A stretch of DNA of 64,000 nucleotides from Streptomyces sp. NBC_01478 (GTDB taxonomy: Bacteria > Actinomycetota > Actinomycetes > Streptomycetales > Streptomycetaceae), in NCBI RefSeq assembly GCF_036227225.1, contig NZ_CP109444.1:3763501-3827500 (forward strand), read 5' to 3'. Shown piece after piece: positions 1 to 64,000 of the stretch. Made by a program: the position numbers and the translations under genes. Position 1 is the first letter of the stretch. Each line of letters starts with the position of its first letter. The notes under the pieces were generated by a model, which was not told the origin of the DNA, searched no databases, and saw only the letters and a program-made list of their open reading frames with translations.

Positions 1-198
1 GTGGCCGTAGACGATCGACGGGGACTGGGGGACGTGCTTGCCGAGCACGTTCGACACCAGGAGGTGGGCCCGCTTGGGGTTGCGGCGGAGGGCCAGGCCC
101 AGGAGGTCGGTCAGCTCGGGGTCGCCGAGGAGCTCGACACCGAGCCGCTCCGCGACCCAACTGCCCGACCAGATCCCGTCGTTCACTGCCTTGTTCAT
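1..198 (-). CDS. Phosphoribosyltransferase-like protein of the ter cluster (N-terminal 66 codons only)
   Basis: The minus strand carries an ATG at 198 preceded by AAGGGA, and the frame runs open to the left edge of the window, so only the N-terminus is visible (it begins MNKAVNDGIWSGSWVAERLG). The motif RNPKRAHLLVSNVLGKHVP resembles the start of the PRTase_2 proteins that accompany CitE-like lyases in actinobacterial ter operons, where they are proposed to help make a nucleoside-like metabolite. It starts 14 bp after the stop of the lyase gene, so both are probably on one mRNA. The assignment rests on this short segment and on context. Confidence 0.55.
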   Translation of the reverse strand, partial: MNKAVNDGIWSGSWVAERLGVELLGDPELTDLLGLALRRNPKRAHLLVSNVLGKHVPQSPSIVYGH

Positions 199-212
199 GC
201 GTCCCTTGCGAT

Positions 213-1379
213 TCAGCCGGGGATTCCGGCGGCGAGCAGCTCCACGAAGCCGACGTCCTCGCGTGCGACGCCGAAGATCTCGGCGCGCAGCATGGTCCGC
301 TCGGCCCAGGCGCGGTGCGGCTTCACCTCGTTCATCTTGTTCGTGTACGCCGAGCGCAGCACGCCCCCGCCGCCCCGCTCCGGCCGCAGGATGTCCTGCG
401 CGTCGCAGAACTCCTCGTGGCTGACCACGGACAGCGCGTGCACGGGCAGCACGTGCGTGGGGTGGATACAGGTCTTGCCCATCAGCCCGTTGGCCTGGTC
501 GAGGGCGATCTCGCGCAGCAGCCCGTCCATGGCGTGCTCGATCAGCGCCTCGCGCAGTTCCTCCGCCTTGCCCTCCAGGAAGGGGCTGCGGCGCAACTGC
601 GGCTTGAACATGCGCTCCTGGACCCGGAAGTACTCCCACACCGGGCCGGTCACGGTGAACCCGGTGCCGTCGGCCCGGCCCAGCATGTTCACCACGTCGC
701 CGATCACGTTGGCGACGATCTGGACGTCGTAGGCCGTCATGTCGGAGGCCCGGCGCAGGCCGTAGGAGGAGCAGAAGTCGGTGACGCCGAGGCGCAGGGC
801 GAGGACGCGGTCGCGGTACTTGTCGACCGCGCGGGAGATGCCTTCCAGGGTCTCGACGCGCGACTCGCGGTAGAGCAGCTCGGGCGACTCCAGGACCGGC
901 ATGCCGAAGAGCCGGTGGCCGCTCGCCGCCTCCGCGGCGGCCAGCGCCTCCAGGAAGGGCGTGCCGCTCTCCTCGGTGAACTTCGGCATCACGAAGCCGG
1001 AGAGGAGTGCCACGGCCGGGCCCATGCGGCGTACGAGATCGGGGATCTGCTCGGGCACGCGGACCCGGATGAACAGCAGCGGGAGCTCGGTGTCCGGGCG
1101 GGCGGCCAGCTCGGTGAACTGCCGGACCAGGTTCTCCTCGGCGGCCGGGACGTCCTCGTCGCCGATCGAGTCCTCCAGGCACAGCACCATCGACACGACG
1201 CCGCGTCCCGCCAGCTTGACGATGTCGTCGGCGAGGTGGGGGCGGGTGGCCGGGCTGTAGAGCGTGGCGCCCAGGGCCGCGGCGAGCAGCCGGGCCGGGG
1301 AGTCCGCGTCGAACTCGCACGGCTCCTGGAAGAAGAGATGCTGCCGTACCTCAGGGGCAATGTGCCCGAAATGACGCAT
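213..1379 (-). CDS. HpcH/HpaI aldolase / CitE-like lyase of the ter cluster
   Basis: A 388-residue protein starting MRHFGHIAPEVRQHLF, with GGGGGAG upstream of the ATG. A longer in-frame start 75 bp upstream lacks a ribosome site and was rejected. It has the CitE-type (beta/alpha)8 fold signature: the acidic pair in CLEDSIG expected to hold Mg2+, a conserved arginine stretch (LLFIRVR), and KTCIHP near the C-terminus. Family members cleave C-C bonds of acyl-CoA or keto-acid substrates; those beside ter genes are thought to belong to a separate metabolite pathway, so the substrate is not known. It is followed by the phosphoribosyltransferase gene and is divergent from a terD-type gene, which supports a ter stress role. 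Confidence 0.8.
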   Translation of the reverse strand: MRHFGHIAPEVRQHLFFQEPCEFDADSPARLLAAALGATLYSPATRPHLADDIVKLAGRGVVSMVLCLEDSIGDEDVPAAEENLVRQFTELAARPDTELPLLFIRVRVPEQIPDLVRRMGPAVALLSGFVMPKFTEESGTPFLEALAAAEAASGHRLFGMPVLESPELLYRESRVETLEGISRAVDKYRDRVLALRLGVTDFCSSYGLRRASDMTAYDVQIVANVIGDVVNMLGRADGTGFTVTGPVWEYFRVQERMFKPQLRRSPFLEGKAEELREALIEHAMDGLLREIALDQANGLMGKTCIHPTHVLPVHALSVVSHEEFCDAQDILRPERGGGGVLRSAYTNKMNEVKPHRAWAERTMLRAEIFGVAREDVGFVELLAAGIPG

Positions 1380-1418
1380 AAAGCTCCCCCGTGGTGACGT
1401 TGTGGTTCGTGATTGTTT

Positions 1419-1448
1419 TCGATAGGTGGCCGGTAATAGTACGTACAA
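1419..1448 (-). promoter_or_regulatory. Possible promoter for the CitE-like gene
   Basis: On the minus strand TTGTAC (1448-1443) is followed after 18 nt by TATCGA (1424-1419), about 40 nt before the start codon. The -10 lacks the usual final T, so support is weak. This lies in the 176-bp gap between the two divergent genes. Confidence 0.3.
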
Positions 1449-1555
1449 ACCCATGTCAGGGGTTCCCGCCGGGCATGAACTTCAGGTAACTCGGCCGTGT
1501 CGGTGTCCGAACCCCCACGTTGTCGTGACCAGGACCGAGAGGGCAGGATGACCGC

Positions 1556-2314
1556 ATGACGCACGCGATGCTGAAGGGGTCGAACGTCCCGCTGGAAGCC
1601 ACCACGGTACGCGCCGTGCTGCGCTGGACGCCCGGGCAGGGGGTCCCGGACGTGGATGCCTCGGCGCTGCTCCTCGGCCCCGCCGGTCAGGTGCGTTCCG
1701 ACGAGGACTTCGTCTTCTACAACCAGCCCCGGCACCCCTCCGGGAAGGTCTGGTGGCTCGGCAAGAAGCGTGTCACGGAGGGCCCCACCGACACGATCCA
1801 GACAGATCTCGCCGGTGTCGAGCCCGAAGTCAGCCGGATTCTGGTGGTCGCTTCGGCGGAGGACAACACGTTCGACCGCGTAAAGGGGCTGCGCATCCTG
1901 TTGTACGACGCCGCCGTCGCCGAGGGTGAGCCGCTGCTGTATTTCGACATCAAGCCGGAGACCGGTGAGGAGACCGCGCTGATCTGCGGGGAGCTGTACC
2001 GGCGGGGTGAGGGGTGGAAGTTCCGGGCGCTGGGTGAGGGGTACGCGAACGGGTTGCGGGGGCTGGCCGTGGACTTCGGGATCACGGTGGACGAGTCCGA
2101 GGAGGCCGCCGTTCCCGAGGCTTCCCAGCCGTTGCCTCCGGCGGTTCCGGTGCAGTCCGGGTACGGGTATCCGCAGGAGCCGGTGACTCAGCCGGCGTAC
2201 GGGTATCCGCAGACGGCTCCCGCGGGGACGTATGGGTATCCGCAGCCGGTGCCTGTTGCCGCTGCGCCGGATCCTGACTTTCGGATGCCTCCGCAGGGGC
2301 CGCAGTTCATCTGA
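1556..2314 (+). CDS. TerD-domain protein with Tyr-Gly-Tyr-Pro-Gln repeat tail
   Basis: A 252-residue protein. Residues 1 to about 175 form a TerD (TerZ/D/E, vWA-like Ca2+-binding) domain, shown by [17 protein letters not shown], the GELYRR motif and the terminal [13 protein letters not shown]. It is a divergent copy because the usual [10 protein letters not shown] start is replaced by MLKGSNVPL. The tail (about 180-252) is rich in Pro, Ala and Gln and repeats YGYPQ three times, like a disordered tether. TerD proteins act in the cytoplasm or at the inner membrane in responses to tellurite, metal or envelope stress. It is convergent with the TerA-like gene and divergent from the lyase gene. The ATG at 1556 is used because the one at 1548 reads at once into a stop. 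Confidence 0.85.
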
Positions 2315-2325
2315 GGGTGCCTTGC

Positions 2326-2425
2326 GTGGTTGCTTGGGCGCGGGTCGGTGGGGGCTAGGCGCGCCCCGCGGCGGAGCCGCATATCGATACTGCCTCGCGC
2401 CCCTTTGGGGCGCGTCCCTCAAAGG
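2326..2425. repeat. Dispersed intergenic palindromic repeat (copy A) with terminator hairpin
   Basis: This gap between convergent genes contains the module GCGGCGGAGCCGCATAT, also found near 10113 and 16118, followed by a perfect hairpin CGCGCCCC-TTT-GGGGCGCG (2396-2414). It lies exactly where transcripts from both sides should end, so it probably acts as a bidirectional terminator. Confidence 0.7.
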
Positions 2426-2429
2426 TGAT

Positions 2430-3164
2430 TCAGCGCTCGACCTTTGTTTTGTAGCCCCTGCCCCACTGCAGGCCCCAGCCGTACAGGCGGTCCAGCTCTG
2501 CCTGGAAGCCGTAGACGAACTTGACCTCTCGGCGGACTACGAGTTCGCCCTTGACGTTCTCGATCATCACGACCGCGCAGGAGCGGGCCTGGGGGTGGCG
2601 TTCGTCGAGGCCTATCTCGATGCGGGGGCCGTTGCTTGGGTAGAGGGTGACGATCGCGTGGGTGCGGTCGAAGGCCGGGGTCTGGTCGTAGATGTAGACG
2701 AAGACCAGGAGGCGCTTGATCTGGTCGCGGTGGTCGAGGTTGACGTACATCGTCTCGCCGGACGCGGAGCCGAAGCGGTCGTCGCCGCTGAGTTTCACGT
2801 ACGGGGGTGCGTTGACGTCGCCGAGGAGGCCGCCGAGGGGCTGGACCACGCCCTTGGTGCCGTCCATGAGTTCGTAGAGGCAGCCCAGGTCGAGGTCCAC
2901 GTTGACCATGCTCTGGCTGTGGCCCATGACCTCCGGCGGCTTGAGCGCCTTGAAGGGGTGGCGCAGCAGGCTGTCGCGCTGGAGGCCGCCGATGTCGGAG
3001 GTCCGCATCCGCCAGGTGAGGTTGACGCGGAGGTTGCCGGTGGCCGCGCCCTGTTTGGTGAGCGAGACCTGGTGGTGCCGTTTGGTCAGTTCTATCGCGT
3101 TGCTGGCCGCGCTGCCCGAGTCGAAGTCGGCCTCGCGCCGCCAGATTCCGTCGAAGAAGCCCAT
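2430..3164 (-). CDS. TerA-like tellurium-resistance family protein
   Basis: A 244-residue protein starting MGFFDGIWRR, with GGGGGCGGGA just before the ATG. The frame is open further upstream but has no better start. It is related to TerD/TerA: NAIELTKRHHQVSLTKQGA matches the first TerD strand with its LTK motif, then come a central insert (LDLGCLYELMDGTKG) typical of TerA-type proteins, DDRFG and ETMYVNLDHRDQIKR, and a terminal segment with FVYGFQAELDRLYGWGLQWG. No membrane segment is visible. It is transcribed the same way as the DUF475 gene upstream but separated from it by a strong hairpin. A role in metal or envelope stress with the other ter proteins is inferred from family and position. 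Confidence 0.75.
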   Translation of the reverse strand: MGFFDGIWRREADFDSGSAASNAIELTKRHHQVSLTKQGAATGNLRVNLTWRMRTSDIGGLQRDSLLRHPFKALKPPEVMGHSQSMVNVDLDLGCLYELMDGTKGVVQPLGGLLGDVNAPPYVKLSGDDRFGSASGETMYVNLDHRDQIKRLLVFVYIYDQTPAFDRTHAIVTLYPSNGPRIEIGLDERHPQARSCAVVMIENVKGELVVRREVKFVYGFQAELDRLYGWGLQWGRGYKTKVER

Positions 3165-3201
3165 TCCCGCCCCCACGTCCACATGACTCACGACAAAGCT
3201 G

Positions 3202-3245
3202 TCGGGGCGGCCGGACAGAGGACTTGTCCTCGACGGCCGCCCCGA
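3202..3245 (-). terminator. Hairpin terminator after the DUF475 gene
   Basis: Perfect 12-bp arms TCGGGGCGGCCG (3202-3213) and CGGCCGCCCCGA (3234-3245), with a second small hairpin AGGAC-TT-GTCCT in the loop. No T-tract follows, as is usual for high-GC actinobacteria. Confidence 0.75.
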
Positions 3246-3273
3246 ACAGAGCGTTCCCTTACCAGGGAGCTTG

Positions 3274-4419
3274 TCACACCCCGGACGAGACCTCAGTCTT
3301 CTCGTCCGAGCCTGCTTTTCCCTCGGCTTCCGCAAGAGCCTTGTTCCGGCGGACCGAGGACCAGAAGGACCAGCCGATCAGGATGACGCCGACCAGGCCG
3401 GTGATGACCTCGTTGATCTGGTACTGGATGGTGACCATGAGGATCACGGCCAGGGCGCCGATCGCGTAGTGCGCGCCGTGCTCCAGGTAGACGTAGTCGT
3501 CGAGCGTGCCCTGGCGGACCAGGTACACCGTCAGGGAGCGGACGTACATCGCGCCGATGCCGAGGCCGAGGGCCATCAGGACGATGTCGTTGGTGATGGC
3601 GAACGCGCCGATCACGCCGTCGAAGGAGAACGAGGCGTCCAGGACTTCCAGGTACAGGAACATGAAGAACGCCGCCTGGCCGGCCAGGACCACCGGCGAG
3701 CGCTGCTTGCCGGTGCGCGCGGCCTCTTCCTCCTCCTCGTGCTCCCGCTCCTCCTCTTCCTCGAGCTTGTCCTCGAAGTAGCCGGAGAGGCCGCCGACGA
3801 TCATGTACGTGATCAGACCCGAGATACCGGCGATCAGGACCGTCTGTGCCTTGTCCGCGTGCGCGCCGCCGTGCTGGTGGGCGTGGGCCGCGAAGGTGAA
3901 GGAGGTGATCAGCAGGACGATCAGCGCGATGCAGACCGACAGCATGTCGACCTTGCCGAGCTTGGCGAGCGGGCGCTCGATCCAGCGCAGCCACTGGATG
4001 TCCCGGTCCTCGAAGATGAAGTCGAGGAAGATCATCAGCAGGAACATGCCGCCGAAGGCCGCGATCGCCGGGTGGGCATCGGTGACCAACTGCTGGTACT
4101 GGTCCTTGTTGTTGAGCGCGAGGTCGACCGCGTCGATCGGGCCGATCTTGGCGGTGACCGCGACGATGACGACGGGGAACACCAGCCGCATGCCGAAGAC
4201 GGCGATCAGGACACCGACCGTCAGGAAGATCTTCTGCCAGAAGGCGGACATCTTCTTCAGGATCCCGGCGTTGACCACCGCGTTGTCGAAGGACAGCGAG
4301 ATCTCCAGGACGGCCAGGATCGCCACGATTCCGAAGGCTTCCCACCCCCCGTAGAAAGCCGCTGCGACGAGGCCGAGCGCGGTGACCGCGAACGACCAGC
4401 CGAAGGTTTTCAGAAGCAC
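3274..4419 (-). CDS. DUF475 / TerC-superfamily integral membrane protein
   Basis: A 381-residue polytopic membrane protein with about 8-9 hydrophobic segments. TerC-superfamily marks are the two acidic membrane motifs EISLSFDNAVVNA (first half) and EVLDASFSFDGVIGAFAIT (second half), which probably bind a metal ion. Between them lies a soluble loop with a very acidic run (EDKLEEEEEREHEEEEE) and a His-rich patch (AAHAHQHGGAH). The family is linked to tellurite resistance and metal export in ter operons; the exact cargo is not known. The start is GTG at 4419 with a weak ribosome site; a TACGAT box ends 10 nt before it, so a leaderless or short-leader mRNA is possible. It sits inside the ter cluster. 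Confidence 0.85.
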   Translation of the reverse strand: MLLKTFGWSFAVTALGLVAAAFYGGWEAFGIVAILAVLEISLSFDNAVVNAGILKKMSAFWQKIFLTVGVLIAVFGMRLVFPVVIVAVTAKIGPIDAVDLALNNKDQYQQLVTDAHPAIAAFGGMFLLMIFLDFIFEDRDIQWLRWIERPLAKLGKVDMLSVCIALIVLLITSFTFAAHAHQHGGAHADKAQTVLIAGISGLITYMIVGGLSGYFEDKLEEEEEREHEEEEEAARTGKQRSPVVLAGQAAFFMFLYLEVLDASFSFDGVIGAFAITNDIVLMALGLGIGAMYVRSLTVYLVRQGTLDDYVYLEHGAHYAIGALAVILMVTIQYQINEVITGLVGVILIGWSFWSSVRRNKALAEAEGKAGSDEKTEVSSGV

Positions 4420-4494
4420 TGGCTACCCAATCGTATGTGTACGGGTCTCCCCCGCGCCGTACTCGGCTTTACTTAAAATTTGACTTCGAGCACA

Positions 4495-4512
4495 GAGTCT
4501 AGAGGGAGACTC
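4495..4512. repeat. Inverted repeat between DUF475 and terD
   Basis: GAGTCT (4495-4500) and AGACTC (4507-4512) form 6-bp arms around AGAGGG, in the 128-bp gap between the terD-type stop and the DUF475 start. It could be an operator or a weak terminator; nothing decides between them. Confidence 0.35.
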
Positions 4513-4547
4513 CCCGGACTTGGACAGCCGGTCGGGACCGACGTCCT

Positions 4548-5123
4548 TTACGAGACGTTGACCCCGAAGTCCATCGCGATGCCCCGCAGTCCGGACGCGT
4601 ACCCCTGACCGACCGCCCTGAACTTCCACTCGCCCTGGTAGCGGTAGAGCTCACCGAAGATCATGGCCGTTTCGGTGGAGGCGTCCTCGGAGAGGTCGTA
4701 GCGCGCCAGCTCCTGGCCGTCGGCCTGGTTGACGACGCGGATGAAGGCGTTGCTGACCTGGCCGAAGGTCTGGCCGCGGTTGTCGGCGTCGTGGATGGAG
4801 ACCGGGAAGATGATCTTGTCGCAGGTGGCCGGAACCTTCGGGAGGTCGACCAGGATCGACTCGTCGTCGCCCTCGCCCTCACCGGTGAGGTTGTCGCCGG
4901 TGTGCTCGACGGAGCCGTCCGGGCTGGTGAGCTGGTTGTAGAAGATGAACCACTCGTCCCCCAGCACCCGCCCGCCGCTGCACAGCAGCGCGCTGGCGTC
5001 CAGGTCGAAGTCGGCTCCGGTGGTGGAGCGCGCGTCCCAGCCGAGGCCGATCAGGACGTTCGTGAGGTTCGGTGCTGCCTTGGACAGGGAGACATTGCCC
5101 CCCTTGGCGAGCGTGACGCCCAT
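4548..5123 (-). CDS. TerD family protein
   Basis: A canonical 191-residue TerD protein (start [24 protein letters not shown] ribosome site). Family motifs in order are the [20 protein letters not shown] Ca2+-site region, [27 protein letters not shown], the acid-rich [17 protein letters not shown], and [19 protein letters not shown]. It closely resembles the next gene and probably arose with it by duplication. TerD proteins bind calcium and are needed for tellurite and oxidative-stress responses; in Streptomyces they also affect differentiation. An 11-bp hairpin in the 113-bp gap upstream may lower its expression relative to the first copy. Confidence 0.9.
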
Positions 5124-5188
5124 AATGCTTGTCCTCCCCGAGGCGATGCTGTGTGGTTGTCCTGCACTCCCCCAGAGGGGGACCCCCG

Positions 5189-5215
5189 GGCGCCGCACGC
5201 GAACCGTGCGGCGCC
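5189..5215 (-). terminator. Hairpin between the two terD genes
   Basis: GGCGCCGCACG (5189-5199), loop CGAAC, CGTGCGGCGCC (5205-5215): a perfect 11-bp stem between two co-oriented terD genes. It could be a partial terminator or an mRNA stabiliser. Confidence 0.6.
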
Positions 5216-5236
5216 TGGCGGTGAAGCCTGGGGACG

Positions 5237-5812
5237 TCAGACGTTGACGCCGAAGTCCTGGGCGATGCCGCGCAGGCCCGAGGCGTAGCCCTGGCCGATG
5301 GCGCGGAACTTCCACTCCGCCCCGTTGCGGTACAGCTCGCCGAAGACCATCGCCGTCTCGGTCGAGGCGTCCTCGGAGAGGTCGTAGCGGGCGATCTCCG
5401 CGCCGCCGGCCTGGTTCACCACGCGGATGAACGCGTTGCGCACCTGGCCGAAGGACTGCTGGCGGTTCTCGGCGTCGTAGATCGAGACCGGGAAGGTGAT
5501 CTTGTCGACGTCGGCCGGGACCGCCGCCAGGTTCACCTTGATCGCCTCGTCGTCGCCCTCGCCCTCACCGGTGGTGTTGTCACCGGTGTGCTCGACGGAG
5601 CCGTCGGGGCTCTTGAGGTTGTTGAAGAAGACGAAGTTCGCGTCACTGGCGACCTTGCCCGCGCTGTTCAGCAGCAGTGCGCTGGCGTCGAGGTCGAAGT
5701 CGGTGCCGGTGGTGGTGCGGACGTCCCACCCCAGACCGACGATGACCGCGGTCAGGCCCGGGGCCTCCTTGGTCAGTGAAACGTTGCCGCCCTTGCTGAG
5801 GCTGACTCCCAC
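5237..5812 (-). CDS. TerD family protein
   Basis: A 191-residue TerD protein starting at GTG 5812 behind GGAGGACTC. It has [65 protein letters not shown], the [18 protein letters not shown] stretch and the C-terminal [13 protein letters not shown]. All the acidic positions expected for Ca2+ binding are present. It is the first gene of a two-terD unit that reads away from the peroxiredoxin gene. The role is cytoplasmic stress response in tellurite, metal and redox tolerance, by family knowledge. Confidence 0.9.
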
Positions 5813-5925
5813 GAGTCCTCCATTGGTGTCCAGGGGCGGGGATGCCCCGTAGTGCGTCGGTATCGGATCAACGTCTCGATCCTAGTGACGGGTTCCCGCC
5901 CCTCGCAGGCTCTGGGACCTAACAA

Positions 5926-6384
5926 TCACAGGCGGTCGAGCGCCTTCACGTACTCGTTGAGGTCGCGCGCGTCCGGCAGGCCGTTGACGATCGTCCAGCG
6001 CACGACGCCCTCCTTGTCGATGACGAAGGTTCCGCGCACCGCGCAGCCCTTGTCCTCGTCGAAGACGCCGTAGGCGCGCGAAGTGTTGCCGTGCGGCCAG
6101 AAGTCGGAGAGCAGCGGGTACTCCAGGCTCTCCTGCTCGGCGAAGACGCGCAGGGTGTGGATGGAGTCGTTCGAGACCGCGAGGAGCTGGGTGTCGCGGT
6201 CGGTGAACTGCGGCAGGTTGTCGCGCAGGGAGCACAGTTCGCCGGTGCAGACGCCGGTGAAGGCGAAGGGGTAGAAGAGCAGCACCACGTTCTTGTCGCC
6301 GCGGAAGTCGGAGAGCTTCACGGTGGCGCCGTGGTTGTCCTTGAGCTCGAAATCGGGGGCCTTGTCGCCGACCTGGATCGCCAT
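5926..6384 (-). CDS. Peroxiredoxin, AhpE/BCP type
   Basis: A 152-residue thiol peroxidase that reduces hydrogen peroxide and organic peroxides in the cytoplasm. The active site is [17 protein letters not shown], with the peroxidatic Cys at 46 and a second Cys at 51, so it may work as an atypical two-Cys enzyme, unlike one-Cys AhpE, which lacks the second Cys. The thioredoxin fold continues through VSNDS and [10 protein letters not shown] chose ATG 6384 (AGGA 6 nt upstream); an in-frame ATG 12 bp upstream has its ribosome site too close. A TAGGGT box at 6442-6437 could be the -10. Its position between the ter cluster and aceE suits redox stress defence. Confidence 0.88.
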
Positions 6385-6522
6385 CTCGTCCTGCATCCCT
6401 TCGGTGGGGCTGTTCGGGTGAGACCACCCTGCGACCACCCTACGCAGCGATCAGGGCATGCGGACGGACGGGCTGGCATGGCCAGCCCGTCCGGGGTTCA
6501 ACGATCGAGGTACCTCCGGGGA

Positions 6523-6960
6523 CTACCTCTTGGACTTGGCTGCCTTGGGCGTCACCAGCCGGCTGCCACTCCAGTCCTTGCCCACGCTGACGCTCTTGGC
6601 CGCGGAAAGGCCCGCGGTCGTGGCGGCTTCCGAGATGTCGCTGGGCTCGACGTAGCCGTCACGGCCGGTCTTCGGCGTCAGCAGCAGGATCGAGCCGCCC
6701 TCCTCGACGTACGAGATGGCGTCCACCAGCACGTCGGTCAGGTCGCCGTCCTCGTCGCGGAACCACAGCACCACGGCATCGGCGACGTCGTCGTAGTCCT
6801 CGTCCACCAGGTCGCTGCCGATGACTTCTTCAATGGCCTCGCGGAGTTCCTGGTCTACGTCGTCGTCGTAGCCGATCTCCTGGACCACCTGCTCGGGCTG
6901 GAACCCCAGCCTGACGGCAGGGTTCGTCCGCTCCTCCGCGTGGTCCGCGGTCGCGCTCAC
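6523..6960 (-). CDS. DUF3052 family protein
   Basis: A 145-residue acidic cytoplasmic protein starting at GTG 6960 with a consensus AGGAGG. Signatures are RLGFQPEQVVQEIGYDDDVD, DEDYDDVADAVVLWFRDEDG, DLTDVLVDA and LLTPKTGRDGYVEPSDI, ending in a basic KAAKSKR tail. The family is conserved across actinobacteria, usually divergent from aceE as here, and I know of no established function. The persistent link with aceE suggests a part in pyruvate metabolism or its control, which is inference only. Confidence 0.85.
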   Translation of the reverse strand: MSATADHAEERTNPAVRLGFQPEQVVQEIGYDDDVDQELREAIEEVIGSDLVDEDYDDVADAVVLWFRDEDGDLTDVLVDAISYVEEGGSILLLTPKTGRDGYVEPSDISEAATTAGLSAAKSVSVGKDWSGSRLVTPKAAKSKR

Positions 6961-7322
6961 GGGTTGCCTCCTGATCATGTCTTGATGAATGTCCAGCCAC
7001 GCGCGTGCGCGAAGCATTGGCCGTAGTCCACACGGACGGGCCGGATCGCGCAAGTACCCGGCGATTCGGAACGCCGAAACGGTGACGATCCTGGCCGTGT
7101 CGCCGCAACTCCAGGCACGCTATCGCGGCCGCCGGTGACGTACACCACAGCGTTCTGCCCGGTTTGCACGTTTGAGAACCCTCCGAGGGTACGCGACTCG
7201 AATGACTTTGCTAAACGAGTCACGGTTACCTCACGGTAGAGATGACGATTGCCGCCCTGCGGTAGACCATGGGGAACGGTGCAGCCCCCTCACCCAGCTC
7301 CCTCTGACAGGTAAGGAACAGC
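6961..7322. promoter_or_regulatory. Divergent control region of DUF3052 and aceE
   Basis: A 362-bp gap without a supportable gene. Near aceE it holds the inverted repeat GACTCG (7195-7200) / CGAGTC (7216-7221) with a 15-nt spacer, and just before it the small palindrome ACCCT-CCG-AGGGT (7178-7190). Both are candidate operators. I could not place a convincing -35/-10 pair. Confidence 0.4.
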
Positions 7323-10070
7323 GTGGCTTCCGGATCCGATCGCAATCCGATCATCATTGGCGGCCTTCCGAGTCAGGTTCCTGACTTCGATCCCGAAGAG
7401 ACCCAGGAGTGGCTCGACTCGCTCGACGCCGCCGTGGACCAGCGCGGCCGTGAGCGGGCCCGCTACCTGATGCTCCGGCTGATCGAGCGGGCCCGCGAGA
7501 AGCGCGTGGCCGTGCCCGAGATGCGCAGCACGGACTACGTCAACACCATCGCCACCAAGGACGAGCCGTTCTTCCCCGGCAACGAGGAGATCGAGCGCAA
7601 GGTCCTCAACGCCACCCGCTGGAACGCCGCGGTGATGGTCTCCAGGGCCCAGCGTCCCGGTATCGGGGTCGGCGGCCACATCGCCACCTTCGCCTCCTCC
7701 GCCTCGCTCTACGACGTGGGCTTCAACCACTTCTTCCGGGGCAAGGACCAGGGCGACGGCGGCGACCAGATCTTCTTCCAGGGGCACGCCTCGCCGGGCA
7801 TCTACGCCCGCGCGTTCCTCCTGGACCGGCTCAGCGAGCAGCAGCTCGACGCGTTCCGCCAGGAGAAGTCGAAGGCGCCGTACGGACTGTCCTCGTACCC
7901 GCACCCGCGGTCGATGCCGGGCTTCTGGGAGTTCCCGACCGTGTCGATGGGCCTGGGCCCGCTCGGCGCGATCTTCCAGGCGCGGATGAACCGCTACATG
8001 GAGGCGCGCGGGATCGCGGACACCTCCAGGTCACACGTGTGGGCGTTCCTCGGTGACGGCGAGATGGACGAGCCGGAGTCGCTGGGCCAGTTGTCGATCG
8101 CGGCGCGCGAGGGTCTGGACAACCTGACCTTCGTCGTGAACTGCAACCTCCAGCGGCTCGACGGCCCGGTGCGCGGCAACGGCAAGATCATCCAGGAGCT
8201 GGAGTCCCAGTTCCGGGGCGCCGGCTGGAACGTGATCAAGCTGGTCTGGGACCGCACCTGGGACCCGCTGCTGGCCCAGGACCGGGACGGCGTGCTGGTC
8301 AACCAGCTCAACACCACGCCGGACGGCCAGTTCCAGACGTACGCCACGGAGACCGGCGCGTACATCCGGGAGCACTTCTTCGGGCACGACCACCGGCTGC
8401 GCGCGATGGTCGAGAACATGACCGACGACCAGATCCTGCACCTGGGGCGCGGCGGGCACGACCACCAGAAGGTGTACGCGGCCTTCGCGGCGGCCAAGGA
8501 GCACAAGGGCCAGCCGACCGTCGTCCTCGCCCAGACGGTCAAGGGCTGGACGCTGGGCCCCAACTTCGAGGGCCGCAACGCCACGCACCAGATGAAGAAG
8601 CTGACGGTCGCCGACCTCAAGGGCTTCCGCGACCGGCTGCACCTGCCGATCACCGACCAGGAGCTGGAGTCCGGCGCGCCGCCGTACTACCACCCGGGCC
8701 GGAACTCGGAGGAGATCCAGTACATGCACGACCGGCGCAACGCGCTGGGCGGGTACGTGCCCACGCGTGTCGTCCGCTCGAAGCCGCTGGCGCTGCCCGA
8801 GGACAAGACGTACGCGAGCGTGAAGAAGGGCTCCGGCCAGCAGTCGATCGCCACCACCATGGCGTTCGTACGGCTGCTCAAGGACCTGATGCGGGACAAG
8901 GAGATCGGCCGGCGGTTCGTGCTGATCGCGCCGGACGAGTACCGCACGTTCGGCATGGACTCGTTCTTCCCGAGCGCGAAGATCTACAACCCGCTGGGGC
9001 AGCAGTACGAGTCGGTGGACCGTGAACTGCTGCTCGCGTACAAGGAGTCGCCGACCGGGCAGATGCTGCACGACGGCATCTCGGAGGCGGGCTGCACCGC
9101 TTCGCTGATCGCGGCGGGTTCGGCCTACGCGACACACGGCGAGCCGCTCATCCCGGTCTACGTCTTCTACTCGATGTTCGGTTTCCAGCGCACCGGTGAC
9201 CAGTTCTGGCAGATGGCCGACCAGTTGGCGCGCGGTTTCGTACTGGGCGCGACCGCCGGGCGTACGACTCTGACCGGTGAGGGGCTGCAACACGCGGACG
9301 GACACTCGCAGTTGCTGGCGTCGACCAACCCGGGCTGTGTCGCCTACGACCCGGCGTACTCGTACGAGATCGCGTACATCGTGCAGGACGGGCTGCGGCG
9401 GATGTACGGCTCGGACGCGGAACACCCGCACGGGGAGGACGTCTTCTACTACCTCACCGTCTACAACGAGCCGATCCAGCACCCGGCCGAGCCGGCGGAC
9501 GTCGATGTGGAGGGCATCCTCAAGGGCGTCCACCGCATCAGCCGGGGTGCCTCGGGCACGGTTCCGGCGCAGATCCTGGCGTCCGGGGTCGCCGTGCCGT
9601 GGGCTCTTGAGGCGCAGCGGATCCTCGCCGAGGAGTGGAACGTACGGGCCGATGTGTGGTCCGCGACCTCCTGGAACGAGCTGCGGCGCGAGGCGGTCGA
9701 GGTGGAGCGGCACAATCTGCTGCATCCCGAGGAGGAGCAGCGGGTTCCTTATGTCACGCGGAAGTTGAGCGGGGCGGAGGGGCCGTTCGTGGCTGTTTCC
9801 GACTGGATGCGGTCGGTTCCTGACCAGATCGCTCGGTGGGTGCCGGGGACGTACCAGTCCCTGGGGGCTGACGGGTTCGGGTTCGCTGACACTCGCGGGG
9901 CTGCTCGGCGGTTCTTCCACATCGACGCGCAGTCGATCGTGGTGGGGGTGCTGACGGAGTTGGCCCGGGAGGGGAAGGTCGATCGGTCTGTGCTGAAGCA
10001 GGCGATCGATCGGTATCAGTTGCTGGATGTCGCTTCGGCTGATCCGGGTGCGGCTGGAGGGGACGCGTAG
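7323..10070 (+). CDS. aceE: Pyruvate dehydrogenase E1 component (homodimeric)
   Basis: A 915-residue thiamine-diphosphate enzyme that decarboxylates pyruvate and passes the acetyl group to the lipoyl domain of E2. The length fits the homodimeric gamma-proteobacterial/actinobacterial type. The ThDP motif is [12 protein letters not shown] followed by [14 protein letters not shown] about 30 residues later (residues about 242-276). [18 protein letters not shown] and [17 protein letters not shown] are typical of AceE. It starts at GTG 7323 with AAGGAA upstream. No E2 or E3 gene lies nearby, so those subunits are encoded elsewhere. It ends in front of a very strong composite terminator. Confidence 0.97.
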
Positions 10071-10112
10071 GCCGTTCTTCGCCCGCGGGTGTGTGGGGCT
10101 GGTCGCGCTCGC

Positions 10113-10184
10113 GCGGCGGAGCCGCATATTGGCACAGCCCCGCGCCCCTTAAAGGCAGCCCCTTCGGGGCGCCTTTAAGGGGCG
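10113..10184 (+). terminator. Composite terminator after aceE (repeat copy B)
   Basis: The repeat module GCGGCGGAGCCGCATAT is followed by arms CGCCCCTTAAAGGC (10143-10156) and GCCTTTAAGGGGCG (10171-10184). Inside is a second stem GCCCC-TTC-GGGGC, separated only by a bulged A, so the total stem is 19 bp. It stands between aceE and the channel gene. Confidence 0.85.
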
Positions 10185-10195
10185 TGCCGCCGCCC

Positions 10196-10207
10196 TACGA
10201 TGCGGGC
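10196..10207 (+). promoter_or_regulatory. -10 box for leaderless channel mRNA
   Basis: TACGAT (10196-10201) ends 6 nt before the ATG and there is no Shine-Dalgarno. Confidence 0.55.
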
Positions 10208-10969
10208 ATGAAGGAACAATCGGCGCAAGCCCGTTGGGAGCAGCGGACTCAGCGGCCGTTGCTGGCGCTCGCGGTGGGGTTCGCCGTCGCCTATGCCGTG
10301 CCGATCGTGGACACCACCGCCGGTCATTCGCTGACGGCGGTGTGCACGGCGGTCGAGTGGGTGGTGTGGGCGGCGTTCGCCGTCGACTATCTGATGCGGC
10401 TCGCGATGTCGCGGGACCGGCGGCGGTTCGTGCGGACGCACTGGATGGATCTGTGCGCGGTCGTGCTGCCGATACTCCAGCCGCTGCGGCTGCTGCGCAT
10501 GGTGTCGACGCTGATACTCGTCGGGCGGCGCGCCCGGATGGCCTCGCAGATCCAGTTGACGACGTATGTCGCCGGCGCGGTGGTCGGGCTGCTGATGTTC
10601 GGTTCGCTCGCGGTGCTGTCCGTCGAACGGGACTCGCCCAACGGGAACATCCGGACGCTGGGTGACGCCGTGTGGTGGTCGTTCACGACCATGACGACGG
10701 TGGGGTACGGCGACCACGCGCCGACCACCGGCCTGGGCCGGATGATCGCCGTCGGCCTGATGCTGTCCGGCATCGCCCTGCTCGGTGTCGTCACCGCGAA
10801 CATCGCCACGTGGTTCATCGCCCGGTTCGAGAAGGACGACGTGGAGGAGCGGCGCCAGACGGAGGCCATCGAGGCGCTGACGGAGGAGGTACGGGGGTTG
10901 CGGGCGGAGGTGGCGGCCCTGTCGGCGGCGGGTGCCGCTCGGCCGGTCGGGGACGAGGTGTCCCGTTAG
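10208..10969 (+). CDS. Potassium channel family protein (Kv-like)
   Basis: A 253-residue membrane protein with the K+ selectivity filter TTVGYGD (within WWSFTTMTTVGYGDHAP). Before it lie about four hydrophobic segments of a reduced voltage-sensor-like domain, including LRLLRMVSTLILVGRRARM, whose spaced arginines resemble an S4 helix. The pore is followed by an inner helix (MIAVGLMLSGIALLGVVTANIATWF) and a cytoplasmic coiled coil (about 220-245). It should act as a tetrameric K+ channel in the cell membrane. It is a single gene between a terminator and a convergent small gene, and is probably translated from a leaderless mRNA. Confidence 0.9.
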   Translation: MKEQSAQARWEQRTQRPLLALAVGFAVAYAVPIVDTTAGHSLTAVCTAVEWVVWAAFAVDYLMRLAMSRDRRRFVRTHWMDLCAVVLPILQPLRLLRMVSTLILVGRRARMASQIQLTTYVAGAVVGLLMFGSLAVLSVERDSPNGNIRTLGDAVWWSFTTMTTVGYGDHAPTTGLGRMIAVGLMLSGIALLGVVTANIATWFIARFEKDDVEERRQTEAIEALTEEVRGLRAEVAALSAAGAARPVGDEVSR

Positions 10970-10994
10970 CCGCGGTTCCGGCTGCGGCTCCGGC

Positions 10995-11273
10995 TCAGAA
11001 GAACGTCCACAGGACCGCCGCCACCGTGTCGATCGCGCCCAGGATCAGGGCCACCAGGGCCATCGCCCGGCGGGCGCCCGTCCACCTGCGGCCCATCGCC
11101 AGCCAGCCGCAGATCACCGCGATCGGGCCGAGGAGGATCCCCAGGGTGAAGAAGCCCGCGATCGCGCAGACCAGGCCGATGATGCCCAACGTCGCGCGGT
11201 CCGGCCCGCTCCCTGACCCCATGCGGCCACGCGAGCGAGGGTTCCTGCGCGTTCCGTTGCCGAAGCCCGTCAT
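10995..11273 (-). CDS. DUF4190-type small membrane protein
   Basis: A 92-residue protein. The first 30 residues are basic and Gly/Arg/Ser-rich; then two hydrophobic helices (ATLGIIGLVCAIAGFFTLGI and MALVALILGAIDTVAAVLWTFF) flank GPIAVICGWLAMGRRW, the DUF4190 pattern. The ATG at 11273 has GGGAG 7 nt upstream; a TTG two codons earlier is too close to it. The function of the family is not known. It converges on the channel gene with a 25-bp gap. Confidence 0.75.
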   Translation of the reverse strand: MTGFGNGTRRNPRSRGRMGSGSGPDRATLGIIGLVCAIAGFFTLGILLGPIAVICGWLAMGRRWTGARRAMALVALILGAIDTVAAVLWTFF

Positions 11274-11353
11274 CGTCAACTCCCTGGGTGTCCATGCCGG
11301 TTCGGCCGGTTCGGCGAATTTCCGTTACGACGACCGGATACCCCCGTACGCGC

Positions 11354-11395
11354 AAAAAAAGCCTGCTTGCGCGCTGCCCCCCTCCGGCAGCGCGC
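11354..11395 (-). terminator. Intrinsic terminator after the MFS gene
   Basis: On the minus strand GCGCGCTGCC (11395-11386) pairs with GGCAGCGCGC (11378-11369), and a run of seven Ts follows (11360-11354). This is one of the few terminators here with a T-tract. The remainder of the gap to the MFS stop at 11519 shows no gene. Confidence 0.8.
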
Positions 11396-11518
11396 CGCAG
11401 ACCAACCCGTCCCCCCTGCCCTGCGGAGGACTTGACTTACTGTGACCTGCGGCGCGTACCGGGCGCCAGGAATCTTTAGCGGAGTCACCCTGATAGGCGA
11501 ACTCCCTCTGAATGAGGG

Positions 11519-13138
11519 TTAGATGTGGGCCGCGCCCGCACCCGCCTCCGCGTTCTCGCCGCGCTTGGTCAGCAGCGCGACGAACACCGCGACCACCGCG
11601 ACGCCGGCGGCGACCAGGCAGGCCAGGCTCATGCCGGAGATGAACGTGTCGTGGGCGACCTGCGTGATCTTCGCGGCGACCGCCTCCGGGGTGTTCGGGG
11701 CGATCGGGGCCACGCCGACCTGGACCGCTTCGGCGGCCGCGTCGAGCTGGGGCTGGGTGAGCTTGGGCAGGCCCGCGTCCGCCCAGTTGCCGGCCAGGTC
11801 GTTGTCGACGCGGGAGGCCATGACGGCGCCGAGGACGGCCGTACCGAGGCTGCCGCCGATCTGCATCGCGGCCTGCTGGAGACCACCGGCGACACCGGAG
11901 AGCTCCATGGGCGCGTTGCCCACGATGACCTCGGTGGCGCCGACCATCACCGGGGCGAGGCCGAAGCCCAGCAGGGCGAACCAGATCGACATGACGGCGC
12001 TGCCGGTGTCCGAGGTGAGGGTGGACATGCCGTACATGGCGATCGCGGTGGCCGCCATGCCGCCGGCCAGCGGGATGCGCGGGCCGAGCTTGGTGATCGC
12101 CGCGCCGGCGAGCGGGGAGCCGACGATCATCATCCCGGTGAGTGGGAGGAGGTGGAGACCGGCGTCGATGGGGCTCATACCGTGCACGTTCTGCAGATAG
12201 AACGTCACGAAGAACAGGCCGCCCATGAAGGCGATCGCCATCAGCACCATCAGGACGACGCCCGCGGACAGCGGGACCGAGCGGAACAGGCCCAGCGGGA
12301 TGAGGGGTTCCGCGACCTTCTGCTCCCAGAACGCGAACAGGGCGAAGCCCAGCACCGAAACGGCGAGGAACGACCATGTCGTGCCGGAGCCCCAGCCCCA
12401 GGTGGGCGCCTTGATGAGGGCCCAGACGAGGCAGAACATCGCGCCGGAGAGCAGCACGATGCCGAGGATGTCGAAGGAGCGCGGCGCGTTCTCGGCCCGG
12501 TGGTCGCGCAGGATCAGCACGCCGAGGACCAGCGCGATGGCGCCGACCGGCACGTTGATGAAGAACACCGACTGCCAGTTGACGTGTTCGACGAGCACAC
12601 CGCCGAGGATCGGGCCGCCCGCGGTGGAGGCGCCGATGACCATGCCCCACAGGCCGATGGCCATGTTGAGCTTCTCGGCCGGGAAGGTGGCCCGCAGCAG
12701 GCCGAGCGCGGCCGGCATCAGCAGTGCGCCGAACAGGCCCTGGAGCACGCGGAAGGTGACGACGAACGCGATGCTGTGGGAGAGGCCGATGGCGCCGGAC
12801 GCGAGGGCGAAGCCGGTGACGCCGATCAGGAAGGTCTGGCGGTGGCCGAAGCGGTCACCGAGCTTGCCGGCGGTGATGAGGGAGACCGCGAGGGCGAGGA
12901 AGTAGCCGTTGGTGATCCACTGGACGTCGGCGAAGCTGGCGCCGAGGTCCTTCTGGATGGCCGGGTTGGCGATGGCGACGATGGTGCCGTCGAGGGCCAC
13001 CATCATGACGCCGACGGCGACGGTTATGAGGGTGAACCACGGGTGGCCGCGCAGCCCCGTGGACGGCGTCGGGTCGGACGGGGCGGCCGGTGCCTTGTCC
13101 CCCGGCCCCGTCGCGCTGATGGTGGTCTGACTAGTCAT
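11519..13138 (-). CDS. MFS drug exporter, DHA2 / EmrB-QacA family (14 TMS)
   Basis: A 539-residue proton-driven multidrug exporter of the cell membrane. DHA2 marks are VMMVALDGTIVAIANPAIQ in helix 1, the loop motif GKLGDRFGHRQ, and antiporter motif C as GLWGMVIGASTAGGPILGG in helix 5. About 14 hydrophobic segments are visible, with a large extracellular loop near residues 445-490. It starts at ATG 13138, divergent from a TetR gene with a palindrome between them, so its expression is probably induced by the exported drug through release of that repressor. The substrate cannot be told from sequence. Confidence 0.93.
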   Translation of the reverse strand: MTSQTTISATGPGDKAPAAPSDPTPSTGLRGHPWFTLITVAVGVMMVALDGTIVAIANPAIQKDLGASFADVQWITNGYFLALAVSLITAGKLGDRFGHRQTFLIGVTGFALASGAIGLSHSIAFVVTFRVLQGLFGALLMPAALGLLRATFPAEKLNMAIGLWGMVIGASTAGGPILGGVLVEHVNWQSVFFINVPVGAIALVLGVLILRDHRAENAPRSFDILGIVLLSGAMFCLVWALIKAPTWGWGSGTTWSFLAVSVLGFALFAFWEQKVAEPLIPLGLFRSVPLSAGVVLMVLMAIAFMGGLFFVTFYLQNVHGMSPIDAGLHLLPLTGMMIVGSPLAGAAITKLGPRIPLAGGMAATAIAMYGMSTLTSDTGSAVMSIWFALLGFGLAPVMVGATEVIVGNAPMELSGVAGGLQQAAMQIGGSLGTAVLGAVMASRVDNDLAGNWADAGLPKLTQPQLDAAAEAVQVGVAPIAPNTPEAVAAKITQVAHDTFISGMSLACLVAAGVAVVAVFVALLTKRGENAEAGAGAAHI

Positions 13139-13152
13139 GCGTTCGAGGCTAG

Positions 13153-13203
13153 TGTCAGCCGCTGACAGTTGACAAACAAGTTCAGATGTCGGCGACTGTC
13201 AAC
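13153..13203. promoter_or_regulatory. TetR operator and divergent -35 elements
   Basis: A 15-bp palindrome TGTCAGC-C-GCTGACA (13153-13167) is followed by GTTGACA (13168-13174) and its inverse TGTCAAC (13197-13203). The latter two give TTGACA -35-like hexamers on opposite strands. This is the expected binding site of the adjacent TetR protein controlling both genes. Confidence 0.65.
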
Positions 13204-13221
13204 AATGGCGAGGAGAACGGC

Positions 13222-13857
13222 ATGGAGACACTGCGCGAGCGCAAGAAGGCCCGCACGCGGGACGCGCTGCTGCACGCCGCCCTCGAACTGTTCACCACCA
13301 AGGGCTACGAACAGACCACCGTCGACGAGATCGCCGAGGCCGTCGACGTCTCGCAGCGCACCTTCTTCCGCTACTTCGCGAGCAAGGAGGAAGCCGCCTT
13401 CTTCGTGCCCCGGCTCACCGAGACGCACTTCGTCGAGGCCGTCCGCGCCCGCCCGCCGCACGAGGCCCCGCTGGAGGCGCTGCGCCGGGCCGTGCTGGAG
13501 AGCTGGGACACCATCAACGAGGCGATCCAGCAGGTCGTACCGCTGGACCTGCACATGCGCACGTACCGGGTGATCGAGTCGACGCCCGCGCTGCTCGCCG
13601 CGCATCTGCGGCGCTCGCAGGAGCTGGAGGAGGAGCTGGCGCAGATCGTGGCCCGACGGGAGGGGCTCGGCGTGGACACGGACCCCCGGCCGCGGCTTGT
13701 GGTGGCCGTGTTCGGCGGGGTGATGCGGGTGGTGGAGCGAATGTGGATCGCGGGGGACGACCTCAGCATCGAGGCGATGCGGGAGCTGACCGCCGACTAC
13801 CTAGACGGGGTGGGACCGGCGCTGGCCGGGAACTGGAGCACGAGCCTCACAAGGTGA
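13222..13857 (+). CDS. TetR family transcriptional regulator of the exporter
   Basis: A 211-residue regulator starting METLRERKKARTRD, with AGGAGAA upstream; the earlier in-frame ATG at 13186 lies within the presumed promoter and was rejected. The N-terminal HTH is LFTTKGYEQTTVDEIAEAVD / VSQRTFFRYFASKEEAAFF. The C-terminal helical ligand domain contains RTYRVIESTPALLAAHLRR. By position it represses the divergent MFS exporter and itself from the palindrome at 13153-13167 and is released by the drug ligand. Confidence 0.88.
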   Translation: METLRERKKARTRDALLHAALELFTTKGYEQTTVDEIAEAVDVSQRTFFRYFASKEEAAFFVPRLTETHFVEAVRARPPHEAPLEALRRAVLESWDTINEAIQQVVPLDLHMRTYRVIESTPALLAAHLRRSQELEEELAQIVARREGLGVDTDPRPRLVVAVFGGVMRVVERMWIAGDDLSIEAMRELTADYLDGVGPALAGNWSTSLTR

Positions 13858-13935
13858 GTCGTACTGAGTTTCTCGTCACGTACCGCTGAAACGTGATCCC
13901 CGTCACTCGGTTAACGCGAGACCCTCTCGTTCTCC

Positions 13936-13950
13936 TAGTGTGTCCTCCCA
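13936..13950 (+). promoter_or_regulatory. -10 box for leaderless DUF1023 mRNA
   Basis: TAGTGT (13936-13941) ends 9 nt before GTG 13951; no Shine-Dalgarno is present. Confidence 0.45.
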
Positions 13951-15180
13951 GTGACTTCCTTCGACTCCTCCCCCACGCTGAACGCCTGGCGCGCACTGGC
14001 CGCGCTGGCCGTGGTGTTCGTGATGCTGGCGACCACCGGCTGGACCGCGGTCCGCAGCCACCCGGGGAAAACGGCGCTCCAGGCCTCCCGCTCCTCGTGG
14101 GAGCACGGTCACATAGACGGGCGCGAGCTGCCCGACCCGGACGCGTCCCCGACCAGGCTGGCCCGCTTCTTCGCCTCGCTCACCGCACAGCAGCGCACGC
14201 ACCTCGCGCAGCGCTACCCGCTCGCGGTCGGCAACATGAACGGCGCCCCGGTCGAGCTGCGCTACCGCGCCAACCGTGTCGCCCTCGGCCATGAACGCAC
14301 GGTCGAGAAGAAGCGCATGCACGACAACCGCCTGACGCCGCTGGGCCAGCAGGAGGCGGGCCGTCTCATGCACCGCTTCGAGGCGCTGATGACCGTGGGC
14401 CGGCACATCCTCGCCTTCGACCCCGAGGGTTCGGGCCGGATCGCCGAGGTCTTCGGCGACCTGGACACCGCGCAGCGCGTGTCGATCATCGTCCCCGGGG
14501 TGGACACCGACCTGCTGACCTTCCAGAAGACCAACAAGGAGTACTCGGCGCCGGTCGGCATGGCCAAGAACCTGTACGCGGCGGAGAACACGGCGAAGTC
14601 CAGGGCGGACACCGGTACGCGTACGGCGGTCATCGCCTGGGCCGACTACACCTCCCCCGGTGGCCTGGGCATCGACTCGGCCACCGCGGGGCGCGCCGAG
14701 GCCGGCGCCGTACGGCTGAACGCACTGCTGCGGGCGCTGCCCGGGACCTCGCAGGTCGCCCTGTTCTGCCACAGCTACGGCTCGGTGGTGTGCGGGGTCG
14801 CCGCGCACGCGCTGCCCTCGCGGGTGACCGACATCGCGGTGGCCGGCAGCCCCGGTATGCGCACCTCGAGCGCCTCCCACCTGCACACGCTCGCCCGGGT
14901 GTGGGCGATGCGGGACGCCGACGACTGGATCCAGGACGTGCCGTACATGGAGCTCGGCGGTCTCGGGCACGGCGAGGACCCGGTGTCGAACGCGTTCGGC
15001 GCGCGGGTGCTGGCCGCGAAGGACGCCGAGGGCCACACCGGGTATTTCGCGGCGGGCACCGACAGCCTCGCCAACTTCGCCGACATCGGGGTTGGCGCGT
15101 ACCGCTCGGTGACGTGCGCGCACGAAGGTGACACCTGCCGAGAGGGTTTGTCCGGCGCCTCGGCGGCCGGACGCGCGTAG
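13951..15180 (+). CDS. DUF1023 alpha/beta hydrolase, membrane-anchored or secreted
   Basis: A 409-residue protein. Residues 13-32 (AWRALAALAVVFVMLATTGW) are a signal-anchor or signal peptide. The DUF1023 hydrolase core has SIIVPGVDT, VIAWADYTSPGG, the nucleophile elbow CHSYGSVVC, and DIAVAGSPGM. Conserved DADDWIQDVPY and a late His in AKDAEGHTGYF could supply Asp and His of the triad. DUF1023 proteins are common, uncharacterised actinobacterial serine hydrolases, so the substrate is not known. It starts at GTG 13951 without a ribosome site. It is not clearly in an operon. Confidence 0.82.
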   Translation: MTSFDSSPTLNAWRALAALAVVFVMLATTGWTAVRSHPGKTALQASRSSWEHGHIDGRELPDPDASPTRLARFFASLTAQQRTHLAQRYPLAVGNMNGAPVELRYRANRVALGHERTVEKKRMHDNRLTPLGQQEAGRLMHRFEALMTVGRHILAFDPEGSGRIAEVFGDLDTAQRVSIIVPGVDTDLLTFQKTNKEYSAPVGMAKNLYAAENTAKSRADTGTRTAVIAWADYTSPGGLGIDSATAGRAEAGAVRLNALLRALPGTSQVALFCHSYGSVVCGVAAHALPSRVTDIAVAGSPGMRTSSASHLHTLARVWAMRDADDWIQDVPYMELGGLGHGEDPVSNAFGARVLAAKDAEGHTGYFAAGTDSLANFADIGVGAYRSVTCAHEGDTCREGLSGASAAGRA

Positions 15181-15234
15181 AAACAGCAGGAAGTGCGGTC
15201 TGCGCGGGGATGGGACGGAGGAGCATGTGCCGCC

Positions 15235-15247
15235 TACGATGAGCCGC
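15235..15247 (+). promoter_or_regulatory. -10 box for leaderless DUF4429 mRNA
   Basis: TACGAT (15235-15240) ends 7 nt before ATG 15248. The GGAGGAG at about 15216 is too far from this start to serve it. Confidence 0.55.
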
Positions 15248-16087
15248 ATGGGTGACGTACTGGCCGGATTTCATGCCGCCTGGGAGTTCGATTCCGACTC
15301 GGTGCTCATCCGCTACGAACGCAGCATTCGAACACCCAAGCTATTTCAGGCGCTCGGGGAGCGCCGGATCCCCTTCGAGGCGATCCAGGCGGTGACGCTC
15401 GCTCCCGGCCGGCGCGGCACGGTCGTGCTCCGCGCGGAGCCCCGGCCCGGCGCCGACCCCCTGATGGAGGCGGCCGCGGGTCAGCTCAAGGAGAGCTGCG
15501 ATCCCTATCGCCTCGTCCTGCCGGCCGAGCGCGAGACCCTCGCGGAGTACTACGCCGACGAGTTGCGTGCGCAGTTGAAACAGGACGCCGAACCCGCCGA
15601 GCGGTTTCTGGTGGCCGCGCCCGAGGTGCCGTTGCGGTTCAAGGCGTACGACGGGAAGGCGTCCTTCGACGGGAAGACGGTGTCGTTCCGCTGGTTCTGG
15701 ACGGGGGCGTCGTCCGCGAAGTGGAAGGCCGGCGACCAGAGCTTCGCGATCGCCGGCCTGAGCGGGGTCGAGTGGCGCTCCCCCGAGGTTTTTGAGGGGC
15801 ATCTACGGCTGTTGCGGGGGGCTGCGCCGCTGGTGCCGGTGGATCAGGATCCGGCGGCTGTGGTGTTCGGGTTGGGGTACGGGCCTGTGCACGAGTCTTT
15901 GCCGTTCGCGGGGGCGGTGCTTGCGGCGGTTCGCTCCGCGCGGCCTGCGGCTGTGATCCCGGCGGCTCGGCGTGATCCTGCGGATATCGCCGAGCGGATT
16001 CGGCATCTGGCGGAGCTGCATGCGGCGGGGTTGGTGACGGATGAGGAGTTCAGCGTGAAGAAAGCGGAGCTGCTGGCAGAGCTTTGA
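15248..16087 (+). CDS. DUF4429 protein with C-terminal SHOCT domain
   Basis: A 279-residue cytoplasmic protein starting MGDVLAGFHAAWEFDSDSVL. It has two PH-like DUF4429 repeats (about 5-95 and 120-215; the second begins KAYDGKASFDGKTVSFRWFW) and ends in a SHOCT helix pair (RIRHLAELHAAGLVTDEEFSVKKAELLAEL region). SHOCT segments usually follow membrane- or oligomer-associated domains and are thought to mediate assembly. The function is not known. It is followed by repeat copy C. Confidence 0.82.
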   Translation: MGDVLAGFHAAWEFDSDSVLIRYERSIRTPKLFQALGERRIPFEAIQAVTLAPGRRGTVVLRAEPRPGADPLMEAAAGQLKESCDPYRLVLPAERETLAEYYADELRAQLKQDAEPAERFLVAAPEVPLRFKAYDGKASFDGKTVSFRWFWTGASSAKWKAGDQSFAIAGLSGVEWRSPEVFEGHLRLLRGAAPLVPVDQDPAAVVFGLGYGPVHESLPFAGAVLAAVRSARPAAVIPAARRDPADIAERIRHLAELHAAGLVTDEEFSVKKAELLAEL

Positions 16088-16117
16088 GTGCGGGCCGGTG
16101 GGGGTTGGTCGCGCCCA

Positions 16118-16164
16118 CGCGGCGGAGCCGCAAATGTCACAGCCCCGCGCCCCTAAAGGGGCGC
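16118..16164. repeat. Dispersed palindromic repeat (copy C) with terminator hairpin
   Basis: Contains GCGGCGGAGCCGCAAAT and a perfect hairpin GCGCCCCT-AA-AGGGGCGC (16147-16164) in the gap between the convergent DUF4429 and reductase genes. Confidence 0.75.
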
Positions 16165-16181
16165 ATCCCGCCAGGCGTTTG

Positions 16182-17201
16182 TCAGTTCTCCCTGCTTGTC
16201 GATGCGAAGGTCATGTCCGCGTAGCGGTCCCCCGCCACCTTGCCGGCGATCGGCTCCAGGAGGGACAGCTCGGTATCCGTCAGGACGATCCTGGTCGCTG
16301 CCGTGTTCTCCTCCACCCGGCCCGGCTTGGTCGTGCCCGGGATGGGGATGATCGGCAGGCCGTGGACCTGGGCGCGCTGTTGGACCCAGGCGAGGGCGAT
16401 CTGGCCGAGGGAGGCTCCGTGTGCCTCGGCGACCGTCCGCACCGGCTCCAGGAGGGCGCCGTTGGCGGCCGCGTTCTCGCCGGTGAAGCGGGGCTGGGTG
16501 CGGCGGAAGTCGCCCTCCGTCAGGTCCTGTTCGGCGTTCGAGAAGGAACCGGTGAGGAAGCCACGGCCCAGCGGTGAGTACGGTACGACCGCCACGCCCA
16601 GCTTGGCGGCGGCGCCGACCAGGCTGATCTCGACGTCACGGCTGAACAGCGACCACTCCGACTGCACGGCGGCGATCGGGTGCACGGCGTGGGCCGCCCG
16701 CAGCTCCGCGCCCGTGATCTCGCTCAGCCCGAGGTGCTTGACCTTGCCCTCGCGGACCAGCTCCGCCATCGCGCCGACGGTGTCCTCGATGGGGATCTTC
16801 GGGTCACGGCGGTGCATGTAGTAGAGGTCGATGGTGTCGATGCCGAGGCGGTCGAGGCTGGCCTCCACGGCCTGGCGGATGTACGGGCGGTCGTTGCGGA
16901 TGACGCGCCGGGTCGGCTCGCCCGGCGGGATCGACAGGGCGAACTTGGTGGCGACGACGACCTGGTCGCGGTGCGCCTTGAAGAACGGCGACAGGAACCG
17001 CTCGTTCTCCCCCATGCCGTACGCGTCGGCCGTGTCGTACAGGGTCACGCCCAGTTCCAGCGCGCGGTCCAGGGCGGCCAGCGACTGCTTCGCGTCCGCG
17101 GGGCCGTAGGCGAAGCTCATGCCCATGCAGCCGAGGCCCTGGACGCCGACCGCGGGGCCGGCCGCGCCGAGTCGTGCGGTCGGGATCGTGGTGTCGGTCA
17201 T
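16182..17201 (-). CDS. Aldo/keto reductase
   Basis: A 339-residue NADPH-dependent TIM-barrel reductase of the AKR11/13-like group. The catalytic tetrad is visible: Asp and Tyr in YDTADAYGMGENE, Lys in VVVATKF, and His in DLYYMHRRDP. The C-terminal cofactor loop is IPIPGTTKPGRVEENTAA. Its start overlaps the stop of the merR-type gene by 4 bp (ATGA), so the two are translationally coupled. Family members detoxify aldehydes and ketones; the MerR partner suggests induction by a reactive carbonyl or electrophile, which is inference. Confidence 0.93.
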   Translation of the reverse strand: MTDTTIPTARLGAAGPAVGVQGLGCMGMSFAYGPADAKQSLAALDRALELGVTLYDTADAYGMGENERFLSPFFKAHRDQVVVATKFALSIPPGEPTRRVIRNDRPYIRQAVEASLDRLGIDTIDLYYMHRRDPKIPIEDTVGAMAELVREGKVKHLGLSEITGAELRAAHAVHPIAAVQSEWSLFSRDVEISLVGAAAKLGVAVVPYSPLGRGFLTGSFSNAEQDLTEGDFRRTQPRFTGENAAANGALLEPVRTVAEAHGASLGQIALAWVQQRAQVHGLPIIPIPGTTKPGRVEENTAATRIVLTDTELSLLEPIAGKVAGDRYADMTFASTSREN

Positions 17202-17662
17202 CCGGCTTTCTCCTTCTCGAACGCGTGGCCGGCTTCGCCGTAGAAGGCGATCTTCCGGTCGAGTACGGCGAGGGTGTCGTGCAGTTCGGCGATCCTGGCC
17301 AGGACGTCCCGGCGGGTCGCCTCCAGCAGGTCGAAGCGGTCGCCGTAGGTGTGGTCGCCCTCGCGGACCAGTTCGGCGTAGCGGACCATGTCGGCGACCG
17401 GCATGCCGGTGAGGCGGAGCTTGCCGACGAGGTCGAGCCAGTCGAGGTCGCGGTTGCTGTAGCGGCGCTGGCCGGTGTGCGAGCGGTCGATGTGCGGCAT
17501 CAGGCCGATGCGCTCGTACCAGCGCAGGGTGTGTGCCGTCAGGCCGGTGAACGCGACGACCTCGCTGATCGTGTAGCTGTCCGCGCCGTCCGGACGCCGC
17601 TCGCCCTGCGGCGGGCCCGCGCAGGTGTCGGTCCTGGTACCCGTGGTCTCCATCACCGTCAT
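17198..17662 (-). CDS. MerR family regulator of the aldo/keto reductase
   Basis: A 154-residue regulator. The winged HTH is YTISEVVAFTGLTAHTLRWYERIGLM (about 30-55), then HTGQRRYSNRDLDWLDLVGKLR, and a dimerising coiled coil (about 115-145). There is no Cys-rich metal site, so it is not a metal sensor; one Cys (residue 14) lies before the HTH. The ATG at 17662 is 7 nt after a -10 box and has no Shine-Dalgarno, so its mRNA should be leaderless. It is expected to bind the dyad inside its own promoter (17680-17697) and to untwist the 19-bp spacer when induced. Confidence 0.9.
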   Translation of the reverse strand: MTVMETTGTRTDTCAGPPQGERRPDGADSYTISEVVAFTGLTAHTLRWYERIGLMPHIDRSHTGQRRYSNRDLDWLDLVGKLRLTGMPVADMVRYAELVREGDHTYGDRFDLLEATRRDVLARIAELHDTLAVLDRKIAFYGEAGHAFEKEKAG

Positions 17663-17669
17663 GACGACC

Positions 17670-17700
17670 ACGCTATGGCCTTGGAGTGCACTCGAAGCAA
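17670..17700 (-). promoter_or_regulatory. MerR-type promoter with 19-bp spacer and operator dyad
   Basis: On the minus strand TTGCTT (17700-17695) and TAGCGT (17675-17670) are separated by 19 bp, too long for normal sigma use. The spacer is filled by the near-perfect 18-bp dyad CTTGGAGTGCACTCGAAG (17680-17697). This is the textbook MerR-activated layout. The -10 ends 7 nt before ATG 17662. Confidence 0.8.
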
Positions 17701-17746
17701 GCGGAACCGGTAAGAAATCGGCGGGACGGTCCGGGGGCGCGGTGGA

Positions 17747-17759
17747 TAGCGTGCGGGTC
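17747..17759 (+). promoter_or_regulatory. -10 box for leaderless acetyltransferase mRNA
   Basis: TAGCGT (17747-17752) ends 7 nt before ATG 17760. Confidence 0.5.
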
Positions 17760-18229
17760 ATGAGTCTCGTACGACGGGCAGCCCCCGACGATGCCGCCGA
17801 ACTACTGCGACTGCGCCAGGTGATGATCGACTCGATGGCGGGATCGGACCCCGGCACGGACTGGCACGCGGAGTCACTGCCGACGCTACTGGAGAAGCTG
17901 GCCTCGGACGAGGACTTCGGGGCCTTCGTCGTCGAGCATCCGGAGCGGCCCGGGGCGCTGGCGGCCCTCGTGGTCGGGACCCTCGAATACCGGATCGGGA
18001 AGGCCGGCAACCCGCACGGCAAGGTCGGGTACGTGTTCAGCGTGGCCACCGACCCGGACGCGCGGCGTCGTGGGTACGCGCGCGCGCGTGCATGGAGGAG
18101 CTGCTGGCCTGGTTCGGCGAGCGCGGCGCCCGGCGCGTCCACCTGACCGCGTCCCAGGACGCCGGGCCGCTGTACGCCTCCCTCGGTTTCGAGCCCAAGC
18201 CGGACCCTTTGATGGAGCTGAAGCTCTGA
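17760..18229 (+). pseudogene. GNAT acetyltransferase, frameshifted in a (CG)5 run
   Basis: The first frame (MSLVRRAAPDDAAELLRLRQ to DPDARRRGYARA) is a GNAT N-terminal half with the acetyl-CoA motif VFSVATDPDARRRGYARA. At 18077-18086 a CGCGCGCGCG run carries two extra bases; removing one CG restores CMEELLAWFGERGARRVHLT, then SQDAGPLYASLGFEPKP, a normal GNAT C-terminal half ending at TGA 18229. The unshifted frame ends at 18146 with an unrelated tail. The gene is either a true pseudogene, a sequence error, or a slippage-prone phase switch. The intact protein would be 155 residues. Confidence 0.8.
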
Positions 18230-18234
18230 CCGCT

Positions 18235-18247
18235 TAGGCTCGACGGC
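18235..18247 (+). promoter_or_regulatory. -10 box for leaderless serine-hydrolase mRNA
   Basis: TAGGCT (18235-18240) ends 7 nt before ATG 18248. Confidence 0.5.
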
Positions 18248-19063
18248 ATGTCCCTGCAGAGCCTCGCGCTGATCGAGAACTGGCCGGTGCCGACCGCCGC
18301 GGCGGGTGTCGTACGGGCCGACGGAACCGTCCTCGGCACCCACGGCCCGGCCGACCACCGCTTCCCGCTCGCCTCGGTCACCAAGCCGCTCGCGGCGTAC
18401 GCGGCCCTCGTCGCGTACGAGGAGGGCGCGATCGAACTGGACGAACCGGCGGGCCCGCCCGGCGCCACCGTCCGCCATCTCCTCGCCCACACCTCGGGGT
18501 TGGCCTTCGACGAACACCGTGTGACGGCTCCGCCCGGGCAGCGCCGCCTGTACTCGAACGCGGGCTTCGAGCAACTCGGCGACCACCTCGCGAAGGCGAC
18601 GGAGATCCCGTTCGCGGACTACCTGCACCAGGCGGTGCTGGCCCCGCTCGGCATGAACTCGACCTCGCTGCAAGGCTCCCCGGCGAAGGACGGCATCTCG
18701 ACAGTCACCGACCTCCTCCGCTTCGCCGCCGAACTCCAGGCCCCGCGCCTCCTCGACCCCCGCACGGTCGCCGAGGCGATGACGGTCCAGTACCCCGGCA
18801 CCAAGGGCGTGTTGCCCGGCTACGGCCACCAGAACCCCAACGACTGGGGCCTCGGCTTCGAGATCCGCGACTCCAAGTCCCCGCACTGGACCGGCAGTTC
18901 GTCCTCCCCGCGCACCTTCGGCCACTTCGGCCAGTCCGGTACGTTCCTGTGGATCGACCCGGTCGCGGACGCGGGGTGCGTGGCCCTGACGGACCGGGCG
19001 TTCGGGGCGTGGGCGGTCGAGGCGTGGCCGGCCTTCACGGACGCGGTGCTCGCGGAGCTCTAG
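18248..19063 (+). CDS. Serine hydrolase, beta-lactamase/esterase class C fold
   Basis: A 271-residue protein of the penicillin-binding-like fold, short for the family. SxxK appears as ASVTKPLAAYAAL (about residues 41-53), Y-x-N as RRLYSNAGFEQLGDHL, and the HxG-like third motif as FGHFGQSGTFLWIDP. It has no signal peptide, so it is a cytoplasmic esterase or amidase rather than a secreted beta-lactamase. Its stop codon TAG overlaps the stop of the convergent pirin gene within a CTAG palindrome (19060-19063). Confidence 0.85.
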   Translation: MSLQSLALIENWPVPTAAAGVVRADGTVLGTHGPADHRFPLASVTKPLAAYAALVAYEEGAIELDEPAGPPGATVRHLLAHTSGLAFDEHRVTAPPGQRRLYSNAGFEQLGDHLAKATEIPFADYLHQAVLAPLGMNSTSLQGSPAKDGISTVTDLLRFAAELQAPRLLDPRTVAEAMTVQYPGTKGVLPGYGHQNPNDWGLGFEIRDSKSPHWTGSSSSPRTFGHFGQSGTFLWIDPVADAGCVALTDRAFGAWAVEAWPAFTDAVLAEL

Positions 19064-19713
19064 AGCATCTCCCACATCAACAGCTCGGCCCCGGTCGCCG
19101 CCTGCACCACCAGATCCCGCGCATCCGTGATCCGCGCGGCATCCCCCGGCCCCAACTTCTCGCCGCCCAGGCTCACTTCGCCCCGCACCACATGCACGTA
19201 CACATGCACCGCATCCGGTACGGCCGTACGCTCCCCCGGCGTGAGCCGACGCACGTGCAGCATCGCGCCCGCCTCCGGCACCGCGTACGGAGTGGAGTCC
19301 GCGATGCCGTGGACGATCCCGTACGACGGTTCGCCGCCGGGTTCCAGGGGGGCGAACCACATCTGCACGAAGGTCAGGGGCGAGTCGCTGTCGTTGCGCT
19401 CGACGTGCCGTACGCCCGCGCCCGAGCTGAGGCGCTGGACGTCTCCGGGGCGGACGCGGGTGAGGTGGCCGGTGGAGTCGCGGTGGCTCAGCTCCCCTTC
19501 CACGACCCAGGTGATGATCTCCGTGTGGCTGTGCGGGTGTTCGTCGAAACCGGCACCGGGGGCGAGCCGCTCCTCGTTGCAGGCGATGACCGCGCCGAAC
19601 CGGAGGTTGTCGGGGTCGTAGTGCGGCCCGAAGGAGAAGGCATGCCACGACTCGATCCCGGCCCCCGGGTCACCCCCTGGGTAGCGCTCGGCGGAACGCC
19701 GTACGTCCATCAC
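19060..19713 (-). CDS. Pirin family protein (bicupin)
   Basis: A 217-residue bicupin. The N-terminal cupin has the metal motif HPHSHTEIITWVVEGELSHRDS (His-x-x-His with later Glu), then LSSGAGVRHVERNDS and VQMWFAP; the C-terminal cupin is degenerate. Pirins bind Fe2+ and act as quercetin dioxygenases or redox-sensing regulators; in Streptomyces a pirin modulates beta-oxidation. The start is set to GTG 19713 because a TAACGT box ends 7 nt before it and there is no ribosome site. Longer annotation from 19740 would run through the promoter. Confidence 0.85.
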   Translation of the reverse strand: MMDVRRSAERYPGGDPGAGIESWHAFSFGPHYDPDNLRFGAVIACNEERLAPGAGFDEHPHSHTEIITWVVEGELSHRDSTGHLTRVRPGDVQRLSSGAGVRHVERNDSDSPLTFVQMWFAPLEPGGEPSYGIVHGIADSTPYAVPEAGAMLHVRRLTPGERTAVPDAVHVYVHVVRGEVSLGGEKLGPGDAARITDARDLVVQAATGAELLMWEML

Positions 19714-19726
19714 GACCAATACGTTA
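19714..19726 (-). promoter_or_regulatory. -10 box for leaderless pirin mRNA
   Basis: TAACGT (19726-19721) ends 7 nt before GTG 19713. Confidence 0.5.
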
Positions 19727-19769
19727 GCCCTGCGGGGCACCGATCCGTTTCCCTACGGCGTCCAGCCCG

Positions 19770-19868
19770 ACCGGGTCGAGCGGCTGGTGCACTTCTCGGC
19801 CTACCGAGTCGGGTGGTGGGTGCACTTCTTGGCCCACCGAGTCGGGTGGTGGGTGGGCATAGGCCCGG
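19770..19868. repeat. Three tandem copies of a 33-bp unit
   Basis: Units begin at 19770, 19803 and 19836, each starting ACCG(A/G)GTCG and carrying (G/T)GGTG. The first two share GTGCACTTCT. The block lies in the gap between the pirin and fasR genes. No supported gene covers it. Confidence 0.7.
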
Positions 19869-19874
19869 GGGTCT

Positions 19875-19889
19875 GGGGGCGGAGCCCCC
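19875..19889. terminator. Short hairpin GGGGGC-GGA-GCCCCC
   Basis: A 6-bp GC stem right after the 33-bp repeats and about 100 bp before fasR. Possibly a terminator. Confidence 0.45.
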
Positions 19890-19991
19890 GGGGACGCCGA
19901 CCGAAACCCCGACCCAGGCGCCCGGCACCGTAAAGCCCGGCGCAGCCACCCGCACCGCACACCCCCGCCCGGATAAGGCAGTCTTGTCCCC

Positions 19992-21197
19992 GTGCCCGAA
20001 CCAGAAACCAGCAGACCCGCAGGCCCCGCCCCCCGAGCCCACTCGCACCCGGCGACTCTGAAGCGGCTGGAGCAGTCGTCCGGGAGTCTCGCCGCCCAGG
20101 CCATCGCGCGCATGGACGAGACGCTGTCGTGGTACCGGGCGATGCCACCGGAGAACCGTTCCTGGATCGGACTGGTCGCGCAGGCCGGTATCGCCGCCTT
20201 CACCGAGTGGTTCCGGCATCCCGACGCGCCGCAGGCCATCTCCACCGACGTGTTCGGGACCGCGCCCCGCGAACTGACCCGGGCCATCACACTCCGCCAG
20301 ACCGTCGAGATGGTGCGCACCACCATCGAGGTCATGGAGTCCGCGATCGACGAGGTGGCCGCCCCTGGCGACGAGTCCGTGCTGCGCGAGGCGCTTCTCG
20401 TGTACGCCCGGGAGATCGCCTTCGCGACCGCCCAGGTGTACGCGCAGGCCGCCGAGGCGCGGGGCGCGTGGGACGCCCGGCTGGAGTCGCTCGTCGTGAA
20501 CGCCGTGCTGAGCGGTGAGGCCGACGAGGGGGCGGTCAGCCGAGCCGCGGCTCTGGGGTGGAGCTCGCCCGAGCATGTCTGTGTGGTGCTGGGGACCGCG
20601 CCCGACGGCGACAGTGAACTGACCGTGGAGGCGATCCGGCGGGCCGCCCGGCACGCCAAGCTCCAGGTGCTCACCGGGGTGCTCGGGGACCGGCTCGTCG
20701 TCATCGCCGGCGGCAGCGACAATCCGCTCGCCGTCGCCAAGTCGCTGATCGGCCCTTATGCGGCCGGTCCCGTGGTCGCGGGGCCGATCGTGCCCGACCT
20801 GCTGGCCGCGACCCGGTCCGCACAGGCCGCCGCCGCCGGGCTCAAGGCGTGCTCCGCCTGGCAGGACGCGCCGCGCCCGGTACTGGCGGACGACCTGCTT
20901 CCGGAACGCGCGATGGCCGGTGACCCCAGCGCCCGGGACCAGTTGGTGGAGGAGATCTACAGACCGCTGGAGGAGGCCGGGTCCGCGCTCCTGGAGACAC
21001 TCAGTGTCTATCTGGAGCAGGCGAGTAGCCTCGAAGGTGCCGCGCGGATGCTGTTCGTGCATCCCAACACCGTGCGCTACCGGCTTCGACGTGTGACTGA
21101 CGTCACCGGCTGGTCGCCATCCGATGTACGGTCCGCGTTCACGCTGCGGATCGCGCTGATCCTGGGGCGTCTGGCCGATGGAGATCCCCAGAACTAG
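19992..21197 (+). CDS. fasR: FasR, PucR-type activator of fatty-acid synthesis
   Basis: A 401-residue regulator. The N-terminal half is a helical RsbR/PucR-like sensory region (LKRLEQSSGSLAAQAIARMD; WIGLVAQAGIAAFTEWFRHP). The C-terminus has the PucR HTH: LLETLSVYLEQASSLEGAAR then MLFVHPNTVRYRLRRVTDVT (about 335-375). The gene stands directly upstream of fabD-fabH-acpP-fabF, the position of S. coelicolor FasR, which activates that operon. It starts at GTG 19992; no clear ribosome site is present. The 83-bp gap before fabD probably holds the FasR target. Confidence 0.9.
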   Translation: MPEPETSRPAGPAPRAHSHPATLKRLEQSSGSLAAQAIARMDETLSWYRAMPPENRSWIGLVAQAGIAAFTEWFRHPDAPQAISTDVFGTAPRELTRAITLRQTVEMVRTTIEVMESAIDEVAAPGDESVLREALLVYAREIAFATAQVYAQAAEARGAWDARLESLVVNAVLSGEADEGAVSRAAALGWSSPEHVCVVLGTAPDGDSELTVEAIRRAARHAKLQVLTGVLGDRLVVIAGGSDNPLAVAKSLIGPYAAGPVVAGPIVPDLLAATRSAQAAAAGLKACSAWQDAPRPVLADDLLPERAMAGDPSARDQLVEEIYRPLEEAGSALLETLSVYLEQASSLEGAARMLFVHPNTVRYRLRRVTDVTGWSPSDVRSAFTLRIALILGRLADGDPQN

Positions 21198-21286
21198 CCT
21201 TTTGTCGGGGCTCCACAAAACCCCTTCCCGTTCTTCGTCCCTGTCCCCACGGGCGGCCGTGCCCGTCCCCAAGAGAGAGTGTGAGA

Positions 21287-22204
21287 GTGCTCGTACTCGT
21301 CGCTCCCGGCCAGGGCGCCCAGACGCCCGGCTTCCTGACTCCCTGGCTCGACCTCCCCGGTGTCGAGGACCGTCTGCGTGCCCTCTCGGCCGCCGTCGAC
21401 CTCGATCTGGTGCACTACGGCACGGACGCCGACGCGGACGAGATCCGTGACACCGCCGTCGCCCAGCCGCTGCTCGTCGCCGCCGGACTGGTCTCCGCCG
21501 CGGCACTCGGTGACGTGGCGCCGGGCGCGGTGGCCGGTCACAGCGTCGGCGAATTCACCGCCGCCGTCCTCGCGGGCGTCCTGGACGACACGGCCGCCCT
21601 GACCCTCGTACGCAAGCGTGGTCTGGCGATGGCCGAGGCCGCCGCGATCACCGCGACCGGGATGTCGGCGCTGCTCGGCGGCGACCCGGACACCACGGTC
21701 GCGCATCTGGAGAAGCTGGGCCTGACCCCGGCGAACGTGAACGGCGCGGGCCAGATCGTGGCCGCCGGCACGCTGGAGCAGCTCGCCGCCCTGGAGGCCG
21801 ACAAGCCCGAGGGTGTGCGGCGGGTCGTGGCGCTGAAGGTGGCCGGCGCGTTCCACACGCGGCACATGGGCCCGGCGGTCGACACGCTCGCCAAGGCCGC
21901 GCAGGAACTGGCCCCGGCCGACCCGAAGATCACGTACGTCTCGAACAAGGACGGCAAGGCCGTCGCCACCGGTGCCGAGGTGCTGGACCGGCTGGTCGGC
22001 CAGGTCGCCAACCCGGTCCGCTGGGACCTGTGCATGGAGACCTTCAAGGAGCTGGGCGTCACCGCGCTCCTGGAGGTGTGCCCCGGCGGCACCCTGACCG
22101 GCCTCGCCAAGCGCGCCCTGCCCGGCGTGAAGACGCTGGCCCTGAAGACCCCGGACGACCTCGACGCGGCCCGCGAGCTCATCGCCGAGCACGCCAACGC
22201 CTGA
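21287..22204 (+). CDS. fabD: Malonyl-CoA:ACP transacylase
   Basis: A 305-residue enzyme that moves malonyl groups from CoA to ACP in fatty-acid (and often type II polyketide) synthesis. The active-site elbow is AGHSVGEF (Ser 86), with catalytic His in VAGAFHTRHM (His 190) and the N-terminal GQGAQ loop. Two GTG codons are possible starts: 21281 and 21287. The second is preferred because AAGAGAG stands 9 nt before it and the protein then begins MLVLVAPGQGAQ like its homologs. It is followed by fabH after 17 bp. Confidence 0.95.
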   Translation: MLVLVAPGQGAQTPGFLTPWLDLPGVEDRLRALSAAVDLDLVHYGTDADADEIRDTAVAQPLLVAAGLVSAAALGDVAPGAVAGHSVGEFTAAVLAGVLDDTAALTLVRKRGLAMAEAAAITATGMSALLGGDPDTTVAHLEKLGLTPANVNGAGQIVAAGTLEQLAALEADKPEGVRRVVALKVAGAFHTRHMGPAVDTLAKAAQELAPADPKITYVSNKDGKAVATGAEVLDRLVGQVANPVRWDLCMETFKELGVTALLEVCPGGTLTGLAKRALPGVKTLALKTPDDLDAARELIAEHANA

Positions 22205-22221
22205 AGAAGGAGCCGTAGGAA

Positions 22222-23220
22222 ATGTCGACGAAGATCAAGCCGAGCAAGGGCGCACCGTACGCGCGCATCCTCGGCGTGGGCGGCTACCGTCCGGTCCGTG
22301 TCGTCCCGAACGAGGTGATCCTGGAGACGATCGACTCGTCCGACGAGTGGATCCGCTCGCGCTCGGGCATCGAGACCCGGCACTGGGCGAACGACGAGGA
22401 GACCGTCGCCGCGATGTCCATCGAGGCGTCCGGCAAGGCGATCGCGGACGCGGGGATCTCCGCCGAGCAGATCGGCGGCGTGATCGTCTCCACGGTCTCG
22501 CACTTCAAGCAGACCCCGGCCGTGGCGACGGAGATCGCGGACAAGCTCGGCACGAACAAGGCCGCCGCGTTCGACATCTCGGCGGGCTGCGCGGGCTTCG
22601 GCTACGGCCTGACCCTCGCCAAGGGCATGGTCGTCGAAGGCAGCGCCGAGTACGTGCTGGTCATCGGCGTGGAGCGGCTGTCCGACCTGACCGACCTGGA
22701 GGACCGCGCGACGGCCTTCCTGTTCGGTGACGGCGCGGGCGCGGTCGTGGTGGGCCCCGCGAAGGAGCCGCACATCGGCCCGACCGTGTGGGGTTCGGAG
22801 GGCGACAAGTCGGACACCATCAAGCAGACCGTGCCGTGGACCGAGTACGACAGCACGGGCAAGTTCCCTGCGATCACGCAGGAGGGCCAGGCGGTGTTCC
22901 GCTGGGCCGTGTTCGAGATGGCGAAGGTCGCCCAGCAGGCGCTGGACGCGGCCGGGATCACCCCGGACGAACTGGATGTCTTCATTCCCCACCAGGCCAA
23001 CGAGCGGATCATCGACTCGATGGTGAAGACGCTGAAACTGCCGGAGCACGTCACGGTCGCGCGTGACGTACGCACCACCGGCAACACCTCGGCCGCCTCG
23101 ATTCCGCTCGCTATGGAGCGGCTTCTGGCGACCGGCGAGGCCAAGAGCGGCGACACCGCGCTCGTCATCGGCTTCGGGGCGGGTCTTGTGTACGCCGCGA
23201 CGGTCGTTACCCTCCCCTAG
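22222..23220 (+). CDS. fabH: Beta-ketoacyl-ACP synthase III
   Basis: A 332-residue initiating condensing enzyme; in Streptomyces it uses branched-chain acyl-CoAs as well as acetyl-CoA. The Cys-His-Asn triad is intact: Cys 123 in DISAGCAGFGYG, His 257 in FIPHQANERI, Asn 288 in TTGNTSAASIP. The N-terminal 10 residues (MSTKIKPSKG) are an actinobacterial extension. The ribosome site GAAGGAG precedes the ATG. It is second in the fab operon. Confidence 0.97.
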   Translation: MSTKIKPSKGAPYARILGVGGYRPVRVVPNEVILETIDSSDEWIRSRSGIETRHWANDEETVAAMSIEASGKAIADAGISAEQIGGVIVSTVSHFKQTPAVATEIADKLGTNKAAAFDISAGCAGFGYGLTLAKGMVVEGSAEYVLVIGVERLSDLTDLEDRATAFLFGDGAGAVVVGPAKEPHIGPTVWGSEGDKSDTIKQTVPWTEYDSTGKFPAITQEGQAVFRWAVFEMAKVAQQALDAAGITPDELDVFIPHQANERIIDSMVKTLKLPEHVTVARDVRTTGNTSAASIPLAMERLLATGEAKSGDTALVIGFGAGLVYAATVVTLP

Positions 23221-23265
23221 GCACTCCGTGCCGGATCATCATCGGATCCGGTACGGCTGAACTCA

Positions 23266-23285
23266 CCCGCCGCTGCCGCGGCGGG
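23266..23285 (+). other. Leader hairpin upstream of acpP
   Basis: CCCGCCGC-TGCC-GCGGCGGG, a perfect 8-bp stem in the 105-bp fabH-acpP gap, about 25 nt before the GAAGGAG of acpP. A weaker CCGGAT/ATCCGG stem lies 30 nt upstream. Such stems may protect a processed acpP mRNA. Confidence 0.5.
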
Positions 23286-23325
23286 AACGCCACACCCTCT
23301 GGATCACAAAGAAGGAGCGCCTGAC

Positions 23326-23574
23326 ATGGCCGCCACTCAGGAAGAGATCGTCGCCGGTCTCGCCGACATCGTGAACGAGATCGCCGGCATCCCGGTTGAG
23401 GACGTCCAGCTGGACAAGTCCTTCACCGACGACCTGGACGTCGACTCGCTGTCCATGGTCGAGGTCGTCGTCGCCGCCGAAGAGCGCTTCGACGTCAAGA
23501 TCCCCGACGAGGACGTCAAGAACCTCAAGACGGTCGGCGACGCGACCGACTACATCCTCAAGAACCAGGGCTGA
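23326..23574 (+). CDS. acpP: Acyl carrier protein
   Basis: An 82-residue acidic four-helix protein carrying growing acyl chains on a phosphopantetheine arm. The attachment Ser 41 is in DLDVDSLSMVEVV, the canonical DSL motif. The last helix is VKNLKTVGDATDYILKNQG. A GAAGGAG ribosome site stands before the ATG. It is third in the fab operon and is flanked on both sides by hairpins, unlike its neighbours. Confidence 0.98.
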   Translation: MAATQEEIVAGLADIVNEIAGIPVEDVQLDKSFTDDLDVDSLSMVEVVVAAEERFDVKIPDEDVKNLKTVGDATDYILKNQG

Positions 23575-23653
23575 GCCACCTCGTAGGCCCGGACCACCTG
23601 GTCCGAGCCACCTGGTAGGCCCGGCTGCATGGCCCCGCCACCCGGCGGTGGCG
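23575..23653 (+). other. Two hairpins and an 18-bp direct repeat between acpP and fabF
   Basis: GCCACCT(C/G)GTAGGCCCGG occurs at 23575-23592 and 23607-23624. Hairpin 1 is CGGACCA-CC-TGGTCCG (23590-23605). Hairpin 2 is CGCCACC-CGGC-GGTGGCG (23636-23653). They sit inside the operon, so full termination is unlikely; partial termination or 3' stabilisation of acpP is more probable. Confidence 0.6.
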
Positions 23654-23689
23654 CCGCTTAATCCTCGTACCGTTGGAGAGAGAATTCCC

Positions 23690-24961
23690 GTGAGCCCGAC
23701 CAATCGCACCGTGGTCGTCACCGGTATCGGCGCAACCACACCGCTGGGTGGCGACGCAGCCTCGACCTGGGAGGGTCTGATCGCCGGCAAGTCCGGTGTG
23801 AAGCCCCTGGAGCAGGAGTGGGCCGCCGAGCAGGCGGTCCGTATCGCCGCGCCGGCCGCCGTGGACCCCTCCGAGGTCATCCCGCGTCCGCAGGCCCGCC
23901 GCCTGGACCGCTCGGCGCAGTTCGCGCTGATCGCGGCCAAGGAGGCCTGGGCGGACGCCGGCTTCACCGACAAGGCCGGTGAGGACGCGGCGGTCGACCC
24001 CGACCGTCTGGGCACCGTCATCGCCTCCGGCATCGGCGGTGTGACGACCCTGCTCGACCAGTACGACGTGCTGAAGGAGAAGGGCGTCCGCCGCGTCTCC
24101 CCGCACACCGTCCCCATGCTGATGCCGAACGGCCCGTCCGCCAACGTGGGTCTGCTCGTCGGCGCCCGCGCGGGCGTGCACACGCCGGTCTCCGCGTGCG
24201 CCTCCGGCGCCGAGGCCATCGGCTACGCCATCGAGATGATCCGCACCGGCCGCGCCGACGTCGTGGTCGCGGGTGGCACGGAGGCGGCCATCCACCCCCT
24301 CCCCATCGCCGCGTTCGGCAACATGATGGCGATGTCCAAGAACAACGACGACCCACAGGGTGCCTCGCGTCCCTACGACACCGGCCGCGACGGCTTCGTC
24401 CTCGGCGAGGGCGCCGGCGTCCTGGTCCTGGAGTCCGCCGAGCACGCCGCGAAGCGCGGTGCCCGGGTGTACGCCGAGGCGGTCGGGCAGGGCATCTCCG
24501 CCGACGGCCACGACATCGTGCAGCCGGAGCCGGAGGGGCGCGGCATCTCGCAGGCCCTGCGGAACCTGATGGACAACACCGACCTGGACGCGGCGGAGAT
24601 CGTGCACGTGAACGCGCACGCGACGTCGACGCCGGCGGGCGACGTGGCCGAACTGAAGGCGCTGCGCAAGGTGTTCGGCGACGACGCGGACCACATGGCT
24701 GTCTCGGCCACGAAGTCCATGACCGGGCATCTGCTGGGTGGTGCGGGCGGTGTCGAGTCGGTCGCGACCGTGCTCGCGCTGTACAACCGGATCGCTCCGC
24801 CGACCATCAACGTCGAGAACCTCGACCCGGAGGCGGAGGCCAACGCGGACGTCGTTCGCGGCGAGGCTCGTAAGTTGCCGGTCGAGGGACGTATCGCCGC
24901 GCTGAACGACTCGTTCGGGTTCGGTGGGCACAACGTGGTGCTGGCGTTCCGGACGGTCTGA
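23690..24961 (+). CDS. fabF: Beta-ketoacyl-ACP synthase II
   Basis: A 423-residue elongating condensing enzyme. Catalytic Cys 170 is in VSACASGAEAIGYA, the two His are in VNAHATSTPAGD and MTGHLLGGAGG, and the C-terminal GFGGHN loop is present. It starts at GTG 23690 with GGAGAGAG upstream; the much longer open frame to the left overlaps acpP and was rejected. It is the last gene of the fab operon and ends in front of a strong terminator. Confidence 0.97.
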   Translation: MSPTNRTVVVTGIGATTPLGGDAASTWEGLIAGKSGVKPLEQEWAAEQAVRIAAPAAVDPSEVIPRPQARRLDRSAQFALIAAKEAWADAGFTDKAGEDAAVDPDRLGTVIASGIGGVTTLLDQYDVLKEKGVRRVSPHTVPMLMPNGPSANVGLLVGARAGVHTPVSACASGAEAIGYAIEMIRTGRADVVVAGGTEAAIHPLPIAAFGNMMAMSKNNDDPQGASRPYDTGRDGFVLGEGAGVLVLESAEHAAKRGARVYAEAVGQGISADGHDIVQPEPEGRGISQALRNLMDNTDLDAAEIVHVNAHATSTPAGDVAELKALRKVFGDDADHMAVSATKSMTGHLLGGAGGVESVATVLALYNRIAPPTINVENLDPEAEANADVVRGEARKLPVEGRIAALNDSFGFGGHNVVLAFRTV

Positions 24962-24985
24962 ACTCCCTTGCCCGCATGAGGTTTT

Positions 24986-25031
24986 AGGCGGCCTGTCTCT
25001 CTCTTTCACCACCTTGAGAGGCAGGCCGCCT
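24986..25031 (+). terminator. Terminator of the fab operon
   Basis: Arms at 24986-25001 and 25016-25031, 16 bp with a single mismatch (AGGCGGCCTG[T]CTCTC against its inverse). Its right arm ends 3 nt before the -10 box of the next gene. Confidence 0.85.
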
Positions 25032-25033
25032 CC

Positions 25034-25046
25034 TATGCTGGAACGC
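25034..25046 (+). promoter_or_regulatory. -10 box for leaderless caspase-NTPase mRNA
   Basis: TATGCT (25034-25039) ends 7 nt before ATG 25047. The ATG at 25035 lies inside the box. Confidence 0.5.
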
Positions 25047-27671
25047 ATGGGCAAGGGGGGACGGCTCGCGCTGGTCATCGGGTCACAGTGCGAGAGCCTG
25101 GGCCTTGGGAAACACCTGGAGTCCCTGGAGACGGCAGCCGGCGAGCTGGACGAGGCGGTGCGGCGGCCTGCCATCGGCGGCTGCTCCCACGCTCTGCCAG
25201 AGCTCGATGGCCCCTTACTCAACCCAAGCCGGGACAAGCTCAACGGAGCCCTGGTCGACGCGTTCGATCGCGCCGACCGGGAACGCGCAGTCCTGGTCCT
25301 CGCCTATATCGGCCATGGCCTGCGCACAGATGACGAGTACTACGTCCTACCGCGAGATGCCGAGGAAGACCTCGGAGCTCGGATTCATCCCTATCCGCTG
25401 GTCACCGCGATAGGACGCTTCCTCTCCGCGCGCACTCGGCTCCAGGGGCTGATTCTGCTGCTGGACACCTGTGACGCGGGGCAGGGTGCGGTGACCGCGG
25501 CGAAGCGGTGGCTCGTGCTCAACGAGAGGGACATGGACCGCCGCTTCCACCTGCTCACCTCGTCCAGCCTGGAGCCGTCGTACGAGTGCGCGTTCTCCCG
25601 GGAGACCGCGCGCATTCTGCGCCACGGCACCGTTCGCTGCGACCCGCTGCTGTACTGCCGCGACATCCGCGCGAGCGTCGTGGAACGAGACGTCCTGGAG
25701 CACCAGCCGGTCGTGCTGGACTACAACGGCAGCTCCGGGGCCTCCGAACTGTGGCTCGCGCGCAACCAGGCACCCCGCCCGCTTGCCCGGGAGCTGCGGA
25801 ACTTCCAGGCGACACCGGACGTGGACCGGGTGGTGGCCGCCACGACAACGCAGACCGTGACCATGGTGCAAGCGTCGGCAGGCTCCGGAAAGACCACTCT
25901 GCTGACCGCACTGACTCGGCCCGAACTCAGCAAGGACATTCCCGGGGGGTTCATTCACGCTCTGCATGAACTACGGCCGGCCGATGACGTCAACAGCGTG
26001 GCAAGGTCATTGGCCCGCCAACTCCGGACAAGCGTGCCGGGCTTCGCCGACGTCTATGTCGACGGGCCGGACGGAGGCAACAAGCAGTCGTTGCTGAACG
26101 CGTTGGACCAGCTTCACGAAAGGGTGCCGATCGAGCAGCTTTCGTTCCGTATCGCCCTCGACGGCCTCGACCAGTTGCGGCAGTCGGTGCTGCCCGAAAT
26201 CCGCGACCTGGTCACCGAACTGATCTACCGTCAGGGCTATCAGCAGACCCGGTCCATACTCGGCATGCGCGTCCTGCTCTCCGGTCGGCCGGCGGCCGCC
26301 CCGACATGGTGGGAGTTCACGACCGTAGAGCTGTCGGCCGCTCACGAGAACCAGATCACGGCCTATCTGACGAGACGTGGAATCGGAGATTACGTCCACC
26401 GGCACGTGATCGAACGGAGCGGGGGCAACTGGCTGGTGGTCACCCTGCTCGCCGACTGGCTGGAGGACTACGATCTCGACACACTCCCGGACGACACCGA
26501 CGGCACGTACACCCAGCGGCTGCACAAGATCCTGGGCGACGAATCCTGGGAGGACTCGGTCGTCAGAGCCGTCCTGACCGTGCTGACCTCCGCCGCGTCC
26601 GCTACCGGGGCCGTCGCCGTCCCAGAGCCCTTACTCCTCCAGGCTGTGGCCCGTCTCCGCCGTTCCGCCACTCCGAAACTCGTGAAGGGCACCCTGCAAC
26701 GCCTCAGTCGGCTCGTCATCACTCGCCCGCTGGATGATGAGAAGCAGTCCTACGCTTTGTTCCACCCCACGCTGTCCCAGTATCTGGCCTCCGGGAAAGC
26801 GCGTCCCGGGGCGGAGTTCGGCGTGGACGTCGCAGCCGGCCACAGAGCCTTGGGCCAAGCGCTGCGCGAACTCGCTCCCCGAGGGAGGCAGATCGACGGA
26901 GACCCTCTCTACGACTATGCCGCCGAGGCGGAGGCCACTCACTTCTGGGAGCAGGACGACCCCAACGGAGTGGTGCAGTCTCTGGTCGACCGGGTTTCCG
27001 CAGTACCCGAGACCAATCTCCTGCGCTGGTCGAGCTGGCTCGTCCGGTTCAAGAAGACGTTGGGACCTTACGACCTCGCTGTCCTCAACGCGCAGGGAGG
27101 CGTCGCCCACTGGACCGAGATGTGCGGCCATCACGCCACCGCACGGAAGCTCTACGAGGAACTCGCCGCCGACTGCCAGGACGCTCTGGACCCTCGGCGT
27201 CCGAACGCCTCCCACCATCCTGACGCCGAGGAGATCCTCCAAGTCGGTGCGCTCGCCGCGGACTGGTTGGGCGTTGACGATCCCGCCATGGCGTGCCTCC
27301 TCTACCTCAAACTGGAGAAGGAATGTGGGCGCGTCCTGGGCCCGGAGCACTTGGTCACGCTGACCACCCGAAACAACGCCGCTTCCTGGATGCGCCAGGC
27401 CGGCGACCCTGCCCGAGCCCTGTTCCGGTTTCGCACGCTCGTGGCGGACATCGAGCGAATCCCGGGATTATCGGGCAGCCACCTTCAGCTCACAGCGCGC
27501 AACGGCGTCGCGACGTGTCTGAACGCGACCGGCAAGGTCACCGAGGCTCTCGCGAGTTGGGGCACACTGCTCGTGGAGATCGAGCGGCACCAAGGAGAGG
27601 ACGCCGCCCTCGCAGGGAACGTGCGCGAGAGCATGTTCCAGGTGCTCCGTCCCCTGGTCACGGCCAACTGA
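25047..27671 (+). CDS. Caspase-like protease / STAND NTPase fusion
   Basis: An 874-residue protein. Residues 1-235 are a caspase-fold peptidase: RLALVIGSQC first strand, His 90 in LAYIGHGLRTDDEYYVLP, Cys 142 in LLLDTCDAGQGA. Residues about 255-620 are a STAND/NACHT-type NTPase with Walker A QASAGSGKTTLL (275-286), Walker B FRIALDGLDQL, an LSGRP sensor-like motif and the winged-helix sequence LFHPTLSQYLASG. The rest (about 640-874) is helical, TPR-like, the probable sensor. By family analogy a ligand binds the C-terminus, the NTPase oligomerises, and the protease is switched on. Three in-frame TTA codons (57, 529, 808) imply need for bldA tRNA. GC is lower than in the flanking genes. It is convergent with a hydrolase. 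Confidence 0.85.
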   Translation: MGKGGRLALVIGSQCESLGLGKHLESLETAAGELDEAVRRPAIGGCSHALPELDGPLLNPSRDKLNGALVDAFDRADRERAVLVLAYIGHGLRTDDEYYVLPRDAEEDLGARIHPYPLVTAIGRFLSARTRLQGLILLLDTCDAGQGAVTAAKRWLVLNERDMDRRFHLLTSSSLEPSYECAFSRETARILRHGTVRCDPLLYCRDIRASVVERDVLEHQPVVLDYNGSSGASELWLARNQAPRPLARELRNFQATPDVDRVVAATTTQTVTMVQASAGSGKTTLLTALTRPELSKDIPGGFIHALHELRPADDVNSVARSLARQLRTSVPGFADVYVDGPDGGNKQSLLNALDQLHERVPIEQLSFRIALDGLDQLRQSVLPEIRDLVTELIYRQGYQQTRSILGMRVLLSGRPAAAPTWWEFTTVELSAAHENQITAYLTRRGIGDYVHRHVIERSGGNWLVVTLLADWLEDYDLDTLPDDTDGTYTQRLHKILGDESWEDSVVRAVLTVLTSAASATGAVAVPEPLLLQAVARLRRSATPKLVKGTLQRLSRLVITRPLDDEKQSYALFHPTLSQYLASGKARPGAEFGVDVAAGHRALGQALRELAPRGRQIDGDPLYDYAAEAEATHFWEQDDPNGVVQSLVDRVSAVPETNLLRWSSWLVRFKKTLGPYDLAVLNAQGGVAHWTEMCGHHATARKLYEELAADCQDALDPRRPNASHHPDAEEILQVGALAADWLGVDDPAMACLLYLKLEKECGRVLGPEHLVTLTTRNNAASWMRQAGDPARALFRFRTLVADIERIPGLSGSHLQLTARNGVATCLNATGKVTEALASWGTLLVEIERHQGEDAALAGNVRESMFQVLRPLVTAN

Positions 27672-27678
27672 CGTCCGC

Positions 27679-28608
27679 CTACCGGGGCTCCAGAGTCTCT
27701 CGAACCGCCTGTCCCGTCTGCCGCTTCGTCAGGTATGCCTGGGCGCTGTGCGGGTCGTCCTCACCGTTGTCCAGCGTCCAGTCCGACTCAAGAACGCCAC
27801 GAGGATCGGCGAAGCGTTTGGCGAGGTCCGGCTCCGCCGCGATCACATCGTCCTTGTCGGCAAGGTTGACCCACCGCCCCACCAGCTCAGGGACCTGATG
27901 TTCACCTTCCAACCGGTCGTGGACGAGTGTCCGCAGGCCGAGCGGGGAACCGAGAGTCAGCAGCAGCGGAAGCTCTCCCTCCAAGCGGAGAGCAGCCTCG
28001 TACGCGGCCACCGACCCGAGAGAGTGCCCCACCAGGATTCTCGTCTCGGGACCGATCAGGTCGGCGATCCGCTGCTGCACTTCCTCGTATACGGAGGGTT
28101 CGGTCATGTAGCGCGTGACCTGGACCAAGGACTTGTTGACGAAGCGCTGCGCGAAACCCATGCCCAGCCGGCTGAACCACTTGAGCCGAGCGAGCCCGTT
28201 CACCGCCGCCCGTCCCGCCGACCTGCGGCCCTGCCGCCCTTCGTCTCCGCCCTCGATGTCGTGGAGGACCGTCCGCGCGATACGCCGGTCACCGGGCTCG
28301 GGAGCTCGGTCGCGCGCGTTACGAAGCCATTCGAGAGCCAGGGCGTCGGTGAGTTCCCGCTGGGTCTCGGTGAGTTCGGCCGGATCCTCAGCAGCTCCTT
28401 GAGCCCCCTTCTGCAGAAAGACATCGCCGTAGAACGCCATACGGGATTCCAGCCGACCCGGTCGGGCACTGCGCCACAATGCGTCGGCAAGCCCTGCACC
28501 GCCGGCAGTTCGCACCCCGCCGGCCAAGTCGGGCAGCCATTCCTTTTCCAGGGTGTCGGCCGACTTCTGCTCCTGAGCGATTCCGTGCACCAGGACGATC
28601 TCCGCCAT
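27679..28608 (-). CDS. Alpha/beta hydrolase (lipase/esterase-like) paired with the caspase gene
   Basis: A 309-residue protein starting MAEIVLVHGIAQEQKSADTL behind GAGGGGGCGGG. The oxyanion segment is LVHGIAQ, the nucleophile elbow ILVGHSLGSVAAYEA (Ser 196), a candidate Asp is in NLADKDDVIA (251-253) and His 287 in DPHSAQAYL. A charged loop (about 100-135) is inserted before the elbow and may form a lid. There is no signal peptide, so it is cytoplasmic. Its stop lies 7 bp from the caspase-gene stop. It could be a second effector, a proenzyme cleaved by the caspase, or an unrelated neighbour. Confidence 0.78.
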   Translation of the reverse strand: MAEIVLVHGIAQEQKSADTLEKEWLPDLAGGVRTAGGAGLADALWRSARPGRLESRMAFYGDVFLQKGAQGAAEDPAELTETQRELTDALALEWLRNARDRAPEPGDRRIARTVLHDIEGGDEGRQGRRSAGRAAVNGLARLKWFSRLGMGFAQRFVNKSLVQVTRYMTEPSVYEEVQQRIADLIGPETRILVGHSLGSVAAYEAALRLEGELPLLLTLGSPLGLRTLVHDRLEGEHQVPELVGRWVNLADKDDVIAAEPDLAKRFADPRGVLESDWTLDNGEDDPHSAQAYLTKRQTGQAVRETLEPR

Positions 28609-28724
28609 CCCGCCCCCTCATCCCGTCGAACCGCCGCGATCGGCGGACTACGAGGGTGTCACGTCATCGACATCCTGTCCCTGGTTCGCGTGTGCCCCCA
28701 CCCGCGACCGGGACGGCAAAGCCC

Positions 28725-29219
28725 CTAGACCACCTGGTGCAGCCAGCGCACCGGTGCGCCCTCGCCCGCGTACCGGAACGGCTCCAACTCGTCGTCCCAG
28801 GGCTTGCCGAGGAGCTTGGCGATCTCGGACTCCAGGTTGGTCTCGCCCTGTTGGGAGCGGGTGAGCGCCGCGCGGAGGCGGTCCTCCGGGATCAGGATGT
28901 CGCCGTGGATGCCGGTGACGGCGTGGAAGATGCCCAGGTCGGGGGTGCAGCTATAGCGCTCGCCCTCGGCGGTGGGGCAGGGCTCGGCAGTGACCTCGAA
29001 GCGGAGGAGGTGCCAGCCGCGGAGGGCCGACGCCAGCTTGGACGCCGTTCCTACCTCTGCCTGCCAGGAGAATTCGGAGCGCCAGGTTCCGGGGGCGGCG
29101 GGCTGGCGGATCCAGTCGAGGCTGACGCGTGTGCCGAGCACCCCGGCGACGGCCCACTCGACGTGCGGGCACAGCGCGCGCGGCGCGGAGTGCACGTACA
29201 GAACTCCACGTGTCGTCAC
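28725..29219 (-). CDS. DUF3145 family protein
   Basis: A 164-residue cytoplasmic protein conserved in actinobacteria, starting at GTG 29219 with GGAGGTCC upstream (VTTRGVLYVHSAPRALCPHV). Further signatures are WIRQPAAPGTWRSEFSW, GWHLLRFEVTAEPC, FHAVTGIHGDILIPEDRLR and the terminal GAPVRWLHQVV. The open frame continues 180 bp upstream but without conserved sequence. Function is not known; from memory it normally lies next to fabF, so the caspase/hydrolase pair looks like an insertion between the two. Confidence 0.85.
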   Translation of the reverse strand: MTTRGVLYVHSAPRALCPHVEWAVAGVLGTRVSLDWIRQPAAPGTWRSEFSWQAEVGTASKLASALRGWHLLRFEVTAEPCPTAEGERYSCTPDLGIFHAVTGIHGDILIPEDRLRAALTRSQQGETNLESEIAKLLGKPWDDELEPFRYAGEGAPVRWLHQVV

Positions 29220-29439
29220 CGGGACCTCCGGACAGAGCGGGGCATCTTGCAGACTGGCGAACGGCGGCGGCAGGGCAGCCACGTTGAGGGCGAGGCTACC
29301 GTGCGGCGGCGCGCGGAGTGTGACGTACCGTCCGTCCTGGTACCAGGAAACGCTGCCATTCACCCATGGGGACGCTTGTACGGGGGTGTGCCGTTGCATC
29401 GGGCGGATGCGGAACTCTGGCGCGTTGTCAGTTGGTTGT

Positions 29440-29510
29440 TGTGATGGGTTGAGACCGTTGTGACTCCTCCACCCCCCAATCGGGGTGGCTTCTCGCTATG
29501 CCTGGTTGGC
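29440..29510 (-). ncRNA. Candidate omega RNA (reRNA) at the right end of the TnpB element
   Basis: Downstream of tnpB the minus strand holds a 7-bp hairpin CCACCCC/GGGGTGG (29488-29469), then GGAGGAGTCAC ending at 29460, which resembles the right-end cleavage tail (TTCAC) of ISDra2-type elements. In that family the omega RNA scaffold overlaps the 3' end of tnpB and the guide is the flank just outside. The guide would begin AACGGTCTCAACCC from 29459 leftward. Limits are estimates. Confidence 0.5.
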
Positions 29511-30710
29511 GTCGCGACGGACCAGCCCGGCCCGTAAAACGTTGGTCGCTCCGACGACGTCGGCGTGTGCCCGGTGGCCGCACGAGAGGCAGTGGAACTT
29601 CTCCTGGGTGGGCCGGTTCTCCTTGGCGGTGTGCCCGCATTCGGGGCACATGCGGGAGGTGTTGCGGGGGTCCACGGCCGTTACTTCCCGCCCGGCGCTT
29701 TCAGCCTTTGCGTTCAGAATCGCTAGGAACACCCCCCAACCGGCGTCAGCGATCGAACGGTTCAGCCCGGCCTTGCTCGCGGCCCCGTTCGGCAGGAAAC
29801 CGCCCGGCTTCTCGGGGTCCGGCTTCGGGGCGGGAGCCTTGCTCATGTTGCGGATCTTGAGGTCTTCGTGCGCGATGAAGTCGTGCTCACGAACCAGGCC
29901 GAGCGCGGTCTTGTGCGCGTGGTCGAGCCGCTGGCGGCGTACCTTGCCGTGGAGCTTGGCGACGTTGTCCACAGCGTGCTGATGGTTGCGGGTACGGTCC
30001 TTGGCCCTGCGGCGCGGAAAGCGGCTCAGGGCCTGCTGCGCGACTTCGAGCTTTGCGGCCGCCTTGCGCGCGTGGCGCGGGTTGGCGATGTGCCCGCCGT
30101 TGGAATCAGTGAGGAACGAGGCAATACCGAGGTCGATGCCGACTACTGAGCCGGTCGCGGGCAGCGGCTCAGGCCGGCGCTGCTCGGCGGTCAGCACGAC
30201 AAACCACTTACGGCCCTCGCGCTTGACCGACACGGTCTTGACCTTGCCGACCACCGCGCGGTGCTGGTTGACCTTGACGTGCCCGACGCCCTGGAAGCGG
30301 ACCCGGGTCGCGGGGTCGTGCGGAGTGGAGTCCCACCGGCAGCCGTCCCCGTCCTTCGGGAAGTCCACCGTGACGAACCGGTTCACCCCACGGAAGCGCG
30401 GGTACCCGGGCCTGTCCCCGGCTTTGATCCGACGGAAGAACGCGGTGAACGCCTTGTCCAACCGGCGCAATGTCGCCTGCTGCGAGGAGAAGGACCAGCG
30501 CCCCTGCCGCTCGGGGTCAAAAGCCCGGATGTCCTTGAGTTGTCCGGACTGCTGCCCGTACTTCACGCTCGTCTTCGAGGCGTGTCGGTAGGCGTCGCGA
30601 CGTTCCTGCAAGGCAGCGTTGTAGAGGGAGCAGTGATCGCTCAGCATCTCGCTCAGCGCGACTTGCTGGCCCACGGTGGGCCGCATGAGGAACTTGTACG
30701 CACGGATCAT
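29496..30710 (-). CDS. tnpB: TnpB RNA-guided nuclease (IS605/OrfB family)
   Basis: A 404-residue, full-length OrfB/TnpB. The N-terminal wedge/HTH part is MIRAYKFLMRPTVGQQVALS to about 185. The RuvC-like nuclease has all three acidic residues: Asp 193 in VVGIDLGIASFLT, Glu 282 in FIAHEDLKIRNMS, Asp 384 in HADVVGATN. The zinc finger has four Cys (355 and 358 in CPECG, 374 and 377 in CLSCG). It is expected to cut DNA next to a short TAM, guided by omega RNA from its 3' end. The ATG at 30710 follows GGGGGTGGG; the longer open frame to 31091 runs through the tnpA relic and was rejected. Confidence 0.93.
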   Translation of the reverse strand: MIRAYKFLMRPTVGQQVALSEMLSDHCSLYNAALQERRDAYRHASKTSVKYGQQSGQLKDIRAFDPERQGRWSFSSQQATLRRLDKAFTAFFRRIKAGDRPGYPRFRGVNRFVTVDFPKDGDGCRWDSTPHDPATRVRFQGVGHVKVNQHRAVVGKVKTVSVKREGRKWFVVLTAEQRRPEPLPATGSVVGIDLGIASFLTDSNGGHIANPRHARKAAAKLEVAQQALSRFPRRRAKDRTRNHQHAVDNVAKLHGKVRRQRLDHAHKTALGLVREHDFIAHEDLKIRNMSKAPAPKPDPEKPGGFLPNGAASKAGLNRSIADAGWGVFLAILNAKAESAGREVTAVDPRNTSRMCPECGHTAKENRPTQEKFHCLSCGHRAHADVVGATNVLRAGLVRRDANQA

Positions 30711-30732
30711 CCAGCCCACCCCCTTCCGGTCG

Positions 30733-30746
30733 AAATTCTCGAATTT
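30733..30746. repeat. AT-rich palindrome AAATTC-TC-GAATTT
   Basis: A perfect 6-bp palindrome at the junction between tnpB and the tnpA relic, unusually AT-rich for this chromosome. Confidence 0.4.
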
Positions 30747-30834
30747 ATTACACTTGGTGTTTGTTACCAAGTACCGGCGTGCAGTCCTCAACGACGACAT
30801 GCTGACACGCTGCGAAGAGATCATGCGGAACGTG
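30736..30834 (+). pseudogene. Relic of IS200-type transposase tnpA
   Basis: The frame reads FSNLLHLVFVTKYRRAVLND then DMLTRCEEIMRNV, which matches residues about 14-46 of Y1 transposases (typical HLVFVTKYRR and MLTRCEEIMR). The catalytic HUH and Tyr parts are absent, and there is no start codon of its own. It has two adjacent TTA leucine codons, rare in this genome. Confidence 0.75.
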
Positions 30835-30882
30835 CACCTTCTTCCTGGGATCGGATTCCCTCCGCAGAGAGGGGTGGAGGGG

Positions 30883-31794
30883 ATGGCTCTCAACATGCGA
30901 ATCCGACGTCTTCGTTCACGGGCCGCGCTCGCCCTCGTGACGGCTGCCGTGCTGGGCGCGGCCGGCTGTGACGGGAGCGGGGGTGCGTCCTCCGGTACCC
31001 ACAGCAAGAGCGGTACGGCGGCCAAGGCGAAGCCCGCTCCGTTGTGGGACCCCAGTCCGTCCTCGGTGGCGGCGGTCGGTGACTCCATCACCCGTGGTTT
31101 CGACGCCTGTACGGTCCTGTCGGACTGCCCGGAGGTGTCCTGGGCGACCGGCAGTTCGGCCTCGGTCGACAGTCTCGCCGTACGGCTGCTGGGGAAGGCG
31201 GGCGCGGCGGAGCGCAGTTGGAACTACGCGGAGACCGGGGCGCGGATGGCCGACCTGCCCGCGCAGATGGGTCAAGCGGCGGCGCGCAGGCCGCAGTTGG
31301 TCACGGTGATGGTGGGGGCCAATGACGCCTGCCGGGCCTCGACCTCGGCGATGACCTCCGTGGCCGACTTCCGTGCCGAGTTCGAGGAGTCGCTGAAGAC
31401 GCTGCGGCGGGCACTGCCGAAGACGCAGGTCTACGTCGCGAGCGTGCCGAATCTCAAGCGGCTCTGGTCGCAGGGGCGGGCGAGCCCGCTGGGCAAGGAG
31501 GTGTGGAAGCTGGGCATCTGTCCCTCGATGCTGGCCGACGCGGACGCCCTGGACTCGGCGGCGACCGAGCGGCGGGACACGGTGCTGGACCGGGTGGAGG
31601 CGTACAACAAGGTCCTGGAGCAGGTGTGCGCCACGGACGAGCGGTGCCGTTTCGACGGGGGCGCGGTCTACGACTACCGCTTCGGCACGGACCAGTTGAG
31701 CCACTGGGACTGGTTCCACCCCAGCACGGACGGCCAGGCACGGCTGGCCGAGATCGCCTACCGTCGCGTCATCGCGCGCACCCCCGTGACCTAG
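30883..31794 (+). CDS. SGNH/GDSL hydrolase lipoprotein
   Basis: A 303-residue exported lipoprotein. The signal MALNMRIRRLRSRAALALVT is followed by the lipobox LGAAGC (Cys 29), then a Ser/Gly/Lys linker. SGNH blocks are AAVGDSITRGFDAC (block I, nucleophile Ser), a Gly around MADLPAQMGQ (II), VTVMVGANDACRAS (III) and HWDWFHPSTDGQ (V, Asp and His). Substrates are probably esters of lipids or cell-wall sugars. Start choice is uncertain: ATG 30883 has purine-rich GAGAGGGG and GGAGGGG upstream; ATG 30895 is the alternative. The upstream region is IS-derived, so the native promoter may be lost. Confidence 0.85.
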   Translation: MALNMRIRRLRSRAALALVTAAVLGAAGCDGSGGASSGTHSKSGTAAKAKPAPLWDPSPSSVAAVGDSITRGFDACTVLSDCPEVSWATGSSASVDSLAVRLLGKAGAAERSWNYAETGARMADLPAQMGQAAARRPQLVTVMVGANDACRASTSAMTSVADFRAEFEESLKTLRRALPKTQVYVASVPNLKRLWSQGRASPLGKEVWKLGICPSMLADADALDSAATERRDTVLDRVEAYNKVLEQVCATDERCRFDGGAVYDYRFGTDQLSHWDWFHPSTDGQARLAEIAYRRVIARTPVT

Positions 31795-31804
31795 GGTTTC
31801 CCTC
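31792..31804 (+). promoter_or_regulatory. -10 box for leaderless galM mRNA
   Basis: TAGGGT (31792-31797) overlaps the TAG stop of the lipoprotein gene and ends 7 nt before ATG 31805. Confidence 0.45.
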
Positions 31805-32785
31805 ATGAGCGAACTTTTCGGCACCCTTCCCGACGGCACGCCCGTGCACCGCTGGACGCTGGAGCGGGCCGGTGTGCGGGTGCGGGTGCTGTCGTACGGC
31901 GGGATCGTGCAGTCGGTGGAGGTGCCGGACCGGGACGGGCACGCGGCGGACGTGGTGCTCGGGTTCGCGGAGCTGGACGGCTATCTCGCGCACCCGGAGC
32001 CGTATCTCGGCGCGCTGGTCGGGCGGTACGCGAACCGGATCGCGGGCGGGCGTTTCACGCTGGAGGGTGTCACGTACTCGCTGGCGCAGAACAACGCGCC
32101 CAACTCCCTGCACGGCGGTGAGCACGGCTTCGACAAGCGGGTGTGGGACGTCGAGCCGGTCGAGCACGGGGTGCGGCTCAGCCGGGTCAGCGGGCACGGC
32201 GAGGAGGGTTTTCCGGGGCGGCTCGCCGTCTCGGCGACGTACACGCTGGACGTGTCGGGCGCGCTGCGCATCGCCTACGAGGCGACGACGGACGCGCCGA
32301 CCGTCGTGAACCTCACGAACCACAGCTACTTCGACCTGGGCGGCGCGGGCGGCTCCGGCGGCGCCAGCGGTCATGAACTGCGGCTCGCCGCCTCGCGGTT
32401 CACTCCCGTCGACGCCGACCTGATCCCGACCGGCGCGCTCGACGACGTGACGGGCACGCGCTTCGACTTCCGCCAGGCGCGGAAGGTGGGCTCCGGCTAC
32501 GACCACAACTTCGTGCTGGACAAGGGCCCGACCCCGGCCGCCGTCGAGATCGCCGAGCTGTACGACCCGGCGTCCGGGCGGGTGCTGACGGTGGCGACGA
32601 CCGAGCCCGGCATCCAGCTCTACACCGGTGAGCATCTGGGCGAGCCGTTCGGCCCGGGGGCCGGGATCGCCCTGGAGACCCAGCACTTCCCGGACTCGCC
32701 GAACCGCCCGGAGTTCCCGAGCACGGAGCTGCGCCCGGGCGAGAGCTACCGCTCGGAGACGGTGTACGGCTTCTCGGCCCACTGA
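31805..32785 (+). CDS. galM: Aldose 1-epimerase (mutarotase), cytoplasmic
   Basis: A 326-residue galactose-mutarotase-like beta-sandwich enzyme interconverting alpha and beta anomers. Catalytic motifs: NSLHGGEHGFDKRVWDV, the general-acid His in VVNLTNHSYFDLGG, and the general-base Glu in IALETQHFPDSPN. It lacks a signal peptide, unlike the second copy at 55030. It converges on the GH3 gene with a shared hairpin terminator, and the two may act together on released sugars. Confidence 0.93.
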   Translation: MSELFGTLPDGTPVHRWTLERAGVRVRVLSYGGIVQSVEVPDRDGHAADVVLGFAELDGYLAHPEPYLGALVGRYANRIAGGRFTLEGVTYSLAQNNAPNSLHGGEHGFDKRVWDVEPVEHGVRLSRVSGHGEEGFPGRLAVSATYTLDVSGALRIAYEATTDAPTVVNLTNHSYFDLGGAGGSGGASGHELRLAASRFTPVDADLIPTGALDDVTGTRFDFRQARKVGSGYDHNFVLDKGPTPAAVEIAELYDPASGRVLTVATTEPGIQLYTGEHLGEPFGPGAGIALETQHFPDSPNRPEFPSTELRPGESYRSETVYGFSAH

Positions 32786-32808
32786 TCGTGGTGGGGCGGG
32801 CATGAATG

Positions 32809-32844
32809 AGCCCCGGTCCAGGGGTCAGGTCCCGGACCGGGGCT
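32809..32844. terminator. Bidirectional terminator between galM and the GH3 gene
   Basis: Perfect 11-bp arms AGCCCCGGTCC (32809-32819) and GGACCGGGGCT (32834-32844) with a 14-nt loop. Confidence 0.85.
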
Positions 32845-32868
32845 GTCTGAGAGGGACGGTGTCCCGGG

Positions 32869-35316
32869 TCAGACGTTAATCGTCGTCGCGACCCTGCGGT
32901 CGGTGATCGAGCGTCCGGCCTGGATCTCGTACGAACCCTTTACAACTGCCCACGCGTTCGCCGTCTCATCCCAGATCTCGAAAGCCCGGCGCGGAAGTTC
33001 GACGAGCACGTCGACGCTCTCGCCGGGACCGGCCTCGACACCGGCGAATCCGGCCAGCCAGCGGGCCGGACGCTCCGGGTCGGCGTCGGTCGGGGCGAGA
33101 TAGACCTGGACGACCTCACGGCCGTGCCGGGTACCGGAGTTGGTGACGCGGACGGTGACGGACGTACTGTCGCCGTCGCTCCCCGCGTCGGTGCCCGCCT
33201 TGATCTCGTCGTAGGTCCAGTCGGTGTAGCCGAGGCCGTGCCCGAAGGGGTACGACGGGCTGCGGCCCTCCTTCTCCCAGGCGCGGTAGCCGATGAACAC
33301 GCCCTCGGTGTACGGGAGTTCGCCGTTCTCGGGGACGACCTGGGTGACCGGGGCGTCGGTCAGGGAGCCCCAGGTGGTGGGGAGGCGGCCGCCGGGTTCG
33401 TGGGCGCCGGTGAGGACGTCGGCGAGGGCGGCGCCGCCCTCCTGGCCGGGGAACCAGGTAAGCAGGACGGCGGCGACCTCGTCGCGCCAGGGCAGTTCGA
33501 CCGGGGAGCCGGAGTTGACGATCACGACGGTGTTCGGGTTGGCGGCGGCGACGGCGTGCACCAAGTCGTCCTGGCGGCCGGGCAGTCGGAGGTCCGTGCG
33601 GTCGTAGCCCTCCGATTCGACGCGCTCGGTGGTGGCGACCACGACGACGGCGGCGCTGGCGGCGCGGGCCGACTCGACGGCCTCGGCGATGAGTTCGTCC
33701 GGGTCGCGCTGGGGTTCCTGGTGGACGAGTGTGAAGCCGATGACCTTGAGTGCGCGGTTCTCGGCGAAGCTCACGACGTAGGTCAGGGACACCTCGACCG
33801 GGGTGCCGGCGGTGAGTTCGACGCGGGCCCGGGGTTCGGGGGCGCCGAAGAAGGAGCTGAACGGGTCGTCCTTGAGCGGGCGTTGGACGTCGTCGTAGTA
33901 CGTCGTGCCGTCGACGGTGAGGGTGAAGGCGCCAAGGCCCTTGATGCCGAAGGTGTGTTGGCCGGTGTCGCGCGGGGTGAAGGTGCCGGTGAGTTCGACG
34001 GTGCGGAGGGTGTCGTGGGTGACGCCCTCGGGAAGGTCCGCACCCATCCACCGGAGTTGCCCGCTGGGCACGGAGGCGCTGCCGATGACGGCACCTTCGG
34101 TGTCCCGGCAGATCGCGCGCAGCTCGAACCCCTTGTCGGCGGCGGCGAGTTCGGTGTTCGGGTCGGCGCCGACGGCGTAGCTCAGGGTGCCTTCGGGGAG
34201 GGCGGCGGTGAGGCCGTCGAGCGGGGAGACGACCCGGGGCGGGAAGACGATGGCGGAGCCGCCGCCGAGGACGCGGGCGTCGCGGGCGGCGGCGCCGATG
34301 AGCGCGACGGTGCCGTTCGGCTTCAGCGGGAGGGCGTCGTTCTGGTTCCGTACGAGGACGAAGGAGCGGCGGGCGATCTCGCGGGCGACGGCCTCGCCGT
34401 CGACGGGGGACGGGAGTCGGTCCTGTGCCACGACGGGCTCGGCGCCGTCCAGGATGCCGACGCGGGCGGCGAGCCGCAGCACGTTCCGTACGGCGGCGTC
34501 GACGGTGGCCTCCGCGACCTCGCCGGCGCGCACGGCCCGGGCGAGGGCCTCGCCGTAGACGGTCTTCGGGCCGGGCATGGCCAGGTCGAGGCCGCCCTCG
34601 ATGGTGCCGACGGTGGAGCGGGCGGCGGTCCAGTCGGAGACGTTGACGCCGTCGAAGCCCCATTCGCCGCGCAGGATCTCGTTCACCAGGCGGCGGTGCT
34701 CGGTCATCGTGGTGCCGTTGACCGTGTTGTAGGCGGTCATGACGCCCCAGGGGCGGGCGTGCTCGACGATGAGCTCGAAGGGGGCCAAGTACAGCTCGCG
34801 CAGCGCGCGTTGGGAGATGAGGTTGTCGACGGTGAAGCGGTCGGTCTCGGCGTCGTTGGCGACGAAGTGCTTGACGGTGGTGCCGACTCCGCCTTCCTGT
34901 ACGCCCGTTACGTATCCGGCGCCGATCCGCCCGGTGAGGTAGGGGTCCTCGCTGTACGCCTCGAAGTGCCGCCCGCCGAGCGGGGAGCGGTGCAGGTTGA
35001 CGGTCGGGGCGAGGAGCACGTGGACGCCCTTGCGGCGGGCCTCCTGGGCGAGCAACGTGCCCGCGCGGTGGGCGAGTCCGGGGTCCCAGGTGGCGGCGAG
35101 GGCGGTGGGGGACGGCAGTGCGACGGAGGGGTCGTCGGCGGTCCAGCGCACGCCCCGGACGCCGATCGGGCCGTCGGACATGACGAGGGAGCCCAGGCCG
35201 ATCTCCGGGAGCGCGGGCAGCGACCACATGTCCTGACCGGCGAGCAGCCGCGTCTTGGCGTCCAGGTCGAGCCTGCCGAGTGCCGCCTCGACGACTGCTT
35301 CACGGGGTCCCGCCAT
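32869..35316 (-). CDS. GH3 beta-glucosidase with PA14 insert
   Basis: An 815-residue glycoside hydrolase family 3 enzyme. The (beta/alpha)8 domain has the KHFVANDAETDR motif and the nucleophile Asp 228 in FDGVNVSDWTAARST. A second domain (about 300-660) holds LGGGSAIVFPP and is interrupted by a PA14 carbohydrate-binding insert (about 400-530; TGTFTPRDTGQHTFGIKGLG). A fibronectin-III-like domain follows (YTDWTYDEIKAGT to the end). No signal peptide, so it acts on imported oligosaccharides or glycosides. ATG 35316 has GAGGAGGC. It is divergent from a TetR gene that probably controls it. Confidence 0.93.
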   Translation of the reverse strand: MAGPREAVVEAALGRLDLDAKTRLLAGQDMWSLPALPEIGLGSLVMSDGPIGVRGVRWTADDPSVALPSPTALAATWDPGLAHRAGTLLAQEARRKGVHVLLAPTVNLHRSPLGGRHFEAYSEDPYLTGRIGAGYVTGVQEGGVGTTVKHFVANDAETDRFTVDNLISQRALRELYLAPFELIVEHARPWGVMTAYNTVNGTTMTEHRRLVNEILRGEWGFDGVNVSDWTAARSTVGTIEGGLDLAMPGPKTVYGEALARAVRAGEVAEATVDAAVRNVLRLAARVGILDGAEPVVAQDRLPSPVDGEAVAREIARRSFVLVRNQNDALPLKPNGTVALIGAAARDARVLGGGSAIVFPPRVVSPLDGLTAALPEGTLSYAVGADPNTELAAADKGFELRAICRDTEGAVIGSASVPSGQLRWMGADLPEGVTHDTLRTVELTGTFTPRDTGQHTFGIKGLGAFTLTVDGTTYYDDVQRPLKDDPFSSFFGAPEPRARVELTAGTPVEVSLTYVVSFAENRALKVIGFTLVHQEPQRDPDELIAEAVESARAASAAVVVVATTERVESEGYDRTDLRLPGRQDDLVHAVAAANPNTVVIVNSGSPVELPWRDEVAAVLLTWFPGQEGGAALADVLTGAHEPGGRLPTTWGSLTDAPVTQVVPENGELPYTEGVFIGYRAWEKEGRSPSYPFGHGLGYTDWTYDEIKAGTDAGSDGDSTSVTVRVTNSGTRHGREVVQVYLAPTDADPERPARWLAGFAGVEAGPGESVDVLVELPRRAFEIWDETANAWAVVKGSYEIQAGRSITDRRVATTINV

Positions 35317-35441
35317 CGCGGTGCCTCCTCGTTGAGTCCGTGTGGTGCCTCCAGGTGGTGCGTGCTTCCATCGTGCATCGATTGCCTGTTGAGCGGTAGG
35401 TTTCGTGACCTTGCTGTTATGTGAACTGTCGCGGGGTGTCG

Positions 35442-35453
35442 TACGGTGACGCC
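35442..35453 (+). promoter_or_regulatory. -10 box for leaderless tetR mRNA
   Basis: TACGGT (35442-35447) ends 6 nt before ATG 35454. Confidence 0.5.
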
Positions 35454-36029
35454 ATGAACGCCACGAACTCCAGGACCCGGCGCGAGGAGCGGCGCGCCGA
35501 GATCGTGCGGGCGGCGCTGGAGGTGATCGCCGAGCGCGGCTACCGGGGCGCGAGCCTGGCGGCGGTGGCCGAGCGGGTCGGGCTGACCCAGCAGGGCCTG
35601 CTGCACTACTTCCCCACGAAGGACGCGCTGCTCGTCGCCGTCCTGGAGGAGCGGGACCAGTGGGACGCCGTACCGAACAGCGGGTGGCGGGTCGACCTGC
35701 TGGCCTCGCTGGTCGAGTACAACGCGATGCGGCCCGCGATCATCCAGACCTTCTCCGCGCTCCTCGGTGAGAGCGTCACGGAGGGGCATCCGGCGCGGGG
35801 CTACTTCACCGAGCGGTACGGCCGGGTGCGGGCGAGCATGGCGGGGGTGCTGCGCGCCGAGTACGGCGACCGGCTGCCGAACGGGCTGACACCCGAGCGG
35901 GCGGCTCCGCTGCTGGTCGCGGTGATGGACGGGTTGCAGTACCAGTGGCTGCTGGATCCGGAGTCGGTGGACATGCCGGGGGCGTTCCGGGACTTCTTGG
36001 CGCTGTTGGGCGAGGGCTCGGGTTCGTGA
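35454..36029 (+). CDS. TetR family regulator, probable repressor of the GH3 gene
   Basis: A 191-residue regulator. HTH: AALEVIAERGYRGASLAAVA then ERVGLTQQGLLHYFPTKDAL. The C-terminal part has RPAIIQTFSALLGESVTEGHPA and LLVAVMDGLQYQWLLDPE, the pattern of TetR proteins that flank glycosidase genes. The 137-bp gap to the GH3 start should hold the operator, but no clear long palindrome is visible there. Confidence 0.88.
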   Translation: MNATNSRTRREERRAEIVRAALEVIAERGYRGASLAAVAERVGLTQQGLLHYFPTKDALLVAVLEERDQWDAVPNSGWRVDLLASLVEYNAMRPAIIQTFSALLGESVTEGHPARGYFTERYGRVRASMAGVLRAEYGDRLPNGLTPERAAPLLVAVMDGLQYQWLLDPESVDMPGAFRDFLALLGEGSGS

Positions 36030-36069
36030 GGTTCTCCGAGGGCGAGGATCTGTCGGCCATGACGTGCGA

Positions 36070-36101
36070 GAAGGGGCGCCCGCTGTAGCGGACGCCCCTT
36101 C
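36070..36101. terminator. Bidirectional terminator
   Basis: GAAGGGGCG (36070-36078) and CGCCCCTTC (36093-36101), with inner CCGCT/AGCGG and loop GT, between the convergent tetR and CU044_5270-type genes. Confidence 0.85.
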
Positions 36102-36112
36102 GGCCGGCTCGG

Positions 36113-37099
36113 TCAGGATGCGCTGTTCGGCACCTCACCCGTCTTGTCCGCGACGCCGACTCCCAGGAGGGCGGCGTCGGTTGTGCCGAGGTAGCCGAGG
36201 CCCGACGCGTCGAAGACCCAGGCGTAACCCTTCGGGGCGCCGGTGAAGGTGAGGCCGACGCCGTCGCGTCCGGCGGCGTCCTCGACGTGGTCCACGACGT
36301 GTACGCCCGGGAGTTGGGCCAGTGCGCGGTAGATCGCGGCGCTGAGGTCGGGCAGCAGGGTGGCGTCGCCGATGATGGCGCCGAGGTCCTCGACGACAAC
36401 TTCCGTACGGCGGGCGGGCTTTACGTTGCCGGCGTCGGCGGAGAGCTTCTTCAGCAGGGCGTCGGGGTCGGTGGGCAGGGCCTGGAGCTGCTGGAAGGTG
36501 AGGTATCCGGCGCCGCTCATGGTCATGGTCATCTTCTTGGCGGGGTCGGCGAGCGCGACGCCCGTGCGCAGCCCGTCGGCCTTCCCGTCCACCGCGTCCC
36601 ACTGCTCCTGCCGGACGGCTCCCGGGTACGCCTTCACGGAGCTGGGCTTCTTGTTCTTGGCGAGTTCTTCCGGAGTGCTGAAGTCGACGCCCAACTCGGC
36701 CGCCGATCCCTGGGACTTGGTGTAGATGAACTGGTCGCCGCGGGCGGTGACCAGCGGGCGAGCGGCTGCGGCCAGGGCGATGCGGTCCAGTAGTCGGGCG
36801 GCCTTCTGATGGTCGGCGGCGGCCGTACCGGACGTGTTCTCCCGTGTGTTGTCCACGACGACCACGCCCAGGCCGACGGCGGCGGCGAGGGCGAGCGGCG
36901 CGGCGACGAGCACGAGGCGTCGGCGGGCGGGACGCCTGGGTGCGATGGCCGTCGTGGCGGACTGCTCGCGGGCGGTCTCGTGTTCGTGGGTGATGTGCTG
37001 CATCAGGTGTTCCCTCAGTACGCGGTGGCGGTCCCGCGAGAGCACCGGACGGCCCGGGGCGGGCAGCAACTCGGCCAGTTCCTGGGGGTCGGTGTTCAT
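36113..37099 (-). CDS. CU044_5270 family membrane protein (sigma-factor partner)
   Basis: A 328-residue protein with a cytoplasmic N-terminus (about 1-60), one membrane helix (LVLVAAPLALAAAVGLGVVVV) and an extracellular domain (about 90-328) with TARGDQFIYTKSQG, LPTDPDALLKKL and GVHVVDHVEDAAGRDGVGLT. This family is regularly encoded right behind ECF sigma genes. It may be an anti-sigma or a target; it lacks an evident ZAS zinc motif. Its ATG overlaps the sigma stop by 4 bp, so synthesis is coupled. Confidence 0.82.
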   Translation of the reverse strand: MNTDPQELAELLPAPGRPVLSRDRHRVLREHLMQHITHEHETAREQSATTAIAPRRPARRRLVLVAAPLALAAAVGLGVVVVDNTRENTSGTAAADHQKAARLLDRIALAAAARPLVTARGDQFIYTKSQGSAAELGVDFSTPEELAKNKKPSSVKAYPGAVRQEQWDAVDGKADGLRTGVALADPAKKMTMTMSGAGYLTFQQLQALPTDPDALLKKLSADAGNVKPARRTEVVVEDLGAIIGDATLLPDLSAAIYRALAQLPGVHVVDHVEDAAGRDGVGLTFTGAPKGYAWVFDASGLGYLGTTDAALLGVGVADKTGEVPNSAS

Positions 37100-37746
37100 C
37101 GCTTCTCCTGCGTGGACGTGTGGGTGGACCGAGCCGCCTGGTGGCGGCTACCCGGTGACTGTCCGACCGCGGCCGGGCGTTGCGTTCCGTGTGTGAGTTC
37201 GCGTTCGAGTTCGCGCTCGGTGAGCTTGCGCAGGCGTTTGCGCGCCCGCGATAGCCGGGAGCGTACGGTGCCGACGGCGACGCCCAGGGCCTCGGCGGCC
37301 GTGGTGGCGTCCAGCCCCTCCCACACGCACAGCGTGAACACCTCGCGCTCCCCACGCCGCAGCAGGCTCAACGCCCGCTGCGCGGCGGCCAGTTCCTCGG
37401 TGTCCGCGAGGCGCCGTGTCACCTCGTCGGCGAAGTCCGGCACGGGGCCGGGAGGCGGAATCCTGGAGAGCGCGGCCTGGTGTCTTCGCGCGGCCCGCGC
37501 GGTGTTGCGGGCGACGTTCGTCGCGATCCCCAGCAGCCACGGACGCAGACTGTCCTCCCCCGCCAACACCCGCTCCCGCAGCCGCCACGCCTCCAGGAAC
37601 GTCAGCGACACGATGTCGTCGGCGACACCCCAGTTGCCGGTCATCCGCACGGCATGCCGGTGCACCACCGCAGCGTGCTCGTCGAAAAGATGCCTGAAGG
37701 CGTCCGGGTCGCCGTCCCGCACACGGGCGCGCAGTGAATTCTCCAC
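37096..37746 (-). CDS. ECF-type RNA polymerase sigma factor
   Basis: A 216-residue sigma-70 family member with regions 2 and 4 only. Region 2: DAFRHLFDEHAAVVHRHAVR then DDIVSLTFLEAWRLRERV; region 4: LSLLRRGEREVFTLCVWEGL then TAAEALGVAVGTVRSRLSRA. A basic tail of about 40 residues follows. The start is placed at GTG 37746 (AGGGA upstream; protein begins MENSLRARVRDGDPDAF); an open extension of 16 codons to 37794 has no ribosome site. It probably responds to an envelope signal through the membrane protein encoded by the overlapping downstream gene. Confidence 0.88.
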   Translation of the reverse strand: MENSLRARVRDGDPDAFRHLFDEHAAVVHRHAVRMTGNWGVADDIVSLTFLEAWRLRERVLAGEDSLRPWLLGIATNVARNTARAARRHQAALSRIPPPGPVPDFADEVTRRLADTEELAAAQRALSLLRRGEREVFTLCVWEGLDATTAAEALGVAVGTVRSRLSRARKRLRKLTERELERELTHGTQRPAAVGQSPGSRHQAARSTHTSTQEKR

Positions 37747-37840
37747 ACCCGTCCCTGTCCGCCGCGCGGACCGCGCTGCGGTGACCCGCGTCACACAACT
37801 GGGTTCAGATCATGGCCTGTTACTGCTGCCGCTGCTCCTG

Positions 37841-38188
37841 CTACTGCCGCCAGACGACAGCGAGCGTCTTGCTCACCACGCACACGAGGGCGAGGACGAG
37901 GGCCCAGTCGTAGGACCCGGCGAGCACCAGCGCGGCAACCCCGGCACCGAACCACACCACCTCGAACCCGACCCGGCCGGCGCCCCGCACCTTGTACCTG
38001 GCCTTCGGCGAACCGCACACCCCCCACAGCACGGCGAGCACCGCGGGCCCACCGAGCCCGAGCAGCCAGGTCAGCGGTGTGGCGATGTCCCGCGTGAACC
38101 CCCAGTAGCCGACGGCCACGAGGACGCCGAGTTCGATGGCGAAGAGGACGCCGAGGTTCGCTGCCTTCGCTGTCTTCGTTGCCGTCAT
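37841..38188 (-). CDS. YrdB-like DUF2568 membrane protein
   Basis: A 115-residue membrane protein with four hydrophobic helices (LGVLFAIELGVLVAVGYWGF, LTWLLGLGGPAVLAVLWGVC, VGFEVVWFGAGVAALVLAG, WALVLALVCVVSKTLAVVW) and the family loop GSPKARYKVRG. Function is not known. ATG 38188 follows a weak -10 (GATACT ending 7 nt upstream) and no ribosome site, so its mRNA may be leaderless. The next gene downstream is the sigma gene, in the same direction. Confidence 0.8.
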   Translation of the reverse strand: MTATKTAKAANLGVLFAIELGVLVAVGYWGFTRDIATPLTWLLGLGGPAVLAVLWGVCGSPKARYKVRGAGRVGFEVVWFGAGVAALVLAGSYDWALVLALVCVVSKTLAVVWRQ

Positions 38189-38201
38189 GGGCGGCAGTAT
38201 C
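38189..38201 (-). promoter_or_regulatory. Weak -10 box for the DUF2568 gene
   Basis: GATACT (38201-38196) ends 7 nt before ATG 38188; it has A and T at the conserved second and last positions only. Confidence 0.3.
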
Positions 38202-38213
38202 ACCCGGCGGGGG

Positions 38214-38603
38214 TCACTCCGTCCCGCGCACCGCGGCCACGACCTCCACCTCGATCAACGCCTCCGGCCGGAACAGTCGCGGCACCTCGAAGGTCATGCT
38301 GGTGGGCGGGGTGCCGGTGAGGAACTTCCTTCGTACGGTGCCGTATTCGTCGAGTTTGGTGATGTCGGTCAGGTAGGTGCGGATGTTGATGATGTCGGCG
38401 AGGGTCGCGCCGTGGGCCTTGAGGAGGGCGGCGATGGTTTCGAAGACGGCCCGTGTCTGGTCGGTGAGGGTGGTGCCCTCGGCGATCTGGCCGGAGAGGA
38501 ACAACAGGGCGCTGCCGTCGGCGTGTTGGACGCGGGCGACCTGGGAGTAGTAGGGGCTCAGGGGCTGGGGCGCGGAGGCGGGGTTGTCCAGGGTGACGTG
38601 CAT
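38214..38603 (-). CDS. RidA family enamine/imine deaminase
   Basis: A 129-residue YjgF/YER057c/UK114 protein that hydrolyses reactive enamines and imines. Family motifs: YYSQVARV, LLFLSGQIAEGTTLTDQTRA, VFETIAALLKAHGATLADII and the terminal PEALIEVEVVAAVRG; the usual catalytic Arg position is near NIRTYLTDI. Its start is ATG 38603, 7 nt after a good promoter, with no ribosome site. It is divergent from a LysR gene that probably controls it. Confidence 0.88.
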   Translation of the reverse strand: MHVTLDNPASAPQPLSPYYSQVARVQHADGSALLFLSGQIAEGTTLTDQTRAVFETIAALLKAHGATLADIINIRTYLTDITKLDEYGTVRRKFLTGTPPTSMTFEVPRLFRPEALIEVEVVAAVRGTE

Positions 38604-38639
38604 GGCGTCGACGCTAGGTCCGGCCCCGGGGTGCGACAA
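38604..38639 (-). promoter_or_regulatory. Promoter for leaderless ridA mRNA
   Basis: TTGTCG (38639-38634), 17-nt spacer, TAGCGT (38616-38611), then 7 nt to ATG 38603: the most complete of the leaderless promoters in this window. Confidence 0.7.
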
Positions 38640-38648
38640 GCGAATGTC

Positions 38649-38661
38649 TAGCATGGCTGAC
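38649..38661 (+). promoter_or_regulatory. -10 box for leaderless lysR mRNA
   Basis: TAGCAT (38649-38654) ends 7 nt before ATG 38662. The two divergent promoters fit into 58 bp, so LysR bound there must affect both. Confidence 0.55.
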
Positions 38662-39600
38662 ATGCCGACCCCGCATGACAGTTCGCCGGACGACCCGCTT
38701 CCCGAGCTCTCCACCGTCTGGTTGCGGGTGTTTCTGGAGGTCGCCCGGCACGGGTCGTTCACCGTGGCGGCGCGGGTGTTGGGGTGGACGCAGTCCGCGG
38801 TGTCGCGGCAGATCTCCTCGCTGGAGGGCGCGCTCGGTGGGGCGCCGATGTTCGACCGGTTGCCGCGGGGCGTGCGGCTCACGGAGGCCGGGCGGGTGTT
38901 CGTGCCGCATGCCGAGGCCGTCGTCGAGGTGCTGCACGGGGCCGGGCGGGAGTTGGCGGCGCTGCGTGAAGTGGCCGGTGGGCGGGTGCGGTTCGGGGCG
39001 TTCGCCAGCGCGGACTCGGCGCTGGTGCCGCGCGCCCTCGCAGCGTTCCGGGACCGGCATCCGGGCGTACGGCTGTCTCGCGAGGAGGGCCTCACCCCGC
39101 GCCTACTGGAGCGGCTGGCGGCCGGCCGTCTCGACCTGGCGATCGTCTCCACGACGGGACGGGCCTCGCTCGACGCCTACGAACTCCACCATCTCCTCGA
39201 CGAGTCGCTGTACGTGGCCGTGCCCGCCGGTCACCCCCTCGCGGGGCAGGGACCGGTCCGGCTCGCCCAACTCGCCGACGCCGACTGGATATCCGGCAGC
39301 CACCGCCCCGAGGGCACCCTCCTCGACGCGGCCCTGCGGCAGGGGTTCCGTCCGCGTATCGCCCATGTCGTCGCCGAGTGGACCGCGAAGGAGGGGTACG
39401 TCGCCGCGGGCCTCGGCGTGACCCTGGTCCCGGCCCTCGCGGCCGGCTCCGTACGACCGGACATCGTGCTGCTGCCGGTGCTGGACGAAGGGGCACCGGC
39501 GCGGGCGGTGTACGCGGCGACGGTGCGGGGGCGGTCGTTGTCGGCGGCGGGGGCGGCGTTCGTGGGGGTGCTGCGGGAGGTGGCGGCGCGGGAGTCCTGA
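38662..39600 (+). CDS. LysR family regulator
   Basis: A 312-residue regulator starting MPTPHDSSPDDPLPELSTVW (an ATG 9 bp upstream lies in the -10 box). HTH: FLEVARHGSFTVAARVLGWT then QSAVSRQISSLEGALGGAPM, followed by the linker helix and a periplasmic-binding-like effector domain (about 95-305; RVRFGAFASADSALVPRAL, VAVPAGHPLAG). It probably regulates the divergent ridA and itself; the effector is not known. Confidence 0.9.
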   Translation: MPTPHDSSPDDPLPELSTVWLRVFLEVARHGSFTVAARVLGWTQSAVSRQISSLEGALGGAPMFDRLPRGVRLTEAGRVFVPHAEAVVEVLHGAGRELAALREVAGGRVRFGAFASADSALVPRALAAFRDRHPGVRLSREEGLTPRLLERLAAGRLDLAIVSTTGRASLDAYELHHLLDESLYVAVPAGHPLAGQGPVRLAQLADADWISGSHRPEGTLLDAALRQGFRPRIAHVVAEWTAKEGYVAAGLGVTLVPALAAGSVRPDIVLLPVLDEGAPARAVYAATVRGRSLSAAGAAFVGVLREVAARES

Positions 39601-39718
39601 GTCCCGCCGTGCAGACGGCCGTACGCACGATGGCGTATCTCCCGCCCGTCAGGCGATACTGCGGCCGTCCGGTACCCGCCAGCCACGCTCCCCACAGCGA
39701 CGGAAGGTCCCAACTGCC

Positions 39719-40990
39719 TTGAAATCCATACGTGTTCGCATCGGTTTCCTCGGACTCACCCTGTTGGCGGGGCTTTCGGCCCCCACGACCGCCTCCGCGG
39801 CGACCACTGCCACCGCCACCGCCACGCCGACCGTGGAGGAGCAGCGGCTCGGCAAAGCCGTTCCGCAGGAGATTCTCAAGCGGTCCGGATTCGACACCGT
39901 GACACCGGCGTTCACCCGCGCCCTCGAAGCCGCGCACAGTTACGCGCAGGCCCGCCGCGTCGTCGTACGCGAAGGAACCGCGTTGTGGCGGCGGGCAGTT
40001 GACCGGGCGCAGGGGCGGGGGCCGGCCGGTGGGGATCTCAGTCGGGACGACGATCGGCCGTTGTACTGGGCGCGGTTGGGGATGACCCGGGAAGTACGGG
40101 CCTGGGAGCCGGAGTTCGGGGTCACGGACGGTCAACGGGCCGCGCTGCTGTCCGAGTTGGAGCGGACTTCGCGCGGGCAGAGCAGTATCCGGTATCCGCA
40201 GGAGAAGGGGCTCAAGCGCATCCTGGTGACCGGCTTCGACCCGTTCACGCTGGACCAGGACATCCGGATCTCCAATCCGTCCGGGGCCACCGCGCTCGCC
40301 CTCGACGGCACGGTGATCCAGACCGCGGACGGTCCGGCGCGGATCGAGACGGCCATGTTCCCGGTGCGGTGGGCCGACTTCGCGGAGGGAACCGTGGAGC
40401 GGACGCTGCGGCCGTATCTGCCGAAGGTGGACCTGTTCACGACCGTCAGCCAGGGACGGGTCGGCCGGTTCGACGTCGAGCGGACCAACGGGGCCTGGCG
40501 GGGCGGATATCCGGACAACGACACTGTGTCGCGGACGGAGACGATCCCCGTCGCCGACCCGGCCTCGCAGCCCCAGTGGACGTCGACGACCCTGCCGTAC
40601 AAGGCGATTGTGGCCGCCGCCACCGGGCGTTTCCCCGTCTACGACCACACCGACGTGACGGAGATTCCGGCGGGCGGCACCACTCCCGTCGTACGGCCGG
40701 ACGGGCCGACCGCGGGGTCCACGGCCCGGTCCGGGGGCGGTGGCAACTATCTCTCCAACGAGATCGCCTACCGGGCCACGCTGCTGCGGGACCGGCTCGG
40801 GCTGCACGACTCACTGCCCGGTGGTCATATCCACACGCCGGTACTGCAGTTCGGGACGGGGAACACGGACCCGGCGACGGGGGCGATCACCGATCCGGAG
40901 TTCATACGGAACAGGGTGGACATCATCGCGCAGGTCAGGGCGATGGTGACGGTGGCGATGGACACGGCGGCTGGTCAACCGGGTTCGTAG
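39719..40990 (+). CDS. Secreted pyroglutamyl-peptidase-like protein (C15 fold, Cys replaced by Ser)
   Basis: A 423-residue exported protein: Sec signal MKSIRVRIGFLGLTLLAGLS ending ...TTASA, a helical pre-domain (about 35-160), then a pyrrolidone-carboxylate peptidase fold (ILVTGFDPF at 168-176, FDVERTNGAW with the family Glu at 254, GGHIHTPVLQ with His 372). The position of the catalytic Cys holds Ser 346 (GNYLSNEIAYRATLL; classical enzymes have CN). It could be a serine variant or a binding protein. The start is TTG 39719, with GGAAGG 11 nt upstream; this is the only start that gives a full signal peptide. Confidence 0.78.
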   Translation: MKSIRVRIGFLGLTLLAGLSAPTTASAATTATATATPTVEEQRLGKAVPQEILKRSGFDTVTPAFTRALEAAHSYAQARRVVVREGTALWRRAVDRAQGRGPAGGDLSRDDDRPLYWARLGMTREVRAWEPEFGVTDGQRAALLSELERTSRGQSSIRYPQEKGLKRILVTGFDPFTLDQDIRISNPSGATALALDGTVIQTADGPARIETAMFPVRWADFAEGTVERTLRPYLPKVDLFTTVSQGRVGRFDVERTNGAWRGGYPDNDTVSRTETIPVADPASQPQWTSTTLPYKAIVAAATGRFPVYDHTDVTEIPAGGTTPVVRPDGPTAGSTARSGGGGNYLSNEIAYRATLLRDRLGLHDSLPGGHIHTPVLQFGTGNTDPATGAITDPEFIRNRVDIIAQVRAMVTVAMDTAAGQPGS

Positions 40991-41008
40991 GCGCCCGGTA
41001 CCGGTGCG

Positions 41009-41051
41009 GGCCGAAGCGGGGGCTGCCGCCCCCCACACCCCCGCTTCGGCC
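41009..41051. terminator. Bidirectional terminator
   Basis: Perfect 14-bp arms GGCCGAAGCGGGGG (41009-41022) and CCCCCGCTTCGGCC (41038-41051) between convergent genes. Confidence 0.9.
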
Positions 41052-41066
41052 TGAACGGCCTCGCCC

Positions 41067-41870
41067 TCAATCGCCGGACGGGCTGGACGGGCCGACGTCC
41101 TCGCCCTCCTGAAGAGTTCCCTCGGTCTCCTCCCCCAGCAGGTCCCGCGCCATCATCGTCGCCCCCGCCACCGCCCCCGGCATCAGGAACACCGCGACGA
41201 ACGGGACCAGGAAGGAGAGGCCGAGGGGGGTGCCGAAGCCCCAGATCAGGGTTTTGCGGGAGCGGAGGAGGGTGAGGCGGGCGCGGAGGTCGATGCCTCG
41301 GCGCTGGAGGGCCACCGCCGTCAGCTCCTCCGTGAGGAAGAAGCCCGTGACGAAGAAGCCGATCACCGGGATGAACGTCTGGCCTATGAACGGAACGAAG
41401 CCCAGGGCGAAGAGAAGGACGCCCCACAGCAGCGCGCGGACCAGGATGCGGAGGCTGTCGCGGGCCGAGATCCACAGTTCGTGCCAGAGGGGGAGGCCCG
41501 ATTCGGGGGCCGTGCCGTCCGGGGAGACGTCCCGGTCGACCTTCTCGGAGAGGGTCTCGTAGAAGGGCTGCCCTATGAGCAGCGTGACGGCGGTGAAGGT
41601 CAACACCGAGAGCAGCAGGGCCAGTACGAACAGGACCACCGTGAGGAAGCCGCGGAACAGACCCTGCCACGGGCTCGACCAGTCGTCCGCGAAGGGCGTC
41701 GTCCAGGTGACGAAGTCCTCGCCCCACAGGGCCAGTGCCACCAGCACCGCCACGTACAGGACCAGCGTGATCAGGCCGGGGATCAGCCCGAAGCCGTACT
41801 GGCGCCCATGCCGGGCCATCCAGCGCTGGCCCTTCAGGAGATAGCCGAATCCCGCCCCAAGATCACGCAT
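41067..41870 (-). CDS. EI24/CysZ-domain membrane protein
   Basis: A 267-residue polytopic membrane protein of the EI24 (CysZ-like) family, starting MRDLGAGFGYLLKGQRWMAR. Hydrophobic segments: YGFGLIPGLITLVLYVAVLV, TVVLFVLALLLSVLTFTAV, LLWGVLLFALGFVPFIGQTF, PLGLSFLVPFVAVFLMPGAV. The amphipathic PFYETLSEKVDRDV is typical. CysZ transports sulfate in enterobacteria, but most actinobacterial members are untested. An acidic tail ends the protein. The longer frame to 41909 was rejected because a -10 box lies in it. Confidence 0.85.
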   Translation of the reverse strand: MRDLGAGFGYLLKGQRWMARHGRQYGFGLIPGLITLVLYVAVLVALALWGEDFVTWTTPFADDWSSPWQGLFRGFLTVVLFVLALLLSVLTFTAVTLLIGQPFYETLSEKVDRDVSPDGTAPESGLPLWHELWISARDSLRILVRALLWGVLLFALGFVPFIGQTFIPVIGFFVTGFFLTEELTAVALQRRGIDLRARLTLLRSRKTLIWGFGTPLGLSFLVPFVAVFLMPGAVAGATMMARDLLGEETEGTLQEGEDVGPSSPSGD

Positions 41871-41883
41871 GGGAGAGACTTTA
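41871..41883 (-). promoter_or_regulatory. -10 box for leaderless EI24 mRNA
   Basis: TAAAGT (41883-41878) ends 7 nt before ATG 41870. Confidence 0.5.
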
Positions 41884-41938
41884 CGGTGCGCCTCATACGG
41901 GGTCGACACCCGTTACGGACCCGTGTTCGACGCAACGG

Positions 41939-42808
41939 TCAGGCGCTCACGGTGGACACGCCCACCACGACCCCCTGGTCCGCCGCCGGCGCCACCGCCG
42001 CCGTCACCCGTACCGCGGTCGCCCGGGCCACCCGGCCCGCGCGGGAGGTCGCCGCGAGGAGGGCGGGCTGGAGCTGTTCCAGGGCGGAGACCAGGAGTTC
42101 CTCGCCCGCGACCAGCATCGGGCCGGCCGCCTTCGTGGTCGCCGCCGCGGCCTCCGTGAGGTCGGCGAGGGGCGGCAGGGCGGCCCGGACGACGCCCACG
42201 CCCGCCACCGCGGCCCGTTGCGCGAGGGCCACCTGGAAGGGCAGCAGCGGGGCCAGCGCGGCCGTCAACGCCTCGGCGATGCGCCGGAGTTCGGGCGACG
42301 CGTCGACGAGGGCGTCGGCGAGCGCCCGGATCAGCGGGGTGAGGGCGAGCACCGTGCCCGCGGCCACGCCCGCCGCCGCGGGCAGCAGCGGGGCGGCCGC
42401 CTCGATCAAGTCACCGAGTGCCGTGGTGAATTCCTCGACCGCCGGTTCCACCGCGTCCAGGACGGGCAGCAGGCTGTCGCCGAGGACGGTCAGGAGCGCC
42501 TGCGCCGGTGCGCTCACCGGGTGCACGGCCAGCGGGGCGCCGGTCGTGCCGAGCCGGGTCAGGGTGTCGACGATGCGGTAGAACGCCTCCTGGGCCTGCG
42601 GCGACGCGCTCGCCTCGGCCAGTTCGGCGGTGGTCTCGCGCAGCACCCGCAGCGCCTCGGCCCCTGAACCGTCGCGTGGATCAAGGGTGTTGATCGCGAT
42701 CCTGGTGATGTTCCCGGCCGTGTCCAGGAGTTGGCCGGTGATGTCGGTGGTGCTGCGTGCCATGCGCAGCATCTCGTCCCTGCTGGGGAGCGAAGGGATC
42801 GTTGCCAT
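41939..42808 (-). CDS. Conserved hypothetical helical protein
   Basis: A 289-residue protein (GAGGAG before ATG 42808) made almost entirely of Ala/Leu/Val-rich amphipathic helices. It begins MATIPSLPSRDEMLRMARST and contains PLLPAAAGVAAGTVLALTPL and ALTAALAPLLPFQVALAQRA. No catalytic motif or signal peptide is visible. The pattern resembles apolipoprotein- or phasin-like surface-binding proteins, but I do not recognise a family. Codon use is normal. Confidence 0.7.
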   Translation of the reverse strand: MATIPSLPSRDEMLRMARSTTDITGQLLDTAGNITRIAINTLDPRDGSGAEALRVLRETTAELAEASASPQAQEAFYRIVDTLTRLGTTGAPLAVHPVSAPAQALLTVLGDSLLPVLDAVEPAVEEFTTALGDLIEAAAPLLPAAAGVAAGTVLALTPLIRALADALVDASPELRRIAEALTAALAPLLPFQVALAQRAAVAGVGVVRAALPPLADLTEAAAATTKAAGPMLVAGEELLVSALEQLQPALLAATSRAGRVARATAVRVTAAVAPAADQGVVVGVSTVSA

Positions 42809-42975
42809 GGGAACTCCTCGCCGTGCGCAGTCGTGCCCTGTGCTCAGCATGCCCCTTCCGTGGCCCCGCGAATGCGCCATCCGGGGCATCGGCGCACCGA
42901 CAACTTCCTGTTCACCGTTGAGTCGAACAGGTGCGGCTCGCCGTACCGATCTCTGGAACCAAAGAGGAGGTACGC

Positions 42976-43185
42976 GTGCGCACCATTGCCGGAGCCGTCC
43001 CCCCGAGACCCGTTCTGATCACCGCCGTCGCCCCGACCACCGCCGCCGGTCCACTCCCGCTCCAGCCTCCCGGCCATCGAATGTCCCCGCGCCCACACCA
43101 TTGGGGCCGACGCGGCGGGGCGACCCTCGACGGGGGAACTCCCGCAGGTCGGACAGGCGTTGTTCACCATGGCACACACCAGTGA
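42976..43185 (+). CDS. Possible small protein with strong ribosome site
   Basis: A 69-residue frame starting at GTG 42976, 5 nt after AGAGGAGG (42963-42970), a near-consensus site in an otherwise empty 414-bp gap (42809-43222). The product, MRTIAGAVPPRPVLITAVAP then TTAAGPLPLQPPGHRMSPRP, is rich in Pro, Gly and His and resembles nothing I know; G/C at third positions is good in its first half only. It ends 38 bp before the serine-hydrolase gene. The opposite strand has an overlapping open frame (42844-43179) with a CPTCG motif, and the two exclude each other as normal genes. Confidence 0.35.
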   Translation: MRTIAGAVPPRPVLITAVAPTTAAGPLPLQPPGHRMSPRPHHWGRRGGATLDGGTPAGRTGVVHHGTHQ

Positions 43186-43222
43186 CGGCTCACGCGAGCA
43201 GCGGATCAGTGGAGGAGAGCAG

Positions 43223-44377
43223 ATGACCCAGGAGATCCACGGCGCCGTAGCCGACGGCTTCGAGCCGGTGCGGGAGGAGTTCGCCGCGTTCGTGGCGACG
43301 GAACGCGCCGATTATGAGGGCCAGTTGTGTGCATACGTACATGGCCGACGGGTCGTCGACCTGTGGGCCGGGCCACCCGGCAGCGACGGCGACTCCCTCC
43401 ATGGCGTGTTCTCGTCCACGAAGGGCGCCGCGCACCTCGTGGTGGCGCTGCTCGTGCAGGACGGCACGCTGGAGCTGGACCGCAAAGTGACGTACTACTG
43501 GCCGGAGTTCGCCTCCGAGGGCAAGGGCGCGCTGACGCTGCGCGAACTGCTCGCGCACCGGGCGGGCCTGGTCGGCACGGACACCGGCTTCACTCCCGAG
43601 GAGCTGGCCGACGACCGCGCGGTCGCCGAACGCCTGGCCGACCAGCGGCCGTTCTGGCGTCCCGGCACGGCCTTCGGCTATCACGCCCTGGTGATCGGCG
43701 CGTTGACCGGCGAGATCGTACGGCGGGCCACGGGCCGTTCGCTTCAGGAGGTGCACGAGGAGAGAGTGCGCGCGCCGTACGGCCTGGACTTCTTCCTCGG
43801 CCTGCCGACGGCACACGAGCCCCGGTTCCGCACCGTCCAGCCCTGGTCGCTGACCCCGGAGCAGGAGGCGGAGCTCGCCGCGGAACCGCCCGCCCCGCAC
43901 AGCCTCTCCGCGATCGCCTACAACGAACACGCGGCCCAGCCGACCGATCTGCCGTCCCTGCCGAACGAGCGGGCGTTCCGGGCGAAGGGTCCGGCGTCCT
44001 TCGGCGGGGTGGCGTCGGCGCGCGGTCTGGCCGGCCTGTACGCGGCGGCGATCAGCGTGGTCGAGGACCGCGCCGCGCTGCTCAAGCCGGACACAGTGGC
44101 GGAGTTCGGCCAACTCCACTCCGTCGGCTACGACGTGGTGGCCGGCACGCACAAGGCATACGGCCTGGGTTTCCAGGCGACCGCGGCCGCCTGGTACCCG
44201 TTCCTGGGCGCCGGCACCATCGGCCACAGCGGCGCGGCGGGCTCCCAGGCCTTCGCCGACCCCCGCAGCGGTCTGGCCTACGGCTACACCAGGCGCCGTT
44301 TCACCTACCCCGGCGGAGCGGCCCCCGAGAACACCCGCCTGGCACAAGCGGTCCACAAGGCAACCCTGGCCAACTGA
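43223..44377 (+). CDS. Serine hydrolase, class C beta-lactamase / EstB-like
   Basis: A 384-residue cytoplasmic esterase-type protein starting MTQEIHGAVADGFEPVREEF with GGAGGAG upstream. SxxK: GVFSSTKGAAHLVVALLV; the second motif Y-x-N is changed to FGYHALVIG (Tyr-His-Ala), as in EstB-type esterases; the third is TIGHSGAAGSQAF. DPRSGLAYGYTRRRF ends the domain. The substrate is an ester or beta-lactam-like compound. It lies alone before a long repeat-rich gap. Confidence 0.88.
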   Translation: MTQEIHGAVADGFEPVREEFAAFVATERADYEGQLCAYVHGRRVVDLWAGPPGSDGDSLHGVFSSTKGAAHLVVALLVQDGTLELDRKVTYYWPEFASEGKGALTLRELLAHRAGLVGTDTGFTPEELADDRAVAERLADQRPFWRPGTAFGYHALVIGALTGEIVRRATGRSLQEVHEERVRAPYGLDFFLGLPTAHEPRFRTVQPWSLTPEQEAELAAEPPAPHSLSAIAYNEHAAQPTDLPSLPNERAFRAKGPASFGGVASARGLAGLYAAAISVVEDRAALLKPDTVAEFGQLHSVGYDVVAGTHKAYGLGFQATAAAWYPFLGAGTIGHSGAAGSQAFADPRSGLAYGYTRRRFTYPGGAAPENTRLAQAVHKATLAN

Positions 44378-44495
44378 CCCAAGGGCACAGCCCCGGCCGA
44401 CTTACCCAAGGGCGTGGGCCCTGGCCAACGGCAAGGGTCCACCAAGTCGGTCTGTCCCCACGCGTCGGCCGAGAGGGAGCCGTAGGGGCGCGCCG

Positions 44496-44555
44496 GTGTC
44501 GAGAGCCCCAGCGCGCGGAGGCGCGCAGCGCCGAGCACGGTGGGGCTCTCGACAC
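44496..44555 (+). terminator. Large hairpin after the serine-hydrolase gene
   Basis: Perfect 15-bp arms GTGTCGAGAGCCCCA (44496-44510) and TGGGGCTCTCGACAC (44541-44555). The 30-nt loop can itself fold through GCGCGC-GGAG-GCGCGC. Adjacent GCATATCGAG resembles the dispersed repeat. Confidence 0.75.
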
Positions 44556-44638
44556 AGCCACGCGCCGGCAGGCGCATATCGAGCACGGCAGCGCCCCGAA
44601 GGCGACCGAACCAAAGAAGGTGCGCGCGGGCAACTGGC

Positions 44639-44778
44639 CAACACCGGCCCAGCTACACGGCACTCTCCCAACACGGGCCCACCCACGCGGCACCTTTCCA
44701 ACACCGGCCCAGCCCCACAACACCTGACCAACACCGGCCAGCTAAACGGCACTTCCCCAACACCGGCCCAGCAACGCC
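44639..44778. repeat. 4.7 tandem copies of a 30-bp unit
   Basis: Units begin at 44639, 44669, 44699, 44729 and 44758, each starting CAACAC(C/G)GGCC and ending GGCACnnTnC-like. There are no unique spacers. The block fills the end of the 441-bp gap 44378-44818, which has no supported gene. Confidence 0.8.
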
Positions 44779-44818
44779 AAGTACGTCACCACGCCGGTGC
44801 CCCAACCACCCGCTCACC

Positions 44819-45817
44819 TCAAAGCTTGACGATCATCTTCCCCGTGTTGTCCCCCCGCAACTGCCCGAGGAACGCCTCAAGGTTGTTCTCGATCCCCTCG
44901 ACGACGGTCTCCCGGTACTTCAACTCCCCGGAAGCCACCCACGCCCCGACCTCCCGCACGAACTCCGGCTGAAGGTCGTAGTGATCGCCGACGAGGAACC
45001 CCTCGATCCGCCCACGGGTCTGGATGAGACGCCCCAGGTTCTTCGGCCCGGCGACCGGCTCGGTGCTGTTGTAGACCGAGATCATGCCGCAAATGGCAAT
45101 ACGCCCACGCTCGTTGAGCGACCCGATCGCCGCTTCCAGGTGGTCGCCGCCGACATTGTCGAAGTAGACATCGACACCGTCGGGAGCAGCCTCACGGAGC
45201 TGCTGACCGACCGGCCCGTTCTTGTAGTTGAAGGCCGCGTCGAAGCCGTACTCCTCCACAAGAAGCTTGACCTTCTCGTCGGACCCGGCGGAGCCGATGA
45301 CCCGGGACGCGCCCTTGAGCTTGGCGATCTGCCCGACCTGGCTGCCGACGGCACCCGCGGCGCCGGAGACGAAGACCGAGTCGCCCTCCTTGAAGGACGC
45401 GGTGCGCAGCAGGCCGGCGTAGGCGGTGAGGCCGGTCATGCCGAGGACGCCGAGGTAGGTGGAGAGCGGGGCGAGGTCGGGGTCGACCTTGACGGCGCCC
45501 TTGGCGTCGATGGTCGCGTACTCGCGCCAGCCGCCGAAGTGCAGGACGTGGTCGCCGGCCGCGAAGCCCTCGGCGTTCGACTCGACGATCTCGCCGACCG
45601 CGCCGCCCTGCATGACCTTGCCGAGCTCGAAGGGGGCGACGTACGACTTGGCGGCGCTCATGCGGCCGCGCATGTACGGATCGACGGACAGGTACTTGTT
45701 CCGCACCAGCACCTGCCCCTCGCCCGGGGTCCGGGTCTCGGTCTCCACCAGGGCGAAGTCCTCGGGCTTCGGCCAGCCGACGGGACGGCTGAGCAGGTGC
45801 CATTCGCGGTTGATCAT
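44819..45817 (-). CDS. NADP-dependent zinc-free MDR oxidoreductase (curcumin/leukotriene reductase-like)
   Basis: A 332-residue medium-chain reductase that reduces double bonds of enones or acts as quinone oxidoreductase. Typical start INREWHLLSRPVGWPKPEDF, substrate-site SVDPYMRGRMS, nucleotide motif SGAAGAVGSQVGQIAKLKGA, and YFDNVGGDHLEAAI. No zinc-binding Cys pattern. The ATG at 45817 is chosen since the family always begins here; AGGAAGG lies 9 nt before it. It is divergent from a MarR gene with two palindromes between them, so it is probably induced by electrophilic compounds. Confidence 0.92.
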   Translation of the reverse strand: MINREWHLLSRPVGWPKPEDFALVETETRTPGEGQVLVRNKYLSVDPYMRGRMSAAKSYVAPFELGKVMQGGAVGEIVESNAEGFAAGDHVLHFGGWREYATIDAKGAVKVDPDLAPLSTYLGVLGMTGLTAYAGLLRTASFKEGDSVFVSGAAGAVGSQVGQIAKLKGASRVIGSAGSDEKVKLLVEEYGFDAAFNYKNGPVGQQLREAAPDGVDVYFDNVGGDHLEAAIGSLNERGRIAICGMISVYNSTEPVAGPKNLGRLIQTRGRIEGFLVGDHYDLQPEFVREVGAWVASGELKYRETVVEGIENNLEAFLGQLRGDNTGKMIVKL

Positions 45818-45892
45818 CACAAGCGCCTTCCTGGTGCGGGGTTGTGCGGGCCGTGCGGGGTTGTTCCCATCGCGTCCCATGGTGCCAAATAC

Positions 45893-45939
45893 TTCAGTAC
45901 CTGAAACAACAATGCTCCTGAATATTTCATGATGTCAAG
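45893..45939. promoter_or_regulatory. MarR operator region
   Basis: Two palindromes, TTCAG-TAC-CTGAA (45893-45905) and TGAA-TAT-TTCA (45919-45929), lie next to a minus-strand TTGACA (45939-45934) that is the probable -35 of the oxidoreductase gene. Confidence 0.6.
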
Positions 45940-45947
45940 TAACGGGG

Positions 45948-45960
45948 TACGCTTGAGGGC
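45948..45960 (+). promoter_or_regulatory. -10 box for leaderless marR mRNA
   Basis: TACGCT (45948-45953) ends 7 nt before ATG 45961. Confidence 0.5.
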
Positions 45961-46398
45961 ATGGCCACACCCGAAAAGACGCGCCGCCTCGACCCCGTGA
46001 CCATGGAGGTCGTCGAGCTGATCGGCGATGTCGTGTCGCGGTTCTACGCGGACTACGAGGAGGCGGCGGCCGACCACACGCTGACCGGGGCGCAGGCCAG
46101 GCTGCTCAGTCTGCTGTCCCTGGAGCCGCTGCCGATGCGCAAGCTGGCGCGAAAGCTGAAGTGCGAGCCGTCGAACGTCACGGGGATCGTGGACCGGCTG
46201 GAGGCGCGCGGCCTGGTGGAGCGCCGCCCCGACCCCGCCGACCGACGCGTGAAGCTGGCGGCGGCCACGGACGAGGGACGCCGGGTGGCCCGCAGCCTGC
46301 GCGAGTCGCTCCGCTTCGCCCGCGAGCCGCTCGCGGGACTGTCGGACGAGGAGCGGCTGGCGTTGCGGGGGTTGTTGCAGCGGATGCTGGAGGACTGA
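45961..46398 (+). CDS. MarR family regulator
   Basis: A 145-residue winged-helix regulator: AQARLLSLLSLEPLPMRKLA, then RKLKCEPSNVTGIVDRLEAR (recognition helix) and GLVERRPDPADRRVKLAAAT (wing). One Cys (in LKCEPS) next to the recognition helix could sense oxidants, as in OhrR-like proteins, though this is only positional. It probably represses the divergent oxidoreductase gene and itself. Confidence 0.9.
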   Translation: MATPEKTRRLDPVTMEVVELIGDVVSRFYADYEEAAADHTLTGAQARLLSLLSLEPLPMRKLARKLKCEPSNVTGIVDRLEARGLVERRPDPADRRVKLAAATDEGRRVARSLRESLRFAREPLAGLSDEERLALRGLLQRMLED

Positions 46399-46471
46399 GC
46401 GGGGCGGCTCGGCGGCACCACCACAAGACCGGGCCACTCACAGAACGTGGCGGCTCACAGGACCCTGCGGC

Positions 46472-47269
46472 TCAGGAACACCACCAGAGAATCTGCTTGC
46501 ACGTCTCCGAAGGTGACGGTGTCGGGCTCGGGTCCGAGGTCGTCGGGTCCGAGGTGGGGGTGTCCGTCGAGCCCGTCGAGGTGGTGGCCGTCGGGGAGGT
46601 GGACGTGTTCACGCCCGTGCCCGTGGTCGCCGACCGGCCCGACTTGCCGAGGTTGCCGTCGCCGTCGTCGGCGGACTTCGACGCCGAGGGAGAGGCCGAC
46701 GAGGACGCCGAGGGGTCCGGTGACGCCGTGCCCGTGCCGGTGGGGGTGCCGACGGTCTTCGTGACGTCCAGCGGCTCGGCCGTCTCGCTCGCCTCCGCGT
46801 CCGCACCACCCTCGGCGGACGCGCCCGGCGCCGCGGATCCCGGGATCGAGAACGGCGCGTCCGTGCCCAGCTCTGCCAGACTCAGGCCGCCCGCCGCCAG
46901 TAGGAAACCAGCCGTTATCAGGAGCACCCGGCGACGGCGCCGGCGATGTGCCGCGGCCTTGCGATCGCGACGGCTCGCACCCGCCGTACCGTCCGGGCTC
47001 TCGACGTCGCCGGTGTCGCCGGTGTCGCTCTCGTTGTCGACTCCGTGCCCGTGTCCGCGGCTCCTCCGCCGCGCCGCGCGCCCCTGCGGCTCGCCGTGCC
47101 CGGTCCCGGCGTCTTCCTCGTGTACGTCGGCGGGCGCGGCCGCGTCGGACGTGTGCGGGTGCGCGCGGGCTCCGCTCAGGTCGGCGTGAGTCGGCTCGGC
47201 TGGTGTGCCGCACCCCGGGCACGCGAGGGCGCCGTTCAGGTGTCGGCCGCAGGGGTGGCAGTAGTCCAT
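46472..47269 (-). CDS. Zinc-ribbon, single-pass membrane protein with Ser/Thr-rich tail
   Basis: A 265-residue protein: N-terminal zinc ribbon MDYCHPCGRHLNGALACPGC (two CxxC pairs), a charged linker with many His, Arg and Asp, a basic stretch then one helix (VLLITAGFLLAAGGLSLAEL at about 115-134), and a long extracellular Ser/Thr/Pro/Asp tail ending SETCKQILWWCS. The tail could be O-mannosylated or span the wall; the last 9 residues with two Cys and two Trp look like a small disulfide-closed tip. No family function is known to me. TAGTCT ends 9 nt before the ATG. Confidence 0.75.
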   Translation of the reverse strand: MDYCHPCGRHLNGALACPGCGTPAEPTHADLSGARAHPHTSDAAAPADVHEEDAGTGHGEPQGRAARRRSRGHGHGVDNESDTGDTGDVESPDGTAGASRRDRKAAAHRRRRRRVLLITAGFLLAAGGLSLAELGTDAPFSIPGSAAPGASAEGGADAEASETAEPLDVTKTVGTPTGTGTASPDPSASSSASPSASKSADDGDGNLGKSGRSATTGTGVNTSTSPTATTSTGSTDTPTSDPTTSDPSPTPSPSETCKQILWWCS

Positions 47270-47284
47270 GACGCCGGAAGACTA
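47270..47284 (-). promoter_or_regulatory. -10 box for the zinc-ribbon gene
   Basis: TAGTCT (47284-47279) ends 9 nt before ATG 47269, without a ribosome site. Confidence 0.4.
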
Positions 47285-47290
47285 AGTTCC

Positions 47291-47321
47291 TCACAGGTAA
47301 CGTTCATAGTCACGCCTGTGA
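47291..47321. promoter_or_regulatory. Inverted repeat TCACAGG / CCTGTGA
   Basis: Seven-base arms at 47291-47297 and 47315-47321 with a 17-nt spacer, just upstream of the zinc-ribbon -10. Candidate operator; no regulator is assigned. Confidence 0.4.
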
Positions 47322-47440
47322 AAGTTGTGTGGGGACGTGGCGGGAAACGACAAGAATCGACACGAACCGACGCGGCCGGTCGGCACGTCGATCGGTGCGC
47401 CGGTCGCGCCCCTTGCCGAAACCGTTACATGTTCGACCCA

Positions 47441-47470
47441 TTGACACCCCCGCCCCGCCGTCCTTACTGT
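47441..47470 (+). promoter_or_regulatory. Housekeeping-type promoter of the sugar-acid operon
   Basis: TTGACA (47441-47446), 18-nt spacer, TACTGT (47465-47470), 66 nt before the dehydratase start. It is the closest match to sigma-70 consensus in the window. Confidence 0.75.
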
Positions 47471-47479
47471 CTGCCCAGC

Positions 47480-47507
47480 ATTTCGAACGTGAGCCGAGAT
47501 TTCGAAC
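47480..47507 (+). promoter_or_regulatory. Direct repeats ATTTCGAAC, putative repressor operator
   Basis: ATTTCGAAC at 47480-47488 and 47499-47507 (19-bp period, about two helical turns), each containing the palindrome TTCGAA, right at the expected transcription start. Confidence 0.55.
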
Positions 47508-47536
47508 AGCATCGAAGAGCACAGGGGGCAACTGCC

Positions 47537-48697
47537 GTGCGCATCACGGGAATCAGTACGCACGTGGTCGGGACGCCATGGCGCAATCTGACGTACGTCC
47601 AAGTGCACACTGACGAGGGCGTCACCGGCGTGGGCGAGACCCGGATGCTGGGCCACACCGATGCGCTCATCGGTTACCTGCGCGAGGCCGAGGCAAACCA
47701 CATTCTCGGTTCGGACCCGTTCGCCGCGGAAGACCTCGTACGCCGGATGAAGTACGGCGACTACGGCCGGGCGGGCGAAATCGTGATGTCCGGCATCGCC
47801 GTGATCGAGATGGCGTGCTGGGACATCAAGGGCAAGGCCCTCGGTGTGCCCGTGTGGCAACTGCTCGGCGGCAAGGTCACCGACAAGGTGAAGGCGTACG
47901 CGAACGGCTGGTACACCACCGAGCGGACCCCGGAGGCCTATCACAAGGCCGCCCAGGGGGTCGTGGAGCGCGGGTACAAGGCCCTGAAGATCGACCCCTT
48001 CGGCACCGGGCACTTCGAACTCGACCACGAGCAGACCCTGTACGCCGTCTCCCTCATCGAGGCCGTGCGGGACGCGATCGGTCCGGACGCCGAGCTGATG
48101 CTGGAGATGCATGGCCGGTTCTCGCCGTCGACCGCCGTACGGCTCGCCCGTGAACTCGCGCCGTTCAAGCCCGCGTGGCTGGAGGAGCCGGTTCCGCCGG
48201 AGAACCTGAAGGCGCTGGAGAAGGTCGCCGCGAAGGTGGACATGCCGATCGCCACGGGCGAGCGCATCCACGACCGGATCGAGTTCCGCGAGCTGTTCGA
48301 GAGCCAGGCCGTCGACATCATCCAGCCCGACGTCGGTCACATCGGCGGTATCTGGGAGACCCGCAAGCTCGCCGCGACCGCCGAGGCGCACTACGTCCTC
48401 GTCGCCCCGCACAACGTGGGCGGACCCGTGCTGACCGCCGCCTCGCTCCAAGTCGGCTTCTCCTCCCCGAACTTCAAGATCCTGGAGCACTTCAACGACT
48501 TCGCGGACGCCGACATCAAGAAGATCGTCAAGGGCGCCCCGCAGGTGATCGACGGCTACTTCCACCTCTCCGAGGCGCCCGGTCTCGGTGTCGAGCTGGA
48601 CACCGACGCGGCGGCCGAATTCCCGCAGCAGCAGGCGCGGTTCGACCTCTGGGCGGACGGCTGGGAGCAGCGCAAGCCGAAGGGCACCCAGCAGTGA
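47537..48697 (+). CDS. Enolase-superfamily sugar-acid dehydratase (mandelate racemase group)
   Basis: A 386-residue enzyme with capping domain (1-120) and barrel. Active-site residues: Lys 151 in ALKIDPFG, Glu 190/His 192 in LMLEMHGRFSP, Glu 216 in WLEEPVPPE, Glu 242 in IATGERIHDR, His 292 in VAPHNVGGP. This suits dehydration of aldonates such as galactonate, although known GalD has Asp where this has Glu 190. The start is GTG 47537 with AGGGGGC. Its last codons overlap the next gene by 4 bp. It opens a sugar-catabolic unit. Confidence 0.88.
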   Translation: MRITGISTHVVGTPWRNLTYVQVHTDEGVTGVGETRMLGHTDALIGYLREAEANHILGSDPFAAEDLVRRMKYGDYGRAGEIVMSGIAVIEMACWDIKGKALGVPVWQLLGGKVTDKVKAYANGWYTTERTPEAYHKAAQGVVERGYKALKIDPFGTGHFELDHEQTLYAVSLIEAVRDAIGPDAELMLEMHGRFSPSTAVRLARELAPFKPAWLEEPVPPENLKALEKVAAKVDMPIATGERIHDRIEFRELFESQAVDIIQPDVGHIGGIWETRKLAATAEAHYVLVAPHNVGGPVLTAASLQVGFSSPNFKILEHFNDFADADIKKIVKGAPQVIDGYFHLSEAPGLGVELDTDAAAEFPQQQARFDLWADGWEQRKPKGTQQ

Positions 48698-49698
48698 GCA
48701 CCGCCGTCGTCATCGCGGCGCCGGGCGAGCACCGGCTCACCCCGCACGAGCCCCGGCGGCCGGACGCGGGCGAGGCGCTGGTGCGTGTCCACGCGGTCGG
48801 CATCTGCGGCAGCGACCGCGAGCTGTACCAGGGCAACAGGCCCGAGGGATACGTCCGTTACCCCCTCACCCCGGGCCACGAGTGGTCCGGCACGGTGGAG
48901 GCGGTCGGCGCCGGGGTGCCGTCGACTCTGGTCGGCCGCAAGGTCGTTGGCGAGGGCTTCCGCAACTGCCAGGTGTGCGACCGCTGTCACGCGGGCGAGA
49001 CGACGTTGTGCACGGCGGGCTACGAGGAGACCGGGTTCACCCAGCCCGGCGCGATGGCCACCACCCTCACCCTCCCGGCCCGGCTGCTCCATGTCCTCCC
49101 GGACGAGGCCGACTTGACGGCGGCGGCGCTGCTGGAACCGGCGGCCTGCATCGCGGCGGCGGCGCTCAAGGCGAACCCGCGGCCGGGTGAGCGGGTGGCG
49201 GTGGTCGGCACCGGCACGCTGGGCATGTTCGCGATCCAGTTCCTCAAGGCGAACTCCCCCGCCGAGCTCCTGGTGGTGGGCTCACGCCCGGACCGGGCGA
49301 CCCTCTCGGAACAGTTCGGCGCCACGGACTTCCGTACCAAGAACGAACCCCTCCCGGACGACTTCGACGTGGTGATCGAGACCGCCGGCTCCGCGGACGC
49401 GGCCCGTACGGCCGCGGCGCTGCTGAGGCGCGGTGGCCGTCTGGTCCTCACCGGCATCCCGGCGCCTGGCGCAAAGGGCCTCGACCCGACCGATCTCGTC
49501 GTACGGCAACTGGAGGTGCACACCGTCTTCGGGGCACCGCCGGACGCCTGGGCGCACACGGTGCGGGTGTTCGGGGCCGGGTTGCTCGATCCGCTTCCCC
49601 TGGTCACCCATGAGCTGCCGCTCGCCGAGTTCTCGCAGGCCATCGAGCTGGTGGGGTCCGGCGATCCCAAGGTCGGCAAGGTGCTGCTGCGGCCGTAG
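48694..49698 (+). CDS. Zinc-dependent alcohol/sugar dehydrogenase (MDR)
   Basis: A 334-residue NAD(P)-dependent dehydrogenase. Catalytic zinc: Cys 38 in VGICGSDRELY, His 62-Glu 63 in PLTPGHEWSG. Structural zinc: four Cys in NCQVCDRCHAGETTLC (92, 95, 98, 106). Rossmann motif VAVVGTGTLGMFAIQ. It resembles L-threonine/sorbitol/galactitol-type dehydrogenases. It starts at GTG 48694 in GTGA overlap with the dehydratase stop, so the two probably act in one pathway. Confidence 0.93.
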   Translation: MSTAVVIAAPGEHRLTPHEPRRPDAGEALVRVHAVGICGSDRELYQGNRPEGYVRYPLTPGHEWSGTVEAVGAGVPSTLVGRKVVGEGFRNCQVCDRCHAGETTLCTAGYEETGFTQPGAMATTLTLPARLLHVLPDEADLTAAALLEPAACIAAAALKANPRPGERVAVVGTGTLGMFAIQFLKANSPAELLVVGSRPDRATLSEQFGATDFRTKNEPLPDDFDVVIETAGSADAARTAAALLRRGGRLVLTGIPAPGAKGLDPTDLVVRQLEVHTVFGAPPDAWAHTVRVFGAGLLDPLPLVTHELPLAEFSQAIELVGSGDPKVGKVLLRP

Positions 49699-49710
49699 GG
49701 AACCCCAGCC

Positions 49711-49753
49711 GTACGTCGGCACGGGGTGTCCTGACCACCCCGTGCCGACGTAC
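49711..49753 (+). terminator. Perfect 18-bp stem-loop inside the catabolic unit
   Basis: Left arm 49711-49728 (begins GTACGTCGGCACGG), loop TCCTGAC, right arm 49736-49753. It starts 12 bp after the dehydrogenase stop and 67 bp before the next gene, which reads the same way. Confidence 0.8.
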
Positions 49754-49819
49754 CACCACAGTCTTTCCGTACCCCGAGCCGCGAACCTCGTCCGAAATAC
49801 CGAACGCGAAGGACAGCAA

Positions 49820-50794
49820 GTGACCGACACCGCCACGGCAGCCCGCCGGCCCGGGGAGCAGGCGCTCTCCGCGCTCGGCCTGGGTGCGCCCGCCCTCGAC
49901 CCCGCCGACGCCTCGCCGCACACCTTCCCCGGCGGCGGTCGCTGGCGCACCGAGGTCCCCTCCTGCGAGGGGCCCGAGGCGCTGGCGGTCATCCTCAAGG
50001 AGTCCTCGCGCCTCGACGTGCCGATCCACCGGATCAGCCAGGGCAGTGGCGTGTGGATGCTGACCGACTCCGAGATCACCGAGATGGTCGAGGCGTCCGG
50101 TGAACGTGACATCGAGCTGTGCCTGTTCACCGGTCCGCGCGGCACGTGGGACATCGGCGGTTCGGTGCGGTCCGACTCGCGGGGCGGGGGTCTGCGTGCC
50201 CGGGGTCATGACGCGGTCGCCGGGTGTGTCGAAGACGCCGTGCGGGCAACGGAGTTGGGGGTCAAGTGCCTGCTCGTCGCCGACGAGGGGGTGCTGTGGA
50301 CGCTGCACCGGGCGCGGACGGCCGGGATCATTCCGGCCGACACGACGCTGAAGGTGTCGGCGCTGATCGGTCCGGTCAACCCGGCCGCGTACGCGGTGTT
50401 CGAGCGGCTCGGCGCCGACTCCCTGAACGTGCCCAGTGATCTGACGCTGGATCACCTCACCGAGATCCGGCGGGTGTCGGCGGCTCCGATGGACATGTAC
50501 ATCGAGGCACCCGACGACCTCGGCGGCTACATCCGGATGTACGAGGTCGCCGAGCTGATCCGGCGCGGCGCCCCGCTGTACCTGAAGTTCGGTCTGTCCA
50601 AGGCGCCCGGTATCTACCCGTGGGGCACCCACCTCCGGGACGTCACCCTCGACACGGCGCGCGAGCGGGTACGGCGGGGGCGGCTCGCCCTCGACCTCCT
50701 CGCCCGCCACGGCGCGGACGGCGACATGGCTCCGCTGGGCTCCAGGTTGCCCGGGGCGCTGAACCGCTTCCCCACCGAGACTGCCACCGGTTGA
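49820..50794 (+). CDS. U32-peptidase-like TIM-barrel protein
   Basis: A 324-residue cytoplasmic protein starting at GTG 49820 (GAAGGAC upstream). It looks like the peptidase-U32-type barrel: ALAVILKESSRLDVPIHRIS, DIELCLFTGPRGTWDIGGSV, VKCLLVADEGVLWTLHRART, GADSLNVPSDLTLDHLTEIR and MDMYIEAPDDLGG. I see no collagenase-type Cys cluster. Its position between a sugar-acid dehydratase/dehydrogenase pair and a sugar transporter suggests an aldolase- or epimerase-like role in the same pathway, which is inference. Confidence 0.65.
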   Translation: MTDTATAARRPGEQALSALGLGAPALDPADASPHTFPGGGRWRTEVPSCEGPEALAVILKESSRLDVPIHRISQGSGVWMLTDSEITEMVEASGERDIELCLFTGPRGTWDIGGSVRSDSRGGGLRARGHDAVAGCVEDAVRATELGVKCLLVADEGVLWTLHRARTAGIIPADTTLKVSALIGPVNPAAYAVFERLGADSLNVPSDLTLDHLTEIRRVSAAPMDMYIEAPDDLGGYIRMYEVAELIRRGAPLYLKFGLSKAPGIYPWGTHLRDVTLDTARERVRRGRLALDLLARHGADGDMAPLGSRLPGALNRFPTETATG

Positions 50795-50822
50795 GCGTCG
50801 GGGACCGCGGGCCGGTCGGTGA

Positions 50823-50898
50823 CTGGTCGCGCAGTTCCCCGCGCCCCTTAGGTAGGACCAGCTCACCCCCTTAGGGGCGCGAGGAACGGCGCGACCAG
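50823..50898. repeat. Large imperfect palindrome (dispersed repeat copy D)
   Basis: Two 29-nt arms, 50823-50851 and 50870-50898, inverse of each other with three mismatches; they begin CTGGTCGCGC and end GCGCGACCAG. From memory this is one of the commonest intergenic repeats in Streptomyces. It probably terminates the U32-like gene; the remaining 100 bp to chvE show no clear promoter. Confidence 0.8.
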
Positions 50899-51004
50899 CC
50901 CCCACGCACCCGCACCGCACAACACAACCGAACCACCCCGCATCCGAACCACCCCTACACACTCGCTGCACCTCTCAACGACGAGAAGAATGAGGCAAGT
51001 TCAC

Positions 51005-52117
51005 ATGCGCATCCGCAGAAGCCGCGCCCTCCCCCTCATAGCCGGCGCCGCCACCCTCGCGCTGACCCTGTCCGCATGCGGGCAGAGCGGTTCGGGCGGC
51101 AGCAAGGAGAAGGAGAGCAGCGCCAAGGGCGGCACGATCGGCATCGCGATGCCGACGAAGTCCTCCGCGCGCTGGATCTCCGACGGCGACAACATGGTCA
51201 AGGACCTCAAGTCCAAGGGCTACAAGACCAAGCTGGTCTACGGCGAGGACGACCCGGACACCCAGGTCTCCCAGATCGAGAACATGATCACCCAGGGCGT
51301 CAAGGGCCTGATCATCGCGGCGATCGACAACAAGTCCCTGAACAACGTGCTCCAGGAGGCCGCGGACGCGAAGATCCCGGTCATCGCCTACGACCGCCTG
51401 ATCCTCGGCACGAAGAACGTCGACTACTACGCGTCGTTCGACAACACCAAGGTCGGTGTCCTCCAGGCCACTTACATCGTCGAGAAGCTCGGTCTGGACA
51501 AGGGCAAGAAGGGCCCGTTCAACATCGAGCTGTTCGCCGGTTCGAACGACGACAACAACACCAAGTACTTCTTCAACGGCGCGATGAGCGTGCTCCAGCC
51601 GTACATCGACAAGAAGATACTGGTCGTCAAGTCCGGGCAGACCGCGCTGAACAAGGTCACCACGCTGCGCTGGGACGGCACCAAGGCGCAGAACCGCATG
51701 GAGGACATCCTCACCGGCTCCTACAAGACCGGCCGGGTCGACGCGGTGCTCTCGCCCTACGACGGCATCTCCATCGGCATCCTGTCCGCGCTGAAGTCGG
51801 ACAGCTACGGCTCCGCCGCCAAGCCGCTGCCGGTCGTCACCGGCCAGGACGCCGAGCTGGCCTCGGTGAAGTCGATCATCGCCGGTGAGCAGACGCAGAC
51901 CGTCTACAAGGACACCCGCGAGCTCGCCAAGGTCGCGGACACCATGATCGACGACGTCCTCAACAAGAAGACGCCGAAGACCAACGACACCAAGACCTAC
52001 GACAACGGCACCAAGGTCGTCCCCGCCTACCTGCTCCAGCCGGTCAGCGTCGACAAGACCAACTACGAGGACGTGCTGGTCAAGGGCGGCTACTACACGG
52101 ACGCCCAACTCAAGTAA
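51005..52117 (+). CDS. chvE: ChvE-like sugar-binding lipoprotein
   Basis: A 370-residue substrate-binding protein of a sugar ABC importer, tethered outside the membrane. Signal [20 protein letters not shown] with lipobox LSAC (Cys 25). The type I periplasmic-binding fold has [69 protein letters not shown] and [20 protein letters not shown], all typical of ChvE/multiple-monosaccharide binders. ATG 51005 (GAGG 10 nt upstream) is preferred over 50990. It is followed by ATPase and permease genes. Confidence 0.93.
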
Positions 52118-52161
52118 TTCCGCCGCCCTTTGACCACCACACTTGATTGGAAGGCACGACC

Positions 52162-53712
52162 ATGGCGGGACCCGTCCTGGAAATGCGCTCGATCGTCAAG
52201 ACCTTTCCCGGTGTCAAAGCGCTGTCGGACGTCACATTGACGGTCCGTCAGGGCGAGGTCCACGCCATCTGCGGTGAGAACGGCGCCGGGAAGTCCACCT
52301 TGATGAAGGTGCTCTCCGGCGTCCATCCGCACGGCAGTTACTCGGGCGACATCCTCTTCGAAGGGGAGGAGTGCCGCTTCCGTGACATCCGGGCGAGCGA
52401 GCATCGCGGCATCGTCATCATCCACCAGGAGCTGGCGCTGGTGCCGTTCCTCTCCATCGCGGAGAACATCTTCCTCGGCAACGAGCACGCCACGCGCGGG
52501 CTCATCAACTGGAACGAGACGCTGCGGCACGGCACCGAACTGCTGCGCCGGGTGGGTCTGAGCGACCACCCGGAGACCCGCGTCGCCGACATCGGCGTGG
52601 GCAAGCAGCAGCTCGTGGAGATCGCGAAGGCGCTGTCGAAGAAGGTGAAGCTGCTCATCCTGGATGAGCCGACGGCGGCCCTGAACGACGAGGACAGCGG
52701 CAAACTCCTCGATCTCATCCTGGAGTTGAAGAAGCAGGGCATCACCTGCATCATCATTTCGCACAAGCTGAACGAGATCCGCAGGGTCGCCGACTCGGTG
52801 ACGATCCTGCGCGACGGCCGCTCCATCGAGACGCTCGACGTGAAGGCGCCGGAGACGACCGAGGAGCGGATCATCTCCGGCATGGTCGGCCGCGACCTCG
52901 ACCACCGCTTCCCCGAGCGCACCCCGCACGAGGGCAAGCTGGACGCGGCTCCCGCCCTGGAGATCCGCGGCTGGACCGTGTTCCATCCGATCGACCAGCA
53001 GCGCAAGGTAGTTGACGATGTGTCAATAAATGTGCGCAGGGGCGAGATCGTCGGCATCGCCGGACTCATGGGCGCCGGCCGCACCGAACTCGCGATGAGC
53101 GTCTTCGGGCGCTCCTACGGCCGCTACGCCGGCGGCACGGTCCTCAAGGACGGCCAGGAGATCCGCACCAAGTCCGTCGCGGAGGCGGTCAAACAGGGCA
53201 TCGCCTATGTCACCGAGGACCGCAAGCACTACGGCCTCAACCTCATCGACACGATCAACCGGAACATCTCGCTGGCCGCCCTGAACAAGGTCTCCAACCG
53301 CGGTGTGGTCGACGAGCAGGAGGAGCGGCAGGTCGCCGAACGGTTCCGCAAGTCGATGAACATCAAGGCGCCGACGGTGTTCGAGCCGGTGGGCAAGCTG
53401 TCCGGCGGCAACCAGCAGAAGGTCGTCCTCAGCAAGTGGATCTTCGCTGGTCCCGAGGTGCTGATCCTGGACGAGCCCACCCGAGGCATCGACGTGGGCG
53501 CCAAGTACGAGATCTACACGGTCATCGACCAACTCGCCGCCGAGGGCAAGGCGGTGGTCTTCATCTCCTCCGAACTGCCGGAGCTGCTCGGCATGTGCGA
53601 CCGCATCTACACGATGGCGGCGGGCCGGCTGACCGGTGAGGTGCCCCGGGCCGAGGCCACGCAGGAAGTGCTGATGCGCCAGATGACAAAGGACAAAGAG
53701 GTAACGCGATGA
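52162..53712 (+). CDS. gguA: Sugar ABC transporter ATPase (double)
   Basis: A 516-residue ATPase with two fused nucleotide-binding domains. First: Walker [17 protein letters not shown], Walker [13 protein letters not shown], with a degenerate signature [15 protein letters not shown]. Second: degenerate Walker [16 protein letters not shown], good signature [15 protein letters not shown], Walker [14 protein letters not shown]. This asymmetry is normal for the MglA/GguA group. ATG 52162 has GGAAGG; an upstream TTG is part of the ribosome-site region. It overlaps the permease gene by 4 bp. Confidence 0.95.
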
Positions 53713-54953
53713 GCACGGACGTGACCGCCAAGAGCCCGGCCCCCGCGCCACCGGGCAAGAGCGGATCGGCCGCGGGCGGCAGCCTGTTGTGGCTGGTGCT
53801 GGACGGCCTGCGGCGCAACATGCGCCAGTACGGCATGCTGATCGCCCTCGGTCTGATCGTGATCCTCTTCGCGGTCTGGACCGGCGGCGACCTGCTGCTG
53901 CCGCGCAACGTCTCCAACCTGGTGCTGCAGAACAGCTACATCCTGATCCTCGCGATCGGCATGATGCTGGTCATCATCGCCGGGCACATCGACCTGTCGG
54001 TCGGTTCGCTCACCGCGTTCGTGGGCGCCTTCGCCGCGGTCCTGATGGTCAATCACCAGGTGTCGTGGCCGGTCGCGTTGGTGCTGTGCCTGCTGATGGG
54101 CGCGGTGGCGGGCTCGATACAAGGGCTGTTGATCGCCTACGCGGGCATACCGTCCTTCATCGTCACGCTCGCCGGAATGCTGCTCTTCCGCGGCCTCACG
54201 GAGATCCTCCTCCAGGGTCAGACGCTGGGCCCCTTCCCCAACGGTCTGCAGAAGTTCGGCAACGGCTTCCTGCCCGCGGTCGGTCCGAACACCAACTACC
54301 ACAACATCACCCTGCTGTTGGGCCTGGCGATGATCGCCGCGGTGGTGTGGCAGGAGTTCCGCGACCGGCGCCGGCAGCAGGAGTTCTCGCTCGACGTGGC
54401 GCCGACGAAGCTGTTCCTCCTCAAGCTCGTCGTCATCGTCGCCGCGATCCTCTGGCTCACCATGCTGCTCGCCAGCTACAACGGCGCGCCGATCATCCTG
54501 ATCGTCCTCGCCGTCCTGGTGGCCGGCTACGGCTATGTGATGCGCAACTCCGTCTTCGGCCGCCACATCTACGCGATCGGCGGCAATCTGCCGGCCGCGA
54601 AGCTGTCCGGCGTCAAGGACAAGCGCGTCACCTTCCAGGTGTTCCTGAACATGGGCGTGCTCGCGGCCCTGGCGGGTCTGGTCATCACCGCCCGCCTCAA
54701 CGCGGCCTCGCCGAAGGCCGGCGACGGCTACGAACTGGAGGCCATCGCCTCCTCGTTCATCGGTGGCGCGTCCATGAGCGGCGGTGTCGGCACCGTCTTC
54801 GGCGCCATCATCGGCGGTCTGGTCCTCGGCGTGCTGAACAACGGCATGAACCTCCTCAGCGTCGGCACCGACTGGCAGAAGGTCATCAAGGGCCTCGCCC
54901 TGCTGGCCGCGGTCGGCTTCGACGTGTGGAACAAACGCAAGTCCGGATCGTAA
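53709..54953 (+). CDS. gguB: Sugar ABC transporter permease
   Basis: A 414-residue BPD_transp_2 (RbsC-like) permease with about 10-11 membrane helices after a 30-residue Pro/Ala-rich cytoplasmic start. Family motifs: [57 protein letters not shown] and [17 protein letters not shown]. It is GguB of the ChvE-GguA-GguB system, expected to import galactose, arabinose, glucose or xylose. It is translationally coupled to gguA (ATGA). Confidence 0.95.
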
Positions 54954-54962
54954 CTTCAGCCC

Positions 54963-55006
54963 GGGCCCCGTCTGTTGACTGTCTTTCGCACAGCACGGCG
55001 GGGCCC
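54963..55006 (+). terminator. Hairpin between gguB and the Tat-exported mutarotase
   Basis: GGGCCCCG (54963-54970) and CGGGGCCC (54999-55006) around a 28-nt loop, ending 24 nt before the next start. Probably a partial terminator. Confidence 0.55.
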
Positions 55007-55029
55007 CTTCCATGTGCAGGAGCCGCTCA

Positions 55030-56184
55030 ATGGAACTGAACAGACGCACGGTCATTGCAGGCGCGGCGGCAGCGGGTATCGCCGCGAGCGCACTCGGTAC
55101 GGGTACGGCACAGGCAGCCTCGGGAGGCAAGAAGCCCGTGAAGGAACTCTTCGGCACCCTCGCCGACGGGAGCAAGGTCTACCGCTGGTCGCTGGAGAAC
55201 GGCGGCACCCGACTCAAGGTGCTGTCGTGGGGCGGAGTCGTCCAGTCCCTCGAACTCCCGGACCGGCACGGCAAATACGCCAACGTCTCCCTCGGCTTCG
55301 ACAACATCGCCGACTACGTGGCGAAGACCCCGTACTTCGGCGCGCTGATCGGCCGCTACGGCAACCGCATCGCCAAGGGCCAGTTCACCCTGGACGGCAA
55401 GAGCTACCAGCTCTCCGTCAACGACGGGGTCAACAGCCTGCACGGCGGCACCCAGGGCTTCGACAAGCACATCTGGGACGTCGAGGGCTTCACCTCCGGC
55501 TCCGACGTCGGCCTGCACCTCTACTACACCAGCGTCGACGGCGAGATGGGCTACCCGGGCACCCTCAAGGTGAAGGTGACGTACACGCTCAACAAGCACG
55601 GCGACTGGCGCATCGACTACGAGGCCACCACCGACAAGGCCACGGTCCTCAACCTGACCAGCCACGTCTACTGGAACCTCGCCGGCGAGGGCAGCGGCAC
55701 GATCGAGAACCACCAGCTCACGATCCCCGCCTCCCGCTACACGCCGACCGACTCGGGGCTGATCCCCACGGGCGAACTGGCCAAGGTCTCCGCCACCCCC
55801 TTCGACTTCCGCAAGACCAAGCCGATCGGCCGCGACATCCGGGCCGGCCACGTCCAGCAGGTGCAGGCCAAGGGCTTCGACCACAACTGGGCCCTCGACA
55901 AGGGCATCACCGCGAAGCCCGAGCACGCCGCGACTCTGCACGACCCGCACTCCGGCCGCACCCTGAAGATCGCCACCGACCAGCCGGGGCTGCAGTTCTA
56001 CACCGGCAACTTCCTCGACGGCACTCTCACAGGTACCGGCGGCCACACCTACCGCCAGGGCGACGCGCTCTGCCTGGAGACCCAGCACTTCCCGGACTCG
56101 CCGAACCACGCGAACTTCCCGTCGACGGTGCTGCGGCCTGGTCAGACGTACAAGACGTCGACGATCCACACCTTCAGCGCCTGA
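55030..56184 (+). CDS. galM: Aldose 1-epimerase, Tat-exported
   Basis: A 384-residue mutarotase with a twin-arginine signal (MELNRRTVIAGAAAAGIAAS, cleavage near AQAA) that sends the folded enzyme outside. Catalytic motifs match the cytoplasmic copy at 31805: NSLHGGTQGFDKHIWDVEGF, His in LNLTSHVYWNLAG, Glu in LCLETQHFPDSPNH. AGGAG lies 8 nt before ATG 55030; the ATG at 55012 has no ribosome site. Behind the sugar transporter, it could supply the preferred anomer to ChvE outside the cell. Confidence 0.93.
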   Translation: MELNRRTVIAGAAAAGIAASALGTGTAQAASGGKKPVKELFGTLADGSKVYRWSLENGGTRLKVLSWGGVVQSLELPDRHGKYANVSLGFDNIADYVAKTPYFGALIGRYGNRIAKGQFTLDGKSYQLSVNDGVNSLHGGTQGFDKHIWDVEGFTSGSDVGLHLYYTSVDGEMGYPGTLKVKVTYTLNKHGDWRIDYEATTDKATVLNLTSHVYWNLAGEGSGTIENHQLTIPASRYTPTDSGLIPTGELAKVSATPFDFRKTKPIGRDIRAGHVQQVQAKGFDHNWALDKGITAKPEHAATLHDPHSGRTLKIATDQPGLQFYTGNFLDGTLTGTGGHTYRQGDALCLETQHFPDSPNHANFPSTVLRPGQTYKTSTIHTFSA

Positions 56185-56279
56185 CGCCTCACGGCTGACG
56201 CGTAGTTCGGACCCGGGGTTCCCGAACTCACACCATTTTCACATCCGTTGAACAGTGCCACACCCGTCTCCGTATTGAT

Positions 56280-56345
56280 GGGTGGCCCGTGCTCCCCCGC
56301 GCGGGCCACCCAAGACGACGGGCCCGGTCGTCCCCGCCGGGCCCG
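56280..56345 (+). terminator. Two tandem hairpins before the aminotransferase gene
   Basis: GGGTGGCCCG/CGGGCCACCC (56280-56289, 56302-56311) and CGGGCCCGG/CCGGGCCCG (56319-56327, 56337-56345). The second ends 20 nt before the TTG start, next to the ribosome site. They end the mutarotase mRNA or form an attenuating leader. Confidence 0.7.
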
Positions 56346-56364
56346 CCTTCATACGGAGGTTCCA

Positions 56365-58101
56365 TTGGCCGACTCCAACGTCACCTCGCTGTTCCGCAGT
56401 ACGGCGGCGCACAGCCCGTCGATGGCAGCGCTGGCGCGTGAGAGCGACGGCACCGGCCCCGTGGACTTCTGTATCCCGTGCAATCCGTACTTCCCCACCC
56501 CCGCCATGTTCGACGACATGGCGGCGCGGCTGCGCGAGATCATCACGTACTACCCGAGCAGCGCCGACACCATCACGGCCGAGCTCTGCAATCTGCTCCA
56601 ACTCCCGCCGAGCTGCGTCGCGATGGGCAACGGTTCCACCGAACTGATCACCTGGATCGACCACTTGATGGTCCGCGAGTCCCTCGCCATCCCCGTCCCC
56701 ACCTTCGGCCGCTGGACCGACCAGCCCATGGAGACCGGCAAGCGGGTCGACATGTTCCCGCTCCAGGAGTCCAACGGCTTCGTCCTGGACCTCACGCAGT
56801 ACGCCGAGTTCATCCGCAAGCGCAACACCAAGGTCGCCGTCATCTGCAACCCGAACAACCCCGACGGCGGCTTCCTGCACAAGCAGGCGCTGGTGCAGTT
56901 CATGGACGCGATGGCCGACCTGGACCTCATCGTCATCGACGAGTCGTTCCTGGAGTTCGCCGACGCGGAGGTCGAACCCAGCGTCGTACAGGAGGCGATG
57001 CTCCGCCCCAACGTGGTCGTCCTGCGCAGCCTCGGCAAGAACTTCGGGCTGCACGGCATACGGTTCGGCTACCTCGTCGCGAACCCGGCCCTGGCCGGCC
57101 GCATCCGCTCGATGCTCCCGAAGTGGAACCTCAACGCCTTCGCGGAACACGTGGTGTTCATCCTCAAGGAGCACGGCGCGGAGTACGCGCAGAGCCTCCA
57201 GCAGGTGCGCCGCGACCGGCTCGACATGGCGAGCCATCTCTCCGCGCTGCCCGGTCTGACGGTCTATCCGTCGCAGGGCAACTTCCTCTTCGTGCGCCTC
57301 CCCGTGGGCGCCGAAGGCACCGTGGTCCGGGACCGGATGCTCACCGAGCACCGCATCCTGGTCCGCGAGTGCGGCAACAAGATCGGTTCGTCCAGCCGCT
57401 TCCTGCGGCTCGTGGTGCGCCCCCAGACGGACGTGCGTCGCCTGGTGACCGGCCTGGAACAGGTGCTCTACGGGACCAGGAGGGGAGCCGCCGTGCCCGA
57501 GCTGGGTACAGGGACCAACTACAGCTCGGGTACGGCGGCCGTGGATCGCCTGGTCGGTGCGACGAACGGGGCGGGGATGCAGAACCTCGCCGCGCAGGCG
57601 CTCGGCACGGGTACGTCGGGCATCGGCATGCCGATGCCGGCCGCGGCCCAGATGCAGCCCCAGCCGGTACCGATGCAGGTGCCCCAGCCCCAACAGCCGC
57701 AGCCCCAGCCGCAGTTCCAGCCGATGGTGGCCGCCGCGCAGGTGCAGCAGATGCCGATGACCGGCATGACCGGCATGACCGACCAGCAGTCGAACGGGGT
57801 CGGGATGCCCATGCAGGCCGTCGCGCAGATGCCGCAGCAGATGGCACAGGTACCGCAGCAGATGCCACAGCAGATGCCCCAACAGCAGCAGCCCTACGGC
57901 GCCCCCGCACCCGCCCCGGCACCCATGCCCCCGCAGGGCCCGACCCCCACCGGCGTCCCCGCCCGCAACGGCCTCACGGCCGCGCAGGTACGGGGCGCCA
58001 CCAGCCCCAACGGCATGCAGAACCTGGCGCCCGCGCCCGCGACCGGTTGGCCGAACGCGCAGAGCTGGCCCAATGCCGCGGGGATGGGACAGGCCGGCTA
58101 G
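56365..58101 (+). CDS. PLP aminotransferase with long Met/Gln/Pro-rich C-terminal tail
   Basis: A 578-residue protein. Residues 1 to about 372 are a fold-type I aminotransferase of the histidinol-phosphate/CobD-like group: YYPSSADTITAEL, AVICNPNNPDGGFL, DLIVIDESFLEFA, the PLP Lys in VVLRSLGKNFGLHGIRFGYL and the final Arg in SSRFLRLVVRPQTD. Residues about 373-578 are low complexity with QPQPVPMQVPQPQQPQPQPQ, GMTGMTD and repeats of PQQM, unrelated to any aminotransferase. It starts at TTG 56365 with GGAGG 6 nt upstream. The tail may be for binding or phase separation; this is speculation. Confidence 0.88.
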   Translation: MADSNVTSLFRSTAAHSPSMAALARESDGTGPVDFCIPCNPYFPTPAMFDDMAARLREIITYYPSSADTITAELCNLLQLPPSCVAMGNGSTELITWIDHLMVRESLAIPVPTFGRWTDQPMETGKRVDMFPLQESNGFVLDLTQYAEFIRKRNTKVAVICNPNNPDGGFLHKQALVQFMDAMADLDLIVIDESFLEFADAEVEPSVVQEAMLRPNVVVLRSLGKNFGLHGIRFGYLVANPALAGRIRSMLPKWNLNAFAEHVVFILKEHGAEYAQSLQQVRRDRLDMASHLSALPGLTVYPSQGNFLFVRLPVGAEGTVVRDRMLTEHRILVRECGNKIGSSSRFLRLVVRPQTDVRRLVTGLEQVLYGTRRGAAVPELGTGTNYSSGTAAVDRLVGATNGAGMQNLAAQALGTGTSGIGMPMPAAAQMQPQPVPMQVPQPQQPQPQPQFQPMVAAAQVQQMPMTGMTGMTDQQSNGVGMPMQAVAQMPQQMAQVPQQMPQQMPQQQQPYGAPAPAPAPMPPQGPTPTGVPARNGLTAAQVRGATSPNGMQNLAPAPATGWPNAQSWPNAAGMGQAG

Positions 58102-58104
58102 TCG

Positions 58105-58272
58105 CTACGGCTTGCGTCGGCGTGGGAGGCGCCTCCAAAGGAAGGTGACCGCCGAGACCAGGAGGGTCACGAGGAAGCTGTCTCCCATGCCGCCCCTCCA
58201 GCGCTCGCCCTTGGTGGAGTCCTGGTCCCAGAGGCCAGGGCTGTCGCCGGTTTCTTTCTCGGCCTTGGCCAT
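58105..58272 (-). CDS. Small single-pass membrane protein coupled to the RHS gene
   Basis: A 55-residue protein (MAKAEKETGDSPGLWDQDST start). The first 28 residues are charged; SFLVTLLVSAVTFLW is one membrane helix, followed by a basic tail RRLPRRRKP, so the C-terminus should face the cytoplasm. Its ATG is 8 bp after the RHS stop, and the ribosome site GAGGA overlaps that TGA, so translation is coupled. This is the usual place of an immunity gene, but the sequence matches no immunity family I know. Confidence 0.65.
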   Translation of the reverse strand: MAKAEKETGDSPGLWDQDSTKGERWRGGMGDSFLVTLLVSAVTFLWRRLPRRRKP

Positions 58273-58280
58273 GGAGTTCC

Positions 58281-61200
58281 TCAGCACTTCTTGATCGAGC
58301 GGTAGTAGAACGGGATCACACTGTCGACGTGGGTCCAGTACCAGGTCACCGTCTTGTTCACCTTGACCGTCTTGCACTTGAGGTCCTTGGCGTAGGCGAT
58401 GTCGGCCCGCACGGTGCGCTTCTTCTTCGTGCAGTTCGTGTACTTGATCTGGTCGGAGTGCTGCGCGCTGACCTTGTTGCCCACCACCATGTAGAAAATG
58501 GGCCCTTCGAGCAGTTTGCCCGAGCAGTACCGCTTTCTGCCATCGAGGTCGAGGTAGCTCACGGGGTTGGCGCCCACGTAGTCGTACGCGCTGGCGCTGC
58601 CCCCGTACACCGGGTCGACCTGGAGGAAGCGTCCCGTGGCGGAGTAGTACAGCCGGACGCCCATCAGGGTCATGCCGCTCGCCGAGGAGTGGCCGCGCTG
58701 GTAGGCGCCGAGCCAGCCGTAGGTCGCGGCGGCCCCGGCGGCGTCGAGGGCGACGCCGTACTCGTCCCAGTGCTGCGTCACCACGGACGCGGTGGTGTCC
58801 AGGGGAAGCTGCACGGCGATGTCACCGTGCAGGTTGGCGAGCTGGAGAACCGCAGCGCCGGTGGCCGAGGTGGTGGCCGCCAGACCGCCGGTGGCGTCCT
58901 GCACGGTCCGGCCGACCGAGCCGTTCGTGTCCGTCCAGGCGGAACTGTCGCAGTCGCAGCCGTAGTGCTGGACGACACCGCCGGCGGCGGTCCAGTCACC
59001 GGCGGCGTTCTGGGTCTGGAAGGACTCGGCCGCGAGCCGGCCGGCCGCGTCCAGGGACCACAGGCTGCGGGACGAACCCACCGTCTCGCTGCGCACCAGG
59101 TCGTTGGTGAAGTACGTCAGCGTGCTGTCACCGGCGGTGGTGGTGCGCCCCAGCGCGTCGTAGACGTAGCCGGCGCCCACGATCCGGTCGGCGGCGTCGT
59201 AGGTGTACGACGTGCTGGTGGACGTGGCGTCGGAGGTGCTGCTGTCGCAGTCGTCCGTCGTCGTCTTGAGCGAGGTGCGGTTGCTGTCGGAGTCCAGGCC
59301 GTAGGCGCGGGACACGCACCCGGTGCTCGTGGCGTCGGTGGCGCCGACGAGACGGTCCCGGCTGTCGTAGGTGTAGTCGGTCTGGGTGGTCGAGCCGTCG
59401 GTCTGGGTGTGGCCGGCCTGCTGACCGGCCACGGTGAACTCGGCGGCGTCGGCGAGGACCGTGGTGCCGTCGGCGGCGGTGTACTCCTTCGCGGTCTGGT
59501 GTCCGGCCGGGTCGACGGTCAGCGCGAGGCCGTAGCCGCCGGGCAGCGTCTCCGTGGCCAGGACGCCGTCGGCGTCGTAGGCGGCGGTGAAGGTGCCGGC
59601 GACCGAGTCGGTGACCGTCCTGACCAGCCCTCGGGTGTCGTAGGCGTAGGCGACCGTGGACGGCGCCGAGTCGGACCGCTTCACCGCGCGGCCCAGGACG
59701 TCGTAGCTGGTCGTCGTGGTGTTCCCGGTGCCGTCGGCGTACTTGGTGCGCCGGCCCAGAGTGTCGTAGCCGTACGTGATGGTCTGGCTGTTCGACGTCT
59801 GGGTGGCGAGCCTGCCGCTGTCCTTGGCGTACGTGTACTCGGTGGCGGGGGTCTTCTCCCCGGCACCGCCGGTGATCTCGGCCTTGACGGCCCGGCCCGC
59901 GGTGTCGGCGGTCACCGTGGTGGTGCGCGTGACGCCGTTGGCCGATTCGGTGGTGGTCGCGGCGTGGCCCCAGCGGTCGTAGGTGTAGACCGTGGTGACC
60001 AGTTCGGCCGGGTTGGTCCCGCTGACCGTGCCCGCGGGCGCGGTACGGCAGAGCAGTCCGGCCCATTCGACCGAGCCGCAGGTGCCGGTGGCGGACGCGC
60101 TGTAGTACGTGTACGTCACCGCGCCGGCGTCCGAGCCGGACGAGCCGGTGGTGCGGGTGGTGGCGATGCGCCCGGCGTCGTCGTACGTCGTGACGCGGGC
60201 CGCGCTGTCACCGCCGCCCTCGGTCGCCTTCTCCTGGCCGGTGGACCAGTCGTAGGTGGTCGTGGTCGTGGTGGTGTCGGCGTCGGTGGCGTAGCCGGTG
60301 ATCGCCGCACCGGTCACGGTGGAGGTGACCAGGCCGGACACCGCCGCGTCGCCGGGACGGTTCCCGTCGTAGGTGTACGCCGTGTGCGCGCGGGCCTGGG
60401 TCACCGAACCGGCGGCCAGCGTGGACTCCGCGGTGGAGCCGGTGAGTTCCTTGGTGAGGGTCACCTCGTGCAGCGGGCCGTACTCGTCGGTCGGGCGCTC
60501 GCCGTCGGCCGAGTACTCCGAGACGGTGGCCAGCAGCCGCGCCCGGTCGGCGGTGGACAGGTCGGTCAGACCGAGTTCGGCCAGTTTGTCGGCCGAGCCG
60601 CCGAGCGCCAACTCCCGGTTGGCGGCGGTGAGTTCGGTGATCTCGTTGCCGTAGGTGTCGTACTCGGTCGTGGTGATCGAGCCACCGGGCCCGGCCGTGT
60701 TGACCGTACGGCCGTTGGCGTCGATGTAGGTGACGGTGGCACGGTCGTAGGCGGACGACGTGAGGTCGCCGCCCGTGCTGGAGGAGGGGACGCTGTCCGC
60801 CGGGAAGACGGCGGTGGCGTCGGTGGGTGCCTCGTCCTGCGCCCAGGTGGCGACCGTGGTGGCGTTCATCTGGTCGGGGGCGGTGGTGCCGGAGAGCGGG
60901 ACGTCGTAGACGACGGTGGTGGCCGCCGTGCCGGACGTGGTGTTGTCCGAACCCTCCGCCAGGGCCGGGCGGGACGCCTTGAGCAGCATGCCCGTGCCCG
61001 CCGTGAGGGCGGAGCCGGCCTTGCCGTAGGTGAAGGTCCAGGGCAGCTCACCCGCCGGGGTGAGGGTGGCGACGCGGCCGTCCGGGTCGTAGGTGTACGC
61101 GGTCTTCAGCGCGGGGCTGACGCGCGGGTCCCAGACCTGGCGGAGCGTGCCGGAGGCGCCGTACGCGTAGGACGAGACGGTCTCGGCGGTGGCGGTGGCG

Positions 61201-64000
61201 GCACCCGGGGTGGTCGCCCACAGCTTGACCGCCTTGACCTGGCCCTTGTAGTCGCCGAGCGCGGAGTCGGTGGCCGTGGTGGTGTCCGCGTAGACGAACT
61301 CCAGGACCCGGCAGCCCTTCGTGCCGGGATCGGCCTGGCAGGTCGTGGCCTTGACCGCGCCGGTCGGGGAGATCACGTACTTCGGGCGGGCCAGCGTCTT
61401 GCCGCCGACCGTGACGGTGTCCGAGACGGCGGTGACGGTGGAGTCGTCCACGGCGGAGGCCGAGGAGTAGAGCGTCCAAGTCGTCGCTGTGTCAGCCGCC
61501 TTGGCGAACACCGTGGTGCTCGCGTCGGTGTCGGTGAGCGTGAACTTCGAGCCGGACAGCGTGCCGCTCAGGGTCAGGTCCTCGGCACCGCTCTGCGGCT
61601 TCCAGGCACTGCCCGAGGCCGCGGTGAACGCGATGGACGAACCGTCGGCGGTCAGCAACTCGACCGAGGTGTCGGAGGTCTTGCGGAGCTGCGTGTAGTC
61701 GCCGGCCTCACCGGTGACGGCGGAAGTCCAGCCGGGGCCGAAGATCTGCGCCTGGCCCTCGGTGTCGGTGGAGTTGGCGCGTGAGGAGTACGTCCGCTCC
61801 ACGCTCGCGTCGAACGCGGTCGCGTCGGTGGCGTCCAGCGTGTAGTCGCCGGTCAGTTCGTTGACGGAGCCGGGTCCGACCTCGGCGCTCGGCGCGGTGC
61901 CCGCGTCGCGGTCGAGGGTGGCCTCGACGGTCTGCGAGTAACCGGTGGTCGTGCCGTCGGTGAAGGCGGCACGGAGCTGGATCGCACCGTCCTCGGAGAG
62001 TGAACTGACCGTGTTCCAGACCACCTTGGTGGCCGTGCCGGAGCTGACGGCGACCGGCCAGGCGGAGACGGCCGCGCCGGAGGCGGTGACGTCACCGACC
62101 GGGACGGTGTGCCAGGTGTCGGTCTCGCCGCGCCGGTACTGCCAGGTCACGCCGGTGTAGGTCGTGAGCCCCTTGGCGGCGAGGGTCAGGCGGCGGGCGG
62201 TCGTGTCTCCACTCGAAGGGGAGAGGATCGCCGCGCCGTCCGCGCCAACGCCGAAGCTGTAGGCGGTAGTTGCCGCGGAGAGGTTGCCGCCCGAGTCGAT
62301 GGTACGGGCGTACAGCGTGTGCCAGCCGTTGGCCGGGTCGACGGAGACGGTGGCGGCGTCGCCGCCGTTGCCGTTGGTGGTGTCGAGCTTCTTGTTCGGG
62401 ACGCTGCTGTTGTCCAGCCCCCAGTAGTAGCCCGCGCCGTCCGTGGAGGAGGTGTCGATGGTGCAGGTGTCGGCGGCGCCGGCCTTGGCCGTCCAGCCGT
62501 TCTGGGTGTACGTGGCACAGGTGACGGTCGGTGCGACGGGCAGGCCGGTGTTCATCACGAACGTGGTGTAGCCGGTCCAACTGCCGTAGTCCGTACCGTC
62601 GTAGGCCCGCACCCGGTACCGCAGATGCACACCCGCCGGAATGGCGGACGCGGACGGGATCGCGAGCTTCGCCGTCGCACCGGAGGCGACCGAGGCCGAA
62701 GTCCCCGTGTACGTGTACGTGGTGTCCGCGTACGCCGGGTCCGCCGTGACCTCGAACTGCCCCTTCGTGGCCGACCCGTCGGAGTCGGTGACCTTCGCCG
62801 AGAGAGTCGGGGTCAGCGAGGTGACATACCGCTTCCCGTTGTAGGCGTTGACCTGTGACGGGGCGATCGCGAGTGAACTCGGCGTCGAGGGATACGAGTT
62901 GTACGTCACCGTCAGGTGCGGCTCGGTCGAGCCGTCGCCGGAGACGTAGTTGGCGGAGCGGAAGCGCCGCCAGGTCAGCGAGTCCGTCTCGCTCGCGCCG
63001 GCCACGCGCAGGCCGTAATTGGTCGAACCGTCGGCCCAGGCCTGCACGATGGCGTCGATGTCGAAGTTCATCGTGCCCGCGGGGCAGGAGGTGCTGTAGC
63101 CCAGCGCGGCGGTGTTGGTCACCGCGCCGGTGGCCGTGGTGGTGGGCTGGGCGGCCCAGGTGATGTCCGACGACGACCAGGTGGACGTGATGCGCCGCAC
63201 CTGGGTGCCCGCGCCGGTGGTGGCACAGGTCGAGGCGTAGTACGAGTACAGGGCGAGGTTCGTGTCGGTGATGTGCTTGCCGACGAACTTCGACACGTCG
63301 AACTTCAGATACGAGCGGGCCTTCGTGGTCCCCGCGTCGTACGTGCCCGACTTCAGCTCCGTCGAGGAGACCTGGGAGTCGGTGTAGTTGGTGGCCACCC
63401 AGGTGTCCGTCGTCACCGCGAGGGTGGAGGTGGGGTCGACGGTGACCGGGTAGGTCAGCTTCTGCTTGAAGTAGTCCGCGTCCGGGGTCAGGACCAGGGT
63501 CTGGGTGCCGTTGTCGGCGGTCTCCACCTTCGTGGCAACCTTCGCCTGGTGCTCGGACTCGCCGGAGGCCTTGTTCTTGGAGGAGTCCCACATCATCGGC
63601 GCGGGGGCTTCCGCCACCAACTTGCCGGCGGTGTCCTTCAGGAGCAGGTGTCCCGAGGCAGCCTGGGACAGTTCAAGTCCCTTGAGGGCGACGGGTATTC
63701 GGTACTCGAGCTGTCCGCCCGGCGCCTTGTCCAGCACCACGTTCTGGCTGAACCCCTGCGAGAGGGCGGTCACCGTCAGGGTCTGGCCGTCGCCCAGGGC
63801 GTAGGAGGCGGTGTCGTCCTTGATCTCCGGTGCGGGCAGCGTGTCGTCCCAGCCGAGGCCGAACGACTTCTTCCCCTTGGACACGGAGGCCAGCGCGGTG
63901 TCGCCGCCGTCCGACACCTTGATGTCGGCGGCCGCGACGTTCGGCTCCAGGGACGAACCGGCGTCGGACAGCGAGGTGTCGATGCCGTGCCACTTGCCGT
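58281..64000 (-). CDS. RHS/YD-repeat protein with DNRLRE domain and toxin-like C-terminal tip (N-terminus outside the window)
   Basis: At least 1906 residues; the frame is open to the right edge (GKWHGIDTSLSDAGSSLEPN near the edge). In order: a beta-rich part, a DNRLRE domain (WVATNYTDSQVSSTELKSGT; RSYLKFDVSKFVGKHI), Ig/fibronectin-like segments, many YD repeats (YDVLGRAVKRSD, YDTRGLVRTVTD, YDAADRIVGAGYVYD) and the RHS core end FLQVDPVYGGSASAYDYVGA then NPVSYLDLDG. After this a divergent 85-residue tip (58284-58538) has four Cys, 15 or so Lys and a TVTWYW motif. In RHS toxins the shell encloses the tip, which is the variable toxin. It is probably secreted and used in competition. Confidence 0.9.
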   Translation of the reverse strand, partial: GKWHGIDTSLSDAGSSLEPNVAAADIKVSDGGDTALASVSKGKKSFGLGWDDTLPAPEIKDDTASYALGDGQTLTVTALSQGFSQNVVLDKAPGGQLEYRIPVALKGLELSQAASGHLLLKDTAGKLVAEAPAPMMWDSSKNKASGESEHQAKVATKVETADNGTQTLVLTPDADYFKQKLTYPVTVDPTSTLAVTTDTWVATNYTDSQVSSTELKSGTYDAGTTKARSYLKFDVSKFVGKHITDTNLALYSYYASTCATTGAGTQVRRITSTWSSSDITWAAQPTTTATGAVTNTAALGYSTSCPAGTMNFDIDAIVQAWADGSTNYGLRVAGASETDSLTWRRFRSANYVSGDGSTEPHLTVTYNSYPSTPSSLAIAPSQVNAYNGKRYVTSLTPTLSAKVTDSDGSATKGQFEVTADPAYADTTYTYTGTSASVASGATAKLAIPSASAIPAGVHLRYRVRAYDGTDYGSWTGYTTFVMNTGLPVAPTVTCATYTQNGWTAKAGAADTCTIDTSSTDGAGYYWGLDNSSVPNKKLDTTNGNGGDAATVSVDPANGWHTLYARTIDSGGNLSAATTAYSFGVGADGAAILSPSSGDTTARRLTLAAKGLTTYTGVTWQYRRGETDTWHTVPVGDVTASGAAVSAWPVAVSSGTATKVVWNTVSSLSEDGAIQLRAAFTDGTTTGYSQTVEATLDRDAGTAPSAEVGPGSVNELTGDYTLDATDATAFDASVERTYSSRANSTDTEGQAQIFGPGWTSAVTGEAGDYTQLRKTSDTSVELLTADGSSIAFTAASGSAWKPQSGAEDLTLSGTLSGSKFTLTDTDASTTVFAKAADTATTWTLYSSASAVDDSTVTAVSDTVTVGGKTLARPKYVISPTGAVKATTCQADPGTKGCRVLEFVYADTTTATDSALGDYKGQVKAVKLWATTPGAATATAETVSSYAYGASGTLRQVWDPRVSPALKTAYTYDPDGRVATLTPAGELPWTFTYGKAGSALTAGTGMLLKASRPALAEGSDNTTSGTAATTVVYDVPLSGTTAPDQMNATTVATWAQDEAPTDATAVFPADSVPSSSTGGDLTSSAYDRATVTYIDANGRTVNTAGPGGSITTTEYDTYGNEITELTAANRELALGGSADKLAELGLTDLSTADRARLLATVSEYSADGERPTDEYGPLHEVTLTKELTGSTAESTLAAGSVTQARAHTAYTYDGNRPGDAAVSGLVTSTVTGAAITGYATDADTTTTTTTYDWSTGQEKATEGGGDSAARVTTYDDAGRIATTRTTGSSGSDAGAVTYTYYSASATGTCGSVEWAGLLCRTAPAGTVSGTNPAELVTTVYTYDRWGHAATTTESANGVTRTTTVTADTAGRAVKAEITGGAGEKTPATEYTYAKDSGRLATQTSNSQTITYGYDTLGRRTKYADGTGNTTTTSYDVLGRAVKRSDSAPSTVAYAYDTRGLVRTVTDSVAGTFTAAYDADGVLATETLPGGYGLALTVDPAGHQTAKEYTAADGTTVLADAAEFTVAGQQAGHTQTDGSTTQTDYTYDSRDRLVGATDATSTGCVSRAYGLDSDSNRTSLKTTTDDCDSSTSDATSTSTSYTYDAADRIVGAGYVYDALGRTTTAGDSTLTYFTNDLVRSETVGSSRSLWSLDAAGRLAAESFQTQNAAGDWTAAGGVVQHYGCDCDSSAWTDTNGSVGRTVQDATGGLAATTSATGAAVLQLANLHGDIAVQLPLDTTASVVTQHWDEYGVALDAAGAAATYGWLGAYQRGHSSASGMTLMGVRLYYSATGRFLQVDPVYGGSASAYDYVGANPVSYLDLDGRKRYCSGKLLEGPIFYMVVGNKVSAQHSDQIKYTNCTKKKRTVRADIAYAKDLKCKTVKVNKTVTWYWTHVDSVIPFYYRSIKKC

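Follow-up and report, generated by a model that had tools for sequence, protein, structure and literature searches.

Caspase-STAND-TPR and hydrolase genes between fabF and DUF3145

The two genes analysed here lie between fabF and the DUF3145 gene, in a 64-kb stretch of DNA (the window) from a probable Streptomyces genome. P0001 encodes a caspase-STAND-TPR protein and P0002 an alpha/beta-hydrolase; the genes are on opposite strands, tail to tail, with 7 bp between them, and both this layout and the gene coordinates agree with the original prediction. The ATG start at 25047 finds support in the copy of the pair from Streptomyces sp. SID12501, where it is kept together with the surrounding bases. 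P0001 and P0002 each have a GC content of 66.5%, lower, as had been noted, than that of their neighbours (71.6% in fabF, 70.5% in DUF3145) and of the window (69.2%). The adjacency of fabF and DUF3145 in other genomes, part of the original prediction, was also tested. DUF3145 was present in 59 of 61 genomes searched. The adjacency test returned 30 DUF3145 loci, one of them the window's own, and fabF fell inside the examined flank in 28 of the 29 others, with a spacer of 64 to 1157 bp (64-440 bp in 23 loci, 1.0-1.16 kb in 5) as against 3,763 bp in the window. The two genes have thus been inserted into the fatty-acid locus. The near genes are housekeeping genes and no defence island surrounds the pair, a point against the immune reading discussed below. 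A hairpin separating the fabF stop from the caspase start is probably the fabF terminator (folding of 24965-25050 gave -46 kcal/mol, z -6.0); the SID12501 copy has an inverted repeat resembling it at the corresponding position, noticed on visual inspection. A scan for a canonical sigma-70 promoter upstream found none.

Table 1. Features of the P0001/P0002 locus (window coordinates).
Feature	Position	Strand	Remarks
fabF, left border of insertion	23537..24961	+	ketoacyl-synt domains; as scanned, true start inside
Hairpin, 16-bp stem, probable fabF terminator	24986..25031	+	RNA fold
P0001, caspase-STAND-TPR gene	25047..27671	+	874-aa ORF
Caspase-fold domain, residues 1-245	25047..25781	+	H90, D140, C142 identical in 109/109 aligned pairs
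P0001 H90 codon	25314-25316	+	
P0001 C142 codon	25470-25472	+	D140 two residues N-terminal of C142
STAND-like P-loop NTPase region, residues 246-560 (approximate borders)	25782..26726	+	NPHP3_N, Walker motifs
TPR region, residues 661-874, proposed sensor	27027..27668	+	TPR_12
P0002, alpha/beta-hydrolase gene	27679..28608	-	309-aa ORF
P0002 H287 codon	27750-27748	-	
P0002 D254 codon	27849-27847	-	
P0002 S196 codon	28023-28021	-	
DUF3145 gene, right border of insertion	28725..29399	-	PF11343 E 1.6e-72

The caspase His (H90) and Cys (C142) were found where the original prediction had placed them, together with D140. As the His of this dyad lies in an HG and the Cys in a DxC context, the N-terminal part of P0001 is a predicted caspase-like peptidase. 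Its match to NCBIfam NF047832 is weak (33.8 bits, cut-off 140); the Pfam search gave no match to C14 in P0001, and several relatives of the protein do match this family. The predicted Walker motifs were likewise recovered, as ASAGSGKT (residues 276-283) and the Walker B-like LDGLDQ (371-376), in a region matching NPHP3_N (26.7 bits, cut-off 24.8). Matches to AAA_16, NACHT, nSTAND1 and nSTAND_NTPase5 all fell below cut-off. With the Walker A and Walker B motifs of a P-loop NTPase ahead of C-terminal repeats, P0001 is a putative STAND NTPase. Those repeats, previously described simply as a helical C-terminus, are identified as TPR because TPR_12 exceeds its Pfam cut-off (35.5 bits, cut-off 30.1). 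The FxSxx_TPR model NF040586 gave a partial match over residues 665-849.

P0002 has only weak family matches, Abhydrolase_6 scoring E 2.8e-4, below the Pfam cut-off. Its motifs nonetheless stand in the expected order: a GHSLGS nucleophile, D254 and H287, with an oxyanion HG at H8-G9. A GxSxG-type nucleophile, Asp, His and oxyanion HG mark it as a putative member of the alpha/beta-hydrolase superfamily. D254 completes the triad for which S196 and H287 had been named, and all three residues are invariant in a 23-row hydrolase alignment. The stretch ahead of the active serine (residues 9-196) is unusually long. It is variable, and inspection of the hydrolase alignment by eye revealed no conserved cleavage site. 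TPR-class hydrolases (see below) repeatedly show a basic residue within a G-x-R-[AS] context, which does not recur in the WD40 class; the pattern is too weak for any claim. Hydropathy analysis detected no clear transmembrane segment in either protein, and a PDB sequence search gave nothing convincing.

Pairing, classes and conservation

Co-occurrence of the two genes had been proposed as the main check on the prediction. In 94 of 120 places examined within the genus (84 of the first 100 and 10 of 20 weaker ones), a caspase domain lies no more than 400 bp from the hydrolase. The 120 are the 122 places found minus the window's own and one terminal-repeat copy in G049, and they still include some same-genome copies, such as two places of G090. 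Among the first 100, hydrolases scoring at least 240 bits had a caspase domain at this distance in 70 of 73 cases. The 26 places lacking an adjacent caspase, 15 of which had none at threshold in the flank examined, mostly hold distant hydrolases. Of 31 loci belonging to named genomes, 29 showed the pairing as well, both misses being on contigs of about 4 kb. So did all six plasmid loci examined (of 7 records), one of them cyanobacterial. Recombinases, IS elements and an AbiEi-type antitoxin were noted among the plasmid neighbours. Starting from the caspase side, all ten caspase-domain places found with P0001, in nine other genomes of the genus, adjoin a hydrolase. A related caspase model matched 217 times in 61 genomes (0.42 per Mb), from which about 0.7% of places would be expected to have a caspase within 17 kb by chance. 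Chance neighbourhood is therefore ruled out: the caspase and hydrolase genes form a conserved unit, and the hydrolase is not found mostly without a caspase gene, which would have refuted the original prediction.

Classes and P-loops were assigned with home-made profiles and a text pattern, so that variants may have been missed. By this assignment P0001/P0002 falls into a stand-alone STAND-TPR class; the other pairs include a WD40 class and those whose caspase is fused to VMAP. The TPR class is present in several genera, and in each of its 25 distinct loci the hydrolase is encoded on the strand opposite to the caspase, whereas in VMAP and most WD40 loci both genes run in the same direction with short gaps. 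In the hydrolase tree (110 rows, with the SID12501 sequence, L071, restored), VMAP- and TPR-class hydrolases share the same side of a branch with SH-aLRT 95.

For alignment, 116 adjacent caspase-hydrolase pairs were reduced to 109 by dropping places held under two ids (L007=L121, L008=L123), sequences too short in the hydrolase (L071, L160) or caspase (L194), and identical pairs from two collections (L146=L079, L155=L084). Both active sites are intact in all 109, while the P-loop text pattern went undetected in 6 of the 24 TPR-class and 13 of the 51 WD40-class caspase partners; what is kept is thus the two catalytic activities. The eroded loops hint that these relatives may be able to do without NTP. 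Distances among caspases and among their hydrolase partners are correlated (r 0.89 over the 109 pairs, 0.97 in the TPR class), a figure that includes species descent. Compared with the syntenic SID12501 copy, the hydrolase is 77% identical (184 residues compared) and P0001 65% in the caspase, 54% in the STAND region, 64% in the linker (561-660) and 45% in the TPR part, as against 90% for fabF and 95% for fabH. The TPR part is the lowest of the four, in keeping with a changing sensor. This argument is weakened by 15 TPR-class proteins, among which the TPR part (mean identity 44%) is not the least conserved (STAND and linker, 41% each).

Possible roles of the pair

We consider the chances about even that the two genes by themselves make up an immune or programmed-death module, the caspase switching on the hydrolase. 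In the resting cell, the STAND NTPase part would keep P0001 off, with the C-terminal TPR acting as sensor. The likeliest trigger for P0001 to bind would be a phage product or damage caused by it. The NTPase region might then assemble like an apoptosome contained in a single polypeptide, and the clustered caspase domains would become active and cut their target. The preferred target would be P0002, whose residues 9-196 could act as a gate before the active serine. Once freed, the hydrolase would attack membrane lipids or another essential ester, and the infected cell would die or stop growing. A precedent is Canu, in which a caspase activates a pro-nuclease, as tested in PMC12799240.

The same genes could be read in the reverse order, with the caspase as executioner by broad proteolysis and the hydrolase upstream or as a brake, making or removing the acyl or ester signal on which the caspase threshold would depend. 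Genomics does not reveal the order of action, since conservation is equal at the two active sites, and the opposite-strand arrangement in every TPR-class locus would suit a regulator expressed separately. The shared direction and short gaps of VMAP and most WD40 pairs, however, bear no special mark of a regulator, and it is caspase-activated partner enzymes that have the tested precedent of Canu; we regard this order as rather unlikely. We judge it less probable still that the pair serves programmed lysis or development in filamentous bacteria (hyphal turnover, sporulation) and is not chiefly antiviral. Its named hosts are nearly all actinomycetes, with one cyanobacterium carrying it on a plasmid (two of the homologue scans covered the window's genus only), and Kaur et al. 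2020 (PMC7159879) stress the multicellular habit for related systems. Yet one would expect a gene of development to be widespread, whereas P0001-like proteins with an alignment covering most of the length occur in 2 of 294 other genomes of the genus (E<=1e-10) and P0002-like proteins in 98 of 294; the pair is moreover found on plasmids and diverges faster than fabF and fabH. It is very improbable that the pair is a degenerate remnant of a VMAP/MoxR/vWA ternary system or a component of one that acts in trans, despite the branch uniting VMAP- and TPR-class hydrolases: P0001 is a STAND-TPR protein with no VMAP match at E<=1 (Pfam), none occurs in the window, VMAP-M2 was not found in the host genome (G000) and was detected in 3 of 3 control genomes, the home-made MoxR model that matches beside 22 of 25 VMAP-fused caspases has no match in the 64-kb window, both active sites are intact, and the TPR class is shared by several genera.

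Extending the reading in which the caspase activates the hydrolase, we tentatively propose, with somewhat less than even confidence, a portable death switch, whose single catalytic pair is used with at least three sensor scaffolds (VMAP ternary, STAND-WD40, STAND-TPR) and in two phyla. Its caspase, as part of an apoptosome made of a single polypeptide, would open a partner, a lipase-like executioner, by proteolysis, and the forms that stand alone, STAND-TPR and WD40, would then be a new type of anti-phage system. If so, this would be a bacterial counterpart of the apoptosome-caspase-executioner series with a hydrolase in last place. The data suggest a conserved core, formed by the hydrolase-caspase pair, that is combined with exchangeable sensor scaffolds; hence a single question, whether the caspase switches on the hydrolase, might explain a large group of actinobacterial conflict genes.

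Relation to known systems

PADLOC-DB 2.0.0 (2023) gave P-loop-level matches only for P0001 and none for P0002, and phage records held no match to the pair. The FxSxx-COOH TPR system was rejected, NF040586 covering the TPR part only with 42.7 of 300 bits. EACC1-caspase systems, as outlined in PMC7159879, also comprise two genes, with an N-terminal caspase fused to variable domains, maybe STAND or repeats, as in P0001; the partner described there is a membrane EACC1 protein and not an alpha/beta-hydrolase. This system too was rejected: the host genome has three EACC1 matches, none within the window and none by the caspase, and NF047832 reaches 33.8 of 140 bits. Canu resembles the pair in placing a caspase gene beside a separately encoded enzyme. 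According to the description in PMC12799240, its effector is a metallo-beta-lactamase-type nuclease, accompanied by an Ig-like domain; neither has a Pfam match in P0001 or P0002, and the partner here shows alpha/beta-hydrolase motifs. The CARD-NLR-like LypABC (PMC13236601) likewise combines a STAND-type ATPase with peptidases controlling cell lysis, but is described with a trypsin-like peptidase and a CARD-like domain where P0001 has a caspase and TPR.

The pairing as such is known from the VMAP/MoxR/vWA ternary system. Kaur et al. 2020, eLife (PMC7159879), state that its caspases always neighbour an alpha/beta-hydrolase, and 25 VMAP-fused caspases in our survey, which began from hydrolases, adjoin such a gene. 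The same feature, an alpha/beta-hydrolase gene by the caspase, is present at P0001/P0002. The claim of an undescribed defence system was on this account too strong; what stands is that we found no stand-alone form in print. In our literature search, mostly of open-access main texts, Kaur et al. 2020 was the sole source to mention the pairing, and an earlier mention of the stand-alone form is possible. The smaller stand-alone form thus appears to be a new variant of a pairing already known from the larger VMAP system. Both systems have a related hydrolase and a related N-terminal caspase in neighbouring genes. In contrast to the ternary system as Kaur et al. present it, the P0001 caspase is fused to STAND-TPR and not to VMAP, the two genes are convergent on opposite strands and not in an operon, and there is no MoxR neighbour, which makes the two-gene form the simplest version in which activation of the hydrolase by the caspase could be tested.

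A two-gene cassette between fabF and DUF3145

The interval between fabF and the DUF3145 gene contains two open reading frames, encoding proteins of 874 aa on the plus strand and 309 aa on the minus strand, which meet stop to stop across a gap of 7 bp. Profile matches and motifs in the first protein, P0001, define the order caspase, P-loop NTPase, TPR. The caspase domain contains H90 and C142, with D140 lying in a DTC context; the NTPase has a Walker A motif at 276, and the NPHP3_N and TPR_12 matches both exceed their cut-offs. Since the Pfam matches of the second protein, P0002, fall below cut-off, its fold was deduced from motifs and their order: HG at 8-9, GHSLGS containing S196, D254 and H287. 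By motif, P0002 is a predicted alpha/beta-hydrolase. The two genes have a GC content of 66.5% each (flanking genes, 71.6% and 70.5%) and GC3 values of 0.82 and 0.77, versus 0.88-0.94 for fabF, DUF3145 and fabH.

Features in and around the fabF-DUF3145 interval (window positions)
Feature	Position	Strand	Remarks
Hairpin	24986-25031		RNA fold, z -6.0; between fabF and the start of the caspase gene
P0001, caspase-STAND-TPR protein	25047..27671	+	
P0002, alpha/beta-hydrolase	27679..28608	-	
TnpB-family gene	29496-30834	-	adjoins DUF3145; NF040570, 252.8 bits (cut-off 100)

DUF3145 was present in 59 of 61 genomes searched. A sample of 30 loci, one being the window's own, left 29 for comparison; fabF lay within the available flank of DUF3145 in 28 of these (the exception is L111). 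The spacer between the two genes measured 64-440 bp in 23 of the 28 loci and 1.0-1.16 kb in the other five; it is 141 bp in L090, a close relative with a 98% identical fabF, and 3,763 bp in the window, whose host genome is a single contig of 12.1 Mb. Set against these spacers, the cassette is an insertion. The same cassette follows fabF in the same orientation in Streptomyces sp. SID12501 (locus L071), whose contig stops within the hydrolase gene; fabF and fabH of the window are 90% and 95% identical to their counterparts in this strain. No target-site repeat was noticed when the cassette junctions were read by eye. The five spacers of 1.0-1.16 kb (L106, L108, L112, L113 and L114) apparently hold another gene, and therefore the spot may take up cargo repeatedly. 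By eye, the first residues of the ORF in L114 resemble an NAD-binding dehydrogenase. On the other side of DUF3145, the TnpB gene is accompanied by a short fragment of a Y1 transposase (TnpA), covering Y1_Tnp positions 6-35 of 121; this fragment forms the in-frame beginning of the next ORF, which contains a GDSL lipase. Together these are an IS200/IS605-type remnant.

Association of the hydrolase with a caspase

Relatives of P0002 were found in 99 of 295 genomes of the genus, including the window's own. The survey covered 120 of 122 places with such relatives, searched with profiles derived from the initial loci. At 84 of the first 100 places, and at 10 of the 20 remaining, weaker ones, a caspase domain lay at most 400 bp from the hydrolase. 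Among hydrolases scoring at least 240 bits in the first 100 places, 70 of 73 had an adjacent caspase; the exceptions were L125 (none seen), L124 (caspase 2 kb off) and L180 (a broken caspase 4 kb off). The hydrolase of L125, with no caspase within 17 kb, adjoins an Exo_endo_phos-jacalin protein and a TetR regulator. Overall, 26 places lacked an adjacent caspase: 11 had one farther away, and 15 had none at threshold in the stretch examined. A collection of named genomes gave an adjacent caspase in 29 of 31 loci; the other two loci sit on short contigs (3.8 and 4.0 kb). Seven plasmid records carried the hydrolase, one of them a sister-strain record with identical coordinates; in all six examined, including that of the cyanobacterium Leptolyngbya boryana, a caspase-profile match lay just downstream. 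A text pattern detected the His-Cys motif in five of them, while the sixth (L227) keeps both residues and has HA in place of HG. Conversely, P0001 matched caspase domains at 10 places in nine other genomes of the genus, and the hydrolase adjoined all 10. The caspase background, 217 matches in 521 Mb (61 genomes), comes from a related but different model and serves as an order-of-magnitude control.

Eight weaker hydrolase relatives (L197, L212, L216, L217, L235, L237, L241 and L247) have a caspase about 1.1-1.7 kb away on the opposite strand, perhaps with a gene in between; they possibly form a further class.

Architectural classes and conservation

Adjacent pairs were sorted by what follows the caspase domain, using home-made profiles with Pfam checks on samples. 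Among 116 pairs (two counted twice), 54 had WD40, 27 TPR, 25 VMAP and 10 other sequences. In the VMAP class, the hydrolase precedes the caspase in one direction in 25 of 25 cases and a MoxR gene lies nearby in 22; MoxR of this kind occurred at two loci outside the class (L194 and L201), the flank lengths searched being different. WD40-class genes share one direction in 52 of 54 pairs, in either order. All 25 distinct TPR-class pairs lie on opposite strands, 23 being divergent and two, the window and L071, convergent. A tree of 110 hydrolase rows, computed with LG+G4 in a quick search and containing several long branches, had a branch that set the VMAP class apart (SH-aLRT 100) and another that united it with the TPR class (SH-aLRT 95); the TPR class required one change, with a support of just 30. 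By the class survey and the tree, the window pair is thus akin to the VMAP pair yet stands alone.

H90, D140 and C142 are kept in every caspase, and S196, D254 and H287 in every hydrolase, of 109 aligned pairs. The P-loop pattern is absent from 6/24 TPR, 13/51 WD40, 3/9 other and 25/25 VMAP partners; the six TPR-class relatives lacking Walker A (L066, L067, L069, L073, L074 and L086) retain the caspase dyad. Pairwise distances of the partners correlated with r 0.887 (best of 2,000 permutations, 0.077) and, within classes, with 0.967 (TPR), 0.877 (WD40) and 0.857 (VMAP), values that include a contribution from shared descent. P0001 and its L071 counterpart are 65% identical in the caspase, 54% in 246-560, 64% in 561-660 and 45% in the TPR; mean identities for 15 TPR-class proteins are 62%, 41%, 41% and 44%, respectively. 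By these identities, the caspase is the constrained part of the protein. The TPR is the fastest-changing part for the close pair only.

Some loci showed further features. A glycosyltransferase gene begins 3 bases past the caspase gene in L066 (L066:2325-3536). It matches GT4-conflict (PF20706, 37.3 bits, cut-off 26), general GT4 models scoring higher, and ORFs of similar size occupy this position in several related loci. L074, recorded as Rhodococcus rhodnii NRRL B-16535, shares 80-86% DNA identity with Kibdelosporangium L069 over about 12 kb and nests within the L069 group; it is probably a mislabelled strain. In L075 and L076, from differently named Streptomyces, the pair and left flank are 98.5% identical over 8 kb and the right flanks are dissimilar, which points to a recent event next to the pair, either a transfer or a rearrangement.

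Possible mode of action and relation to known systems

Because the second enzyme is near-obligate, the survey suggests that the hydrolase serves the caspase as substrate or partner. In TPR-class hydrolases, 171-189 residues separate the oxyanion HG from the nucleophile; since this distance is shorter in simple alpha/beta-hydrolases, the long stretch would offer space for a protease-cleavable gate. In metacaspases, the position equivalent to D140, before C142, helps select basic residues, and so the P0001 caspase would be expected to cleave after Arg or Lys. With its repeats, NTPase and caspase, P0001 has the make-up of an apoptosome joined to its caspase in a single polypeptide; Kaur et al. 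2020 (PMC7159879) draw this parallel for related systems. Activation of a pro-enzyme by a paired protease, including a caspase, has been demonstrated for nucleases (PMC12799240). As a final step the hydrolase might attack membrane lipid, a guess drawn from its fold and from a remark in PMC8195603 that the alpha/beta-hydrolases in systems of this kind have membrane lipids as their substrate.

No description of the stand-alone STAND-TPR and STAND-WD40 classes was found in the available text of PMC7159879, nor any other report of such pairs in literature searches covering the main texts of openly available papers. PMC7159879 lists caspases and a related hydrolase among the effectors of GAP1-N1 systems, and already predicts the hydrolase-caspase pairing in VMAP systems. 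As far as that text goes, the window differs from VMAP systems in carrying this pairing in a stand-alone STAND-TPR form.
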